Below are positions 1-64,000 of a stretch of DNA of 64,000 nt, piece by piece. The notes below the pieces were generated by a model, which had not been told where the DNA came from, made no database searches, and saw nothing but the letters and a program-made list of their open reading frames with translations. Source of the DNA: Flavobacteriales bacterium (lineage in GTDB: Bacteria > Bacteroidota > Bacteroidia > Flavobacteriales > TMED113); the NCBI GenBank assembly GCA_002718895.1, contig PBGD01000007.1, positions 1 to 64,000 of the forward strand, given 5' to 3'. The translations under genes and the position numbers were made by a program. Positions within the stretch are counted from its first letter, which is position 1, and each line of letters begins with the position of its first letter.

Positions 1-201
1 TGTTTTAATGTAGTGATTATAAATTATTTTTCGTTGTTCTTTATTTCTATGAAAATAAGTTGCGAAAATCAAAATCCAAAACACTATACCCCACTGATAA
101 CTATCATTAATAAATATGGGATTTGCTGCTAAAAAACCTAGAACAATAAATGTAAGTGTAATTGAAAATAAAAAAATTTTTTGTAAGTAATAAGTGTTCA
201 T
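1..201 (-). CDS. Hypothetical membrane protein, partial (runs off left edge)
   Basis: Manual translation from ATG (cat at 199-201) is open to base 1: MNTYYLQKIFLFSITLTFIVLGFLAANPIFINDSYQWGIVFWILIFATYFHRNKEQRKIIYNHYIKT; two hydrophobic stretches. Confidence 0.55.
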   Translation of the reverse strand, partial: MNTYYLQKIFLFSITLTFIVLGFLAANPIFINDSYQWGIVFWILIFATYFHRNKEQRKIIYNHYIKT

Positions 202-277
202 TTTATTTTTTTTGAATATAATTTACTAAGATAGTAATTAAATAGATTTCAAATTTTTAGACCAAGAGATATATTAA

Positions 278-1615
278 TTAAGAACCTCTTAAAGAGTCAT
301 TATTTAAATATAAATCAATATGATTTTTAACAATTGATGGCCTTTCTCTGGCAAAATCTTTCAAAATTTCTAATTCCTTTTCCCAGTCAGTTATACTTTG
401 CAAAGAATATTTAGCCTCATTTTTCCACCTATTTATGTGTCTAGGCATTTCTGGCTTCAGATTTAGGGCTAAGCTATCAATTAATTTTACTACTTTTTTG
501 GGAGCAAAAGTATTATCTAAATGATAATGAAATTGCTTGATAAATAGTTTTTTAAAAGTTGGATTTTTTAAAAAATTACGAAACAAAAATGTACTCCATG
601 GTTTATTTTTAAAATTAGAACTTGTTTCATTTAATGCAAATAATAAGGTATTATGGTTAATTCCACCAGGATGTCCCCAAATAGAAGCAAATCCAAAACC
701 TAAGTCAGTATCATGCATAAACCACCTCCATTTACCATTTACATCTTTCCAATATTTAATATTATTTCCAGGCCAATCTGTGTTGGCGAAATAAATTTGA
801 GCACAATAATAATCAATGAAGTTATATATATCAACCTGTTGTTCTATCCAAGACCAGTTTTTGCTTTGACTTAGGTCATGAGTTTCAACATATTTTAATA
901 AACTATCATAATCATTCACTGAGCCTTTTATAATCTTCTTATTTCCTTCTAAAATATCAACACTTGTAACATTATGATGTTGCTTTAAGTAGGTAGTGTT
1001 AAATTTTTCTCTAATATTATAAATTCCCCAGTATACACCATTTAAATATAATACTGAAGGTTGATAAGCTTGTATGTCTATATTTGTAGATGACACTAGA
1101 CAATGCATTAAAGCATCTCTTAGATGAGTCTTGCGAAAATCTTGACCAGAAACACGCAGCCTTAAATTAGAATACTCTTCGAAAGGAAGATTTTTAAAAA
1201 ACTTAAAATTAAATTTATCTTCCGAAGATATATTAAAAGACTTTTGAGGTTGCTTTCTACTTCCTCCACCACTCACTTTTAATTGGCCAGATTGTTCCAA
1301 AACATTCTTACCGTGAATAAAATAAGCCATATTCATATTTATTTTTTTACCTGAAAAATAATTAGCTTTTTCTCCTTGCCAATTTTCTCCAGTACCTATA
1401 CCCTTGACATAAATACCTAAACTATCATCAAATAAATCCCAACTATCTGCAACTATTGAAATAACAGGCAGATGATGATCAGACAGTATTAATTCATAAT
1501 TTTTATGAAAGTTGGGTTTTTTACAAATAGAATATTTGTTGCAAGATAATGTGATAAATAAAAACACAATTAAAAACACCTTAACTAACTTATTCATTTG
1601 ACAAATGTACACCAT
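278..1615 (-). CDS. CotH kinase family protein, predicted lipoprotein (start may be the internal Met at about 1597)
   Basis: CotH-like motifs: SGGGSRKQPQKSFNI, LNGVYWGIYNIREKFN, WRWFMHDTDLGFGF; N-terminal lipobox-like FITLSC. Confidence 0.85.
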   Translation of the reverse strand: MVYICQMNKLVKVFLIVFLFITLSCNKYSICKKPNFHKNYELILSDHHLPVISIVADSWDLFDDSLGIYVKGIGTGENWQGEKANYFSGKKINMNMAYFIHGKNVLEQSGQLKVSGGGSRKQPQKSFNISSEDKFNFKFFKNLPFEEYSNLRLRVSGQDFRKTHLRDALMHCLVSSTNIDIQAYQPSVLYLNGVYWGIYNIREKFNTTYLKQHHNVTSVDILEGNKKIIKGSVNDYDSLLKYVETHDLSQSKNWSWIEQQVDIYNFIDYYCAQIYFANTDWPGNNIKYWKDVNGKWRWFMHDTDLGFGFASIWGHPGGINHNTLLFALNETSSNFKNKPWSTFLFRNFLKNPTFKKLFIKQFHYHLDNTFAPKKVVKLIDSLALNLKPEMPRHINRWKNEAKYSLQSITDWEKELEILKDFARERPSIVKNHIDLYLNNDSLRGS

Positions 1616-1763
1616 TATTTAATGTATTGAATAAACAAAATGCCGGACTTCAATTTTATAAAAGCTAAACTGAAAATCATTTTTTAGTTTAAAATATTTT
1701 CAATGGAGTTCACAAATAATAAACAGATAGACTAAAAAGTATTATGATCCACAAAACATTATT

Positions 1764-2294
1764 TTAATGAGTATCTATTTTTATAGTTTTTATTGAAGAG
1801 TCTTTTTTTTGATTTTTAAAAATATGATAAAGTAATTCTTTTTCATTATCAGAAAAGTTATTCTTTTGTGCATTTAAAAAATGTAAATACTCATCTTTAC
1901 CCATCTGCATTGAACTAATTAGGTTAATAATTTTAAGAGTAAATTTATTAGGATCTTCGGTTTTGTCAACATCAATTTTTTTCCCACTATAGGATATTAA
2001 TGAATTATAATCATTATTAAAACAAATATTACAAAAGAAAAAATTTGAGAGAATATATTTGCAACTTAAGTTAGTATCTTCAAATAAAATGTCTAGTTCT
2101 TTTTCCGAAAAAGTTGTAATAATTTCTCTTTGCTTATTTTTGAAATTTGATTGATGATTTTCATTTGGTGATTTGAGATAGTTATTTTCATCACAATCAA
2201 TAATTAAGCGAGAATTACAACTTAATAAGAATAATATAAAACCGACAATTGTCGTAAGGAAATTAAATTGAATTTTAATTGAGGCATTCACCAT
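1764..2294 (-). CDS. Hypothetical lipoprotein
   Basis: Long ORF; hydrophobic N-terminus ending FILFLLSC (lipobox-like); no recognised domain. Confidence 0.5.
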   Translation of the reverse strand: MVNASIKIQFNFLTTIVGFILFLLSCNSRLIIDCDENNYLKSPNENHQSNFKNKQREIITTFSEKELDILFEDTNLSCKYILSNFFFCNICFNNDYNSLISYSGKKIDVDKTEDPNKFTLKIINLISSMQMGKDEYLHFLNAQKNNFSDNEKELLYHIFKNQKKDSSIKTIKIDTH

Positions 2295-2551
2295 TTTGAT
2301 AATCTAAAATACTATTGCACAAAGCTCATTCAGAATTACAGTATGTAACCCCATCGCATCTACAAACTGGACCCCAAATTTTAATATAAAAACAATTAAC
2401 ATCTATTATATAGGCATAAAAATGTTGCCTTTTTGACACCTATGAAAACATAAAATTACAATAAAGAACAAGAACAATCTCATTACAAGATTAAAATAAT
2501 TTTTTAAAGTTATTTTTAAATATAAAAAATACTTTTATCTAATTTTAGAGC

Positions 2552-3262
2552 ATGAAAAATTTAATTTATATTTTATTATTCCCTGTTATAGTGTGCTCCC
2601 AAAACAACAATATTATTGATGTTAAAAAATCTAATAAAATTGTGTTTTCTACAGACTTTGGAGCTCAATTTTATTATGGCAATAAATTTTTAGATTCAGA
2701 TCAATTTAGCAGAGAAGGGTTTATTTTAAATTTCAATTTGTTTTTAAAAAAAAGAAAGAAAAAATATATAATTAAATCCAATGCAATAGTTAGTTTGTCA
2801 AACGCAATGTCAAAAAAAATAAACATATATAACCCTGAAATAAACACAAACTTTACCACAAGAGCCCCAAATATTCTAGCATGTAATATTAATTATTCAT
2901 TATCAATTCAGAGTGAATTAAAATATAATTTATACCACGCTATTTGTCTAAAATTTAGAGTTTTCCCAATTTTTTACAAAAAGGGAAAAGTAATGAACTC
3001 TTATATATATTCATTTGGTGGTTCAATTGCATCTGAATCAAATGGCAGTTTGCCTGATCTTGAAAAAGCTATGCAGCTTTCTTATCAAATGTTATATAAA
3101 TTAACAAATACATCAAATATTTATATTACATGTTTTTTTAATAGCGATTGGACATTTAAAAAGTCCCAAATAGGCTCGCTATACCCTGGGGTTTCATTTA
3201 AATTTGAAAAAATCATAAATCAGAATATAAAAGTACCTTGGTTATCAAGATTTAGAAAGTAA
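2552..3262 (+). CDS. Hypothetical secreted/outer-membrane protein
   Basis: Signal-peptide-like start MKNLIYILLFPVIVCSQ; alternating beta-strand-like pattern; no recognised family. Confidence 0.55.
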   Translation: MKNLIYILLFPVIVCSQNNNIIDVKKSNKIVFSTDFGAQFYYGNKFLDSDQFSREGFILNFNLFLKKRKKKYIIKSNAIVSLSNAMSKKINIYNPEINTNFTTRAPNILACNINYSLSIQSELKYNLYHAICLKFRVFPIFYKKGKVMNSYIYSFGGSIASESNGSLPDLEKAMQLSYQMLYKLTNTSNIYITCFFNSDWTFKKSQIGSLYPGVSFKFEKIINQNIKVPWLSRFRK

Positions 3263-4703
3263 AAAGTTTTTTTTCTACGCAACCATTATCATAAATATAA
3301 AAAAGTATACGGTCATTTCCATTATTAAAACTTTGCCCTAGCATATTTGTAATTTTTACAAGAGATTTATCCTTTGATGTGCAGTCTGGAAACATAAGTT
3401 TTAAATCTTGAATATTTTCATCAATCCAATTAATTCTACGGGATATCCAATATTTCAAATAATCTACTTCATCTTCATATGAGAGCCCGATTTGGTAATT
3501 AGGCCATATCCATTCATTTAAAATATCCCATCGCTGAAAGTTTCTTTTTTGTGCATTTTCGAGATATTGACTCAAACTATCTATATGATTATAGATTTTG
3601 TCAATATTCAACTCATTTAATCTCAATTCTTCCCATCTTTTTATTAAGCTATTTCTGTAAGAATCATTCTTAAGTAAATCTCGCCAAAATGTAGGAACAC
3701 TAGATATGCAAGACGTTTCTTGTTCTATTACCCACCCATTGATATTAGAAGATTGACAAAAATCTACATTTCCAAATGATAAATTATAGTCCCAGATCGG
3801 CCCCAACCTAAGTTTACCATTATTTATTTCACTGTCCTTGTGCAAAAAAACACTGATCCTATATGCATCTACATCTTTACTCAATTCGCTTATTATAAAG
3901 TAATCAATAAATGATTTAAAGTCGATTTTGTCAACTAAATCAATTTCACTTTGATTTTCTATCAGTTCTATTAATAAAGAATTCACCTCATTTATAAAAT
4001 TTTCTATATATATTTTTTGACCTGTTTTAATATCATCTGCTTTTGGATAATGATATTGAAAACATACATTATCTTTATTAAAATTTAAAATATTCGAGCA
4101 CCAGGAGGCATTGTCGGGAGCATCAGTAAACTTATCAATCTTAATTATATATCCTCCAGATGCAGGATCTTGATTATCAAATTCACTAATATTTACTCTG
4201 TTTATATCTCTTTTAATTTTTTCTGTTAAAAGATATACTCCTTTATATTCATCATTAATAAATAATTCGCAATACTTTGTTCTAGGGGAATAATATCCCA
4301 TTTGTTTGGATATTTCATAAGCCAAATTATTTCTCATCAATGTTTTGTCGGAGTATGGACCATATAGAATCCAGTCATTTTCTTCAGGCATTCCGAGCAA
4401 GGAAATGTTATTATTGTCACCATCTTTTGTTTGAGTTTCTAGACTGTAAGATTTTTTGGGAAATATATCTTGTGAAGAACTACCTCTTAGCTCAATGCTA
4501 ATTTGCCCATTATAGTTATTGTATTGATCAGACAAATAGTTTAAACTACCTGGGTTATGTATTATCCCCATATTACTTATAATCCTAGGATCATCCAAAA
4601 TAGTATTACCGTAAGTATTTATTACTATAATTGGAAGATTTGAATAAAAATCTTGACATAAAGTAAAAATTGGAATAATAAAAAAAAAAAGATTTTTTTT
4701 CAC
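3252..4703 (-). CDS. CotH kinase family protein with T9SS-like C-terminal tail
   Basis: ELRGSSSQDIFPKKSYSLET, YKGVYLLTEKIKRD, LRLGPIWDYNLSFGN are CotH-type motifs; C-terminus KITNMLGQSF...FYIYDNGCVEKKLF. Confidence 0.87.
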   Translation of the reverse strand: MKKNLFFFIIPIFTLCQDFYSNLPIIVINTYGNTILDDPRIISNMGIIHNPGSLNYLSDQYNNYNGQISIELRGSSSQDIFPKKSYSLETQTKDGDNNNISLLGMPEENDWILYGPYSDKTLMRNNLAYEISKQMGYYSPRTKYCELFINDEYKGVYLLTEKIKRDINRVNISEFDNQDPASGGYIIKIDKFTDAPDNASWCSNILNFNKDNVCFQYHYPKADDIKTGQKIYIENFINEVNSLLIELIENQSEIDLVDKIDFKSFIDYFIISELSKDVDAYRISVFLHKDSEINNGKLRLGPIWDYNLSFGNVDFCQSSNINGWVIEQETSCISSVPTFWRDLLKNDSYRNSLIKRWEELRLNELNIDKIYNHIDSLSQYLENAQKRNFQRWDILNEWIWPNYQIGLSYEDEVDYLKYWISRRINWIDENIQDLKLMFPDCTSKDKSLVKITNMLGQSFNNGNDRILFYIYDNGCVEKKLFTF

Positions 4704-4757
4704 AAATCAAATATAGTAGTTTTAATTTGCATCAAACACTCTTGCCATTCACAATAA

Positions 4758-5183
4758 TTATTGATATGTTAAATTTTGCAACTGGGAATTCTTTTTCTCA
4801 ATTAGCTGATGTAAAAACTTTTTATTCATTCTGTAGTTAGAATCAATTCTAAATTTAAGAAATTGACCCGATGAGTGAAACCCAAGATGTTTAGATTTAA
4901 AAATAGATAATTTGTAATATGGAATTAGCCATGAAATAGTTTCATAGTTTTTAATAATTATTCTGATCATTATTCCTTTTTCTCTAATTTCAACACTTCC
5001 GAAAAGTAAGCTATTAGACTTGTTTATAAATTTATGAAATCCCAAGCTATATTTTTCAATAATCATTCTGTGAGATCCACGTATTTTACCCATTAATAAT
5101 GACAATATATTTATTTGCTTACCAACAATGTTTTGAATATTTTTTTTCTTTTCTTTATCTAAATACGTGGTATTTATAATCAT
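4758..5183 (-). CDS. Conserved hypothetical protein
   Basis: 141 aa ORF; overlaps by 4 nt with the upstream small ORF 5180-5353. Confidence 0.5.
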   Translation of the reverse strand: MIINTTYLDKEKKKNIQNIVGKQINILSLLMGKIRGSHRMIIEKYSLGFHKFINKSNSLLFGSVEIREKGIMIRIIIKNYETISWLIPYYKLSIFKSKHLGFHSSGQFLKFRIDSNYRMNKKFLHQLIEKKNSQLQNLTYQ

Positions 5184-5353
5184 TGTTTTTCTTCGAGTTT
5201 ATTTATTTTAACTAGTATATCATTAGCTTCTTTTTCTGCTTTGTCGCTATCTTTTCTATTAATTTTTGAAAGCTTGTAAGCAAGTTCTTTTTTTTTGCGA
5301 TATAGATTAGTTAGTTTTTCTTTTTCGGTTACTTTTTTAAACAGTCCAAACAT
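5180..5353 (-). CDS. Lacal_2735-like small protein (57 aa)
   Basis: Not in ORF track; manual translation MFGLFKKVTEKEKLTNLYRKKKELAYKLSKINRKDSDKAEKEANDILVKINKLEEKQ*, similar in character to the MFGLFKKxSEKEKL small-protein family of Flavobacteria. Confidence 0.65.
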   Translation of the reverse strand: MFGLFKKVTEKEKLTNLYRKKKELAYKLSKINRKDSDKAEKEANDILVKINKLEEKQ

Positions 5354-5354
5354 T

Positions 5355-5501
5355 TTAGATTTTATTTATTTGTTTTAACTCTGGGTCATTTTCATTTTGT
5401 TTACTTTGAGCTTCATTGGCCATGTATATATTATATAAAAGAGTTACCATATAAGCACAAAAAATAATAAGACCAATTATAAACATTCCTAGATTATTCA
5501 T
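5355..5501 (-). CDS. Small hypothetical membrane protein (48 aa)
   Basis: Not in ORF track; manual translation MNNLGMFIIGLIIFCAYMVTLLYNIYMANEAQSKQNENDPELKQINKI*; fits between co-oriented neighbours. Confidence 0.45.
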   Translation of the reverse strand: MNNLGMFIIGLIIFCAYMVTLLYNIYMANEAQSKQNENDPELKQINKI

Positions 5502-5509
5502 ACTATAGA

Positions 5510-5692
5510 TTATTTATCATCTTTTCGTTGCCTAATTACTATTGATAGTGCCAATATTGAGGGTACCCATATTCCTACAAAAACACCCTCTAATTGTTGC
5601 CCACTGAACCATAAAGAAACTGAATATAAAAAGGAAAAAAATGCCAATATAACCGGGTAGTATATTTTCCATAATTTTTTTAAAAAATTCAT
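5510..5692 (-). CDS. Small hypothetical membrane protein (60 aa)
   Basis: Two hydrophobic segments; tightly spaced co-directional cluster. Confidence 0.5.
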   Translation of the reverse strand: MNFLKKLWKIYYPVILAFFSFLYSVSLWFSGQQLEGVFVGIWVPSILALSIVIRQRKDDK

Positions 5693-5703
5693 TATTATCT
5701 TAT

Positions 5704-6363
5704 TTAGTATATCATTTTAATTTTTAATTCAAACTCATCATAGATTAAGTTATCACCAAGATCACTAAAAAATGAACCCGAACCATATCTAACATCAAAT
5801 TTAGAGCGATCTAGCACTAAATTAGCGCTAGCTATACCATTCTTCACGTTTGCGATAAATTGTATTTTTTGTGTAATATTTTTGATTGTAATCTCAGAAG
5901 AGATATTATATTTTCCGTATCCTTTATAATCACATTCTAATATCTCGATATAAGAGATGGGATGTTTCTTGGTGTCAAAAAAATCACCAGAATTAAGGTG
6001 TTTCTCTAATTGTTCTTTATAGGAACCTTCTAGGTCGGTACATGTTATTGATGCCATATCAATTTCGACTTTTCCTGACACTAGTCTTTCATTTTCAAAA
6101 TGTAAATGACCAGATCGTATTTCAATATTTCCTTCATGTTCTCCACCGATTTTAGCCGCTTTCCATTGTATGTTACTTTTTTGTGCATAAATATTGTTAG
6201 TGGTAGTGTTATCACTATGAGTATGAGATGCCTTATTGCTGGACTGAGATCTGCATCCACAGTTTTCGCATGCATTAGTCGGGCTAAACGCTAAGATTCC
6301 TAAGACAGTAAGTATATTAATAATTTTCATTTTGTAGCGCTTTGTATAGTTATTATGGATCAA
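5704..6363 (-). CDS. YceI family protein (likely start at 6330)
   Basis: NIQWKAAKIGGEHEGNIEIRSGHLHFENERLVSGKVEIDMASI...HLNSGDFFDTKKHPISYIEI is the YceI pattern; internal start MKIINILTVLGILAFSPTNA gives a signal peptide. Confidence 0.9.
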   Translation of the reverse strand: MIHNNYTKRYKMKIINILTVLGILAFSPTNACENCGCRSQSSNKASHTHSDNTTTNNIYAQKSNIQWKAAKIGGEHEGNIEIRSGHLHFENERLVSGKVEIDMASITCTDLEGSYKEQLEKHLNSGDFFDTKKHPISYIEILECDYKGYGKYNISSEITIKNITQKIQFIANVKNGIASANLVLDRSKFDVRYGSGSFFSDLGDNLIYDEFELKIKMIY

Positions 6364-6578
6364 AGTTATACAAAAATACCAATCACATACAAATAATAAT
6401 TAATTTTTTTAAAAAAAAACCTTGATTTTATATGTTAAGGTAGATCAAATAATTGAATCTTATTAGAGCTCATAATTAACTAAATACAATAAGTTTTGTC
6501 TATTATATTAATAATAATGCTCAATCTTTTATCTGTGTATTGATATATCAATTATATTAGTAACTTTAATATAAAAAT

Positions 6579-6779
6579 ATGCACATGGAAAAAGGTACAG
6601 TAAAATTTTTCAACAATACAAAAGGATTTGGCTTCATTTGTGAAGAAAATAGTGGTAAAGATTACTTTGTCCACTCTAGTGGGTTAACCGCACCAATCAA
6701 AGATGGAGATGTAGTTGAGTTTGAGTTAGCAGATGATCCTAAGGGTAAGCGAGCAGTAAACGTAAAACCTGCGGAATAA
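6579..6779 (+). CDS. Cold-shock protein (CspA family)
   Basis: MEKGTVKFFNNTKGFGFICEENSGKDYFVHSS, RNP1/RNP2 motifs; probable start at 6585. Confidence 0.95.
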   Translation: MHMEKGTVKFFNNTKGFGFICEENSGKDYFVHSSGLTAPIKDGDVVEFELADDPKGKRAVNVKPAE

Positions 6780-6790
6780 TATAGCAATAA

Positions 6791-7195
6791 TTATATCAAC
6801 GTTGCTGATAAAGCAAGCTTTAGTGACCAGCCAATTGTTCTAATCCAATTAGATGCAATTAATATTTTCAATCTAGTTAAATTTTTACCTTTTGATAATT
6901 GCTTATGTATAGGTACTTGTATAAAAAAAGTACTCAACCAAATTAGGATTGTAAAAAAAGCTAACAACTTTATTAAGGGGTTGTAAAAATCGTCTATTAC
7001 CATTTTACCAACAACTGTAAGTTCAAGTACCATAATAGGAGCGACTATAAATCCAATTCTAGATACATACTTTTGATGAAATAAAGTAAAATCACGATTA
7101 ACGTATTTTAATAAAGGATAGGTCACAATTTGTGTTGTTATTATAATTCCAGTTAATATAGAATTTAGAATTAAATTATAGAGTTCGAGATTCAT
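6791..7195 (-). CDS. Hypothetical integral membrane protein
   Basis: 134 aa, four hydrophobic segments. Confidence 0.5.
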   Translation of the reverse strand: MNLELYNLILNSILTGIIITTQIVTYPLLKYVNRDFTLFHQKYVSRIGFIVAPIMVLELTVVGKMVIDDFYNPLIKLLAFFTILIWLSTFFIQVPIHKQLSKGKNLTRLKILIASNWIRTIGWSLKLALSATLI

Positions 7196-7200
7196 ATTGA

Positions 7201-8451
7201 TTAAATGTAAATTTTTAAAATATCTTTAAATTGCGTGGTGTAACAAGGAGATAGTTTCGCTCTTTCTGTAGACCAAAGTTGTTCATAGCCCTGTAAACCA
7301 ACTCTAATTTTATTTTTCCCCATTGATGAATTAATTGCATCTATAGAATCCATTAATTTTGTGCGCTTTTTTCTATCAATATTATCAAATAAAGATATTT
7401 GAGAGTATTCTTTTTTAATAATTTTATGTACAACTACCCCCGCTTTTTTATATTTTTTGTTAGCATCATAAATTAATTTCAGCGCTCTATTAGCTTGACT
7501 TATTATTTCTAAACTATCATTTGTAGCAGTATCAAATTCCAGACTAACACTAGGACAATGTTGACCTTGATTAATGTTAAAACGATTGGTCATTAAAAAA
7601 ACAGATATTTTAGAACAACAACTATTTTCTTTACGCAATTTATATGCGCAATCACTTGCAAAACTGCTAATTGCATCCTGTAGTACATTAAAGTTTTGTA
7701 TTTCCACCTTAAAAGAGCGGGATGTACAAATGCTTTTTTTTTGTTTTTTTTGGGGATTTAAACTATAACAATTTTCACCGTATAGTTCTTTTTGTAGTTT
7801 TACTGCATTTGAAGAAAAATGCTTTTTTATCCAAGTACTTTTGCAACTACGAAATTCAAGAGCTGTATTTATGTTTGCTTGTTTTAGTTTTTTAGAAAAC
7901 CTTTTACCAATTCCCCATAAATTTTCTATAGGGAATCTGTTTAAGATGTGTTTAATTGCGTATTCATCTTGTAAAATAAACACATTTTTTTTTGCATGAT
8001 TTTTTGCAACATGATTTGCTACTTTAGCTAGTGATTTTGTTTTAGCTATTCCAATAGAAATTGGTATACCAGTCCACTTTTGAACTTTATTTTTAATATA
8101 AGTAGCTCTCTCATAATTTATATGTCTTGAAAAATCTAAAAATGCTTCGTCTATCGAATATATTTCTATTATTGGAATTTCCGTTTTTAATGTATCCATA
8201 ACACGCTTAGAAAGATCTCCGTAGAGACAAAAATTAGAAGAGAATGTGCTCACATTATTTTCGCAAATTATTTTTTTTATTTGAAAAGCGGGTTGTCCCA
8301 TTTTAATCCCTAATGACTTAGCTTCATTACTTCTTGCAATTACACAGCCATCATTGTTAGATAAAACTACAATGGGTTTATTTATAAGTCTTGGATTAAA
8401 AACTCTTTCGCACGATGCATAAAAATTATTACAGTCAGCCAGCCCTATCAT
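7201..8451 (-). CDS. umuC: Y-family DNA polymerase V catalytic subunit
   Basis: MIGLADCNNFYASCERVFNP...VVLSNNDGCVIARSNEAKSLGIKMGQP; EIYSIDEAFLDFS; overlaps umuD by 4 nt. Confidence 0.96.
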   Translation of the reverse strand: MIGLADCNNFYASCERVFNPRLINKPIVVLSNNDGCVIARSNEAKSLGIKMGQPAFQIKKIICENNVSTFSSNFCLYGDLSKRVMDTLKTEIPIIEIYSIDEAFLDFSRHINYERATYIKNKVQKWTGIPISIGIAKTKSLAKVANHVAKNHAKKNVFILQDEYAIKHILNRFPIENLWGIGKRFSKKLKQANINTALEFRSCKSTWIKKHFSSNAVKLQKELYGENCYSLNPQKKQKKSICTSRSFKVEIQNFNVLQDAISSFASDCAYKLRKENSCCSKISVFLMTNRFNINQGQHCPSVSLEFDTATNDSLEIISQANRALKLIYDANKKYKKAGVVVHKIIKKEYSQISLFDNIDRKKRTKLMDSIDAINSSMGKNKIRVGLQGYEQLWSTERAKLSPCYTTQFKDILKIYI

Positions 8452-8867
8452 ATAAAACGATGAATTGCATGAGTTACTACACCAAAAATTTCTAATTTCA
8501 TATCTTCATTAATTTCAATGGCTGGATAATTTTCATTTTCGGCATATAAAAACATTTTTGTGTTTATTTTTTTAATACGCTTGACAGTAAATTCTCCGTC
8601 TATGTGTGCCACTACTATACAATTATTAATAATTTCTAATGACCTATCTACTATAAGTAAGTCTCCATCAATAATTCCAGCTCCCTTCATACTATCCCCA
8701 ACTACACGCACATAATATGTTGACGTAGGATTGTCTATTAAAAGATTATTTAAGTCAATTTCATTATCTATATAATCTTCTGCAGGTGAAGGAAAACCAG
8801 CAGAAACACCACCTTCAAAATATGGAATTTTTAACTTATTAGTCTTACTAAAATTATATATTTTCAA
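8448..8867 (-). CDS. umuD: Translesion error-prone DNA polymerase V autoproteolytic subunit
   Basis: SAGFPSPAEDYIDNEIDLNNLLIDNP...VVGDSMKGAGIIDGDLLIVDR...VKRI; Ser/Lys catalytic dyad and cleavage-site region present. Confidence 0.95.
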   Translation of the reverse strand: MKIYNFSKTNKLKIPYFEGGVSAGFPSPAEDYIDNEIDLNNLLIDNPTSTYYVRVVGDSMKGAGIIDGDLLIVDRSLEIINNCIVVAHIDGEFTVKRIKKINTKMFLYAENENYPAIEINEDMKLEIFGVVTHAIHRFI

Positions 8868-8938
8868 TTGATTATTCTATACAGGTTTTTGAATTTTCTT
8901 GTTCGCTCACATCAAATATAATTCTTTTTAAAATTTAA

Positions 8939-9373
8939 TTGATAGTAAAACATCAAATTGGAAAAAGTCCTTATTTTTATTTGATTTTAAAACTAAAAAT
9001 TATTAGTGTGACCTTAAAGTTGTGTACCATTTTAATCATGTCCTTTTTTTATATAATCATGGGCCTTAAGCACTTATTTGACCATGAGTATTTTTTACCT
9101 ATGATGCCAAAAGCTATACCTCAACATAAACTATTAATATATATAAGTGGTGTGTGTGAAATTATTTTAGGTTGTTCATTATTATTGCCTTCACTTAGAA
9201 TTTATGCAGCTTATGGAATTATGATTTTACTTACACTAATATTTCCGGCTAACATCTATGTTTCTATTAATAATATAGCCAGGAAGCAAATGAAAATAAG
9301 TAGAAGGGGCTCTATTATTAGGTTATTTTTTCAACCAGTATTAATATTAATTGCTTATTGGCACTCATTTTAA
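8939..9373 (+). CDS. DoxX-like membrane protein
   Basis: MGLKHLFDHEYFLPMMPKAIP...ISGVCEIILGCSLLLPSLRIYAAYGIMILL matches DoxX-like small membrane proteins; true start may be an internal Met. Confidence 0.65.
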   Translation: MIVKHQIGKSPYFYLILKLKIISVTLKLCTILIMSFFYIIMGLKHLFDHEYFLPMMPKAIPQHKLLIYISGVCEIILGCSLLLPSLRIYAAYGIMILLTLIFPANIYVSINNIARKQMKISRRGSIIRLFFQPVLILIAYWHSF

Positions 9374-10006
9374 CTTAGACAGCCCCCCATCTACACCTAT
9401 AGTTTGACCTGTTATCCAACTTGCCTTATCAGATAGTAGAAAAGCTATTAAGTTGGATAAATCTTCTGTCTCCCCAATTTTTTTTAAAGGATGTCTATCT
9501 GCAAGTGTTTGTCTCTTGAGATCAGAGTTAATTAATCTTTCGGATAGTTTTGTTGCCGTTATAGATGGAGCAATGCAGTTCAATCTTATTTTTGGGGCCC
9601 ATTCAGCAGCCAAACTTCTGGTTAATGCCTCTACACTTGCTTTACACATAGAAATTGATGTGTGAAATGGCATACCTATATTTGCTGCAATTGAGCTTAT
9701 AGTTACAACAGCGGAATTTTCAACAAATGATTTTTGGTAAAATTGTAACACATTAATTAATCCAATCACGTTAACTTGATAATCATATTGAAAATCTTCT
9801 AGTTTAAAATTAGAAAAAGGCTTTAGATTAATTGTACCAGGGAAGTAAACAAGACCACATAAGTTTTCAATAGGGGGGAATGTGTTAGTATTCATAACAT
9901 CAAAATCAGATGTTTTAGAACTTAAGCAGATAAATTCAAAATTTGTTTCTTGAATTAATTTTTTTGCTACGTCACTATTAGATCCTATTAGAGCCACTTT
10001 TTTCAT
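9365..10006 (-). CDS. SDR family oxidoreductase
   Basis: VALIGSNSDVAKKLI nucleotide-binding start, NVIGLINV, VVTISSIAA, C-terminal SDKASWITGQTIGVDGGLS; the usual YxxxK appears as SMCKASVEALTR. Confidence 0.88.
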   Translation of the reverse strand: MKKVALIGSNSDVAKKLIQETNFEFICLSSKTSDFDVMNTNTFPPIENLCGLVYFPGTINLKPFSNFKLEDFQYDYQVNVIGLINVLQFYQKSFVENSAVVTISSIAANIGMPFHTSISMCKASVEALTRSLAAEWAPKIRLNCIAPSITATKLSERLINSDLKRQTLADRHPLKKIGETEDLSNLIAFLLSDKASWITGQTIGVDGGLSKLK

Positions 10007-10041
10007 ATGTAAGTTTTATTTTATTAATTATGATGTTCAAT

Positions 10042-10644
10042 TTAGAATAAAAAAAGTGATGAATCCAAAGGTTCTACTAAAATTTTCACAGCTTTAGTTA
10101 TAACTACCAAATTTTCCTCCTTAGACTCTGTTGTAAATTCCAAAGGTAAACCATGATTTTTAAATTCATCTCTACCATTGATTTCAAAGGTTAAAAATCC
10201 TTTAGTGCTTGTGGAGTCATCTTCTAATGAAAAACTGACACAATTATATCCGAGAATTACTTTTCTACTTTTTCCTAATTCAATGTTATTTAATTTTTTT
10301 TCTTTTGGCTCTATCCTTTCAATTAATTGATCCTCTACCAAGCTGTCATTTACAATGGTACGTGTTTTAATCCAGCTTTTAGAAAACTGGTCACTAGTTA
10401 TCATGGTAGTTGAATTAATAATTTCTTCACCAAATATTTTAGTGTTTAATTCAATCTCATTTCTAAGACCTAATTTAGAGTGATACTCTGTTAAATTTGT
10501 GGGTAAATGTTTTTTAAACATCTTCATTTTAAATGGAACTTTTTTGTATTCCATAGAATATGAGATTTTAATCTGGCTAGTTTCATCAGGTATTTGACCA
10601 AAAATGTAGGCTGGAAAAATTAAAATAAAAAACAGATGTTTCAT
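10042..10644 (-). CDS. Hypothetical secreted protein (GLPGLI/DUF4412-like in character)
   Basis: Signal peptide MKHLFFILIFPAYIFGQ; ILGYNCVSF motif and beta-rich sequence. Confidence 0.5.
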   Translation of the reverse strand: MKHLFFILIFPAYIFGQIPDETSQIKISYSMEYKKVPFKMKMFKKHLPTNLTEYHSKLGLRNEIELNTKIFGEEIINSTTMITSDQFSKSWIKTRTIVNDSLVEDQLIERIEPKEKKLNNIELGKSRKVILGYNCVSFSLEDDSTSTKGFLTFEINGRDEFKNHGLPLEFTTESKEENLVVITKAVKILVEPLDSSLFLF

Positions 10645-10737
10645 AATTTAAATATACACCATTTAACTATTGACATAGTTAGTTTGGTACCATTTTTGAT
10701 TATACATTATATATATCAAACTTTAAATACTTAGAAA

Positions 10738-10869
10738 ATGAAAAATATTTACAGCAAAAAAATAGAACTAGGTATATATTATACCTATGATTTAAAAAGA
10801 AAAAAAATATATGATTTAAAAAGTTTACAAGAAGATTTTAATTTAATTGTAAAAAAACTTAAATCTTAA
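10738..10869 (+). CDS. Putative small basic protein (43 aa)
   Basis: Manual ORF MKNIYSKKIELGIYYTYDLKRKKIYDLKSLQEDFNLIVKKLKS*; no support beyond ORF. Confidence 0.25.
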   Translation: MKNIYSKKIELGIYYTYDLKRKKIYDLKSLQEDFNLIVKKLKS

Positions 10870-10971
10870 CTTTATTCTAAAATAGATAGTTTAATTCTAT
10901 ATTTACATTAGAATTAATGCAATTTCTTAATTCATTATTGCGTTAATAATTTAATCATAAAACTTTTAAAC

Positions 10972-11130
10972 ATGAAAATAATAGACCCTGCATACTTGCG
11001 CAAAAAAATAAATAAACTCAACAAAAAAATTCACAGAGCAGAAAATCAGGGTGTAGATAATAAGGTTTGGTGGCGAAAAATAAAATTAGATAAATTAAAA
11101 TATAGATTAAAAAAAATGTTAAATCGCTAA
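10972..11130 (+). CDS. Putative small basic protein (52 aa)
   Basis: Manual ORF MKIIDPAYLRKKINKLNKKIHRAENQGVDNKVWWRKIKLDKLKYRLKKMLNR*; no support beyond ORF. Confidence 0.35.
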   Translation: MKIIDPAYLRKKINKLNKKIHRAENQGVDNKVWWRKIKLDKLKYRLKKMLNR

Positions 11131-11184
11131 ATCATCCAACTATTTCAATTTTTTTAAGGCTAGCAGAATTAGTTTATGACTCAA

Positions 11185-13302
11185 TTATCGCTTAACTATT
11201 TCTATAGTTGTATCCTCTTTAAGGTCAAAAGTTAATTCAGTTTTATATATTTTTTTATTATTGATTTTAAAATAAGTAAAATTAGGACATGTTTCATCAA
11301 TAATTTTTATTGTGTATTCTATTCCTGAAAAGTACTCTCCCAGAAAGTCACCCTGAAGACTTAAACTATTTAAATTAAAAGAACATTCTGACAGAATTTT
11401 AATTGTATACACGGATTTAATTTGAAAATATTTTTTTAATTGTTTTTTTATATTTTCAGGTCTTTTATTAAAAAATGTATACATCTTTTTAAGATTTAAT
11501 CTTTCCCATTTTTTAATTATTTTTTCATTGGTCCCAAAGTATTTTTTAGAGTCATATTTTTTAAGCAGTCGAGGCATTTCTGGCTCAATTTTTTTTTGGA
11601 AATCTAATGCTGCTGAGAATATATTTTCTGGCTTTAGAAGGGTGTTTAATAGATCCATATACCTTGTCAAAAAGGTCTCCTTAATGTGGGTATTTGATAA
11701 GAAAACCAAAAACTCTTTATTAGAAGCTTCTTGCAATAAATACTCGAACATATCGTGTTCATACATATTATTTTTTTTAGACCCGATTCCTGCATCTAAA
11801 TCAACTAATAAGTATTTCCATTTTGTGTTTTTTTCTGAATTCCAGAACATAGAGTTATTAGGAATCCAATCTAGGTTTGCAGCATAAGTTTGCGTAATAT
11901 AGTAGTCAGTCCAATTTTTTATATCAAAATGACCTATAGCTCTTTCAGTTTCTAAAGGAGAATTTTTAATTGATAATTTCTTTATCTTTTCCCTAAGCTC
12001 AATGTATGATTTATTGTTGCCAATTATTTCTACGCCCCATAGTTTTAATAATGAATAATTATCGTCTCTACCAAAAGACTCTTCAAAATATGTTTTGTTG
12101 TATCTTTCTCTAAGATGTAATAAACCATAATACTCTCCATTAATAAAAACAACACATGGTTGTGCTGCTTGAAAATCTACATTAATTTTAGGGCCTAAAT
12201 AATTCTGAAAAAAGGCGTCTCTAAAATGAACTTTCAATGCATCTTGTCCTGAGTTTCGAAGTATAATTTCTGAAAATTCATCACTTTTTTTATTCTTAAA
12301 TGGTTGAAATTTAAAATTATCATTTTTATTATTTGCAATGAGCCTAATTGATTTTAGGGCACTTGTTTTTGAATAATTGCCGTGAATTTTAATTTTAACC
12401 TTTTCTTTTAAAAGAGCTTTTTTGTCTTCATTAAAGTATTCGGCAAACGCTGCAAGTTTTATGTTTTTCCAGTAATTAGCGCCTTTATAAGGGAATGTGT
12501 CTTCTGCAGAAAACCCTTTTTTCATAATGCCAATTGTATCATTCCAAATAGAATTACTATCTGCAATTATAGAGACTATAGGTAGTTGGGTTTTTTCATT
12601 AACAAATAATGATAAGTGCTTGTTTTTACTTTCAAATTCTCCTACAATAAACTTGGCTTTTATAGTGATATTTTCTTTCACTATTAAGCTGTCTTTAAAT
12701 TGCTCTGAGTTTTTGTTTGGATTCGATCCATCTGTTGTAAAATACATTGGAATGCTAGATAAAGTTGGATCTATTTTTAGAGTTACAGAATTATTATAAA
12801 ATCCTGATTCTAAATTGAATTTAGGTTTTTTTAATCTTACAATACTTGCATTATTAGTTTTTCCCATACTTCTAGATGACATTGGAACAATCAGTTTATT
12901 CCCATCTGGGAATCTTCCACAGTATGGTCTATTATTCAATTTTTTTAAATGAAAATCATCAACAATTTCGCCATTAATATTGAGTTGAATACTTATTTCT
13001 TTGGAATTAGTGGGAGTATCTACTTTTGCAAAAAACCAATCTTTCGCTTTTAATTTTGTTAACTCTTCAAGTATTATTTTTTTTGAATTTATTAATATAA
13101 AAGCAGAGTCAATATTAATATCAAAATTACGAGAATTGAATATTTCTATATATTCTAATTGATTTGGAATTTCTTCAATAAATGATAATTCATTTATAAA
13201 AACACCGTAGTGATTCTGAGAAAATTTATTGGTGTTTTTTTTAGTTCCTATTGTACAACTACATATTAAAATACATATAATAAACACGTAACATCCCCTC
13301 AT
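11185..13302 (-). CDS. CotH kinase family lipoprotein with N-terminal lamin-tail-like and chitobiase-C/Fn3-associated-like domains
   Basis: Lipobox CILICSC; VFINELSF...YIEIFNSRNFDINID (LTD-like); PMYFTTDGSNPNKNSEQF (CHB_HEX_C-like); CotH motifs KIHGNYSKTSALKSIRL, INGEYYGLLHLRERYNKTYF, WKYLLVDLDAGIGS. Confidence 0.87.
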   Translation of the reverse strand: MRGCYVFIICILICSCTIGTKKNTNKFSQNHYGVFINELSFIEEIPNQLEYIEIFNSRNFDINIDSAFILINSKKIILEELTKLKAKDWFFAKVDTPTNSKEISIQLNINGEIVDDFHLKKLNNRPYCGRFPDGNKLIVPMSSRSMGKTNNASIVRLKKPKFNLESGFYNNSVTLKIDPTLSSIPMYFTTDGSNPNKNSEQFKDSLIVKENITIKAKFIVGEFESKNKHLSLFVNEKTQLPIVSIIADSNSIWNDTIGIMKKGFSAEDTFPYKGANYWKNIKLAAFAEYFNEDKKALLKEKVKIKIHGNYSKTSALKSIRLIANNKNDNFKFQPFKNKKSDEFSEIILRNSGQDALKVHFRDAFFQNYLGPKINVDFQAAQPCVVFINGEYYGLLHLRERYNKTYFEESFGRDDNYSLLKLWGVEIIGNNKSYIELREKIKKLSIKNSPLETERAIGHFDIKNWTDYYITQTYAANLDWIPNNSMFWNSEKNTKWKYLLVDLDAGIGSKKNNMYEHDMFEYLLQEASNKEFLVFLSNTHIKETFLTRYMDLLNTLLKPENIFSAALDFQKKIEPEMPRLLKKYDSKKYFGTNEKIIKKWERLNLKKMYTFFNKRPENIKKQLKKYFQIKSVYTIKILSECSFNLNSLSLQGDFLGEYFSGIEYTIKIIDETCPNFTYFKINNKKIYKTELTFDLKEDTTIEIVKR

Positions 13303-15929
13303 GATCTAATCATTTTTTTAACAATTATTATTAAAAACATTATTAATAGAATATAACTTAAACCTTTATATTTATTAGAATTCTGCACAGAATTTATTAA
13401 ATAATTTGGGCCAATTATTTCAAATTTTTTATGTGAATTATCTAATTCTGAAACCGTAATGTTTTCAATATTTAGTTTTTCGTTTGGAAATAAAATGCGT
13501 TGATTTACACAATTCCAAATGATTTTTTTATTATCAAATATTTGTAAACCCTTTAAATCAATTGGGTACGGTGCATTTGATGTTAGGTATATGCTTGTCC
13601 CATTTTTTTCAGTAAATAATTTATATGGAAATTTCTTATTAGCTTTAATAAATTCAACATGTTTATTGACAAAAGTATTATTAAACATTTCATTTTCTGA
13701 TACCGCACTTACAAGATTAGGATTTTCAATAATTATAGGATGAGCATTATTTATGTAGTAATTATTATTTAATTTAATCATACCACTTCCCTCTATCCCT
13801 ACTCCTTTTTTGCAAGTCACAATAAGATTATTCTTCACCTGATTATTCATGGATGTGCTATCAATAGTCAACGAAATCCCTTTATCTTTAGAATTAATAA
13901 TTGTATTATTAAACACCTGTATTTGCTTGCCCCAATTCAGGTCAATACCATCATCTGCAGAATTAGTAATAAAGTTATTGTATATTTTAAGATCTTGACA
14001 TTTAGTTCCTTCAATAGCATCAGCTATTCCAATAATTGTATTTTTACTAACATCACCAGAGCAGTCTAACATAAGTACACCTTCACCTGAATTATTTTCA
14101 AAATAATTATTTATTATTGTAACAGGACAATGGTTGAAGCTCACAGACTCTCTGACAAAATTATCAGTGGCTTTACATTTTATCATTTTTGCTTCTCCTC
14201 TTATTTGGCGAATTATAGATTTCCATTTTACTTGTGAAAAATCACAGTATTCTAATTCTAGATCTCCTTCAGAATATATTCCTGACCAAAATAATTCTTC
14301 TCTATGACATTGAATCTTAATAAGATTATTTTTATCACCATGTATTTTTAAACTACCGTAATTTAAAATCTGGCAATTTGGATAAACATAAATCTCACTT
14401 TTCCCTTTAACAATTAATTTGCCAGATTTTTCAATTTTGAGGTCTTGAGGAATTACAATTACTTTATTTTCAAGAACAACCTTGTCATTAATAGTCCCTG
14501 TTAAGAAGTGTGCTTCTCCGACATTAAAAAAACTTCTTGTGTTGTGACCATTTGTTTTAGTCTGGCCATTTACGGCATTTATGTGCCAATAGTATTTCCC
14601 TTTGGGCAAAGAATATTTGAAAAAAGTATCTCTAATATTTTTAAATATATAAGTTTCTTTATTATCAAATAATTTACTTTCACTTATTTTCAAGTCATAT
14701 GAATTACATTTTTCATTTCCCACATAAGAGTTCCCCCAGGTTAATAAAATGGTGTCTTTAAAATGTTGGTTATAATTATTATACATTAAAAATGGTGTGG
14801 GGGTATTATTAATTTGATTTTTAACCTCTTTTGGTCGATTTATTATATAATTTTTAATTTTTTTAATTTCTTTTTCCCATTGTTTAAAGGAATTTACCTG
14901 GTCCGTTGTATCAAGATCTATATATTGATCTAAAGTAATTTTAAGTGAATCAATAATTGGATAAAGTACTTCTGGATTAAAAATATTTTCAGATATATTT
15001 TCAATTTCTTTTTTAATATCTTCAAAAATAACAGGATGTAAAAAAAGTTTTTTAATTAATGGGTTTTCTGGCATAGCCCCAGAAGACAAATTACTCCACG
15101 AGCAATAATCATATCTTAAAAACTCATTATATGAACTCATAGTTTTATCTAGGTCCCAAGGCAAGTAATACCATTTATTATCATCAATTATGTTGTGATA
15201 TAAAAAGTAATTATGATAGTAAGTGCTACCATTGCCAATTAATATATTTAGAGCAACAGATGATATCAAGTTTTGATAATTAAATTTATCTTTTATAAAC
15301 TCACGATATCTATATATCGGTGTATAATTGATTTGATCAATTAATTGCTTAAGATCTTGATTTCCCCAATTTATATTATTTTTTTTTTGCCAATAATAGT
15401 CCGCATCATCATACATTGACAAATTTGCATAATCTTTGCTAGCTTTATATAAGTTGCCATATGAACTTAAATTATTCCTTAATAGAAAACTATCATCTAC
15501 ATTTTCTACGTCTAAATAAATTCCTAAAAATTCGTCATTTAAAAATACAGCTTTGTGGGAGCAAGAAAACACAGGCACACTTATCATACTGTATAGTTGT
15601 GATGATAGTTGTTGGTGCATATATGATTTATCTAAATAGTCTGCATTTAGATTAATACTTTTATTTCCACTTTCAGTGGAAAATTTTATTTTAAGTGACT
15701 TTTTGTTAAATTTTCTTGATGAACTACCTCTAACCCTTACTTTTGAGTTGTACTTTCCTCCGTCATACTGCAACTCACAGTTTATGTAATTATCATCTAA
15801 ATAATTTAAGTAAATACCATTAAAATCTTCTGAATCACAATAAACAAATACCGAATCAATTTGTGAGCTAATTAAGTAGTTTGTAAAAAATAAAAACACA
15901 AAAATTATTCTTTTTAAATTTCGAGTCAT
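13299..15929 (-). CDS. CotH kinase family protein with parallel beta-helix region and C-terminal TM segment
   Basis: VRVRGSSSRKFNKKSLKIKF, LNDEFLGIYLDVENVDDSFL, WYYLPWDLDKTMSS; repeated short hydrophobic/Asn repeats (NNFITNSADDGIDLNWGKQIQVFNNTIINSKDKGISL); C-term YILLIMFLIIIVKKMIRS; 4 nt overlap with the downstream CotH gene. Confidence 0.87.
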   Translation of the reverse strand: MTRNLKRIIFVFLFFTNYLISSQIDSVFVYCDSEDFNGIYLNYLDDNYINCELQYDGGKYNSKVRVRGSSSRKFNKKSLKIKFSTESGNKSINLNADYLDKSYMHQQLSSQLYSMISVPVFSCSHKAVFLNDEFLGIYLDVENVDDSFLLRNNLSSYGNLYKASKDYANLSMYDDADYYWQKKNNINWGNQDLKQLIDQINYTPIYRYREFIKDKFNYQNLISSVALNILIGNGSTYYHNYFLYHNIIDDNKWYYLPWDLDKTMSSYNEFLRYDYCSWSNLSSGAMPENPLIKKLFLHPVIFEDIKKEIENISENIFNPEVLYPIIDSLKITLDQYIDLDTTDQVNSFKQWEKEIKKIKNYIINRPKEVKNQINNTPTPFLMYNNYNQHFKDTILLTWGNSYVGNEKCNSYDLKISESKLFDNKETYIFKNIRDTFFKYSLPKGKYYWHINAVNGQTKTNGHNTRSFFNVGEAHFLTGTINDKVVLENKVIVIPQDLKIEKSGKLIVKGKSEIYVYPNCQILNYGSLKIHGDKNNLIKIQCHREELFWSGIYSEGDLELEYCDFSQVKWKSIIRQIRGEAKMIKCKATDNFVRESVSFNHCPVTIINNYFENNSGEGVLMLDCSGDVSKNTIIGIADAIEGTKCQDLKIYNNFITNSADDGIDLNWGKQIQVFNNTIINSKDKGISLTIDSTSMNNQVKNNLIVTCKKGVGIEGSGMIKLNNNYYINNAHPIIIENPNLVSAVSENEMFNNTFVNKHVEFIKANKKFPYKLFTEKNGTSIYLTSNAPYPIDLKGLQIFDNKKIIWNCVNQRILFPNEKLNIENITVSELDNSHKKFEIIGPNYLINSVQNSNKYKGLSYILLIMFLIIIVKKMIRS

Positions 15930-15936
15930 TTTTTCA

Positions 15937-17874
15937 TTATTTAATTAAATACTTTTTCTCAATAGAACCATCATCATAAATTTCTAAATAAAAGCCTTTG
16001 GTTTTTGTTCTAATATTTCCAGGAACATCAATTACACTAATTAACTTTTTAAAATATAGCCTATTGTCATTTGTTTTTAATAAATCTAATTCAAATAAAT
16101 TGGAGAATGAAAGGCATCCATTACTATCAATATATGAAACTGAATATGATCCATTTTGTAGTGGTATATAATTAAATTGATTAGCGCCATTAATACTGTC
16201 TCCATTTAAAAACCATTGATAACTCATCATGGACGATTCAGTATACAATGTAGATGAAGAGAAATTAATAGAAGCATTACTAGTTGGATAAAATTCAACA
16301 TTTGTAATAATTACACTATCACAACCAACAGGATTATATAAAGAGTCAATATATACACCTTCTTGAGTATATGTTGAATTTAATACAAATGCTGTATCGC
16401 CTTCACAAATTGAATTATAAATATAATTAGTTTCATCTGAACACATCAACCCCTTAGCGACATTAATTGAGTATGGATATAAAGCAATATTAACAGTGCC
16501 AGTATCTTTCAATGTTTGTATATAATCATTTCCATCAATTACATCATATAAAGAGTCAGAATAACTTTTTTCCCAAAATACATTATTGCTATTTGAAAGC
16601 ATATCGTCAACCGACACTATAATAGTATCTTCTGAAATATTTGTTAAAATAATAGACCCTTCTTGTGTTATCTCGTTTTCAAATCGCCAACCAAATAATG
16701 TAGGATATTCAACAATTCTTGGCACACCATTATTATTAAAGAAGGTTACAGTATCCATTAAATTAATTGGTGTTTTGATTCTAGTAGCTTTTGATTTGTC
16801 AATTTTGACTTTATTCCATATTGAGGCAAAAACACCAGTAGCTCGTTTTCTATAATTATTTTGTGTATCTAGAGCATCCCAATTTTCAAAAATTCCACCA
16901 ATATTAAACATGCTAATGTCTTCAACCAATTTATTATTTAAAAATAATTGATGAGATGCGCTAAACATTAAAACTAAGCTCCATCTATTTCGGAATCGGT
17001 GATCAGAAGTATTATCCGTAATACCGTATCCAACCCAAAGTTCATAAGGCTGCAAATTCGTTGTTGTATCTTGAAATCCACGTACGGATTCATAAGTAGG
17101 GATTTGATCAAAAGCATATGCTAATAATTGCTTAGTGGTAAACAATGTGTCGGCACCTTTAAGGTAGAAAAATGCAGACCACCTAAATGCATCTGCTGGA
17201 TTAGTCATATTATACAAGGCTTCATTCCAATACTGTGCCCTAGGGTTAGAAGCACCAAAGTTTCCAGCTGAAACCGCAATTTTAGTGTTTGGTAGAAATG
17301 AACGAATAGAGTCAATATAAATATCACAAGTCGCGGCATAATCTTCAGCAGTAGGAAAATGACTAATGCTGTGTGTGTTTCCAGATTTTCCCATTTCATC
17401 TCCTAGTCTAATTCGTTCAATTGAAACACCATTATTTTTGGCAGAATGTAAACTTTCAAGTTGAGAAGTAATACTACTGCTAATCATATTTAAGCAATAC
17501 AAACCTTCAGCATTCACTTGATTTAATGCATTTTGAAAATTTTCAGGAGTTATGTCAATAACTGTAGCATTTGCTTGACCCCAAGTTAATTGAATAGAAT
17601 CAACACAGCAAGTATCTAAAAAAGATTGAGGGTAAAACCATCCATTGTCCCAATCCCATAAATCTGGAGATGGTGGGTAAGCTAATACGTCAGGAAACAT
17701 AGTAGCAACGGAGTCAACAAAAACACTATCCACCCATGATGGACCCCTCCAAGTTTGACCACCAAAATTAGCTGTTGGAATTGATCTATTAAAAGTATCT
17801 AACTCAAGAATAAATTGTTGCGGAAAAATAAAAGAGCTTAATGAAATAAAAAATATAAATAAAAATTTATTCAT
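15937..17874 (-). CDS. Secreted protein, possible TIM-barrel glycosidase-like N-terminal region, T9SS-like C-terminal tail
   Basis: Signal peptide MNKFLFIFFISLSSFIFPQQ; long N-terminal domain with IERIRLGDEMG reminiscent of clan GH-A acid/base strand; C-term ISVIDVPGNIRTKTKGFYLEIYDDGSIEKKYLIK. Confidence 0.6.
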   Translation of the reverse strand: MNKFLFIFFISLSSFIFPQQFILELDTFNRSIPTANFGGQTWRGPSWVDSVFVDSVATMFPDVLAYPPSPDLWDWDNGWFYPQSFLDTCCVDSIQLTWGQANATVIDITPENFQNALNQVNAEGLYCLNMISSSITSQLESLHSAKNNGVSIERIRLGDEMGKSGNTHSISHFPTAEDYAATCDIYIDSIRSFLPNTKIAVSAGNFGASNPRAQYWNEALYNMTNPADAFRWSAFFYLKGADTLFTTKQLLAYAFDQIPTYESVRGFQDTTTNLQPYELWVGYGITDNTSDHRFRNRWSLVLMFSASHQLFLNNKLVEDISMFNIGGIFENWDALDTQNNYRKRATGVFASIWNKVKIDKSKATRIKTPINLMDTVTFFNNNGVPRIVEYPTLFGWRFENEITQEGSIILTNISEDTIIVSVDDMLSNSNNVFWEKSYSDSLYDVIDGNDYIQTLKDTGTVNIALYPYSINVAKGLMCSDETNYIYNSICEGDTAFVLNSTYTQEGVYIDSLYNPVGCDSVIITNVEFYPTSNASINFSSSTLYTESSMMSYQWFLNGDSINGANQFNYIPLQNGSYSVSYIDSNGCLSFSNLFELDLLKTNDNRLYFKKLISVIDVPGNIRTKTKGFYLEIYDDGSIEKKYLIK

Positions 17875-17962
17875 GAATATATATTATGTTATATCAAATA
17901 TAACCCTTTTAAAATTGAGAAAAGTTATTACACTTTTATTTGGATTTTAAACTGATGTAAAC

Positions 17963-18823
17963 TTATTTTATTTGATCTAAAAAAAGAGATCTTCCTAAAC
18001 TAATTAACTCATTAGCTTTAAAAAAGTCAAACATGCTGCTAGAACTTCTTGGAACTTTAATCACTAGGTTAGGTTTATGTTTTTCTATTGAATCTTGTAT
18101 TATTTTATCTTGCATAATTTGAAAGGTTCTACCAGCAATATCAAAAAAACTACCAACTTGTCCGTTTTTAGTTAGCGAAAAATTGTCAATATTAATTGGG
18201 AGATAACTACTTAAAGATCGGATATATTTATCATAATCAATTAAATAACTCTTTTCTGTTTTATCGTGATTTGGTTCAAATGAATTTAAGTCAATGCCCA
18301 TTAAAATATCGCCGTCTATTCTTTCTACATGTGATAATGGTAAGGGATTTATAATCCCTCCATCCACAAGAACTTTATTGTTTAGTTTTACAGGTTTTAC
18401 AATTGATGGAATAGCACAAGATGCACGTATGGCATTAAATAAACTTCCTGATCTAAAGACATGCTCCTTGTGTGAAATTAAATCTACAGCTACTGCTGAA
18501 TATGGTGTTTTTAAGTTTTCAATTTCAATATCTTGAAAAATCGTTTTAATTTCATTAAATATCTTATCACCCTTTAATATGCCTTGATGATTAATAGTAA
18601 AATCCATTAGACGAAAAACATCTTTTTTATCTAGTTGTACTACCCAATCTGTAAATTTAGATAGGTTGCCAGATGCATACATTCCTCCAATTAATGAGCC
18701 AATAGAGCAACCTGAAATAGAGGTAATTTTATAGCCTTGTTTTTCTAATTCTTCAATAATGCCAATTGCCGCTAACCCCCTTGCCCCTCCACTTGAAATA
18801 ACTAATGCAACATTTTTCATCAC
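17963..18823 (-). CDS. Patatin-like phospholipase family protein
   Basis: ALVISSGGARGLAAIGIIEELE, GCSIGSLIGG (GxSxG), VDGGIINPLPL (DGG). Confidence 0.93.
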   Translation of the reverse strand: MMKNVALVISSGGARGLAAIGIIEELEKQGYKITSISGCSIGSLIGGMYASGNLSKFTDWVVQLDKKDVFRLMDFTINHQGILKGDKIFNEIKTIFQDIEIENLKTPYSAVAVDLISHKEHVFRSGSLFNAIRASCAIPSIVKPVKLNNKVLVDGGIINPLPLSHVERIDGDILMGIDLNSFEPNHDKTEKSYLIDYDKYIRSLSSYLPINIDNFSLTKNGQVGSFFDIAGRTFQIMQDKIIQDSIEKHKPNLVIKVPRSSSSMFDFFKANELISLGRSLFLDQIK

Positions 18824-18879
18824 TATAAATATAATAGTATTTAATTCATTAATTATTTAAATATGGTTTAGTTCCAATG

Positions 18880-20025
18880 TCAGTATTTACGACCATTTAG
18901 TAAAACACCAATTATTGTTTTACGTACAAATAAATGATATGAAGCAATTGAAATAAAAAAAACAATTGTTATAATAATTATAAATTTTAAAGATATCGGA
19001 ACAGTAAAATGATTTATTAATCCAGGCAATAAAATAGTTAATGGTAGATGAATTAAATATATCCAATATGAAGCATCAAGGAGGTACTTCATAGAATTAT
19101 TATGAAAATTCAAATACTTTAGAAATAATCCAACAAGTCCATAAATAAATAGCCATGTAGAAAACGCATTTAAAATAATTAACATGTAGTTTTCAAGAAT
19201 TTCGAAAAAAAGAAATGAAAGAGTAAATACTATAACTCCAAAAATTGTATAAAACAATGACCCCTCTTTAAAATACTCCATTAAATTATTTGACTTAAAT
19301 AAAAACCACCCAAAAATGTAAAACAAGAAATAAAACATAAAGGTTTTTATGGAGGGGATAAAAGAAATTGAGGCATCTATCCAAATACTATTAGAAACAT
19401 ATAATATAACAGATGTAATTACTGGTAAAATAGAAATTTTTAAAATTGAATTTGACAAAACATAATCATAAGTTCTATTTGAATATTGTTTCAGGAAATC
19501 CATTTTTTTACTTTTTAGTATAATTGCATTAATTAGAATTGGAACTATTGAAAATAACATTAAGTAATATAAAAACCATAAATGCATGGTGTTGAAAGGT
19601 ATAAAAGTAAATAAATTAATGTGCTCCCAAACATTAAAAGCAAGCGCGTTAGATTCATCTAATCTTAAAGCATTTGTGCTAAACTTAATGCATAAACGAG
19701 CAATTGGTGTGAGAATAAATACAAATATTATAAAAGGTAAAAAAATTCTTTTCAATCTATTTCTAATCATTATTTTGGGCGATTTATTATAGAATAAAAA
19801 AGCTGCAAAAAAACCTGAAACAATAAAGAAAATAGGCATTCTAAATATGTGAATTACACCGAATAACCAATCAAAAAATATATGATTTGTTTCACTATGA
19901 ATTGGCCACCCAGGATAATGAGAACTAGAAAATGTTATTGCGGTGTGTAAAACTACTCCTAGCAACATCATGATGCCTCTCAGTGCATCAAGAGCGTGAA
20001 TTCTTTTATTGTTTAACATAATCAA
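18880..20025 (-). CDS. Acyltransferase family 3 membrane protein
   Basis: NKRIHALDALRGIMMLLGVVLHTAITFSSS...FRMPIFFIVSGFFAAFLFYNKS; multiple TM segments. Confidence 0.9.
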   Translation of the reverse strand: MIMLNNKRIHALDALRGIMMLLGVVLHTAITFSSSHYPGWPIHSETNHIFFDWLFGVIHIFRMPIFFIVSGFFAAFLFYNKSPKIMIRNRLKRIFLPFIIFVFILTPIARLCIKFSTNALRLDESNALAFNVWEHINLFTFIPFNTMHLWFLYYLMLFSIVPILINAIILKSKKMDFLKQYSNRTYDYVLSNSILKISILPVITSVILYVSNSIWIDASISFIPSIKTFMFYFLFYIFGWFLFKSNNLMEYFKEGSLFYTIFGVIVFTLSFLFFEILENYMLIILNAFSTWLFIYGLVGLFLKYLNFHNNSMKYLLDASYWIYLIHLPLTILLPGLINHFTVPISLKFIIIITIVFFISIASYHLFVRKTIIGVLLNGRKY

Positions 20026-20039
20026 ATGGTATTAAATTA

Positions 20040-20684
20040 TCACTCATCATTTGGGTTAAGACAAACCATAACCATCGTAATAGCAAATACACATTCCCAC
20101 AGTTCTGCGACCCTAGGAATTTGTAATATATTTAAAACTATACTCATTATTAAAAAAACAACACTATACTCCAATTTTGGTATAGGTATACTATATTTTA
20201 AGAATATATTATTAATCGAATTATATTTTTTGTGTATTACAGGTGTAAATAAAAAGTAAACAGACAAAACTGCAACTAATAGATAGGTAAAAATCCATTT
20301 ATTAAGCTTTATTCCATTAATATTTAAATTATGAATATTAGTTTCACTTTGCAGGTTGTTGTCGAGAAAAAAATCTGGTGAACTAATATTAAATATCCTT
20401 TGTCCCCAGGATATCTCTTCAGCAAAGCCAAAAAACAAAATCAAACCCATAATGATCAGTCCTGTTTTTTGAGATAATTTTAATTGTTGCCTTCTTTTGA
20501 CAAAAGATTTAAATAATATACAAGAAGCAATTAACAATGCAATAGCAGAGATGTATTCAATAGATCCATCTTCTTTTACAATTTCGGCATATATAGTTGG
20601 ATTGATAAAGTACATGCTTGTGCACGTACATATAATTATCATGCAAATACAATAAAATCTAAAAGAAATCAAAAAACTAATCAT
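20040..20684 (-). CDS. Membrane protein with EEISWGQR...ETNIHNL motifs, function unknown
   Basis: Multi-TM ORF; IVKEDGSIEYISAI and GFAEEISWGQRIFNISSP...ETNIHNLNING. Confidence 0.65.
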   Translation of the reverse strand: MISFLISFRFYCICMIIICTCTSMYFINPTIYAEIVKEDGSIEYISAIALLIASCILFKSFVKRRQQLKLSQKTGLIIMGLILFFGFAEEISWGQRIFNISSPDFFLDNNLQSETNIHNLNINGIKLNKWIFTYLLVAVLSVYFLFTPVIHKKYNSINNIFLKYSIPIPKLEYSVVFLIMSIVLNILQIPRVAELWECVFAITMVMVCLNPNDE

Positions 20685-20687
20685 TTT

Positions 20688-21113
20688 TTAATGACTATGT
20701 CCGTGTCCGTGTCCGTGTCCGTGTCCGTGTCCGTGTCCGTGTTCATGTGAATGTAATTTTTTAATATCACTTTCGACATTTTCATACAAACTATATTCTA
20801 ATTTACCGCCCAAAAATTTTGCTATTAAAACACCCTCTTTATTATAGTATTCTTCTTTTTTCGGAGCATGGTCATAACAATAATACTTAAGTTGACCATT
20901 TTTATAATACTCTTTAATAAAATTCGATTTTTTGTTTTTTTCTATACGAATTTGACCGTTTTTAAAAAAAGACTTTGAACTTATTTCTTGATTTTTTTCG
21001 TAAGTAACTTCAAGTTTAATATCGCCATTTCTATAGTATGTTTTTTCTATCGATTGTGACAATAAACTAGATAAAGTCAACAAGGTCATTGATAAGAAAC
21101 AATAAATTTTCAT
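20688..21113 (-). CDS. YwqK-like (MORN-variant) repeat protein with C-terminal (His-Gly) tail
   Basis: Repeats YYRNGDIKLEVTYEKNQ, FFKNGQIRIEKNKK, YYKNGQLKYYCYDH; tail HSHEHGHGHGHGHGHGHGHSH; signal peptide. Confidence 0.8.
   Translation of the reverse strand: MKIYCFLSMTLLTLSSLLSQSIEKTYYRNGDIKLEVTYEKNQEISSKSFFKNGQIRIEKNKKSNFIKEYYKNGQLKYYCYDHAPKKEEYYNKEGVLIAKFLGGKLEYSLYENVESDIKKLHSHEHGHGHGHGHGHGHGHSH
20701..20742. repeat. Hexanucleotide tandem repeat (ccgtgt)x7
   Basis: Seven perfect copies read directly; encodes the Gly-His dipeptides on the minus strand. Confidence 0.98.
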
Positions 21114-21157
21114 TTTATAAAATAAAAACTATAGAGCTGTTAATATTATAAAAATTA

Positions 21158-22441
21158 CTATTCAATAATGTATTTTTTGTCCACAGTGCCATCATCATAG
21201 ATTTCAAATTTAAATGATTTATTGGCATTATCTCTACCCATTAAATCTATCCATTGTATTATTGATTTAGTGTTTGGTTTTTCTATTATATTACTAGAAC
21301 TGCAACAAGAACACATTACATCGGGATCTCCCCATTGAGAGCCGGTAGAATTAAAGTTAGTAAATCCGTTGTTTGCATAATCTAAACACCATTCACACCA
21401 TGAGTTTTGGTTTGGTCCCCCATTAGGATCAGATACAGGCCATGCATTGTATGTGTCACAACCAAAATCACACCAATCTTGACAATCAACCAAAGATGTA
21501 TATGTTCCACTTCCATCACCTGGGTCGGTACATTCATAGCCATTTGTTGTTGTGTTTAATTTACAACTCCAAGTGGCTGGTGGTGGAGGGCAACAATCAC
21601 ACATTACATCGGGATCTCCCCAATTCACACCATTAGGATTAAAGTTGGGATAGTAGAATGAATTTGGGTTTTGATAATCTATACACCATTCACACCATGA
21701 ATTTTGATTTGGTCCACCGTTAGGGTCAGATGTTGGCCATGAACTATATGTATTACATTGACACAATTGATCTAGGGTGATGATTATTGAAGAATTTGCT
21801 ACTGCTTCACAGTCAGCTAATGAAGAATACTGTCCACTTCCATCTCCTGGATCTGAGCACTCATAATAAGCAGCTTGCGGATTTATCGTGATACACCAGC
21901 TTGGTGTTGGAGTAGGAGTGCAGCAATCGCAAGACACATCAGGATCAGGACCCCAAGTAGCTCCGGTTGCATTAAAGTTAGTAAATCCGTTATTTGCATA
22001 GTCTACACACCATTCACACCATGAATTTTGATTTGGTCCACCATTAGGATCAGATGCAGGCCAAGTATCATATGTATCGCAAAGATCACAAATAGGTTCA
22101 CAATCCGATAAACAGCAGTATTGACCACTTCCGTCTCCTGGATCTACACATCCATCTGGTGTACAGTTGTAGCTTTCAGTCTGATTATTATCACAACATT
22201 CGCAAGAAACATCAGGATCAGGACCCCAAGTGGCTCCAGTTGCATTAAAATTTTGGAAATTATTGTTAGCGTAATCTACACACCACTCACACCATGAATT
22301 TTGGTTTGGTCCACCATTGGGATCAGATGCAGGCCAAGTAGAATATAGCGAGCAGTCTTGAGAAAATGATGAAAAAGAGATGAGTATTCCAATAAAAAAT
22401 AAGATGTGTTTCATAATGCTAAATGTTAAAATTTTTAGCAA
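21158..22441 (-). CDS. Secreted Cys/Trp-rich four-repeat protein with T9SS-like C-terminal tail
   Basis: Four copies of xTYxxWPxSDPNGGPNQNSWCEWCxDYxN...FN..G..WG.PDV.C.CC, three followed by DPGDGSGxYxSLxDC; C-term IQWIDLMGRDNANKSFKFEIYDDGTVDKKYIIE. Confidence 0.88.
   Translation of the reverse strand: MLKILTFSIMKHILFFIGILISFSSFSQDCSLYSTWPASDPNGGPNQNSWCEWCVDYANNNFQNFNATGATWGPDPDVSCECCDNNQTESYNCTPDGCVDPGDGSGQYCCLSDCEPICDLCDTYDTWPASDPNGGPNQNSWCEWCVDYANNGFTNFNATGATWGPDPDVSCDCCTPTPTPSWCITINPQAAYYECSDPGDGSGQYSSLADCEAVANSSIIITLDQLCQCNTYSSWPTSDPNGGPNQNSWCEWCIDYQNPNSFYYPNFNPNGVNWGDPDVMCDCCPPPPATWSCKLNTTTNGYECTDPGDGSGTYTSLVDCQDWCDFGCDTYNAWPVSDPNGGPNQNSWCEWCLDYANNGFTNFNSTGSQWGDPDVMCSCCSSSNIIEKPNTKSIIQWIDLMGRDNANKSFKFEIYDDGTVDKKYIIE
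21299..22360. repeat. Four long coding repeats (about 0.3 kb period) within the Cys-rich protein gene
   Basis: Near-identical DNA blocks 'caccattcacaccatga(g/a)ttttg(g/a)tttggtcc(c/a)cc' near 21389, 21687, 22010 and 22282. Confidence 0.9.
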
Positions 22442-22454
22442 AGGTACAAATTAT

Positions 22455-24188
22455 TTATTTGTTAAAGATTTTGCGCACAGAGCCATCATGCATAATTTCA
22501 AGATATAATCCTTTTTCTACAGTAGATCTTCCTAATAAATCAATTCTTTTAATTACATGAGATGTATTTAATTCTTCAATTGACAATGGAGTTTCATCAC
22601 ATGCATCACCATAGCCATCACCATCAGAATCAGCTTGATCAGGGTTATAATCCCAGTAACAATTGTCACATGCATTACCAACACCATCATCGTCATTATC
22701 AGATTGAGTAATGTTATAATTTTGATAGCAATTATCACATGCATTACCATAACCATCGCCATCGCTATCTGATTGACTTATGTTATAATCATCAACACAG
22801 TTATCAACTTCATCTAGAATACCATCTCCATCAGCATCAGCAAACGGAGCACCACACTCATATTCTAGAGTTTCACAATTTGAATTTAAGCAACTACTAT
22901 TTAACTTAGGTATCAAAACCTGTGACTTTACAATTGGATGAAACTCGAAATATAAATCTGCAAGGCTAGTTACATGACAATAACTCATTATAGTTCCATA
23001 TTCGTAAGTAGAATTTAAAAATAACCCATCAGGGTTGCCGTAGCAACTATCATCAGGGTCAAATAAGCTTCCATACATATTGCAGTTATCTATTGCTCCA
23101 CCAGGAAAATCATAATTTGCATCAGCATTCCAAACACAATCATGGGTGTGATTAGCACCAATATTGTGACCCAGTTCATGAGATACTACCATAAAATGCC
23201 ACGAATAAAAATTACTAAATGGTTGAGATAAATAATTATAATTAATAGTTGTACCTAGTCCTCCAGTTACGGCATAACCCCATTGATTTGAGCAAAGTAC
23301 ATCTAATTCAGCAAGTCCGCCGCCCACACTTTTTCTAGTAAATAAATGTGCAATATCTCGCTCTACCTGAGTAAATTGAGATGGCCACTGCCAAGTATCT
23401 TCAAATGCATTTAGATATTCGTACATGTCATCATTTAGCTCATTGTACGGACCAGGTGTTTCCCATACATGCACATAACTAGCTTGAACAATTGCATCTA
23501 ACTCAGACGTGTATATTTCACTAACACCAGTTAAAATAGCTAGTGCCCATTCAACAGCATCTTCGCAACTATAATCAAATTCACTATAGGTGTAGAAGTC
23601 AATTTCAACAGCCATATTTAAACATAGTTGGTTACCACTTCGTTCATTTGAATTATGAAAATCTATATTTTGAGGTGTATTATCGCTTGTTTTTGTGTGG
23701 CAATTAAAATTAAAATCAGCAATCGTATCAGACATGTCCACAAGAGCATAATGATTATTCTCTATGTGGACAATTTCATAAACTTTACCATCTTTTTTCA
23801 ATACACCAATTAATACATTTTTATAGATTGATAAACTCCCAGAAATTTGGGTTTTTCCTAAAACTCGATAAGAAATTGTTTTAGGGACGTAATCTTCCTC
23901 CTTATAACCTGTATCAGTTGTCCTACCTAATTTGAAACTTTGAGTGTAAGCTTCAAAATAATTTAACTCAAGTGTTAAGGATGTATTATTGAAAAAAGGT
24001 ATTTGTACAGTCTTATAGCAAGGTTGAAAATTTGTTAAACTATCAATTAATTCTAGGTTTATATCTAAATAAATGGTGTTTTTAGCTTGATTAGTCAAAG
24101 GTTCTCCCGCTATGTCAGATAATATAAAAATATCTGATTGGCTTAAGCAAATGAAAGGGATGAGAATAATGAATAAAATTTTTTTCAC
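22455..24188 (-). CDS. Secreted metzincin-type zinc metalloprotease with thrombospondin type 3 repeats and T9SS-like C-terminal tail
   Basis: HELGHNIGANHTHDC (HExxHxxGxxH), GTIMSYCH Met-turn; DADGDGILDEVDNC...QSDSDGDGYGNACDNC TSP3 repeats; C-term VIKRIDLLGRSTVEKGLYLEIMHDGSVRKIFNK. Confidence 0.92.
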   Translation of the reverse strand: MKKILFIILIPFICLSQSDIFILSDIAGEPLTNQAKNTIYLDINLELIDSLTNFQPCYKTVQIPFFNNTSLTLELNYFEAYTQSFKLGRTTDTGYKEEDYVPKTISYRVLGKTQISGSLSIYKNVLIGVLKKDGKVYEIVHIENNHYALVDMSDTIADFNFNCHTKTSDNTPQNIDFHNSNERSGNQLCLNMAVEIDFYTYSEFDYSCEDAVEWALAILTGVSEIYTSELDAIVQASYVHVWETPGPYNELNDDMYEYLNAFEDTWQWPSQFTQVERDIAHLFTRKSVGGGLAELDVLCSNQWGYAVTGGLGTTINYNYLSQPFSNFYSWHFMVVSHELGHNIGANHTHDCVWNADANYDFPGGAIDNCNMYGSLFDPDDSCYGNPDGLFLNSTYEYGTIMSYCHVTSLADLYFEFHPIVKSQVLIPKLNSSCLNSNCETLEYECGAPFADADGDGILDEVDNCVDDYNISQSDSDGDGYGNACDNCYQNYNITQSDNDDDGVGNACDNCYWDYNPDQADSDGDGYGDACDETPLSIEELNTSHVIKRIDLLGRSTVEKGLYLEIMHDGSVRKIFNK

Positions 24189-24226
24189 GAATCAAATATA
24201 GTACTTTTGTACAAACGCATAATCTT

Positions 24227-27169
24227 ATGAGATATTTTAAAACCATCCTATTATTTATTTTAGTTTTTATTTCATGTAATAATCAAAAAAATAATGATTT
24301 AAAAAACAATATTATATACTATTGTGATGCTGAAAATGCTACGGCAGATAAAAAGCAATTTATTACTCATGGAGACAAATTTGGTGGTGCTAAATCTAGA
24401 AATTCTGAAGATGCATACAAAGGAAATTATTCATGTAAGTTAGATCAAAGGATTAAGTATGGAATGGAAAAAAAAATATATGATGTTGTTCCAGGTGAAT
24501 TGATCAAAGTCTCAGTTTTTCGCAAAAGTTCTATTGATAATAGTAAAGGCTTTTTAGTTGTTTCCACATCCAATTTAGAAGATGATCAAAAAATTTATCA
24601 AAGTAGAAATAAAAGTTTTGGTGAAAAGGATGAAAATGGATGGGAGCATATTGCATTTGATGTTCAAATTCCGAAAAAAGGTATAAAAATATCAGTACTT
24701 AAAGTGTATGTATATTTGGCTGATCAAGAGGGAGAGACTGTCTATTTTGATGACCTATTAATTGAGAGAGACTTTAGTAGATTAAGTTCTAAAAAATATG
24801 GTAAAGAAGCTATTAGTATTCAAATGGCAGATGTACATTATAACAAATTATTTGCTATGAGAGATACAGCTTTTTTGCAGGGAGTTATAAGCAGTAACTT
24901 AAAAAAATTCGTTCCTGGAATTCTAAGTTATAAGGGAGAAAAATTTCCAATTGAAATAAGGTTAAAAGGAGATTGGACTGATCATATAATTGGTGGCAAG
25001 TGGTCGTTCAGAATAAAATTAAGACAATCACAAAGTTTAATGGGCTTAAAGCAGTTTTCACTCCAAAGTCCTGCAACAAGAAGTTTTTTAAATGAATGGA
25101 TAATACATGAAATGTGTCATGATGAGGATATTTTATCAACTCGTTATGAGTTCCACCCTTTAATAATTAATGGTATGTCATTTGGCATCTATGCATTAGA
25201 AGAACACTTTACTAAGCAATTAATAGAATCCAAAAAAAGAAGGGAAGGACCAATTTTAAAATTTGATGAGAATGGTCTTTGGGAAAGAGAACTATATTAT
25301 AAGAAGAATAATAAATATTTAAATAAGCCATTTTTTGAAGCTTCTAAGATTTTGCCATTTCAAAAGGGTAAAACTATTAGAACACCAAATTTGAAAAACC
25401 AGTTTTTAATTGCTCAGAACTTAATGTTAAAATATAAAAATGGAGATTCTGATTTTACTAGTTATTTAGACCTAGATAGATTAGCAAAAGCATATGCAAT
25501 CATGACCATCGGAAACGTTAAACATGCTTTCACATGGCACAATCAACGGTTTTACTATAATCCTGTTCTTAGTAAATTAGAACTAATTGTGTATGACTGC
25601 TACCCTAATGCTACTCAACAAAAAACGGATCCAAAGATATTTGGAAATTGGGAAGAGGGTACACACTTTGTTAAACCTTCTGAATATGCAACTTTGGCCG
25701 TATTTAACGATTTAAATTTTAATCAGACTTATTTATATTACTTAAAAAAGTTTACTGCAAATTCTTACTATCAAAACTTTTTATCTTCTAAAAAAGACAA
25801 AATAGACTCAATACAAACATTAATTTCGAAAGATTATTTGGGTTATAAGTTTAATAATGAATCATTTTGGAGCAATATTGAAAAGGTCAAAACCATGATC
25901 ACTGAGTATGAAGAAAAAATAAATAAAGAAACAATAAGATTTTCTAGGGAAAACAAAGTATATAATGAGAAAACTGATACTGTTTTCCCTTCAGTGTCAC
26001 TAGTTGCTCATTTAGAGCAATCATACCCAGATGGAACAGCACAAATATCTTTGACTAATTATCATACAAAATCAATTATAGTGTGTGGTTATTCGACAAA
26101 AGAAGATAGAGACAGTATTGTTGTACTTAACTCTCAGTTTTCTATGCTGCCAAGTATTTCAAAAGATGTAAAATATATTTTTGATAAAAATCCGTATAAA
26201 ATCTTTTATAAAGAAAATAACCAAAGCAATAAAACTACACATAGTTGTCTAGTTTCTAATTGGAACAAACCAGTTTTAAAATCAGAGTTATATAATTTAA
26301 TGACCACTAAATTAGATTCCAATTGCGATTTTCTAAAAATAGATAGTAGCCAAGTTACTTTTTTAAAGGGTAGACATTTTGTAGAAAGAAGTATTATTAT
26401 TCCAAAAAACATGAATGTTGTATTTGAGCCAGGCACAGAATTAATATTTGACAATGAAACATTTTTTATAAGTTACTCATCTATTGATATGCAAGGGACA
26501 TTAGAAAATCCTATAAAAATCACATCTCTAGATAATACGGCTAACGGATTTACAATTTTTCAAGCCCCTGAAAGGTCTGTTCTTAAACACGTAGTTTTTG
26601 ACGGTTTGAATACACTTGATCTTTATGGTTGGACATTAACGGGTGCAGTAAGTTTTTATGAATCAGATGTTGATATTAGCTATTGTGAATTTAATAATAA
26701 TGTATGTGAAGATGGTCTAAATGTTATACGCTCAGATTTCAATTTTGTAAATAGCACAATGACTAACACAGCTTTTGATGCTATAGACGGGGACTTTTGT
26801 ACTGGAGAGATATCTGACTCAAAATTCTATACACTAGGCAATGATTGCTTAGATTTTTCTGGTAGTTACATGAAAATCAAGAACTGTCAAATTAATAGTG
26901 CTGGAGATAAGGGAATTTCATGTGGAGAAGCATCCACTCTAAATGTAAGTGATATTAAAATAGATGGAGCTCATACAGGTGCCGCTTCTAAAGATCACTC
27001 AAAATTATTTATAAATAATATTGATATTAATAATTGTAAAATTGCATTTTCTAGTTTTGAAAAAAAATCTGAATATGGTCCAGGATATATGGAAGTAAAA
27101 AATTATAAAATAAATAATACACCAGTTGAATCAAATTCAATAGATGGTTCGAAAATATTATTAAAATAA
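24227..27169 (+). CDS. CotH-kinase-like lipoprotein with right-handed beta-helix C-terminal region
   Basis: Lipobox FILVFISC; IEIRLKGDWTDHIIGGKWSFRIKL, INGMSFGIYALEEHFTKQLIE (CotH-like); C-terminal beta-helix-like repeats. Confidence 0.78.
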   Translation: MRYFKTILLFILVFISCNNQKNNDLKNNIIYYCDAENATADKKQFITHGDKFGGAKSRNSEDAYKGNYSCKLDQRIKYGMEKKIYDVVPGELIKVSVFRKSSIDNSKGFLVVSTSNLEDDQKIYQSRNKSFGEKDENGWEHIAFDVQIPKKGIKISVLKVYVYLADQEGETVYFDDLLIERDFSRLSSKKYGKEAISIQMADVHYNKLFAMRDTAFLQGVISSNLKKFVPGILSYKGEKFPIEIRLKGDWTDHIIGGKWSFRIKLRQSQSLMGLKQFSLQSPATRSFLNEWIIHEMCHDEDILSTRYEFHPLIINGMSFGIYALEEHFTKQLIESKKRREGPILKFDENGLWERELYYKKNNKYLNKPFFEASKILPFQKGKTIRTPNLKNQFLIAQNLMLKYKNGDSDFTSYLDLDRLAKAYAIMTIGNVKHAFTWHNQRFYYNPVLSKLELIVYDCYPNATQQKTDPKIFGNWEEGTHFVKPSEYATLAVFNDLNFNQTYLYYLKKFTANSYYQNFLSSKKDKIDSIQTLISKDYLGYKFNNESFWSNIEKVKTMITEYEEKINKETIRFSRENKVYNEKTDTVFPSVSLVAHLEQSYPDGTAQISLTNYHTKSIIVCGYSTKEDRDSIVVLNSQFSMLPSISKDVKYIFDKNPYKIFYKENNQSNKTTHSCLVSNWNKPVLKSELYNLMTTKLDSNCDFLKIDSSQVTFLKGRHFVERSIIIPKNMNVVFEPGTELIFDNETFFISYSSIDMQGTLENPIKITSLDNTANGFTIFQAPERSVLKHVVFDGLNTLDLYGWTLTGAVSFYESDVDISYCEFNNNVCEDGLNVIRSDFNFVNSTMTNTAFDAIDGDFCTGEISDSKFYTLGNDCLDFSGSYMKIKNCQINSAGDKGISCGEASTLNVSDIKIDGAHTGAASKDHSKLFINNIDINNCKIAFSSFEKKSEYGPGYMEVKNYKINNTPVESNSIDGSKILLK

Positions 27170-27180
27170 TTTAAAACTAT

Positions 27181-27777
27181 TTACAATATTATTCCTACTC
27201 CCAAACTAATTATATATTGTTTTAAATCAATAGGTTCTAATTTAAAATTCCCATCAGCTATTTTATTTTCACATCTAATTTCTAAAATCATTTTTTTATC
27301 AAAAATCCATCCGACACCTAAGTTAGCACTTGTATTTGTCCTTGATGTGAAATCTAATTCACTAAGATTTAGGGACGAAGAAGATGCTTGATCACTCCAC
27401 TTCCACTTATAATTATTTGACATCAAGTAATTATAGTTAATACCATAAATAACATAAAAATTTCTTACTAAGAATAATTCCATATTAGAACTTATACTCA
27501 TCCAATTATAAATATATCTTTGAACCCATTTTTTGCCAGCAATTTCTCCAGAATTAGAGTGTATGTTTTTTGAAAAGGTTAATTCATTTTTGATTTTGAT
27601 TTGTTTGCTTAGATTTATTTTTGCAAAGGATCTTAATTGAATTCCTAAATTGAAATCGTCGTTTAATTCGTAAGAAATATGATCAATCTTATGGCTAGCT
27701 CCTATTTCGAAGCCTATTTGCGCTCTTAGATTTATGGCGCAAAACAAAAAAAGAATTTTAATACAATTTCTTCTCAT
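27181..27777 (-). CDS. Hypothetical outer-membrane beta-barrel-like protein
   Basis: Signal peptide; alternating aromatic/hydrophobic strands; ends IISLGVGIIL. Confidence 0.55.
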   Translation of the reverse strand: MRRNCIKILFLFCAINLRAQIGFEIGASHKIDHISYELNDDFNLGIQLRSFAKINLSKQIKIKNELTFSKNIHSNSGEIAGKKWVQRYIYNWMSISSNMELFLVRNFYVIYGINYNYLMSNNYKWKWSDQASSSSLNLSELDFTSRTNTSANLGVGWIFDKKMILEIRCENKIADGNFKLEPIDLKQYIISLGVGIIL

Positions 27778-27794
27778 TTTGGTTATTAATCATT

Positions 27795-29492
27795 CTAATT
27801 CTCTTGGCTTAAGGACTTTAATCTTTGTATCTCCTTTTCAATTGTATCATCTTCAATTCTAGAAAATAGAAGCGAAGGCATATTTAAAGTATGTTGTGGC
27901 TTTATTAAATCTATACTAGATAAATCGCCCCATTTATAAGCCTTTATATTTAACATTTTGGTGATTTTCTTTGCTGTAAAAGGTAAAAAAGGTTCGCATA
28001 AAACAGAGAGGTGTGCAGTTATTTGAATAGCAATATTTAATATTGTTTCAGTGCGCTCTTGACCCGTAGAAGTTTTAAATAACTTCCAAGGTTCAGTATC
28101 TGCAAGATATTTATTTCCAGCACGTGCAAGGTCCATAATTGTTTGCAAAGCAAAGCGAAATTTATAATTTTTAATATGTTGACTCACAATCTTGTGAGTA
28201 TTTTCTAACTCTTTTAGAATAGTTTTATCATCAATTTCAATTGCATGCCTTTCAGGTGTTTTTCCATCCCAATATTTGTGACAAAGCACAAGTACCCTAT
28301 TGATAAAATTACCAAGGATCGCGACTAATTCATTATTATTCCTTGCTTGAAAATCCTTCCAAGTAAAATCGTTATCTTTGTTTTCGGGAGCATTTATACA
28401 TAAAGTGTATCTTAAAACATCTTGCTGATCAGGAAAATTTTTTAAGTACTCATGAAGCCAAACAGCCCAATTCCTAGAAGTGGAAATTTTTTGCCCCTCC
28501 AAATTTAAAAATTCATTTGCAGGAACATTATTTGGTAAAATATAATCACCATGGGCTTTTAACATTGTGGGAAATATAATGCAATGAAACACAATATTAT
28601 CTTTGCCAATAAAATGTATTAATTTAGTTTTTGGATCTTTCCAATATGGTTTCCAATCTACTTTATTTTCAATCGACCACTCTCGTGTTGCTGAAATATA
28701 GCCAATAGGTGCATCAAACCAAACGTATAAAACTTTACCATCTTCACCTTCGATCGGCACTTTAATCCCCCAGTCTAAATCTCTTGTTACTGCTCTAGGT
28801 TTAAGTCCTGCTTCGAGCCAAGATCTACATTGACCTATTACATTTGATTTCCAATCTTCTTTTTTAGAATTTAAAATCCATTCTTTTAGCCAATTTTCAT
28901 ATTTGTTTAATGGCAAATACCAGTGTTTAGTCTCTTTTTGGATTAGTTCACCACCACTTAATACTGACCTAGGGTTCTTTAGTTCTGAAGGATCTAAACT
29001 TGTTCCACATTTTTCACATTGATCTCCATAAGCAGAGTCATTATTGCAAATTGGACACTCGCCTTGAATATATCTATCAGCTAAAAAAGTGTTTTCAATA
29101 TTATCAAAATACTGTTTAGAAGTTTTTTCAATAAACTGCTTTTTTTTGTGTAATTGAGTGAAAAAATCTTTTGAAATTTCGTGATGTATTTTATTTGATG
29201 TTCTACTGTAATAATCGAATGATACGCCAAATTGTTCAAAGGAATTTTTAATTAAAGCATGATATTTATCGACGACTTCTTTTGGAGTAATTTTGTTTTG
29301 CTTAGCTTTTATTGTTATTGGAACACCATGTTCATCAGATCCACAAACAAATAAAACATTGTTGCCTACACTTCTGTTATATCTAGCAAAAATATCTGCT
29401 GGAATATACACGCCCGCTAGATGACCAATGTGTATTGGCCCATTTGCATAGGGTAATGCTGCAGTAATAGTAAATCTAGATGAGTCGCTCAT
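27795..29492 (-). CDS. metG: Methionine--tRNA ligase (lacks C-terminal extension)
   Basis: [27 protein letters not shown] (HIGH), [29 protein letters not shown] (KMSKS-like). Confidence 0.95.
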
Positions 29493-29531
29493 AGTTTTGT
29501 ATATTGTGTAAAAGTATGTTAAACATTTAGA

Positions 29532-30464
29532 ATGACAATAAATAATACTAATTCTATAGTACCTCCTTATTTAGTTAAAGGAGATTTAATTGAAATTATT
29601 GCACCAGCAAGGTATGTAACTCAAGAAGATATAAATTTTTCTATAAAATTAGTGGAAAAAGCGGGTTTCAAGGTCAAAATTAACTCAAGTGTTTATCAAC
29701 AGCATAATATATTTGGAGGAACCCTTTTATCAAGATCAAATAATCTTCAAAATGCTTTAGATAATAGTGAAAGTAAGGCTATATTATTTGCTAGAGGGGG
29801 TTATGGGACAATTCAAATTATTGATAAAATAAATTTCATACAATTTAAAAATAGTCCAAAATGGCTTATAGGTTTCAGCGATATTACAGTACTATTATCT
29901 CATATCTATTCAGTTTTTAATATTCAATCTATTCACGGACCAATGGCTTTCAACTTTAAAAGAACTAATCTAAACAATTTAAATGCTTTGTTTGATGTTT
30001 TACAAGGTCAGTCAAAGAATTTAAAATGTCCAAGTAGTAAATTTAATAAAACAGGATCTGCTTCAGGAACACTTTTCGGAGGTAATTTATCTGTTTTGTG
30101 TAGTTTAATTGGATCACGCTCTTTTCCATTAAATGATGCAAAAATTGTCTTTTTTATAGAAGATGTTGACGAGTACTTATATCACTTGGAAAGAATGATA
30201 TATACTTTAGATAGATGTGGGTTTTTTAACAAAGTACAAGGCTTAATTATTGGAGAAATGAAAAATATATTAGATAATGAAATAAAATTTGGCAAAAACA
30301 TAAATAATCTGATTTTAGATATAGTTGACAAATATGATTTTCCAGTTTGTTTTGATTTTCCTTTTGGACACAACCGCAATAACACTCCGCTTGTATTTGG
30401 GGCAAATGTTAAGCTAGAAGTTAATAAATTTGATACAAATCTCTACTTTCACAATGAGTATTAA
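29532..30464 (+). CDS. LD-carboxypeptidase (S66 family)
   Basis: [63 protein letters not shown]. Confidence 0.92.
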
Positions 30465-31179
30465 AACAAAAAATAAAGTTAGATTAAATAAGTTTATTGC
30501 AATTTGTGGTGTTTGCTCTAGAAGGAAAGCTGATGAAATGATTCAGCAAGGACTGGTTATGGTAAATAAAAAAACTATAACCCAATTAGGGTATTATGTA
30601 GACCCCAATGATATAGTTTGCGTAAGAGGCAAAAAAATTAAACCCGAAAAGAAACAATATATTTTACTTAATAAGCCCAAGGGCTATATAACAACATTGA
30701 GTGATGAAAAAAACAGAAAAACAGTGATGTGTTTAATTAATTCTTCATTTAATGAACGACTATTCCCTGTTGGTAGGTTAGATAAAGATACTACAGGCTT
30801 ATTGTTATTTACCAACGATGGTGATATTGCAAAAAAATTAACTCATCCAAAATATGAGGTAAAAAAATCATATAATGTATCTTTAAACAAGCAAGTTCCA
30901 TTACTAGTGTTAGAAAACATAAAAAAAGGAGTACAACTAGATGATGGTATTATGAGAGTGGATTCAATAGATTATCTAGACGACTCAAAAAGAAATATAA
31001 CGTTAACTATTCATAGCGGAAAGAACAGAGTCATTAGAAGACTTTTTGAACACTTTAGTTTTGATGTTAAGAAATTAGATAGAGTTGGATACTCCTTCCT
31101 AACTAAGAAAAATTTGAGACAAGCAAATTGGAGGCTGTTAACACCCCAAGAAATTAAAAAATTAAAGAAAAATCACTAA
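30454..31179 (+). CDS. rRNA pseudouridine synthase (RsuA/RluB family); ORF track extends to 30430
   Basis: VRLNKFIAICGVCSRRKADEMIQQG S4 domain; LFPVGRLDKDTTGLLLFTNDGD catalytic motif. Confidence 0.93.
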   Translation: MSIKTKNKVRLNKFIAICGVCSRRKADEMIQQGLVMVNKKTITQLGYYVDPNDIVCVRGKKIKPEKKQYILLNKPKGYITTLSDEKNRKTVMCLINSSFNERLFPVGRLDKDTTGLLLFTNDGDIAKKLTHPKYEVKKSYNVSLNKQVPLLVLENIKKGVQLDDGIMRVDSIDYLDDSKRNITLTIHSGKNRVIRRLFEHFSFDVKKLDRVGYSFLTKKNLRQANWRLLTPQEIKKLKKNH

Positions 31180-31198
31180 ATTATTATTTATAAATTAT

Positions 31199-32338
31199 AT
31201 GTTTAATTTGTTAGGTGTATTCTCAAATAAGTTTTTATTTTTTTTAGCCGCATTAATTATAGGGTCAACATTATGGTATACCAATAATTTAGCATCTCAA
31301 TTTAAAATTGAAGAAGAAAAAAAAGTAGCTCTTTGGGCAAGAGCTACAAAAGAACTTTCTAATTTGAATAATTCAAATATTGATGTGGGTTTTATTTTTG
31401 ATGTGGTAAATAACAATACTTCGATACCTGCAATTTTAGTAGATGACCATGGGGCTATTGTGCATGCAATTAATTTAAATCCTAACCAGTCTCCAGAAAT
31501 CACTTTAGATTTAATGCAAAGAAGATATCCTAATCAACGTATTGAGATAGACTTAATAGATGGTACAAAAAATTTCATTTATTATAAAGACTCTAAACTA
31601 CTTCAAAGATTAAAATACTTTCCAGTTTTTATGTTTTCTATCATTGCTGCATTTATGCTTGTGGCATATTCTGCTTTTAGTAATGCAAGAATTGCACAGC
31701 AAAATAAAGTTTGGACTGGAATGGCAAAAGAAACAGCACACCAAATAGGAACTCCTCTATCATCTTTAATGGGATGGCTAGAGCATTTAAAAGAACAAAG
31801 TGTTAATGAAGATGTTTGTAAGGAAATAGAAAACGATCTTACTAGACTCAGTGTTATTGCTAACAGATTTTCTAAAATAGGATCTTTACCATCTTTAGAA
31901 AAACAAGATATAATACCAATTATTGATAATTCAATTAATTACATGAAAAATAGAGCATCATCTAAGATTACTTTTCAAATTGTTTCACAAACAAAATCTG
32001 CAGATGCGTATATTAATAAAGATTTATTTGAATGGGTTATAGAAAATATGATGAAAAATTCTATAGATGTTTTACAAGAAAAGGGAAGCATAGTTTTTAA
32101 AATTTCAAATGATAAACATTATCTTGTGTTAGATATTATAGATAATGGAAAAGGAATTAAAAAGCAGTTTTTTAATGAAATTTTTCAGCCAGGATTTACT
32201 TCAAAGAAAAGAGGCTGGGGACTAGGATTGTCTTTAGTAAAACGAATTATTAAAGACTATCATAATGGCAAAGTTAGGGTAGTTAAATCTGTTCCATTTA
32301 AAGAAACTATAATTAGAGTTTTATTAAACAAAAAATAA
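31199..32338 (+). CDS. Sensor histidine kinase
   Basis: N-terminal TM, ETAHQIGTPLSSLMGWLEHL H-box, DIIDNGKGI, GWGLGLSLVKRIIKDYH. Confidence 0.92.
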   Translation: MFNLLGVFSNKFLFFLAALIIGSTLWYTNNLASQFKIEEEKKVALWARATKELSNLNNSNIDVGFIFDVVNNNTSIPAILVDDHGAIVHAINLNPNQSPEITLDLMQRRYPNQRIEIDLIDGTKNFIYYKDSKLLQRLKYFPVFMFSIIAAFMLVAYSAFSNARIAQQNKVWTGMAKETAHQIGTPLSSLMGWLEHLKEQSVNEDVCKEIENDLTRLSVIANRFSKIGSLPSLEKQDIIPIIDNSINYMKNRASSKITFQIVSQTKSADAYINKDLFEWVIENMMKNSIDVLQEKGSIVFKISNDKHYLVLDIIDNGKGIKKQFFNEIFQPGFTSKKRGWGLGLSLVKRIIKDYHNGKVRVVKSVPFKETIIRVLLNKK

Positions 32339-33465
32339 TGCCGGGAATATATATTCATATTCCATTTTGTTCACAAGCTTGTCATTATTGTGACTTTCAC
32401 TTTTCTACTTCATTGAAAATAAAAAATCGGGTAATTTCTTGTATTAACAAAGAAATAAAATTAAAAAAAACATACCTTAAAGACCCACTAATTGAAAGTG
32501 TTTATTTTGGTGGAGGCACACCATCTTTATTGTCTTCAAAATTAATTAATAAAATTCTGAGCTCAATTAGATCAAGTTATAAGTTGGCTCAAAATGTAGA
32601 AATAACTATAGAAGCCAACCCAGAAGATATATCAAAAAACAAAATAGACAATTGGACACAAATGGGTATAAATAGGCTCAGTTTAGGTGTCCAATCTTTT
32701 AGAGACAGTGACTTAAAGTACATGAATAGATCCCATAATTGTAATCAAATAATTTCAGCCTTAGATTTATTAATTTCATCAAAAATTGATAATATTTCAA
32801 TTGATTTAATTTATGGCTTCCCCCAACTAACAGATTCTTTTTGGGTTGACAATTTAAATAAGGCAATTAAGTTTAATGTTCAGCATATTTCTTGTTATTG
32901 CTTAACAGTTGAAAAACAGACTCCTCTATATCACTTCATTAAAAACGGAACAGCTAAGCCTCTAAATCCTCAACAGGGAGCAAGTCAATTTTTAAATTCA
33001 AAAGAGATACTAAAAAATAATGGATACATCCATTATGAAATTTCTAATTTTTCAAAACCTGGTTTTGAATCAGTCCATAATAGAAATTATTGGAATCGGT
33101 CTCATTATATTGGTATTGGGCCCTCGGCACACTCTTATAATGGTACCAGTCGACAGTGGAATCTTTCTAATAATACTAAATATTGTGAAAGTATTGAAAA
33201 CAATAGAAGCTATTATAATGTTGAAATACTATCAAAAAAAAATATTATAAATGAATATATTTTAACCAACATTAGAACTTCAAATGGTATAGATTTAAAA
33301 TCGCTTTCATCTTACATGAACAATGATGAATATAAAAGGTTCAAAAATAAAATGTCAGAACTAATGCAATCAGATTTTCTTACAATTCATAAAGATAAAT
33401 TATTGCTTAGTGAAAAAGGAATGTTATTTGCTGATAGTATTTCAGAAGATTTATTTATAATTTAA
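32338..33465 (+). CDS. hemW: Radical SAM coproporphyrinogen III oxidase-like / heme chaperone HemW
   Basis: GIYIHIPFCSQACHYCDFHFS, VYFGGGTPSLL, EANPEDI, RLSLGVQSF. Confidence 0.9.
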   Translation: MPGIYIHIPFCSQACHYCDFHFSTSLKIKNRVISCINKEIKLKKTYLKDPLIESVYFGGGTPSLLSSKLINKILSSIRSSYKLAQNVEITIEANPEDISKNKIDNWTQMGINRLSLGVQSFRDSDLKYMNRSHNCNQIISALDLLISSKIDNISIDLIYGFPQLTDSFWVDNLNKAIKFNVQHISCYCLTVEKQTPLYHFIKNGTAKPLNPQQGASQFLNSKEILKNNGYIHYEISNFSKPGFESVHNRNYWNRSHYIGIGPSAHSYNGTSRQWNLSNNTKYCESIENNRSYYNVEILSKKNIINEYILTNIRTSNGIDLKSLSSYMNNDEYKRFKNKMSELMQSDFLTIHKDKLLLSEKGMLFADSISEDLFII

Positions 33466-33473
33466 CATTGTAA

Positions 33474-34232
33474 ATGATAACTAATATCAAATATAAAAAC
33501 AGCTTTTATTATGCTGATTTGACAAAGCCTCTAGATATATCAATACCTATTCATAGTGAAGGAGTTAGTGCTTGGGGTCTGAAACAACCAATTATTGAGC
33601 CAGTTAGAAGTAAAGATTGGGTTGGAGATACAAATCAAGGTTCTCCTGTAAATTTTAATAATATTTTTTTCAATCCTCATGCTCACTCTACACACACGGA
33701 ATGTTTAGGGCATATTAGTAAAACCAAGGAATCTTTAAATGATACATTAAGGTCCTTTTTTTTTATTTCTAAATTAATTTCTGTTAAGCCAAAGAAAAAA
33801 TATAATGATTGTGTTATAACTAAACATACTTTATCCCCCCTGATAAGTAAGGATGATAATATTGATGCTTTGATTATTCGAACTTTGCCAAATTTAGAAA
33901 AGAAAAAATCTCAAAATTACACTAATACTAATCCAATTTATCTTTTGGAGGAAGCTGCAAGGTATTTATCTGAAATAAATATCAATCATTTATTAATCGA
34001 TGTTCCTTCTATTGATAAAGAAGATGACAATGGAGCACTAAGTTCACATAAAGCTTTTTGGAATTTTTCAGGCACTTTACGTTACGGAAGTACTATTACA
34101 GAACTTATTTATGTTCCTGAAAAAATATGCGATGGCCTATATTTATTAAACTTACAATTTATCCCATTTCAAAATGATGCATCTCCAAGCCGACCTGTTT
34201 TGTTTAAATTAGAAAAAAACAATGCATTATGA
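33474..34232 (+). CDS. Cyclase family protein (kynurenine formamidase-like)
   Basis: DLTKPLDISIPIH...NPHAHSTHTECLGHI metal-binding motif; HLLIDVPSID. Confidence 0.85.
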   Translation: MITNIKYKNSFYYADLTKPLDISIPIHSEGVSAWGLKQPIIEPVRSKDWVGDTNQGSPVNFNNIFFNPHAHSTHTECLGHISKTKESLNDTLRSFFFISKLISVKPKKKYNDCVITKHTLSPLISKDDNIDALIIRTLPNLEKKKSQNYTNTNPIYLLEEAARYLSEININHLLIDVPSIDKEDDNGALSSHKAFWNFSGTLRYGSTITELIYVPEKICDGLYLLNLQFIPFQNDASPSRPVLFKLEKNNAL

Positions 34233-36145
34233 ATGCAAATATAAAATACTGTAACAATTGGACTAATTATTCCCGTTTACAAACAAGAGAAGTTATGGTG
34301 GGAAATATTGGCGTTGGAGGATCTCACCCGATCAGAATTCAATCAATGACAACAACTAGCACAATGGATACGAAATCATCTGTAGAGCAAGCCATCTCAA
34401 TGATTAAAGCAGGTTGTGAGCTAGTCAGATTTACTGCACCCAATATAAAAGAAGCTGAAAATTTAGCCAATATAAAGGACGCATTATTAAATAAGGGATA
34501 TACTACACCCATTGTTGCGGATATACACTTTACTCCAAATGCGGCTATTGCTGCAGCTAAAATTGTAGAAAAAGTTAGAATTAACCCTGGCAATTTTTCT
34601 GACAAAAAAAAATTTAATTTAAGCACATACTCTTCTGCACAATATTCTGATGAGTTAAAACGAATTGAAGAAAAATTTCATCCCTTAATAGATACATGTA
34701 TCAATCATAATACCGCCATGAGAATTGGCACTAACCATGGCTCGCTTTCAGATAGAATAATGAGTCAATATGGTGACACCCCACTTGGCATGGTGGAATC
34801 TGCATTAGAATTTGTCCGTATTTGTGAAAAATATAATTTTTTCAATATTATTCTTTCAATGAAAGCTAGTAATACTATTGTTATGACCCAGGCCTATAGA
34901 CTACTTGTCTCAAAAATGCATCAAGAAAACATGAATTATCCTCTACATCTTGGTGTCACAGAAGCTGGAGAGGGAGACGATGGCAGGATCAAATCTGCTA
35001 TTGGAATAGGGTCGTTATTAATGGATGGAATAGGCGATACAATTCGTGTGTCATTAACAGAGTCGCCTGAAAAAGAAATGCCTGTTGCAAAAAATATTAT
35101 AGAATATATTAATAAAAATAAAAACCACCCTCTCTTAGAAACAACAAAAACTGAGATTAACCCCATTGAATATTCTAGGAGAAAAACCATTTCAGTTTTA
35201 AATATTGGTCAAAAAAGTCCACCAATTGTAATAGCAGATTATAGAATGAAAAATAAAATTGATATTAATAGTTTTAGAGATATTGGATATACTTTTTTAA
35301 ATAAATTGGATAAATGGTCAATTAGTCAAACTGCGGCAGACTATGTTTTTGTTGGTAAGCGAAATATTGATTTTAAGCTTCCTGGTAGCTTGCGTGTTAT
35401 TTATGATTATGAAAATTGGATTGACACCAAAAATGGTTATCCACTTTTTAATAGCGATGAATTTTTGTCAAGCTTATATTTTTCTAAAAAATTAAACTTT
35501 CTTAAAGTTCAAAAAAGTGATTTATCAGAAGATCTAATGCAAAAGATCAAAGAAAATAACAAAGTTGTTCTTTTAATTGAAAGTCATCATCAAAATTTTA
35601 TTGGAGAACTTCGCACAATATTTAACAAGCTTATTAGTAATAATATAAAAGCTCCAGTTGTTTTAAGTTCTGATCAATCAGATTTAAACAAGGATTATAT
35701 TCAAATATTTTCATCCATAGATTTAGGCAGTTTAATGTTAGATGGATTGGGAGATGGTATTATGATTCAGGCTTTAAATTCAGAAACTTATTACATAAAT
35801 AAATTAGCATTTAATATTTTGCAGGCAACAAGGACGCGTATTTCTAAAACTGAATATATATCATGTCCTTCTTGTGGAAGAACACAGTTTGATTTAGAAA
35901 AAACAACTCAAAAAATAAGAAAAGCAACCTCACATTTAAAGGGTTTAAAAATAGGAGTTATGGGCTGTATAGTAAATGGACCCGGTGAAATGGCAGATGC
36001 TGATTATGGTTATGTTGGAACTGGCCCTGGAAAAATCAGCTTGTACAAACAGAAAAATATGATAAAAAAAAATATACCTACTGACAAGGCTCTTGAAGAA
36101 TTAATTTTATTAATTAAATCAAATGGTGATTGGGTTGACTGTTAA
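34229..36145 (+). CDS. ispG: (E)-4-hydroxy-3-methylbut-2-enyl-diphosphate synthase, long (plant/Bacteroidota) form
   Basis: HPIRIQSMTTTSTMDTKSSVEQAISMIKAGCELVRFTAP, VADIHF, KVRINPGN, GCIVNGPGEMADADYGYVG; about 250 aa insert between halves. Confidence 0.97.
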   Translation: MNANIKYCNNWTNYSRLQTREVMVGNIGVGGSHPIRIQSMTTTSTMDTKSSVEQAISMIKAGCELVRFTAPNIKEAENLANIKDALLNKGYTTPIVADIHFTPNAAIAAAKIVEKVRINPGNFSDKKKFNLSTYSSAQYSDELKRIEEKFHPLIDTCINHNTAMRIGTNHGSLSDRIMSQYGDTPLGMVESALEFVRICEKYNFFNIILSMKASNTIVMTQAYRLLVSKMHQENMNYPLHLGVTEAGEGDDGRIKSAIGIGSLLMDGIGDTIRVSLTESPEKEMPVAKNIIEYINKNKNHPLLETTKTEINPIEYSRRKTISVLNIGQKSPPIVIADYRMKNKIDINSFRDIGYTFLNKLDKWSISQTAADYVFVGKRNIDFKLPGSLRVIYDYENWIDTKNGYPLFNSDEFLSSLYFSKKLNFLKVQKSDLSEDLMQKIKENNKVVLLIESHHQNFIGELRTIFNKLISNNIKAPVVLSSDQSDLNKDYIQIFSSIDLGSLMLDGLGDGIMIQALNSETYYINKLAFNILQATRTRISKTEYISCPSCGRTQFDLEKTTQKIRKATSHLKGLKIGVMGCIVNGPGEMADADYGYVGTGPGKISLYKQKNMIKKNIPTDKALEELILLIKSNGDWVDC

Positions 36146-37440
36146 TGATGAGTAGAAATTTTATTAAGAGAATCTATATTAATAAGTTCATTTGGATAAT
36201 GAATAGATTCTAGTTTTTTCATCCATTTGTTTTTAATCAGTTCAAAATTATTTTTATTAGATTCTTTGACTGGCTTTGATGATGGCAGTTGTGTTTTGAA
36301 TGGATCTACTTGTTTCCCATTTTTCCAAAACCTATAACAAACATGTGGTCCAGTTGCTTGACCAGATCTTCCTACATAGCCAATTATATCAACACCTTGT
36401 TGTACCTTTTTGCCTCTTTTAATTTTATTTCGTTTCCAAAGCGTTTTGCTAGATTTGTCCATATGTAAATATTGTGTTGTGTAAGTGGAATTGTGTTTTA
36501 TTTTAACATAATAGCCATTATATTTATTGTAAGAAGTTTCAATTATTTCACCATCAGCAGTACTGTATATTGGTGTGCCAATTGGTGCTGCAAAATCGGT
36601 GCCAAAATGCCCTTTCCATCTACCAGTTACGGGGTGTTTTCTTCTATTTGTAAACCTAGAAGATATTCTTGTGAATGAAACAGGAGCTTTTAAAAAAAAC
36701 TTTCTTAAATTATTACCTTTTTCATCAAAATAATCTTCAAAGCCTTGGACTTCATTAAATGCAATGGCATAGTAATTGATTTTGTTTGAGTTAAATAATG
36801 CTGCATGAACTTTTCCTACTCCAATAAATTCCCCATCTACATATTTCGCATCATATATTACCTTAAATTTATCTCCAGGCTTAACTCTGAAGAAGTCAAT
36901 TGTCCATGGATAGATTTCGTCAGCAAAAATATTTACTAGTTTAGCAGAAAGATTACTTTCTTCCATGGCATACCACAAAGAAGAGTTTATAACGCCAGAT
37001 CCTGTTTTTTCTTTAATTGTAACTTGTTTTTTATCCAGATAAACTATTGGTGGCGCTGTTAAATTAGCAACTAAGAAATCTACTTTATTAATTTCATAAA
37101 CAAAATATTTTAGTTTAGTTTTTAATGTATCGTCAAAAATCAAAGTGTAATTAGCATCAGCGGCAATTTCTCTCAGGTCAAATATAGGTCTTGATAATTT
37201 TGCAACTTGATCAATTGTTTTGAAGTCAATGTTATGTGTTCTTAGAATATCTCCAACAAATTCATTTTTAAGAATTTTTTTATCTAAATAATATAAGTCA
37301 TCTAACTTAATATTATAACGATATTTTTTAGAGATGATTTCGGAAACTACTGGCTTGTTATATTCATCAATTTTTTTTTTTTGAGACTTTATGCAGCCAC
37401 TCAAAATCAAAATAATTATGTTAAATAAAAGTATTCTCAT
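36142..37440 (-). CDS. M23 family metallopeptidase, lipoprotein
   Basis: HPVTGRWKGHFGTDFAAPIGTPIYSTADGEIIE...QYLHMDKSSKTLWKRNKIKRGKKVQQGVDIIGYVGRSGQATGPHVCYRFWKNGK; lipobox ILILSGC. Confidence 0.95.
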   Translation of the reverse strand: MRILLFNIIILILSGCIKSQKKKIDEYNKPVVSEIISKKYRYNIKLDDLYYLDKKILKNEFVGDILRTHNIDFKTIDQVAKLSRPIFDLREIAADANYTLIFDDTLKTKLKYFVYEINKVDFLVANLTAPPIVYLDKKQVTIKEKTGSGVINSSLWYAMEESNLSAKLVNIFADEIYPWTIDFFRVKPGDKFKVIYDAKYVDGEFIGVGKVHAALFNSNKINYYAIAFNEVQGFEDYFDEKGNNLRKFFLKAPVSFTRISSRFTNRRKHPVTGRWKGHFGTDFAAPIGTPIYSTADGEIIETSYNKYNGYYVKIKHNSTYTTQYLHMDKSSKTLWKRNKIKRGKKVQQGVDIIGYVGRSGQATGPHVCYRFWKNGKQVDPFKTQLPSSKPVKESNKNNFELIKNKWMKKLESIHYPNELINIDSLNKISTHH

Positions 37441-38409
37441 TTATATATTTATTGATTCAACCCATTTCCTACCCCATTGATTTCTTTCTTCTTTGGACCA
37501 CAAATTAGGAAAAAATATAATTTTTTGAAACCTGGGAGGGAGATATTCCTCCCAATTTGTGCCACCTGTAGCAGCTACTCTTTTATTTTTTATTTTTAAA
37601 TACTTAGCAGCAGATTTATAGTGTGCTAGTTTCCAATGAATATTAAAGTTGTAATCATATTCTTTTAAAAGATTTACCAATTGAGAGTTTGCTTGATCTT
37701 TTTTTGATAAGCTGAGATATTTTTCAAGTAAGTTTTTGCCTTTCATTTTTGTAGAAAGTTTTATTAGTTCTGGGTCATATTTTTTTTCAAATTGTTTAAG
37801 TGTGTAAGTTTTTGTTCCAGTTTTCATTTCATTAGCTCCTGATTTCCAATAGATGTTTTTGTATTGTGGATTTTTTAAGGATTTCTTTGTATTAGTAAGA
37901 AAACTTAATTGCGTTGAACGCAGCTCCATCATTCTAAATTGTGCACTTTGAAAACCACTGCTAGGAAGTAAAGCCATTCGGAATTTTAGAAATTGATCTT
38001 TCTCCATTCCATTGATCATTATTTCAAAAGAATCAATTAAGTTCTTAAAATATCTATTTAATCTAATCATCTTTTCGATGAATAAGTTAACATTTATTTT
38101 TTTGTTCCAACCCTTGTCTTCACCTGAAGGAAGCACAAGCCTTCCGTTCTCATTTATTTGCTCTAATTCTAATAGACATAATTTGAAATACAGCTCAGTT
38201 ATTTGATGATAAATAATAAAAATATTTTCATCAGGAAAATCTGTTTTAGGCTGTTGAATTGAAAGCAAAGTTTCCAAATTAATATAGTTCCAGTAGTTGA
38301 TATAGTCAGAGATTAAAAGCCCATCTAAATAAGAGTACAAATCTTGACCTGTAGCAGAATATTTAGATGATAAATCAGTAATTTTTTCTAAAATTTTTGT
38401 TTTATTCAT
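37441..38409 (-). CDS. Tryptophan 2,3-dioxygenase family protein
   Basis: NIFIIYHQITELYFKLCLLELEQI, PSSGFQSAQFRMMELRSTQ; TDO heme-site pattern. Confidence 0.92.
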   Translation of the reverse strand: MNKTKILEKITDLSSKYSATGQDLYSYLDGLLISDYINYWNYINLETLLSIQQPKTDFPDENIFIIYHQITELYFKLCLLELEQINENGRLVLPSGEDKGWNKKINVNLFIEKMIRLNRYFKNLIDSFEIMINGMEKDQFLKFRMALLPSSGFQSAQFRMMELRSTQLSFLTNTKKSLKNPQYKNIYWKSGANEMKTGTKTYTLKQFEKKYDPELIKLSTKMKGKNLLEKYLSLSKKDQANSQLVNLLKEYDYNFNIHWKLAHYKSAAKYLKIKNKRVAATGGTNWEEYLPPRFQKIIFFPNLWSKEERNQWGRKWVESINI

Positions 38410-38446
38410 TTTTACTTGGGTTATTCTAATTAAATATAAAGATAAA

Positions 38447-39256
38447 TTACTTATTGATTTTAATTAAAGTGTTTTCCGCCTTGACCAAATTTATATACAC
38501 AGATCCAACTAGAACAGGGATTTCTAATTTAATTGGAATGTGCATTTTGTCTGCAGAAACCCACAAAAATGCTCCAAGCGAATGTTTAAACAATCTACCT
38601 TTCTCTAAGTAGGGCTCAAGCTTAATCGTCTTTATTTCCCCAAATTTACTTTTAATACTTTCCTCACCATGATTTATTATATATGAATTATATGTTTTAC
38701 CTTGATAAAGGTATGAAAAGCAAATTGTATCTGTCAATAAAAGATCTTCATGTAAAATTGTTCTAAGTTGATAAAATGTTGATAGTAAATCATTTGGTTG
38801 ATTTTGGTTAAAAAAGACAAAAGGCTCTTCGTATTTATATTTACCCTCTTTAATTTTCATTTTAGATTTTATTGTTTTTAGTGAATTAATTTCAACTATT
38901 GATTGATAATAGTGTTGAACACTGAAAATTAAACTAAAAATATTTGTTGTTTTACCTTTTGCATTAATTATATAGTGTGCGGCATTATTAAGGTTCTCAT
39001 TTTTATTGTTAATATAAAACTCTGCATGACCTGCAAGTAATTTTTTTCTGGCTTGATTTCTTTTCCCATAATATATTCTGTATTTAAGTAATTCACCAAA
39101 GCTAAAAGCATTATTTAAATTTTTATTTGGATCACAAAAACTGTAGCAATCAATTTTTTTAGTAAAAACAGTATCTTTTGGAAAAAAAATAGATTTATTT
39201 TGAGAAAAACTTGAAAAAAATCCAAAAAAACAAAAAAAAATGACATATTTTATCAT
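38447..39256 (-). CDS. DUF3108 domain-containing protein
   Basis: NNAFSFGELLKYRIYYG...; LKIKEGKYKYEEP; ALGAFLWVSADKMHIPIKLEIPVLVGSVYINLV pattern. Confidence 0.8.
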   Translation of the reverse strand: MIKYVIFFCFFGFFSSFSQNKSIFFPKDTVFTKKIDCYSFCDPNKNLNNAFSFGELLKYRIYYGKRNQARKKLLAGHAEFYINNKNENLNNAAHYIINAKGKTTNIFSLIFSVQHYYQSIVEINSLKTIKSKMKIKEGKYKYEEPFVFFNQNQPNDLLSTFYQLRTILHEDLLLTDTICFSYLYQGKTYNSYIINHGEESIKSKFGEIKTIKLEPYLEKGRLFKHSLGAFLWVSADKMHIPIKLEIPVLVGSVYINLVKAENTLIKINK

Positions 39257-39357
39257 ACTGAAATAAATAGGTGAATAGTGTTATTTTTTTAGAAAAAAGG
39301 CATAAAAAGGGGTTTTTTTTCACATTTTTTTACAAAAAATAAGATTTTATTCAAATT

Positions 39358-42129
39358 TTAAGCAACTATATTAATGATTTTGTTTGGTACAATTATAATT
39401 CGTTTAATCTTCTTTCCGCCAAGGTATTTATGTGTATTATCATTCGATACAATTTTATTTTCAATTTCTTTTTTAGATAAATTCTTTAATACATTTAATT
39501 TGAATTTGAGTTTCCCATTAAAAGAAACGGGATATGTAAAGTGACTTTCTTGTAAATACTTATCATTATATTTTGGCCATTTTGCTTCTGATATAGAATT
39601 TGGATTGCCTAATTTTTCCCATAACTCCTCAGTAATAAATGGAGCATAAGGAGAAAGTAAAATCAAAAAATCACTAATTATTGCCTTTTTATTACACTTT
39701 AAATCCATTAATTCATTTATGCAAATCATTAATGCACTTACAACAGTGTTAAAAGAGTATCTATTTAAATCTTGAGTTATTTTTTTTATACACTTATGTA
39801 TAGATTTGTTTTCTTCTAAAGTTGGATTTGTGTCTACAATATTAAATTGATTATGTTTATCATGTGTTAAGCGCCATACTTTTTTTAAAAAATTATGTAC
39901 ACCATTAATTCCGTTTGTGTCCCATGGTTTGTATTGTTCTAATGGACCCAAAAACATTTCATATAACCTTAAAGTGTCTGCTCCGAATTTTTCAACTAGA
40001 TCATCTGGAGTTTGAGTGTTGTATTTAGATTTTGACATTTTTTCTACTTCATAGCCACATTTGTATTTTGAGTCTTCATTCAGAATAAATTTAGCATTTT
40101 TGTATTCGGAACGCCATGTTTTAAACTTGTCTATATCAAGTATATCATTTTTTACAAAATCGATATTGACATATAGTTTATTAGTTTTGTATTTGTTTTT
40201 TAATTCATCTGTAACAAATGTATTTGTTTTGGTAATTCTGTATACAAAATTAGACCTACCTAAAATCATGCCTTGATTAATTAATTTTTTAAATGGTTCT
40301 TTAAAATTTATAAATCCACGATCATAAAGAAATTTTGTCCAAAATCTAGAGTAGAGTAAATGGCCCACTGCATGTTCTGCACCTCCAATATAAAGGTCAA
40401 CTTGCCCCCAGTAATTTGCTTTTTCTTTTGAAACAAATTCTTTTTCATTTTTGGGGTCCATGAACCTTAGAAAATACCATGATGAACCAGCCCAGCCAGG
40501 CATAGTATTATATTCCATTTTCTCGCCTTCAAAAATATTCCAATCAGATTTTTTAGCCCTAGCAAGTGGAGGTTCACCATGAGAAGTTGGGAGATATTTA
40601 TCTATCTTTGGTAATTCTACAGCTTCATGGTTGTTAATTATATAGGGAGCCCCATTTTTATAATATACCGGAAAAGGTTCTCCCCAATATCTTTGGCGAC
40701 TAAATATAGCATCACGAAGTCTATAATTAATTTTAGCTAAGCCAATTCCCATTTCAACCAATTTACATGTTGATTTATCTATTGCATCACTTGCTCTTAA
40801 ATCATTTAAAAAATCTGAATTTGCAATAATTGCATCCATATTTTGATACGCACTTTTTGCAATGTCTCTATTTTTAAAAATGTTTTTAATTTTTAATTTG
40901 AATTTTTGAGCAAATTCCCAATCTCTTTGATCACCACAAGGAACTGCCATTATAGCACCAGTTCCATATGAGGAAAGAACATAATCTGCAATCCAAATTG
41001 GCAATTTTTCTTTATTGAAAGGATGTATAACATAATTGCCTGAAAAAACCCCACTTATAGTTCTTGAATCAGACTGCCTGTCCCTTTCAGATCTTAAAGA
41101 AGCTTTTTCACAATAATCCTGAACGGTTTTTTTTGTTGATTCTGTAACAATTTTAGCAACTAATGGGTGTTCAGGAGAGATCACGATAAATGTAGTTCCA
41201 AAAATTGTATCTGGTCTTGTAGTAAAAACATCAATTAAATGATTTTTACAAGATGTTTGAAATTGAATTACGACTCCCTTTGATTTACCAATCCAGTTTT
41301 TTTGTGTTTCTTTTATTGCATCACTCCAATCTATTTCATCTAGATCATTTAAAAGACGCTCTGCATACGCTGTTATACGTAAAGACCATTGCTGCATTTT
41401 TTTTTGTTTAACTGGAAAATTGCCTCTTTCTGAAAATCCATCTTTTACTTCATCATTTGCTAAAACTGTACCTAAGCCTTCACACCAATTTACTAATGTT
41501 TCAGAAAGGAATGCTAAACGATATTTAAGAACTATAGATTGTTGTTTTGCATGAGTCCAGGAAAGCCATTGTTTTTTTGTGAAAATTGGAGTGTCTGTAT
41601 CACACGGTGACTTAACATCAATATTACCATTTCTTTCAAACTCTGCAATTAGTTCTGAAATAGGCAAAGCTTTATCATCAATATTGCAATAATATGATTG
41701 ATATAATTGTTTAAAAATCCACTGTGTCCATTTGTAGTACTTTGGGTCTGATGTTTGAATTTCTCTTGACCAATCAAATGAAAAACCGATCTTATTTAGT
41801 TGATTTCTGTATCTTTTAATATTTTGTTTTGTGGTTAGTTCTGGATGCTGTCCAGTTTCAATAGCATATTGTTCTGCAGGTAAACCGAATGAATCATAAC
41901 CCATAGGGTGAAGAACATTATATCCATTTAACTTTTTATATCTTGCATAAATATCTGAAGCAATGTACCCCAACGGGTGACCTACATGTAAACCTGACCC
42001 AGATGGATAGGGGAACATGTCCAAAACATAATATTTTTTTTTATTTATATTTTCTTTACTTAAATGAGTTTTTTGTTCATCCCATTTTTTACTCCATTTT
42101 TTTTCTATTTTATTAAAGTTATAATCCAT
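39358..42129 (-). CDS. leuS: Leucine--tRNA ligase
   Basis: YVLDMFPYPSGSGLHVGHPLGYIASDIYARYKK, EKMSKSKYNTQTPDDLVEKFGADTLRLYEMFLGP. Confidence 0.98.
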   Translation of the reverse strand: MDYNFNKIEKKWSKKWDEQKTHLSKENINKKKYYVLDMFPYPSGSGLHVGHPLGYIASDIYARYKKLNGYNVLHPMGYDSFGLPAEQYAIETGQHPELTTKQNIKRYRNQLNKIGFSFDWSREIQTSDPKYYKWTQWIFKQLYQSYYCNIDDKALPISELIAEFERNGNIDVKSPCDTDTPIFTKKQWLSWTHAKQQSIVLKYRLAFLSETLVNWCEGLGTVLANDEVKDGFSERGNFPVKQKKMQQWSLRITAYAERLLNDLDEIDWSDAIKETQKNWIGKSKGVVIQFQTSCKNHLIDVFTTRPDTIFGTTFIVISPEHPLVAKIVTESTKKTVQDYCEKASLRSERDRQSDSRTISGVFSGNYVIHPFNKEKLPIWIADYVLSSYGTGAIMAVPCGDQRDWEFAQKFKLKIKNIFKNRDIAKSAYQNMDAIIANSDFLNDLRASDAIDKSTCKLVEMGIGLAKINYRLRDAIFSRQRYWGEPFPVYYKNGAPYIINNHEAVELPKIDKYLPTSHGEPPLARAKKSDWNIFEGEKMEYNTMPGWAGSSWYFLRFMDPKNEKEFVSKEKANYWGQVDLYIGGAEHAVGHLLYSRFWTKFLYDRGFINFKEPFKKLINQGMILGRSNFVYRITKTNTFVTDELKNKYKTNKLYVNIDFVKNDILDIDKFKTWRSEYKNAKFILNEDSKYKCGYEVEKMSKSKYNTQTPDDLVEKFGADTLRLYEMFLGPLEQYKPWDTNGINGVHNFLKKVWRLTHDKHNQFNIVDTNPTLEENKSIHKCIKKITQDLNRYSFNTVVSALMICINELMDLKCNKKAIISDFLILLSPYAPFITEELWEKLGNPNSISEAKWPKYNDKYLQESHFTYPVSFNGKLKFKLNVLKNLSKKEIENKIVSNDNTHKYLGGKKIKRIIIVPNKIINIVA

Positions 42130-42210
42130 CTTTATAGTAAGTATAATTATTTAAATGTATAAATTATATACAACATTAAATAAAATGATTATTTAATTTT
42201 ATATTTAAAG

Positions 42211-43089
42211 ATGGCATTAAAAACAGAGAATTTTTTTAAAAGTCAACTAAGGGTTTCTAAAATATCTATTTTTTTAGCAACAACTTTCTCATTTTTATTA
42301 ATGTTTATTATAGGATTAGTCATAATTAATTCCCACGCACTACAGACCAATCTCAAAGAAAATGTTGTAATGAATGTGGTTCTTGTAAATTCGTTAAAAG
42401 AAAAGGAAACGCAACAGCTAATAAAGTCTCTAAGTATTATGTCACATATAAAATCTGTAAAGTTTATTTCCAAGGAAGTTGCAGCAGAAGAACTTAAAAG
42501 TCAACTAGGCGAAAACTTTTTAGAATTGCTTGATGCAAATCCACTTTCAGATATTATAGAAATTAAATATGTTGCAGAATTTGTTAGTGCATCAAGTTTG
42601 TTAAATGAAAGAGATAATTTAAATAAATATTATCAAATAGATGAGGTTTTTTATGATCGAAATTTGTTATCACTGATTGATACCAGTTTTAATAAATTAG
42701 CTACTTTTATTTTATTGTTTTCCTGCTTGATTATTTTTATATCCTTTAATCTAATTCATAGTAATATCAGACTCACTATTTATTCAAAAAGATTTTTGTT
42801 AAAAACTATGCAGCTAGTAGGTGCCACGAAGAGTTTTATACAGAAACCCTTTTTGACCTCAAACTTATTATCTTCACTATTTGCTTCAACTTTTGGTATT
42901 TTTTTGTTGTCAGCTATATATTTTGTGGCTAAGGATCGACTGCCATCAATACAACAATTCATGTCTTTTAATGAAATATTATATTTACTTATAGTTGTAT
43001 CTTTAGTTAATATTTTAATATCTTTTCTTTGTACATGGTTTTGTGTTAGAAACTATTTAAATTTGAGTACAGAAGATTTATATAAATAA
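42211..43089 (+). CDS. ftsX: Cell division permease FtsX
   Basis: N-terminal TM, QTNLKENVVMNVVLVNSL, three C-terminal TMs with KTMQLVGATKSFIQKPF; conserved neighbourhood. Confidence 0.9.
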   Translation: MALKTENFFKSQLRVSKISIFLATTFSFLLMFIIGLVIINSHALQTNLKENVVMNVVLVNSLKEKETQQLIKSLSIMSHIKSVKFISKEVAAEELKSQLGENFLELLDANPLSDIIEIKYVAEFVSASSLLNERDNLNKYYQIDEVFYDRNLLSLIDTSFNKLATFILLFSCLIIFISFNLIHSNIRLTIYSKRFLLKTMQLVGATKSFIQKPFLTSNLLSSLFASTFGIFLLSAIYFVAKDRLPSIQQFMSFNEILYLLIVVSLVNILISFLCTWFCVRNYLNLSTEDLYK

Positions 43090-43319
43090 TGATTATGTCA
43101 GATCAAAAAAAATTTCTTTTCAATAAAAAAAATTATATTTTATTAATTATAAGTTTGTTATTTATTTCCATTGGTTTTGCATTAATGATAGGTGGCGGGG
43201 GAGTGACTAATTCAGATTTTAATCCGGAAATCTTCTCACCTCGACGAATTATCTATGCACCAATTGTAATTATTATGGGATATATTTTGATTGGCATTTC
43301 AATTTTTTACAATGATTGA
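43089..43319 (+). CDS. DUF3098 domain-containing protein
   Basis: FNKKNYILLIISLLFISIGFALMIGGGGVTNSDFNPEIFSPRRIIYAPIVIIMGYILIGISIF. Confidence 0.92.
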   Translation: MIMSDQKKFLFNKKNYILLIISLLFISIGFALMIGGGGVTNSDFNPEIFSPRRIIYAPIVIIMGYILIGISIFYND

Positions 43320-44100
43320 AGAGCTTAAGTATTTTCTGTTGGGACTTATTCAGGGGCTAGCAGAATTTTTTCCTATTAGTAGTAGTGGACACATTGTCCT
43401 TTTTTCAAATTTAATAGATCTTTCAAGTAATCACCCTTTATTATTATCAATTGTAGTTCATTTTGCAACAACTTTAAGTACAATTATTGTCTATAAAAAA
43501 AGAATTTTTAATACTCTAAAGGGTGTTATGTGTCAAAGCCATGAGTCTGTATCATTTGTTACTAAAATCATTGTTTCATCCTTACCAATTGTAATTGTGG
43601 GTATTTTATTTAGGGAAAAAATAGAGTTTGTATTTAATCACTCTACTCAATTAGTAGCTCTTATGTTAACTCTTACAGGATTAATGTTAGTTTTTAATCA
43701 TAAACAAACAACACCCAAAAAGCATATAAACTATATGGATGCATTGTTAATGGGGGTTGCACAAAGTATTGCAATTTTACCAGGAATTTCAAGATCAGGA
43801 GCGACAATATCAATGGCACTATTATGTAAAATTGACAGAAAAAAAGCAGCAGAATTTTCTTTTTTAATGGTTTTATTACCCATTATTGGGATCACTATTA
43901 TTGAATTAATTATTTTACTTTCATCTTCTATTAACTTAAAATCAAGCGAAATATATGGACTTATAATTGCCTTTTTTTCTGCATTCATCTCAGGATTATT
44001 TGCGTGTAGATACATGATAAGATTAGTTCAAAATAATAATTTAAAGTACTTTGGTTATTATTGCATTTTAGTTGGATTTTTTTTCATTCTGTTATATTAA
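43312..44100 (+). CDS. uppP: Undecaprenyl-diphosphate phosphatase (ORF track begins 43291)
   Basis: LIQGLAEFFPISSSGHIVLF, GVAQSIAILPGISRSGATI. Confidence 0.96.
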   Translation: MIEELKYFLLGLIQGLAEFFPISSSGHIVLFSNLIDLSSNHPLLLSIVVHFATTLSTIIVYKKRIFNTLKGVMCQSHESVSFVTKIIVSSLPIVIVGILFREKIEFVFNHSTQLVALMLTLTGLMLVFNHKQTTPKKHINYMDALLMGVAQSIAILPGISRSGATISMALLCKIDRKKAAEFSFLMVLLPIIGITIIELIILLSSSINLKSSEIYGLIIAFFSAFISGLFACRYMIRLVQNNNLKYFGYYCILVGFFFILLY

Positions 44101-44103
44101 GTT

Positions 44104-44790
44104 TTGATTAGCAAACATAAACCATCAGGCATATATTTGATAAACAAGCCTATTTCTTGGTCCTCTTTTGATGTTGTTAAAAAAATAAGGTCTTTTCTAA
44201 GAAAAAAATATAATATAAAAAAAATAAAAGTCGGACATTGTGGTACATTAGACCCATTAGCTTCAGGTTTATTAATAGTATTTGTTGGAGACAAAACTAA
44301 AATTATAAGCCAGTATCAAAATTTAGATAAAGAATATATTGGAACTATAAAATTAGGGTCTGTCACAGATAGTTTTGATCGAGAAACAAAAGAGAAAAAT
44401 CACAAGCCCTACTCTAATTTATCAATTGGTTCTATTAAGGAAGTTATAGAATCATTTCTTGGGCAACAAGACCAAATGCCACCAATTTTCTCTGCTGTTA
44501 AAATAAATGGTGAAAGATTGTATAAGCATGCTAGAAATGGTAATTATAATATTCATCTGGAACCTAGAATTATAAAAATCCATAAAATTAGTATTCTATC
44601 AATTGATTTGCCTTTTTTGCAAATTTTAATTCGATGTAGTAAGGGAACATACATAAGGTCTTTGGCACATGATATTGGCAAAAAACTAGGTTGTGGTGCC
44701 TACTTGTTTAATTTGAAGAGATCTAAGATTGGACAACATAATTTGGTAGATGCATGTACTTTGGAAGAATTTATTAATAATTATAGTTAG
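44104..44790 (+). CDS. truB: tRNA pseudouridine(55) synthase
   Basis: GIYLINKPISWSSFDVV, VGHCGTLDPLASGLLIV, CSKGTYIRSLAHDIG; non-ATG start in the track. Confidence 0.96.
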   Translation: MISKHKPSGIYLINKPISWSSFDVVKKIRSFLRKKYNIKKIKVGHCGTLDPLASGLLIVFVGDKTKIISQYQNLDKEYIGTIKLGSVTDSFDRETKEKNHKPYSNLSIGSIKEVIESFLGQQDQMPPIFSAVKINGERLYKHARNGNYNIHLEPRIIKIHKISILSIDLPFLQILIRCSKGTYIRSLAHDIGKKLGCGAYLFNLKRSKIGQHNLVDACTLEEFINNYS

Positions 44791-44869
44791 GAGATAATTT
44801 TACTTTAATTTCTTACATATTATAATTTTGTATATTTGCCTTTATTTTCATCTACCTTTAAACACCATG

Positions 44870-45922
44870 AAGCTTAAATTATCTCATTTTGATTTTAAAT
44901 TACCTGAAGAATTACTTAGAACTGATCCATTAGAAAATAGAGATGAATCTAGAATGATGGTTGTTCATAGAAATACTGGCGAAATTGAACATAGAAAATT
45001 TAAAGATATTTTAGAATATTTTACGGAAGATGATGTTATGGTTTTAAATAACACAAAAGTAATACCTGCTAGATTATATGGCAATAAGGAAAAAACAGGT
45101 GCTAAGATCGAAGTTTTTTTAATGAGAGAGCTTAACAAAGAAAGTAGATTATGGGATGTGTTAGTTGATCCAGCTAGAAAAATTAGAATTGGCAACAAAT
45201 TATATTTTGGTGAAAATGATGAGTTAATCGCAGAAGTTATTGACAACACAACTTCAAGAGGAAGAACGTTGCGGTTTTTACATGATGCACCTTATGATGA
45301 ATTCAAAAAGACTATTGAAAAGTTAGGACAAACACCACTTCCAAAATATATTAAGCGTGAACCAAATATCGAAGATGAAGAAAAATACCAAACAGTTTAC
45401 GCAAAGCATAAAGGTGCTGTTGCTGCACCAACGGCTGGATTACATTTTAGTAAAATTGTATTAAAAAGATTAGAAATACTAGGTGTTAGTTTACCAGAAA
45501 TCACCCTCCACATAGGACTAGGAACTTTTCGTCCTGTAGAAGTAGAAGATTTGTCTAAGCATAAAATGGATTCAGAAGAAATTTTTATAAATGATAGTGT
45601 AACTTCAGTTGTTAATCAAGCAATCAATAATAAAAAAAGAATTTGTGCTATAGGAACAACCACTATGCGCGCATTAGAAACACCAGTTTCATCATATAAA
45701 ACATTAAAGCCGTTCCAGGGTTGGACAAATAAATTTATTTTCCCACCACATGAATTTCAAATTGCAAATTCTTTACTTACAAATTTTCATTCTCCTAAAT
45801 CTACAGTTTTAATGATGGTAAGTGCTTTTGGTGGACATGATTTGATTATGAAGGCCTACAAAGAAGCTATTAAAGAAAAATATAATTTTTTAAGCTATGG
45901 CGATTGTATGTTGATAATTTAA
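44870..45922 (+). CDS. queA: S-adenosylmethionine:tRNA ribosyltransferase-isomerase (ORF track begins 44828)
   Basis: [51 protein letters not shown]. Confidence 0.96.
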
Positions 45923-46659
45923 TGGCAACTCACATTTTAATATTAGCTGCAGGTGAAGGTTCCAGACTGAGAAATGATACGCCAAAACAATTTTTAGAAA
46001 TTTCCGGCTTACCAATGGTTTTCCATAGCGTAAAAATGTTTAGACAAATAATTCCCGATTCAATAATACATATTGCATTACCCAAACATTATACTTCTAA
46101 GTGGTCGGATCTTTGTCATAAGCATAAATTTAAAGTCTCTCATAATTTTTATAATGGTGGTAATAGTAGAATTGAAACTGTATTTATTGGTTTAAATAAA
46201 ATAAACAAAGGTGAAAATATTTTTACTAGCTCAACCATTGGAATACATGACGCTGCTCGTCCTTTTATAAAAGGAGGATTAATAAGGAAATTATTGAGTT
46301 CAGCTAAAAAATATGGTAGCGCAGTTCCATACGTAACCCCTAATAGTGCTTTATTTCAATTTCCAAAAAATGATAAAAAATCTTGCAGTATAACTAATCG
46401 AAATGATTATGCATTGATACAAACCCCCCAATTCTTTAATTTTAATCAACTTTTCTATAGCTACAGTAAAGTTTTTTCTAAATTTAAAACTAATGATTTG
46501 TCATCAATCTTTTTAGATGATTCATCTGTATATAATTATTTCAAAATTCATCCAAAGTTGCAATTTATAAAAGGTGATTATTCAAATCTAAAAATAACTA
46601 CGGATGCAGATTATTTTATTGCAGATAAGTTATATGAATATACCAAGAAAACAAAATGA
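45922..46659 (+). CDS. ispD: 2-C-methyl-D-erythritol 4-phosphate cytidylyltransferase family protein (ORF track begins 45904)
   Basis: ILILAAGEGSRLRNDTPKQFLEISGLPMVFHSV, GIHDAARPFI, IQTPQFF, NLKITTDADYFIA. Confidence 0.88.
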   Translation: MATHILILAAGEGSRLRNDTPKQFLEISGLPMVFHSVKMFRQIIPDSIIHIALPKHYTSKWSDLCHKHKFKVSHNFYNGGNSRIETVFIGLNKINKGENIFTSSTIGIHDAARPFIKGGLIRKLLSSAKKYGSAVPYVTPNSALFQFPKNDKKSCSITNRNDYALIQTPQFFNFNQLFYSYSKVFSKFKTNDLSSIFLDDSSVYNYFKIHPKLQFIKGDYSNLKITTDADYFIADKLYEYTKKTK

Positions 46660-47699
46660 ATGAAATTAAGTTAGATATTCGAGAAATTTCACTAGGACAG
46701 CTAAAAGATTTTTTTATTGAAAAATCTCACAAATCTTTTCGAGCAGCACAGGTTTGGGAATGGATATGGAAACATAGAGTGCTTAATTTTGACAAAATGA
46801 CAAATTTGTCATTAAAACACATACAGTGTTTAAAGAAGCATTATACCATCAAAAAAATCAATATACTAGAATTTCATATTAGCAGTGATGGAACCGTGAA
46901 ATTTTTATTCGAACTGGAATCTAAGAAGGTTGTTGAGGGTGTTTTAATTCCTCAAAGAAATAGACTTACTGCTTGCATTTCTTCTCAAGCTGGATGTAGC
47001 TTAGCATGCACTTTTTGTGCTACAGGTCAAATTAAATTACATAGAAATTTAAATCCTGGTGAAATATATGATCAAGTCTTTTTTATCAACCAGTATGCAG
47101 TAAAACACTTTAAAAAACCTTTAACTAATATTGTCTATATGGGAATGGGAGAACCTTTCTTGAATTATAAAAATGTTTTAAAAAGTATTCATTACATTAC
47201 GTCAAGTTTTGGTATGGCAATGTCCTATAAGAGAATCACTGTATCTACAGTGGGTATAACTAAAATAATTAAGAAAATTGCTGATGAGGGTGTAAAATTT
47301 AATTTAGCTATTTCTTTACATTCTGCAAGTAATACTTTACGTTCTAAATTAATGGATATAAACAAAACAAATGATTTAGATAGCTTGTTAAATTCATTAA
47401 TTTATTTTTACGATAAAACTAGAATTAAGCCCACTTATGAATATGTTTTATTAAGTGGAGTTAACGATTCAGAACAAGATGCAAAACTTCTAGTTAAATT
47501 TTGCAAAAAAAATCCATGTAAAGTAAATTTAATTGAGTATAACAAAGTTGCTAATTCAATTTATGAGAAATCTACTAATTTGGCTACCATTAAGTTCATC
47601 AAATTACTAGAAAAAAATAATATTTTAGTGAAATTTAGACGAAGTCGTGGTGCAGATGTAAATGCTGCATGCGGCCAGTTAGCAAATAAAATAAATTAG
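46656..47699 (+). CDS. rlmN: 23S rRNA (adenine(2503)-C(2))-methyltransferase
   Basis: CISSQAGCSLACTFCATGQIKLHRNL, VYMGMGEPFLNYKNV, RRSRGADVNAACGQLA. Confidence 0.97.
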   Translation: MNEIKLDIREISLGQLKDFFIEKSHKSFRAAQVWEWIWKHRVLNFDKMTNLSLKHIQCLKKHYTIKKINILEFHISSDGTVKFLFELESKKVVEGVLIPQRNRLTACISSQAGCSLACTFCATGQIKLHRNLNPGEIYDQVFFINQYAVKHFKKPLTNIVYMGMGEPFLNYKNVLKSIHYITSSFGMAMSYKRITVSTVGITKIIKKIADEGVKFNLAISLHSASNTLRSKLMDINKTNDLDSLLNSLIYFYDKTRIKPTYEYVLLSGVNDSEQDAKLLVKFCKKNPCKVNLIEYNKVANSIYEKSTNLATIKFIKLLEKNNILVKFRRSRGADVNAACGQLANKIN

Positions 47700-47701
47700 T
47701 T

Positions 47702-48667
47702 TTGAATTTTTTAAAATACATAGAAACAGAATTATCAATATTTGATACCAGATTCAAAAGTAATTTGTCAACTAAGGCTAATTTATTACATAAGATCACA
47801 TCATATTTAAGTCAAAAAAGTGGTAAAAAAATCAGACCTATTTGTACAATTTTAGCTGCAGGATTATGTGGGGAAATTCATGAAAAAACATATCGTGGAG
47901 CAGTTTTAATTGAACTTTTACACACAGCAACATTAATTCATGATGATGTTGTTGATGAGGCATACCTACGTAGGAACCAAATTTCTATAAATGCTATGTG
48001 GAAAAATAAAGTAGCAGTTTTAACTGGGGATTATTTTTTAGCCAAGGGTCTTAAACTTGCTGTATCATCAAAAGATTTTGATTTGCTATATTTAATGTCT
48101 GATGTAGTTCAAAAAATAGTTGAGGGTGAATTAATCCAAATAGAAAAAACTAAAAAGTTAAATTTGATAGTTGATGATTATTTCAAAATAATTGAATTAA
48201 AAACAGGAGCCTTATTTCAAAGTGCTTTTGAAGCAGGTGCACTTTCAGTTGGTGCTAATGATCATCAATTTAAAATAATGTCTCAATTAGGCATAAAAAT
48301 TGGCTTAATGTTTCAAATTAAAGATGATATATTAGATTATCCTATAAATTCAAAAAAAACTGGTAAAATAAAAGGTAATGATATTAAAGAAGGAAAAATT
48401 AACTTACCTCTTTTAAAATCAATAACTAAAATGAATTTTAATCAAAAACAAAATGTTTATAGAATCTTAAGAAAAAAATCTAATAATTCTGATGAAATAA
48501 AATATATTCAAGATTTAGTTTTTCAATATGATGGTATTCAACATGCAGAAAGTTTACTTAAATCCTATTATGATGAAATAATGCTTCTATTAGTTTCATT
48601 TAAAAAAAATACCTATAAAGACGCCCTACTTTCTTTATTAAATTATTTAATTGTCCGTTCAAAATGA
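47702..48667 (+). CDS. Polyprenyl synthetase family protein
   Basis: LLHTATLIHDDVVDEAYLRRN (FARM), FQIKDDILDY (SARM); TTG start. Confidence 0.94.
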   Translation: MNFLKYIETELSIFDTRFKSNLSTKANLLHKITSYLSQKSGKKIRPICTILAAGLCGEIHEKTYRGAVLIELLHTATLIHDDVVDEAYLRRNQISINAMWKNKVAVLTGDYFLAKGLKLAVSSKDFDLLYLMSDVVQKIVEGELIQIEKTKKLNLIVDDYFKIIELKTGALFQSAFEAGALSVGANDHQFKIMSQLGIKIGLMFQIKDDILDYPINSKKTGKIKGNDIKEGKINLPLLKSITKMNFNQKQNVYRILRKKSNNSDEIKYIQDLVFQYDGIQHAESLLKSYYDEIMLLLVSFKKNTYKDALLSLLNYLIVRSK

Positions 48668-50523
48668 AAATTTCTCAAAAAACTATAGATGAAATATTTG
48701 GTGCAGCAATTATAGAAGAAGTTATTTCAGACTTTGTTGATTTAAAAAAAAGAGGAGCCAATTATAAAGGGTTGAGCCCTTTTAATGAAGAAAAAACTCC
48801 ATCTTTTGTTGTTTCACCTAGTAAAGAAATATGGAAAGACTTTAGCTCAGGAAAAGGAGGAAATTTAATTTCTTTTTTAATGGAACACGAGCAGTTTTCA
48901 TATCCGGAATCTTTATTATACTTAGCAAAAAAATATAACATAACTGTAGAATATATTGATATTAATCCCGATGAAAAGAAAAAAGATAATCATCGTGAAT
49001 CAACACTAATTGTAATGAATTATGTTAAGCAAATCTTTGCTGATGATTTATTTGGCTCAAATAGTAAAGCGTTGGATTATTTAAATAATCGAGGAATAAA
49101 TAATGAGATAGTCAAACTATTTGAGCTAGGTTTTTGTCCTAAAAAACAACTAAAGTTAGTTGATCAGATAAAGTCTGCTGGCTACAATGAAAAATATTTA
49201 CATGATACCAGAATTGTAAATAAAAATGGGACTAATCGGTTTTTAGATCGACTTATTTTTCCAATTCACAGTATTTCTGGTCAAGTTGTTGGTTTTGGCG
49301 CTCGTGTTTTATCTGATGTATTAAAATCTCCGAAATACTTAAACTCAGATACTTCTGAAATCTACCAAAAGAGTAAGGTTTTGTATGGATTAAATTTTTC
49401 TAAGAAATATATTAAGAAAGAAGATGTTTGCTATTTAGTTGAGGGATACACTGATGTGATTGCCATGTTTCAAGCAAATATTAAAAATGTTGTTGCTACG
49501 TGTGGTACTGCTTTAACCAAAGAGCAAGTTAGATTAGTTAAAAGATTTACTAATAATATAGTTATCATTTTTGATTCAGATTCAGCTGGTGTTAGTGCAT
49601 CATTAAAAGCCATTGATTTATTCTTAGAACAAGACATAAATCCGGAAGTAATACAATTGCCAACCGGCGAGGATCCAGCTTCATTTTGCGGTCAAAAATC
49701 TACAGAGACAATTAAACAATTCTTTTTAGAACATAAAACTAATTTCATCGAATTTAAGTGTAGTTTAAACGTATCTGATGCATCTTCCGATTTAATAAAA
49801 CATGTAAAAAATATTATATATTCAATATCATTAATTCATGATAATATTATGCAAGCTATTTATATTAAGAAAGCTGCCAAAAAATTTAGTTTACAGGAAG
49901 AAGATATTAGAAAAGAATTAAATAGATTAGCTAAAAAAACACCTCTCACATCATCTAGAAATTTAAATGATAACACCAATAAACAAATTGATTTTAAAAA
50001 ATTGAAAAAAAATAACTTGGAGGAATTTCGGTTAATTAGGTTATTTATTAATTATGGATCTTCAAATATTGTGTTACCTGATGGCACTTTTCAAACTATA
50101 TCTCGATTTATTATTAATGAGTTAGATTCGGATAACATTGGCTTTACTACACCTATTTTTGACACACTGTATCAAGAGATTAAAAAAAATATCACAATAA
50201 TTGAATCGCAAAATAATGACTTTTTTTTATCTCATTCAAATTTAATTATAGTTGAATTAGCATCCTATATTATAGCAGATCAACCTTTTTTAGGAAATTG
50301 GTCTAGGAAAGATATTGTAGTAAGAGAAGAAAAGGACTTACTTTCTCAAGTAGCAAAAGAATCAATTTTACGATTTAAGTTAAAAAGAGTACAAAGTATG
50401 CGAAAGAATGCATTAGAGAAATTAAAAAACCCCAATGCATCGGTTGATAATGACTTGACTACTTTCACTCAATTAAATCAATTAGAGAAAAAAATACAAA
50501 AGGAATTAGGTAGAATTTGTTGA
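48664..50523 (+). CDS. dnaG: DNA primase
   Basis: YKGLSPFNEEKTPSFVVSPSKEIWKDFSSGKGGNLISFLM; TOPRIM LVEGYTDVIAMFQANIKNVVATCGTALT, FDSDSAG. The zinc-finger Cys/His residues are not evident. Confidence 0.95.
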   Translation: MKISQKTIDEIFGAAIIEEVISDFVDLKKRGANYKGLSPFNEEKTPSFVVSPSKEIWKDFSSGKGGNLISFLMEHEQFSYPESLLYLAKKYNITVEYIDINPDEKKKDNHRESTLIVMNYVKQIFADDLFGSNSKALDYLNNRGINNEIVKLFELGFCPKKQLKLVDQIKSAGYNEKYLHDTRIVNKNGTNRFLDRLIFPIHSISGQVVGFGARVLSDVLKSPKYLNSDTSEIYQKSKVLYGLNFSKKYIKKEDVCYLVEGYTDVIAMFQANIKNVVATCGTALTKEQVRLVKRFTNNIVIIFDSDSAGVSASLKAIDLFLEQDINPEVIQLPTGEDPASFCGQKSTETIKQFFLEHKTNFIEFKCSLNVSDASSDLIKHVKNIIYSISLIHDNIMQAIYIKKAAKKFSLQEEDIRKELNRLAKKTPLTSSRNLNDNTNKQIDFKKLKKNNLEEFRLIRLFINYGSSNIVLPDGTFQTISRFIINELDSDNIGFTTPIFDTLYQEIKKNITIIESQNNDFFLSHSNLIIVELASYIIADQPFLGNWSRKDIVVREEKDLLSQVAKESILRFKLKRVQSMRKNALEKLKNPNASVDNDLTTFTQLNQLEKKIQKELGRIC

Positions 50524-51258
50524 TTTTAATTTATCTAATATTTCACAAAACTCTTTTGGTTTAAGTTGTTGATTTTGATCACTTAAAGCAATTTCTGGCT
50601 TTTTATGAACTTCAATCATAAAGCCTATAACCTCATAAGACAATGCTTTAACACATACATCATAAATTAATTCTGTGTTGCCTGAAATATGGCTTGGGTC
50701 ACATATGAGGGGGATTTTCGGAAATATTTTTTTAAATTTTCTCACTATATCCCAGCGTGGAAGATTTCTATACGGAGAAGGTGACTCTGAAAAAAAACCT
50801 CTGTTAATAACTTTAATGTTTTTTATTTTAGATTTTTTAAATCTTTCAATTGCACCTATCCATAATTCCAAATTAGGAAAAATTGGGTTCTTAATCCATA
50901 TTTCTAAATCAGATCCTCTTGTTGCTTCACAAATCTCTTGAACCGAGAAAGGATTACAAGTTGTTCTAGCCCCGATCCATAGTATTCCTATTTCATGCTT
51001 AAGTGCAAGTTCAACATGTTGTGCAGTGCCTACTTCAATGGCAAATGGTTTTTTGTATTTAATTTGTGCTTCTTGAATCCATGAAAGGCCCTCCTCTCCA
51101 ATACCTTGAAAATTATTTGGAGAGGTTCTCGCTTTCCAAATCCCAGCTCTGAAAATATCCACATCTTTATTAATACTATCTATTGTATCAAAAAATATTT
51201 TTTTTGTTTCAATTGCACAAGGGCCCGCAATAATAATATGTTTGTTATTTTTTCCCAT
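50506..51258 (-). CDS. 3-deoxy-7-phosphoheptulonate (DAHP) synthase, short form
   Basis: IIAGPCAIET, IFRAGIWKARTSPNNFQGIGEEGL, GARTTCNPFSVQEI, PLICDPSHISG. Confidence 0.92.
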   Translation of the reverse strand: MGKNNKHIIIAGPCAIETKKIFFDTIDSINKDVDIFRAGIWKARTSPNNFQGIGEEGLSWIQEAQIKYKKPFAIEVGTAQHVELALKHEIGILWIGARTTCNPFSVQEICEATRGSDLEIWIKNPIFPNLELWIGAIERFKKSKIKNIKVINRGFFSESPSPYRNLPRWDIVRKFKKIFPKIPLICDPSHISGNTELIYDVCVKALSYEVIGFMIEVHKKPEIALSDQNQQLKPKEFCEILDKLKSTNST

Positions 51259-51916
51259 TTAAAATAATTATAAACTCTCCCTTTAATTTTAATTCTGAAA
51301 ATAATTTTAATAAGTTCTCCAATGATCCTCTATATGTATTTTCGTGTAATTTAGTCAACTCTTTCACGATGACAGCCTCCCTTTGAGGGTCTATTTCTGC
51401 AAATTCTCGAATTGTTTTAATAATTCTATGTTTTGATTCATAGATAATTGAAGAGCAATTTTTTTGTAAAATTTCTGTAATTGTTTTTTTTCTACCCTTT
51501 TTAATTGGTATAAAACCATTGAAATAAAACTTTTCACTTGGGAATCCTGATTGAATTAACGCAGGTATACATGCAGTTGGTCCAGGTAGACAAATAACAT
51601 TTATTTGTTTTTTTATACACTCACGAATTATTAAAAAGCCTGGGTCTGATATACCAGGAGTTCCAGCATCACTTACAAGACAACAATTAATTCCTTTATA
51701 AATCTTTTCAATTACATTATTTAGTATTTTGTGTTCATTGTATTTATGATAACTAATCATCTTGGTTTTAATGCCATAATGTGAAAGTAATTTTTTTGTA
51801 GTTCTTGTATCTTCTGCTAACACCAGATCTGATTGTTTTAGTAAACGTACACTTCTGTATGTTATATCTTCTAAGTTTCCAATAGGAGTTGGAATTATAT
51901 GTAGAACTCTTTCCAT
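51245..51916 (-). CDS. rsmI: 16S rRNA (cytidine(1402)-2'-O)-methyltransferase
   Basis: LHIIPTPIGNLEDITYRSVRLLKQSDLVLAEDTRTTKKLL, LVSDAGTPGISDPGFLII, LPGPTACIPALIQSGFP. Confidence 0.97.
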   Translation of the reverse strand: MERVLHIIPTPIGNLEDITYRSVRLLKQSDLVLAEDTRTTKKLLSHYGIKTKMISYHKYNEHKILNNVIEKIYKGINCCLVSDAGTPGISDPGFLIIRECIKKQINVICLPGPTACIPALIQSGFPSEKFYFNGFIPIKKGRKKTITEILQKNCSSIIYESKHRIIKTIREFAEIDPQREAVIVKELTKLHENTYRGSLENLLKLFSELKLKGEFIIILNGKK

Positions 51917-51963
51917 ACTAATTGTTAATTTACTAATTTAGGGAATATAATTTATAAGTTTTT

Positions 51964-52503
51964 ATGAAGGGAATTGAAGTTATTACTGGTTGCATGTTCT
52001 CAGGTAAAACTACTGCACTTTTTTCTAGATTAAAATCAAGTAGAGACACCCCCCTCTTAGTAAAACCACTTATTGACGATAGAGAAAGTGGTAATATTAT
52101 CTCTACTCATAGTGGAATTAAGCTTAAAGCTATCAGAGTTAATCATTTATCAGATATTTTTAATTTAATATCAAAAAATACAATTTTAGGAATAGATGAA
52201 GCACAATTTTTTCCAAATACAATTATTCGTGATTTAAAGTTGCTCAAAAATATAAATGTAAAAGTTATTATAGCAGGTCTTGATAAAGATTATTTAAACA
52301 ACAACTTTGAGATTATGAATCAGATCATTAGTTTATCTGATCATGTGACTAGACTGTATGCCGAATGTAAATGTGGCCATAAAGCTAATTTTTCTTATAG
52401 AAAAAATCAATTGTTTACAGATCAAGTTTTAATTGGAGATAAAGATGTATATGAAGCCTTATGTGAAAATTGTTTTATGCAAAAACAAAAAAACAAATCA
52501 TGA
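51964..52503 (+). CDS. tdk: Thymidine kinase
   Basis: IEVITGCMFSGKTTALFSRL Walker A, LGIDEAQFF, VIIAGLDKDY, CxC...CxxC zinc residues. Confidence 0.95.
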   Translation: MKGIEVITGCMFSGKTTALFSRLKSSRDTPLLVKPLIDDRESGNIISTHSGIKLKAIRVNHLSDIFNLISKNTILGIDEAQFFPNTIIRDLKLLKNINVKVIIAGLDKDYLNNNFEIMNQIISLSDHVTRLYAECKCGHKANFSYRKNQLFTDQVLIGDKDVYEALCENCFMQKQKNKS

Positions 52504-53603
52504 AAGATCAATTATATTCAACTAAGCTATCAATTAACTCTTCATCATTAGAGAAAAACCTTAATTATTTTAAATCTAATAATAAAGGTACTAAGATTAT
52601 TGCTATGGTTAAGGCAAATGCTTATGGCCATGGAGATATTCAAATTACTAAAAAATTAGAATATTTTGGAGTAGAATATTTTGGAGTAGCAGATTTTGAA
52701 GAAGGAATTAGGTTAAGAAAAAATCAAATAAGTAGCCGAATTATGGTTATGAATCCCTCTGTGAATTCTTTAAGTGCAATAATTAGATATAATTTAGAAC
52801 CTGTAATATATAATATAGAATTATTTAATTCACTTATTCAATGCTCTAAGGCTTTAAAAAGTAAAAATAAAATTTATTTTCATGTTAAAATTAATACTGG
52901 GATGAATAGGTGGGGATTTGATATTATAGAATTACCAACTTTAATTAAAAATATAAAAAACAACCCGCAACTGATTCTAACTTCTTTATATTCTCATTTA
53001 TCTTCTTCAGAAACTCAAGCCAATGATTCTTTTACTTTGAGTCAAATAAAAAAAATAATTAATTGTCAACAAATTTTTTTAGATTACTTAGGAGATCTTT
53101 ACCCTACTCACATTCTAAATTCAAGTGGCACATTAAGGCAGTTTAAAAGTAATAATAATTTCAATTTATGTAGAATTGGCATGCTTTTATATGGCGGTAT
53201 TAATCATCCAGAAATATCACCAATTTCAGAATTAAGCTCTACTATTTTACAAATTAGGCAAATTCAAAAAAATGAATCAGTTGGATATTACAGAAACTTT
53301 ATTGCTAAAAAGAAAATGAAAATAGCTTTGATCCCTTTTGGTTATGCCGATGGACTTCAAAGAAGTTGGGGTAATGGAGTATTAAAATTTTATTACAATG
53401 GACATTTTTTGCCGACTGTTGGACATATTTCCATGGATAGTTGTATAGTAGATGTATCTTGCATAGAAAATATTTCCATTGGTGATGAAATTTACTTTTT
53501 TTGTAATAAAAGACCTGTGTGGGATTTGGCAAGAGAACTCAATACAATTTCTTATGAAATTTTATCTACTTTATCTCAAAGAATAAAAAGAATTATTTAT
53601 TGA
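52500..53603 (+). CDS. alr: Alanine racemase (ORF track begins 52470)
   Basis: KIIAMVKANAYGHG PLP-Lys motif, INTGMNRWGF, CRIGMLLYGG, GHISMDSCIVDVS. Confidence 0.96.
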   Translation: MKDQLYSTKLSINSSSLEKNLNYFKSNNKGTKIIAMVKANAYGHGDIQITKKLEYFGVEYFGVADFEEGIRLRKNQISSRIMVMNPSVNSLSAIIRYNLEPVIYNIELFNSLIQCSKALKSKNKIYFHVKINTGMNRWGFDIIELPTLIKNIKNNPQLILTSLYSHLSSSETQANDSFTLSQIKKIINCQQIFLDYLGDLYPTHILNSSGTLRQFKSNNNFNLCRIGMLLYGGINHPEISPISELSSTILQIRQIQKNESVGYYRNFIAKKKMKIALIPFGYADGLQRSWGNGVLKFYYNGHFLPTVGHISMDSCIVDVSCIENISIGDEIYFFCNKRPVWDLARELNTISYEILSTLSQRIKRIIY

Positions 53604-54900
53604 TTTTTGGCTGGTATAATATAAAGCTAAAAAGACAGAAAAAAATCAATGTATTATGATTAAAAAAGTAATTGTCAAATAACATGATAAATAAGAAAAA
53701 AAATGGAAAGATGATTTGCAAATTGTTTTTTTTGTTGTTTTCAAAATAAATTTTGATCTGCTTGATAAAAATGCATAACATTAAAATCAGTCCAATTAGT
53801 CCTAGTTCTACCAAAATAAAAAGAAAATTATTATGAGGATGTTTCAGTTTTTCCTTGTGCACAAAATATGAATTATATACTTGTTCAAATTTATTTACGC
53901 CGTGTCCAGCAATCGGTTTTTTTAAAATTAATTCTAATGAATTTTTCATAAAAAGATACCTTTTACCTATACTTGTCTCGTATTCAGGTTTTTTATTTTT
54001 AATATCATTAAGCCAATGAGGGTCATTTAAAATTTTTTCAGTAAAACCTTCAATGTCAACAGAGTCTGTTTTACTTGCCATATATTTTGCATTTAAATAT
54101 ATCTTTTCATTCATTTCAGGGGGGTTATAAAGCCATCTAAGACTTTTTATTGTTTCAGATGCTCTATTTTGAAACGGTGTATATGAAAAACATGAAATTA
54201 TTATTGTTAAAGTAAAAATAGTAAATACTATGACTTTACTTAAATTAGGCTTAAACCACAATAATATTATAGGGAGAAAAACAATACTAGCTAAAATACC
54301 AACTCTCCCATAAGAATTAAGTAATGTGACAAAAGATACAATACATAGACTCCAAAATATAATTGATTTTGTTCTAAATAGTTGGGTAGACAGAATTAAT
54401 ATTAAACTAAAGCATAGAAATATTGAATAATCAAAGTGATCTAAAAATCCATGCAGAAAAAATTCTTGAGCATAATGTCCCTTTTTAATAAATGAGTTAT
54501 TAGGAGTGAGTAAAGTTGCGGTTGATAAAAATATATTAATAATAATACCTAATACAAATGCTTTTTTTGACTTATTAATATCTTTACTTTTTATTTCCAT
54601 AGAAAAAAGAATTGGGAGAAGTAATAGATAAAGTTGTTTTTCTACAGTCTTATTCCACAAATTGGAGTTGCTAAAAAAATTATTTATTAGAAAGTATATT
54701 AAAAAAAATATAACATATATTGAAATATGGTTATTTAAAATTTTTTTGATTTTATAATCACTACTCATTATCCATGACACAAAAAATAAAAGGCATATAA
54801 TAGTCGATATGCTTGTAGAAATTGTCACAAAAAACCCTAATAAAATTAAAAGAATGGAGTTGATTTTTGGATAGTTAATTTTTCGAATTGACCACGACAT
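53593..54900 (-). CDS. O-antigen ligase family (Wzy_C-like) membrane protein
   Basis: Multi-TM; KKPIAGHGVNKFEQVYNSYF...LKHPHNNFLFILVELGLIGLI is the Wzy_C/WaaL periplasmic loop pattern. Confidence 0.88.
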   Translation of the reverse strand: MSWSIRKINYPKINSILLILLGFFVTISTSISTIICLLFFVSWIMSSDYKIKKILNNHISIYVIFFLIYFLINNFFSNSNLWNKTVEKQLYLLLLPILFSMEIKSKDINKSKKAFVLGIIINIFLSTATLLTPNNSFIKKGHYAQEFFLHGFLDHFDYSIFLCFSLILILSTQLFRTKSIIFWSLCIVSFVTLLNSYGRVGILASIVFLPIILLWFKPNLSKVIVFTIFTLTIIISCFSYTPFQNRASETIKSLRWLYNPPEMNEKIYLNAKYMASKTDSVDIEGFTEKILNDPHWLNDIKNKKPEYETSIGKRYLFMKNSLELILKKPIAGHGVNKFEQVYNSYFVHKEKLKHPHNNFLFILVELGLIGLILMLCIFIKQIKIYFENNKKNNLQIIFPFFFLFIMLFDNYFFNHNTLIFFCLFSFILYQPKINK

Positions 54901-54914
54901 ATTTTATGTGCAAG

Positions 54915-56567
54915 TTATGGTGCTAAGATATTAGCATATTCATCCGCATTACTTAGTATCATTAATGCTTTATCAACATATGGGTCACCTTCAAGTTGAT
55001 ACTCTATTCGTCCGGCTTCATAAAAATAACGAGTTATTAAATGTTCTGATAATTGTTTGCTAATTTCTGATTTATATTTTTGAATATCTTTTTTTTTGTT
55101 AATTTGAATTTGTTCTTTCAATGTCTCCAATTCTATTTGGATACCTTCTAAATTAAAATCAATGTCACTTAACTCATTGATTTCTTGTTCAATATTTTCA
55201 ATGATAAATTCATTATTTGCAGTAAAATTAAATCCAACCTCTTCTAAATAATTAGTAAATTGATTATAAATGGAATCAGGTAAATTAAACTCATTTACTT
55301 GATTTTCAGTTAAGTTATAGTTTACATTATTTCCAAATTTAAAAATATAATTATCTCTTAATAATGGCCAAAGTATTTCTGGAAATTCATTTCTTTTTAC
55401 TTTAATGTCAGGATCGATTCCACCTCCATCATAGACTTCTCTACCATTTTTAGTGAAAAATTTGTTCCTTAGACTATCAGTTTGATTTGATGTGTCTATA
55501 TCAAGATAACTATTATAATTTTGTGTTTTAATTAAATCTTGAATACATCTACCTGAAGGGGTATAGTATTTAGCTACTGTAACTTTTAGCCTTGAGTTGT
55601 AACTTAAATTTCTACTTTGTTGTACTAATCCCTTGCCAAATGTTTTGTTACCAATGATTACACCTCTGTCTAAATCCTGAATTGCTCCAGCAACAATTTC
55701 CGAAGCAGATGCAGATGATTCATTAACTAAAATGACTATAGGTATTTCAGGGTATTTAGGTTCCTGCTTAGTTGTATAGGTCTTTTCCCATTCTACATTT
55801 TTCCCACTTGTAGTTACAACTGTTTCGTTTTTATTTATAAATAAGTTTGACATTCTTATAGATTCATTTAATAAACCACCAGGATTAGACCTTAAATCTA
55901 TAATTAAACCTTTTAAATTCTGCTTTTTAATTAGTTTATTGATTGCTTCCTCAACTTCTTTGGAGCAATTTTTTGTAAATCTTTTTAGCTTGACATACCC
56001 AATGTCGTCTCTCAAAATTCCAGAATAAGGTACACTTGGAACTTGTATTTTTTCTCGAATTATATTTATGTTTTTAGTTAAATTTTCCTTGCGAAGAACC
56101 TTAACACTTACTGAAGTACCTGGAGTGCCTTTTAAAAGATTGCTCACATCTTGAACACTAGCGTCATTTATTTCTTCTCCCTCTATTTCTATTAAAACAT
56201 CTCCCATTTTTAGACCAGCTTTGTCTGCTGGAAAGTTTTTGTAAGGTTCATAAATAACAACATTTTTGTCAATTTTTCTAATTGTAGAGCCAATACCACC
56301 ATATTCACCAGTTGTTTGAAATCTAAAGTCTTCAACTTCAGATTCAGGAATGTATTTTGTGTAAGGATCTAATCTTTTTAGCATTGTATCAATTGTGCTG
56401 TGCATCAATTCACCTGGGTCTACAGGGTCTACATAGTATGAGTTTATTTCACGATAAATATTATTAAAAATTTCAAGATTTTTGCTTATTTCAAAATAGT
56501 TTGTGACAAAGCTTGTCAACAAAAAAATAGAAATTGATAAAATTAAGTACTTTTTAAGTTTTTTCAT
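54915..56567 (-). CDS. S41 family C-terminal processing peptidase with PDZ
   Basis: LIIDLRSNPGGLLNESIRMSNLFI, VILVNESSASASEIVAGAIQDLDRGVIIGNKTFGKGLVQ, KVTVAKYYTPSGRCIQ. Confidence 0.96.
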   Translation of the reverse strand: MKKLKKYLILSISIFLLTSFVTNYFEISKNLEIFNNIYREINSYYVDPVDPGELMHSTIDTMLKRLDPYTKYIPESEVEDFRFQTTGEYGGIGSTIRKIDKNVVIYEPYKNFPADKAGLKMGDVLIEIEGEEINDASVQDVSNLLKGTPGTSVSVKVLRKENLTKNINIIREKIQVPSVPYSGILRDDIGYVKLKRFTKNCSKEVEEAINKLIKKQNLKGLIIDLRSNPGGLLNESIRMSNLFINKNETVVTTSGKNVEWEKTYTTKQEPKYPEIPIVILVNESSASASEIVAGAIQDLDRGVIIGNKTFGKGLVQQSRNLSYNSRLKVTVAKYYTPSGRCIQDLIKTQNYNSYLDIDTSNQTDSLRNKFFTKNGREVYDGGGIDPDIKVKRNEFPEILWPLLRDNYIFKFGNNVNYNLTENQVNEFNLPDSIYNQFTNYLEEVGFNFTANNEFIIENIEQEINELSDIDFNLEGIQIELETLKEQIQINKKKDIQKYKSEISKQLSEHLITRYFYEAGRIEYQLEGDPYVDKALMILSNADEYANILAP

Positions 56568-56578
56568 GGTTGTTAAGT

Positions 56579-56797
56579 TTATGGTACGGGATCATATCCA
56601 GACCCGCCAAAGGGGTTACACTTTATTACTCTTTTAAATGTTAGATATATTGCATGAAAAGTATTGTGTTTTTTAAATGCTTGAATGCTATATGATGAGC
56701 ACGTTGGGTAGAAACGACAATTTTTGCCTAAAATAGGAGATATTATATACTTATATGCTTTTATAATTAAAATAAATAAGCTATTGATAGTTTTCAT
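56579..56797 (-). CDS. yidD: Membrane protein insertion efficiency factor
   Basis: AYKYIISPILGKNCRFYPTCSSYSIQAFKKH...CNPFGGSGYDPVP. Confidence 0.96.
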   Translation of the reverse strand: MKTINSLFILIIKAYKYIISPILGKNCRFYPTCSSYSIQAFKKHNTFHAIYLTFKRVIKCNPFGGSGYDPVP

Positions 56798-57143
56798 TTA
56801 GTTTTTTTTTCAAGACAGTAAATAAAGGTAGTAATTCTTTACTTAATTTATTAAAATCTATCAAATATGTTGAATTATATATAATAATAATATTTAATGA
56901 TTTTTGATTTGAATAAAAATCTTTATTTATAAAAAATATTTCCCTTAAAATTCGTTTGATATAGTTTCTATGAACGGCTTTTTTTATTTTTTTTTTAGGG
57001 ACTGAAATAATGGGTTTTTTAATTTCATTTTCATTTTTAATTATTTCATAAATAACAATTAGTGATTTTGTAAAAAGTCTATCTCCATTATTATAAAGTT
57101 GATTTATTCTCTTTTGAGAGAGAGTAGAATCACTGTTTAGCAT
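56781..57143 (-). CDS. rnpA: Ribonuclease P protein component
   Basis: Next to yidD with 17 nt overlap; KKKIKKAVHRNYIKRILREIF RNP motif (RNxxKR-like). Confidence 0.9.
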   Translation of the reverse strand: MLNSDSTLSQKRINQLYNNGDRLFTKSLIVIYEIIKNENEIKKPIISVPKKKIKKAVHRNYIKRILREIFFINKDFYSNQKSLNIIIIYNSTYLIDFNKLSKELLPLFTVLKKKLNENYQ

Positions 57144-57148
57144 GTAAA

Positions 57149-57898
57149 TTATTTTAAATTATTTAGGTATGCATCCATTGCCATAATCATAGAGGGATAA
57201 TTTTCTGTAGGTGCGTTTATTGCAATTGAAAATCCGGCTTTTACGGCAGCTTTATTTGTGGATTTACCAAATGTTGCAATTTTAGTATCACCTTGTTTAT
57301 AATTAGGAAAGTTTTCTAAAATCGCATCAATATCTCTTGGGCTATAGGATATTAAAAAATCAAAAGATGATAATTTTAATTTTGATAAATCTTTGGAAAC
57401 TGTTTTAAAAAATGCACATCTTCTATATTTAATTTCACTTTTATCCAGCTTGGTTATAAATTCTTCTTTTACAAAGTTAGATGAAACAAATAAAAAGTTT
57501 TCTTGTTCATGTTTAGTGCATAATTCAACTAATTCATCAAAACTATTATTTGCTGAGTAGATTTTTCTTTTTCTATAAGCAATATATTTCTGAAGATAAT
57601 ATGATACTGCTTCAGAAATGCAAAAATATTTCATGGAATTGGGCACATTTATTCTCATTTCATCGCATATTCGAAAATAATGATTTACAGCATTTCTGCT
57701 TGTTAAAATAATACTTGTGTAAGATGGAATATGTAGTTTTTGTAGTCTAATATTTTTTACAGTTTCTCCCTCAATTGACAAAAAAGGTGAGAAATGGATA
57801 TTAAGGTCATGCTTTTTGGCTAGATCAAAGTAAGGAGAGTTTAAGTTAGATGGATTTGGTTGCGCAATAAGGACTTTTGTTTTCTTTTTCTTTTTCAC
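57149..57898 (-). CDS. hemD: Uroporphyrinogen-III synthase
   Basis: VLIAQPNPSNLNSPYFDLAKKHDLNIHFSPFLSIE, SIILTSRNAVNHYF, IATFGKSTNKAAVKAGFSIAINAPTENYPSMIMAM. Confidence 0.88.
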   Translation of the reverse strand: MKKKKKTKVLIAQPNPSNLNSPYFDLAKKHDLNIHFSPFLSIEGETVKNIRLQKLHIPSYTSIILTSRNAVNHYFRICDEMRINVPNSMKYFCISEAVSYYLQKYIAYRKRKIYSANNSFDELVELCTKHEQENFLFVSSNFVKEEFITKLDKSEIKYRRCAFFKTVSKDLSKLKLSSFDFLISYSPRDIDAILENFPNYKQGDTKIATFGKSTNKAAVKAGFSIAINAPTENYPSMIMAMDAYLNNLK

Positions 57899-57919
57899 CT
57901 ATCTTAAGTTTTAGTGTAT

Positions 57920-58564
57920 TTAATATATCATATTAGAATTAACCAATTTTAAAATTAAAAAGTATGGAAATAATTCTAGACCACAAAGGTACAAAATATT
58001 ATAAAATATTAATCTATTACTCATTAGATTTAATCTCTTAATAAAAATGAATTTTGAAATAAAGTATATAAAACAGTAGCAATAAAAAATGTAAGTTCCT
58101 AAATCATTAATTAATTGCCCTTCTTTAACATATGATGAAATAAAAATTAAGGGGAAAAAAAGTAAGCTTAACGCAAATAGAACACTTGAGTAGTTGTAGA
58201 AGTATTTTTTACCATAATCTTTTAATTCAAATGTATATGTAATAAAATATATGCAGCTAATTTTTAATGCAAATAATAATGATAACAGTATCATAATCTT
58301 TATAAAGATAAAAACAGACATCTTCCCATAAAGACCATAAAACCAAAAAGATAAAATAGTTGATTTAATTATCAATGTATTGGTAAAGCTAAAAAATTTG
58401 TAAATCAGCTTATCACTTCTGTGATAAATTAACGAGTATTTATGATTAAATAAGAATTGAGCAAGCAAAATGATTCTTGTTCTATCTCTGTATGCAATAA
58501 TAGCGAAAAAAATAACAGAAAATATCATTTGAAATGTGTAAAAATCTGTTAAGTAAAAATTCAT
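57920..58564 (-). CDS. DUF4271 domain-containing membrane protein
   Basis: Multi-TM protein immediately upstream of hemD in the Bacteroidota order; SKFIFIKRLNLMSNRLIFYNILYLCGLELFPYFLILKLV. Confidence 0.82.
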   Translation of the reverse strand: MNFYLTDFYTFQMIFSVIFFAIIAYRDRTRIILLAQFLFNHKYSLIYHRSDKLIYKFFSFTNTLIIKSTILSFWFYGLYGKMSVFIFIKIMILLSLLFALKISCIYFITYTFELKDYGKKYFYNYSSVLFALSLLFFPLIFISSYVKEGQLINDLGTYIFYCYCFIYFISKFIFIKRLNLMSNRLIFYNILYLCGLELFPYFLILKLVNSNMIY

Positions 58565-58638
58565 AAATAATTTTCTATTCTAAATAATTCTATAAATCTA
58601 AATTATTATTTTTGTTTCTGACATTAATATATAATTTT

Positions 58639-59820
58639 ATGGCCACTCAAGATCATTTTGTTTCACCGGATTATTATCTTTTAGATGAATTGTTATCAGA
58701 AGAACACCTTTTGATCAGAAAAACTATTAGAGATTTTGTTAAGAAAGAAATTTCTCCAATTATTGAAGAAGTTTGTCAATCTTGTACTTTCCCTAAGAGT
58801 ATTTTACCTAAATTAGGACAGTTAGGTTGTTTCGGTTCATTTATTCCTAGTAAATTTGGTGGCGCAGAATTAGATCAAATTTCTTACGGATTAATTATGC
58901 AAGAACTTGAACGTGGTGACTCTGGCATTAGATCAACAGCATCAGTTCAATCTTCTTTAGTCATGTATCCTATTTATCAATATGGATCAGATTTTCATAG
59001 AGAAAAGTATTTGAAAAAACTTGCTTCCGGAGAATTAATAGGATGCTTTGGTTTAACTGAACCAAATCACGGTTCCAATCCAGCCGGCATGGAAAGTAAC
59101 TTTATTGACAAAGGTGAGTATTTTTTATTAAATGGAGCTAAATTATGGATATCAAATTCTCCCTTTGCCGACCTTGCTATTGTTTGGGCTAAAAATGAGG
59201 CTGGTAGAATTCAGGGACTAATTGTTGAAACAGAATTGGAAGGTGTGTCAGCCCCAGAAACACACAATAAATGGTCTTTGAGAGGTTCTGTCACTGGAGA
59301 ATTAATTTTTGAAAATGTAAAAGTGCCTAAGGAAAATTTGTTACCAGGTAAGGATGGTCTTGGTGCACCATTGGGATGTCTAGATAGTGCTAGATATGGA
59401 ATTGCATGGGGTGCAATCGGCGCTGCCATGGATTGCTATGATACAGCTCTTCGCTATTCTTTAGAACGCAATCAATTTGGTCGACCTATTGGATCATTTC
59501 AGCTCCAACAAAAAAAATTAGCAGAAATGATTACAGAAATTACAAAAGCTCAATTTTTAACTTGGAGGTTGGGTGTTTTGAAAAACCAAAATAAAGCTAC
59601 ATCAGCTCAAATTTCAATGGCTAAAAGAAACAATGTTGATATGGCGTTAAGTATTGCTCGAAATGCTAGGCAGATTTTAGGTGGCATGGGTATAACAGGT
59701 GAGTACCCTATAATGCGACACATGATGAACTTGGAATCAGTAGTAACATATGAGGGCACACATGATATACATCTTCTTATTACAGGTCTCGATATTACAG
59801 GCTTAAATGCGTTTAAGTAA
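58639..59820 (+). CDS. Acyl-CoA dehydrogenase, glutaryl-CoA dehydrogenase-like (ORF track begins 58612)
   Basis: GCFGLTEPNHGSNPAGMES, WSLRGSVTGELIFENVKVPKENLLPG, RYGIAWGAIGAAMDCYDTALRYSLERNQFGRPI, VVTYEGTHDIHLLITGLDITG. Confidence 0.93.
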   Translation: MATQDHFVSPDYYLLDELLSEEHLLIRKTIRDFVKKEISPIIEEVCQSCTFPKSILPKLGQLGCFGSFIPSKFGGAELDQISYGLIMQELERGDSGIRSTASVQSSLVMYPIYQYGSDFHREKYLKKLASGELIGCFGLTEPNHGSNPAGMESNFIDKGEYFLLNGAKLWISNSPFADLAIVWAKNEAGRIQGLIVETELEGVSAPETHNKWSLRGSVTGELIFENVKVPKENLLPGKDGLGAPLGCLDSARYGIAWGAIGAAMDCYDTALRYSLERNQFGRPIGSFQLQQKKLAEMITEITKAQFLTWRLGVLKNQNKATSAQISMAKRNNVDMALSIARNARQILGGMGITGEYPIMRHMMNLESVVTYEGTHDIHLLITGLDITGLNAFK

Positions 59821-59865
59821 TTGTACTGTAAACAGGATATTGAAAATAAAAATTAGCTTTATCTA

Positions 59866-61674
59866 TTAACCTTCGCAGCTTTCACAATCTTTTTTTTGTT
59901 TAAATTTCTGTGCAGCATTCATGCTATGTTGATAATACAAAGATTTTAAACCCAATTTCCAGGCAGTAATATAAATTTTATTTATTTCTTTGGCAGTCAT
60001 GTCAGGATGAATCATAATATTTACAGATTGTCCTTGATCAATATAATTCTGCCTATTAGCTGCTTGATATATAATATCTATTTGATCAATTTCCGAGTAT
60101 GTTTTAAATACGCTTTTTTCTTGATCAGATAAACATTCTAAATGTTGAACAGAACCATCTCTGTCTCGAATGCTATTCCAAACTTCCTGATTATTTTCGC
60201 CTTTTGTTTCTAATAAATTAACTAAAAAAGGATTTTTAATGGTTGTTTTTATTTTAGCAATATCTTTAACATAGATATTAGACCAAATTGGTTCAATACC
60301 CTGAGAAACTTGACCTAAAATAAATGCAGATGATGTTGTAGGAGCTATTGCATTTAGAGTAGTATTTCTTCTGCCATAATTTTTCAAAACTTTTGGTTCG
60401 CCAAATTTTTCGGCTAATTTTTCAGATGCTCGATATGATTTTTCTTTAATTAATTTAAATATTTCATTATTTAAGTTAAATGCATCAGTACTATTGAATG
60501 GTAACATTTTGGATTGTAGGAATGAATGCCACCCTAGCACACCTAGTCCCAGGGCACGATTTTCTTTTGCGAAGTTATAGGCCCGTTCCATAAATAAAAA
60601 TGTTTGATTATCTTCTCTGTCAGATGAGTCTCTATAAACCTCAAGTTTTTCAAGAAATTCAGTGATTACTGCATCTAAAAAATAGACCATTGTTTCTACA
60701 GCATCAGTTTCTTTCCACTTGTCGTAGTGAAGTATATTAATAGAGGAGAGAACGCAGACAAATGACCAGTTTTCATTTGATGGGAGCATAATCTCCGTAC
60801 ATAAGTTACTTGCATTTATCATACATTTTTTATCGCGATATACTTTAGGTGACCCATCGTTTGCTTTATCTTTGAAGAAAATATAAGGATAACCAATTTC
60901 TCCTCTTCTTTGAATCACTTTAGCCCATATGTTTCTTTTTTCCTTATCTCCATCTATCATTTCTTTCATCCATTTATCTGTCACACTAACTCCGTGTGTT
61001 AATTCTTGAATCGGGTTACCCTCGGTTCCAATATCTAAAAACTCTGAAATATCTTCATGCTCAACTGGGAGGTAGGGTGAAAATCTTCCTCTTCTCACTG
61101 AACCCTGGCTTACCACGTCTACCATTGTTTCAAAAAGTTGCATTATGTGGACGGATCCAGATGCTTGACCATTATTTTTTACTGGGGCACCTCTGTGTCT
61201 AATATTCCCAAAATATCCAGACGTGCCTCCACCTAGCTTTGACATCATACCAACTTCGGATTGGGTGTATAAAATATTACCCATGTCATCATCAATGTTC
61301 GAACCAAAACAACTAATAGGTAAGCCTCTTTTTTTTCCAAAATTTGACCAAACAGGTGATGCTAATGAATAAAAACCTTCGGACATATATTTATAAAACT
61401 TGTCACTATATCCATCAATACCTAGAATTTGCTCAGCTCTATTTGCAATTTGTCTAATACGTGTTTCTGCTTCAATATCTTCGGGTATGTATCCTGCCGC
61501 TAAGAAGGCACGGCTATTTTTTGTTAGCCATTTAAATGTTCCGGATTCATTTTTATGTTTTATTTGCTTGTTTTTTAATTGTTTTTTTCTAGCATCTAAT
61601 AGAACATCTTGATGAGTTTTATGAGGGTCTAATTCTGCTTTTTCTAATTTGTTATTTAAAATTGTTTTTTTCAT
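59866..61674 (-). CDS. nrdA: Ribonucleoside-diphosphate reductase alpha subunit (no N-terminal ATP-cone)
   Basis: LASPVWSNFGKKRGLPISCFGSNIDD, MMSKLGGGTSGYFGNIRHRGAPV, SNLCTEIMLPS, C-terminal CESCEG. Confidence 0.95.
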   Translation of the reverse strand: MKKTILNNKLEKAELDPHKTHQDVLLDARKKQLKNKQIKHKNESGTFKWLTKNSRAFLAAGYIPEDIEAETRIRQIANRAEQILGIDGYSDKFYKYMSEGFYSLASPVWSNFGKKRGLPISCFGSNIDDDMGNILYTQSEVGMMSKLGGGTSGYFGNIRHRGAPVKNNGQASGSVHIMQLFETMVDVVSQGSVRRGRFSPYLPVEHEDISEFLDIGTEGNPIQELTHGVSVTDKWMKEMIDGDKEKRNIWAKVIQRRGEIGYPYIFFKDKANDGSPKVYRDKKCMINASNLCTEIMLPSNENWSFVCVLSSINILHYDKWKETDAVETMVYFLDAVITEFLEKLEVYRDSSDREDNQTFLFMERAYNFAKENRALGLGVLGWHSFLQSKMLPFNSTDAFNLNNEIFKLIKEKSYRASEKLAEKFGEPKVLKNYGRRNTTLNAIAPTTSSAFILGQVSQGIEPIWSNIYVKDIAKIKTTIKNPFLVNLLETKGENNQEVWNSIRDRDGSVQHLECLSDQEKSVFKTYSEIDQIDIIYQAANRQNYIDQGQSVNIMIHPDMTAKEINKIYITAWKLGLKSLYYQHSMNAAQKFKQKKDCESCEG

Positions 61675-61676
61675 AT

Positions 61677-62957
61677 TTAAAAAAGGTCGTCGCCTGTTAT
61701 ACTTTGTGTTCTTTTACTGTAATTAATCGATCTTTTTACAAAAAAATCGCCATGTTTTGTTCCGATAATTTCATCATTAAACCATTCTGTTTGATTAACT
61801 AAATTATCTGTTGTCTCAAATACTTTATCAATCCCAATACTTTCTAAAGAACGATTAAATCTATCTTTTATAAACTCTTTAACTTGATTCTTAGGAAGGA
61901 AATCTAGTTCTCCTTCTTCAAATATCCAGTCAATAATTTTACTTTCAGCTGTATACGCTTCTTCACACATTTCTTGAACTTTCAATTTGTATTTATCGTC
62001 AAACCAATCTGGCTTTTCAGATCTAAGAATTTTAATTAAGTCTATGCCAAAGTCTCCATGAATTTGCTCTTCTTTAGAAGTTGCTTCAACCACGTTGGAT
62101 ATCCCCTTTAACATATTTTTATGTTTATTAAATGCCATAATAATTAAAAATTGAGAAAATAGAGAAACATGTTCTATAAAAAGAGAGAACAGTAAAATCG
62201 ATTCTGTGTATTCTTGAGCATTTTCACTTTTTGACTTAGCCAGAGCTGTTTCTAAGTATTTAACTCTTCTCATTATAACTGGCTTTTTTTTGAGGACTTC
62301 AAACTCTTTATTTAAACCTAGGATCTCTAATAAGTGTGAATATGCGTCTGCATGTCTGACTTCGCTCTCTGCAAATGTTGCACCTACTGATCCAATTTCA
62401 GGTTTGGGAATTTTATGATAGATATCACCCCAAAAAGTTTTTACAGCTACTTCAATTTGAGAAATTGCTAACATAGTATTTTTGATAGCATTTCTTTCAA
62501 TATGTGTAAGGCCTGTTTTAAAGTCTTGAATGTCGCTAGTAAAGTTAAACTCAGAATGAATCCAATATGAATGTCTAATTGCTGGAACATATTCATAAAG
62601 CTCAGGATATTCATATGGTTTTAAATTAATTCTTTTTTCAAACATGTTTCTTGCTCTTTTTTGAGCTTGTTGGTTTCTATAAAGTATATATGCTTTAGCT
62701 ACGTCAAGAAACTGACTTTTCATGAGAGTTTGCTCCACCAAATCTTGAATTTCTTCAACATTAGGGACATAATTTGGATTTTTTTCCTTTCTTTCAGACA
62801 GAGCTGAATAAACTTGTTCTGTGATCTTTTCAGCATCTTTTACATCCCCATTTTTAACAGAGAGCATTGCTTTTAGAATAGCATCTGTAATTTTTTCAAT
62901 TTCAAAAGGTTTTTTTGAAAAGTTTCTTTTAAAAATAGTATCAATTTTCATTTTCAA
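61677..62957 (-). CDS. nrdB: Ribonucleoside-diphosphate reductase beta subunit with N-terminal ATP-cone
   Basis: N-term IFKRNFSKKPFEIEKITDAILKAMLSVKNG...NVEEIQDLVEQTLMKSQFLDVAKAYILYRNQQ (ATP-cone); VGATFAESEVRHADAYSHLLEIL, EEQIHGDFGIDLI (R2 metal ligands). Confidence 0.95.
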   Translation of the reverse strand: MKMKIDTIFKRNFSKKPFEIEKITDAILKAMLSVKNGDVKDAEKITEQVYSALSERKEKNPNYVPNVEEIQDLVEQTLMKSQFLDVAKAYILYRNQQAQKRARNMFEKRINLKPYEYPELYEYVPAIRHSYWIHSEFNFTSDIQDFKTGLTHIERNAIKNTMLAISQIEVAVKTFWGDIYHKIPKPEIGSVGATFAESEVRHADAYSHLLEILGLNKEFEVLKKKPVIMRRVKYLETALAKSKSENAQEYTESILLFSLFIEHVSLFSQFLIIMAFNKHKNMLKGISNVVEATSKEEQIHGDFGIDLIKILRSEKPDWFDDKYKLKVQEMCEEAYTAESKIIDWIFEEGELDFLPKNQVKEFIKDRFNRSLESIGIDKVFETTDNLVNQTEWFNDEIIGTKHGDFFVKRSINYSKRTQSITGDDLF

Positions 62958-63466
62958 ATATTAGAATTTTATTATTATTCAGCTTAGGCTAAATTTACAA
63001 TTAAACGACGTCTATATCTCAGATTGATCAAAGACCTTTTTAACAAAACACGTGTTAATAAATAATATTTCATCATTTTTTAGATCTAATAATTATAACT
63101 CTATTTATACATCTATAAAACACAACATTGTTGATGTCATATATATAAAAACTTAGCACCGATTTATACAACATATAGTTAGCTATTTTAGTCACGAGTA
63201 AATGTCACAGATTTTATCTATCACAAAATAATCTCTCGGATTATGTACTGAAATATGCTGTTGGGGGCAAGTAACTTAATTTTGTAAAAAATCAATTACT
63301 GAAGGCAAATATTTAACATTAAATTAAATTTTACAATAAACTTTGAAAAATAAATTCATTTATTTTTTAACATTCATTGTTATTAACTTTTTGTATTAGA
63401 TTTGTTGTGTAGTTATTACTGGATTTAGTAATTTAAATTACAACTATTTTAATAAATTAAATTAGC

Positions 63467-64000
63467 GTGTTAGATTTAAAGAAAATTATAAGTCATTCTA
63501 AAGAATATGGTTTCATCTTTCCTTCAAGTGAAATATACGATGGTCTTTCAGCCATATATGATTATGGTCCCTTTGGCGTAGAATTAAAAAATAATATTAA
63601 AAATTATTGGTGGAAATCCATGGTTCAAGAAAATGAAAATATCGTAGGATTAGATTCATCGATATTTATGCATCCAAGAATATGGAAGGCCTCTGGCCAT
63701 GTTGATGCATTTAGCGATCCTTTAGTTGATAATAAAGATTCAAAGAAAAGATATCGTGCTGATACTTTAATTGAGGATCATGTAATAAAGATTCAAAAAA
63801 AAATTGATAAAGAAATTTTAAAGGGGGAGAAGAGATTTGGCGATGACTTTAATAATGAGAAATTTCAACAAACAAACACCAAAATAATAAAGTATAATAA
63901 AGAGATAAAAGCGATTAAACAAAAATTAAATAGTTCGTTACAACAAGATAATTTAATTGGTTTAAGTGAATTAATTGATCAATTGGATATAAAATGTCCC
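63467..64000 (+). CDS. glyS: Glycine--tRNA ligase, partial (runs off right edge), GTG start proposed
   Basis: Manual translation VLDLKKIISHSKEYGFIFPSSEIYDGLSAIYDYGPFGVELKNNIKNYWWKSMVQENENIVGLDSSIFMHPRIWKASGHVDAFSDPLVDNKDSKKRYRADTLIEDH..., open to the end. Confidence 0.93.
   Translation, partial: MLDLKKIISHSKEYGFIFPSSEIYDGLSAIYDYGPFGVELKNNIKNYWWKSMVQENENIVGLDSSIFMHPRIWKASGHVDAFSDPLVDNKDSKKRYRADTLIEDHVIKIQKKIDKEILKGEKRFGDDFNNEKFQQTNTKIIKYNKEIKAIKQKLNSSLQQDNLIGLSELIDQLDIKCP

Follow-up and report, generated by a model that had tools for sequence, protein, structure and literature searches.

What does an exported bacterial protein do when it consists almost entirely of small cysteine-rich modules, and does it work together with the protease encoded beside it? 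These questions are raised by a gene on the minus strand (21158..22414) of a 64,000-nucleotide stretch of Flavobacteriales DNA, called the window here. This window lies on contig 7 of a genome of 1.34 Mb, which is 84.6% complete and has a GC content of about 28%. In one reading, to which we give a probability of about 0.5, the product is cargo of the Sec and type IX secretion systems and serves as a disulfide-stapled, multivalent binding protein.

The list of open reading frames places the start of the gene at TTG 22441. We consider ATG 22414 most likely to be the true start, because a clean signal peptide, MKHILFFIGILISFSSFSQ (22358..22414, minus strand; about 19 residues, judged by eye), begins there. 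The protein then has 418 residues, and the gap to the metzincin gene directly upstream is 40 bp. The original prediction was right that the two genes are adjacent and on the same strand, but its gap of 13 bp does not hold for this start. Behind the signal peptide, two kinds of module, W and C, alternate in the order W-C-W-C-W-C-W, and a C-terminal region of 47 residues completes the protein.

The four W modules lie on the minus strand at 22193..22354 (residues 21-74), 21920..22081 (residues 112-165), 21590..21757 (residues 220-275), and 21302..21460 (residues 319-371), and all four show the WPxSDPNGGPNQNSWCEWC motif originally described for them. The copies are 53-56 residues long, with 36 invariant columns, and each contains six Cys and seven invariant aromatic residues and is devoid of Lys and Arg. 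A core of 16 residues, SDPNGGPNQNSWCEWC, is invariant in all four. The best ungapped identity between copies over 30 residues is 24-28 of 30, against a maximum of 10 after shuffling, and the first 30 codons are 76-86% identical at the DNA level. Over these codons, dS is 0.63-1.17 and dN is 0.06-0.18, and over the 19-residue core from WP to WCEWC, dS is 0.35-1.04 and dN is 0-0.04 (Nei-Gojobori in both cases; the segments are short and gene conversion could distort the values). Because dN is far below dS, the copies are old and under purifying selection, which argues against a recent duplication or an assembly artefact.

The three C modules, taken with their linkers, occupy 22082..22192 (core 22100-22150, six Cys), 21758..21919 (core 21809-21859, four Cys), and 21461..21589 (core 21482-21532, four Cys), again on the minus strand. 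All three CxDPGDGSGxYxxLxDC cores of this second module are present, but the motif quoted originally, (E)CxDPGDGSGxYxSLxDC, conceals irregularities: copy 1 reads QYCCL, and in copy 2 the fourth Cys is displaced, sitting 12 residues further downstream. Of 348 genomes of the order, 60, mostly small ones, give a match to a C-module profile, and 48 distinct copies fit the pattern WxCxxxxCxDPGxGxGxYxSLxxCxxxC. Within the family, one further genome (G011) contains the module, in five copies; it encodes a protein of 279 aa made of five C modules on long Gly-Ser linkers. The hosts of the module, as judged by eye, are secreted Kelch-like, thioredoxin-like, phospholipase-like, and PKD-like proteins, in which it often directly precedes a type A C-terminal domain (CTD) or a short tail. 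C-like modules are also found in long Cys-rich proteins of five IMG/VR contigs, in other words, bacteria and viruses share the module. No library model in Pfam or NCBIfam matches it. A Kunitz-like reading of the C module, as a hairpin followed by a CxxxC helix, was rejected; its PDB and Pfam matches were at chance level only.

The W module is distributed very differently. It has no match in Pfam, NCBIfam, PHROGs, or the PDB sequences, and the whole protein matches none of the catalogued Cys-rich domains (EGF, Kunitz, CBM, etc.) in Pfam, NCBIfam, or PDB, so the earlier impression that it belongs to no named family is borne out. A Phage_base_V match in Pfam (E 0.009, under the family cut-off, 17 residues) was dismissed as chance. 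With a profile of the four copies, the source genome alone responds among 12 genomes of the family and 398 of the order, and among 396 genomes of the phylum, a sample that overlaps with that of the order, the only other match is to the enzyme WbuX. A pattern scan covering 84,980 species did not turn up the W module, and scans of genome contigs and IMG/VR, queried with either the complete protein or the alignment of the W copies, yielded no relatives; such scans begin from exact peptide patterns, which divergent relatives could escape. Phages gave no tblastn match and plasmids no blastn match to the module. A scan of IMG/VR for the 15-base TGGTGTGARTGGTGT returned at least 120 stretches, with no W module among the matches listed. 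The literature covered, which includes few subscription journals, holds no report of the W module, the C module, or the tail. AlphaFold2 reached a pLDDT of 52 for one W module (from a four-row alignment) and 36 for the whole protein, values too low for a fold search. Within the collections searched, the W module thus appears to be an orphan: the lack of conservation outside this genome that the original prediction had named as evidence against itself is what we see for the W module in these collections, whereas the C module and the tail both recur in other genomes.

The route of export is suggested by the last 38 residues of the protein (21161..21274, minus strand), a putative short sorting tail. 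The tail is present at 23 places in the source genome (E <= 0.01), four of them inside the window, where it is also carried by the minus-strand genes at 15937..17874 (tail 15940-16053) and 3252..4703 (tail 3261-3371). It is found in 102 of 398 genomes of the order (E <= 1e-5), among them every one of the 12 family genomes, and often reaches at least 19 copies per genome; of the 396 genomes sampled across the phylum, two have it. The second of these two, from another family, encodes a tail-bearing GH16-like beta-glucanase and is the only match of that sample outside the order. In 38 of 40 tail-bearing open reading frames from six genomes, at most two residues follow the tail. Of 38 complete proteins with the tail, 35 have a signal-peptide-like N-terminus according to a simple hydropathy criterion, which is weakly specific, being positive in 8 of 18 control genes as well. 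The cargo is otherwise unrelated and comprises reprolysin, alpha/beta hydrolase, DUF4886, PAD_porph, Kelch, DUF285, and GH16-like proteins. At one locus (G000 C2, 59500-68500), four tail-bearing genes are clustered; one encodes a reprolysin of 922 aa that is paralogous to the window metzincin, and another encodes a PAD_porph protein. The source genome encodes SprA_N (PF14349, E 2.5e-167), and a component of the type IX secretion system (T9SS) translocon is therefore present. Because the tail stands at the C-terminus of proteins that are exported but otherwise unrelated, in an organism with a T9SS, it is probably a T9SS sorting signal. It is not one that existing models recognise: neither 13 tails nor the whole protein match the type A CTD (PF18962/TIGR04183) or type B CTD (PF13585/TIGR04131) HMMs, none of the 13 tails matches any Pfam or NCBIfam model, and the tail profile does not align with a type A CTD alignment from related loci (probability 1.9%).

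Several other genes of the window deserve mention. Adjoining the W-module gene is a minus-strand gene (20688-21113) for an exported protein of 141 aa with YwqK-like repeats, recognised by eye, and a His-rich (HG)n C-terminus for which metal binding is possible. Genes 11185-13302 and 13299-15929 encode proteins with a CotH kinase domain, of which one also has a beta-helix and the other CHB_HEX_C_1, and the product of 24227-27169 resembles them by eye.

The metzincin itself, encoded at 22455..24188 on the minus strand, is of the reprolysin type, has TSP3 repeats, and ends in a copy of the short tail (22461-22568). The original prediction, which did not mention this common tail, proposed that the two proteins form a secreted pair. 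The W-module protein would then be an inhibitor, a substrate-recruiting subunit, or a protected substrate of the protease, and the adjacency on one strand, the 40 bp gap, and the shared tail are all consistent with this; small disulfide-rich domains are, moreover, a common form of protease inhibitors. We nevertheless regard such a special partnership as very unlikely. Eleven of the 12 family genomes have relatives of the peptidase region, against one of the 12 with the W module (in the twelfth genome, G011, only the repeat/tail part of the metzincin finds a match), and about 20 other genes carry the tail too. The gap between the genes also contains a candidate promoter for the W-module gene alone: the box TACCTTTG (22439..22446, minus strand) agrees with the flavobacterial -7 consensus TAnnTTTG (PMC9723704) and lies 32 nt upstream of the start codon. 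A clear -33 element was not found beside this box, and boxes of the same type lie within 60 nt upstream of 6 of 36 window genes, where about two are expected. Because metzincin relatives are widespread in the family, the W module is confined to one genome, and the W-module gene may be transcribed from a separate promoter, the two proteins are best seen as two neighbours on one export route.

The composition of the protein bears on what it may do after export. From W1 to W4, the seven modules contain 6, 6, 6, 4, 6, 4, and 6 Cys (38 in total), always an even number, which together with the signal peptide supports the earlier description of a secreted, Cys-rich, probably disulfide-stapled protein. 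The modular region of 352 residues has one Lys or Arg and 47 Asp or Glu, with a computed pI of 4.05; Lys and Arg make up a median of 12.6% of the other window proteins. The next-lowest in the window is the metzincin, with five in its poorest 352 residues, and 30 C modules of the alignment have three in 870 residues. The scarcity of Lys and Arg is thus partly a habit of the exported proteins of this genome, and it is extreme in the W-module protein.

The near absence of Lys and Arg, the high Cys content, and the tandem layout would also suit a passive, protease-resistant stalk or surface coat whose W modules bind nothing, as would the generic C modules, which are found ahead of sorting tails or CTDs in many proteins. 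We consider this rather unlikely for the protein as a whole, since the invariant 16-residue core and the seven invariant aromatic residues of the W modules exceed what a spacer appears to need. Another view is that each W module is a zinc site, in which C22xxC25 and the closing CxCC serve as ligands, and that the protein scavenges or stores metal. The spacing of CxxC and CxCC would fit such a site, the adjoining gene (20688-21113) encodes a His-rich protein, and the sole profile match in another genome falls on the SDPN...WCEYC stretch at the N-terminus of WbuX. We think this unlikely: the Cys count is even in every module, cysteines of exported proteins are usually oxidised, and the WbuX match covers only 31 residues without the CxCC end, its E value of 8.2e-5 for one genome corresponding to an expected count of about 0.03 over 396 genomes. 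The similarity is near chance level, and we keep it as a weak lead.

Export and binding by a disulfide-stapled protein, the reading favoured here, would proceed as follows. The signal peptide would direct the protein through the inner membrane by the Sec pathway, and the C-terminal tail would then engage a SprA-type translocon and lead it across the outer membrane, after which it would be released or retained at the cell surface. Three predicted disulfides would staple each W module, and two or three each of the C modules between them. The C modules would be generic protease-resistant spacers, of a kind used elsewhere in the order, and the W modules would be repeated units that attach the protein multivalently to a polymer or to a cell surface. 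We propose multivalent binding by analogy, because small, Cys-rich, aromatic-rich units are repeated on an exported protein, and we give it roughly an even chance; no catalytic domain was found in the protein with Pfam or NCBIfam.

Seen more broadly, the tail may represent a distinct short class of T9SS signal on which a large share of the exported proteins of Flavobacteriales with small genomes rely, and the W module may be a new binding domain, stapled by disulfides, which originated in this lineage and leaves the cell by means of the tail. We hold this combined proposal tentatively, at slightly less than even odds. Should the tail prove to be a type IX signal, current annotation would be overlooking many secreted proteins in this small-genome group, which we take to be marine from its low GC content, its small genomes, and general knowledge. 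A signal of 38 residues would, moreover, be informative about which section of the 100-residue type A domain is really required. The W module, for its part, is predicted to be a well-conserved extracellular domain, apparently without relatives.

How does the protein compare with known systems? The C-module proteins of other genomes of the order share the module, are secreted, and in some cases have the short tail too, but none of them has a W module. The N-acetyl sugar amidotransferase WbuX (TIGR03573) resembles the W core at its N-terminus, over SDPN...WCExC and the next 15 residues (31 in total). The enzyme itself, however, has a large catalytic domain and a CxxC pair at its start, and lacks a signal peptide and the CxCC end. 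Membership of our protein in the WbuX family was rejected, as it lacks the amidotransferase catalytic domain and has no NCBIfam or Pfam match. A review of T9SS signals names types A, B, and C, and describes motifs A-E in the type A CTD (PMC10202324); this Ig-like domain is about 100 residues in size (PMC12618676). The tail differs from the type A CTD in its length of 38 residues, and a PNP-like motif lies upstream in only 3 of 38 cases. On the other hand, the two are alike in standing at the C-terminus of signal-peptide-bearing cargo, in a DxxGR-like start and a Gly/Lys-containing end, and in belonging to hosts that possess a T9SS.
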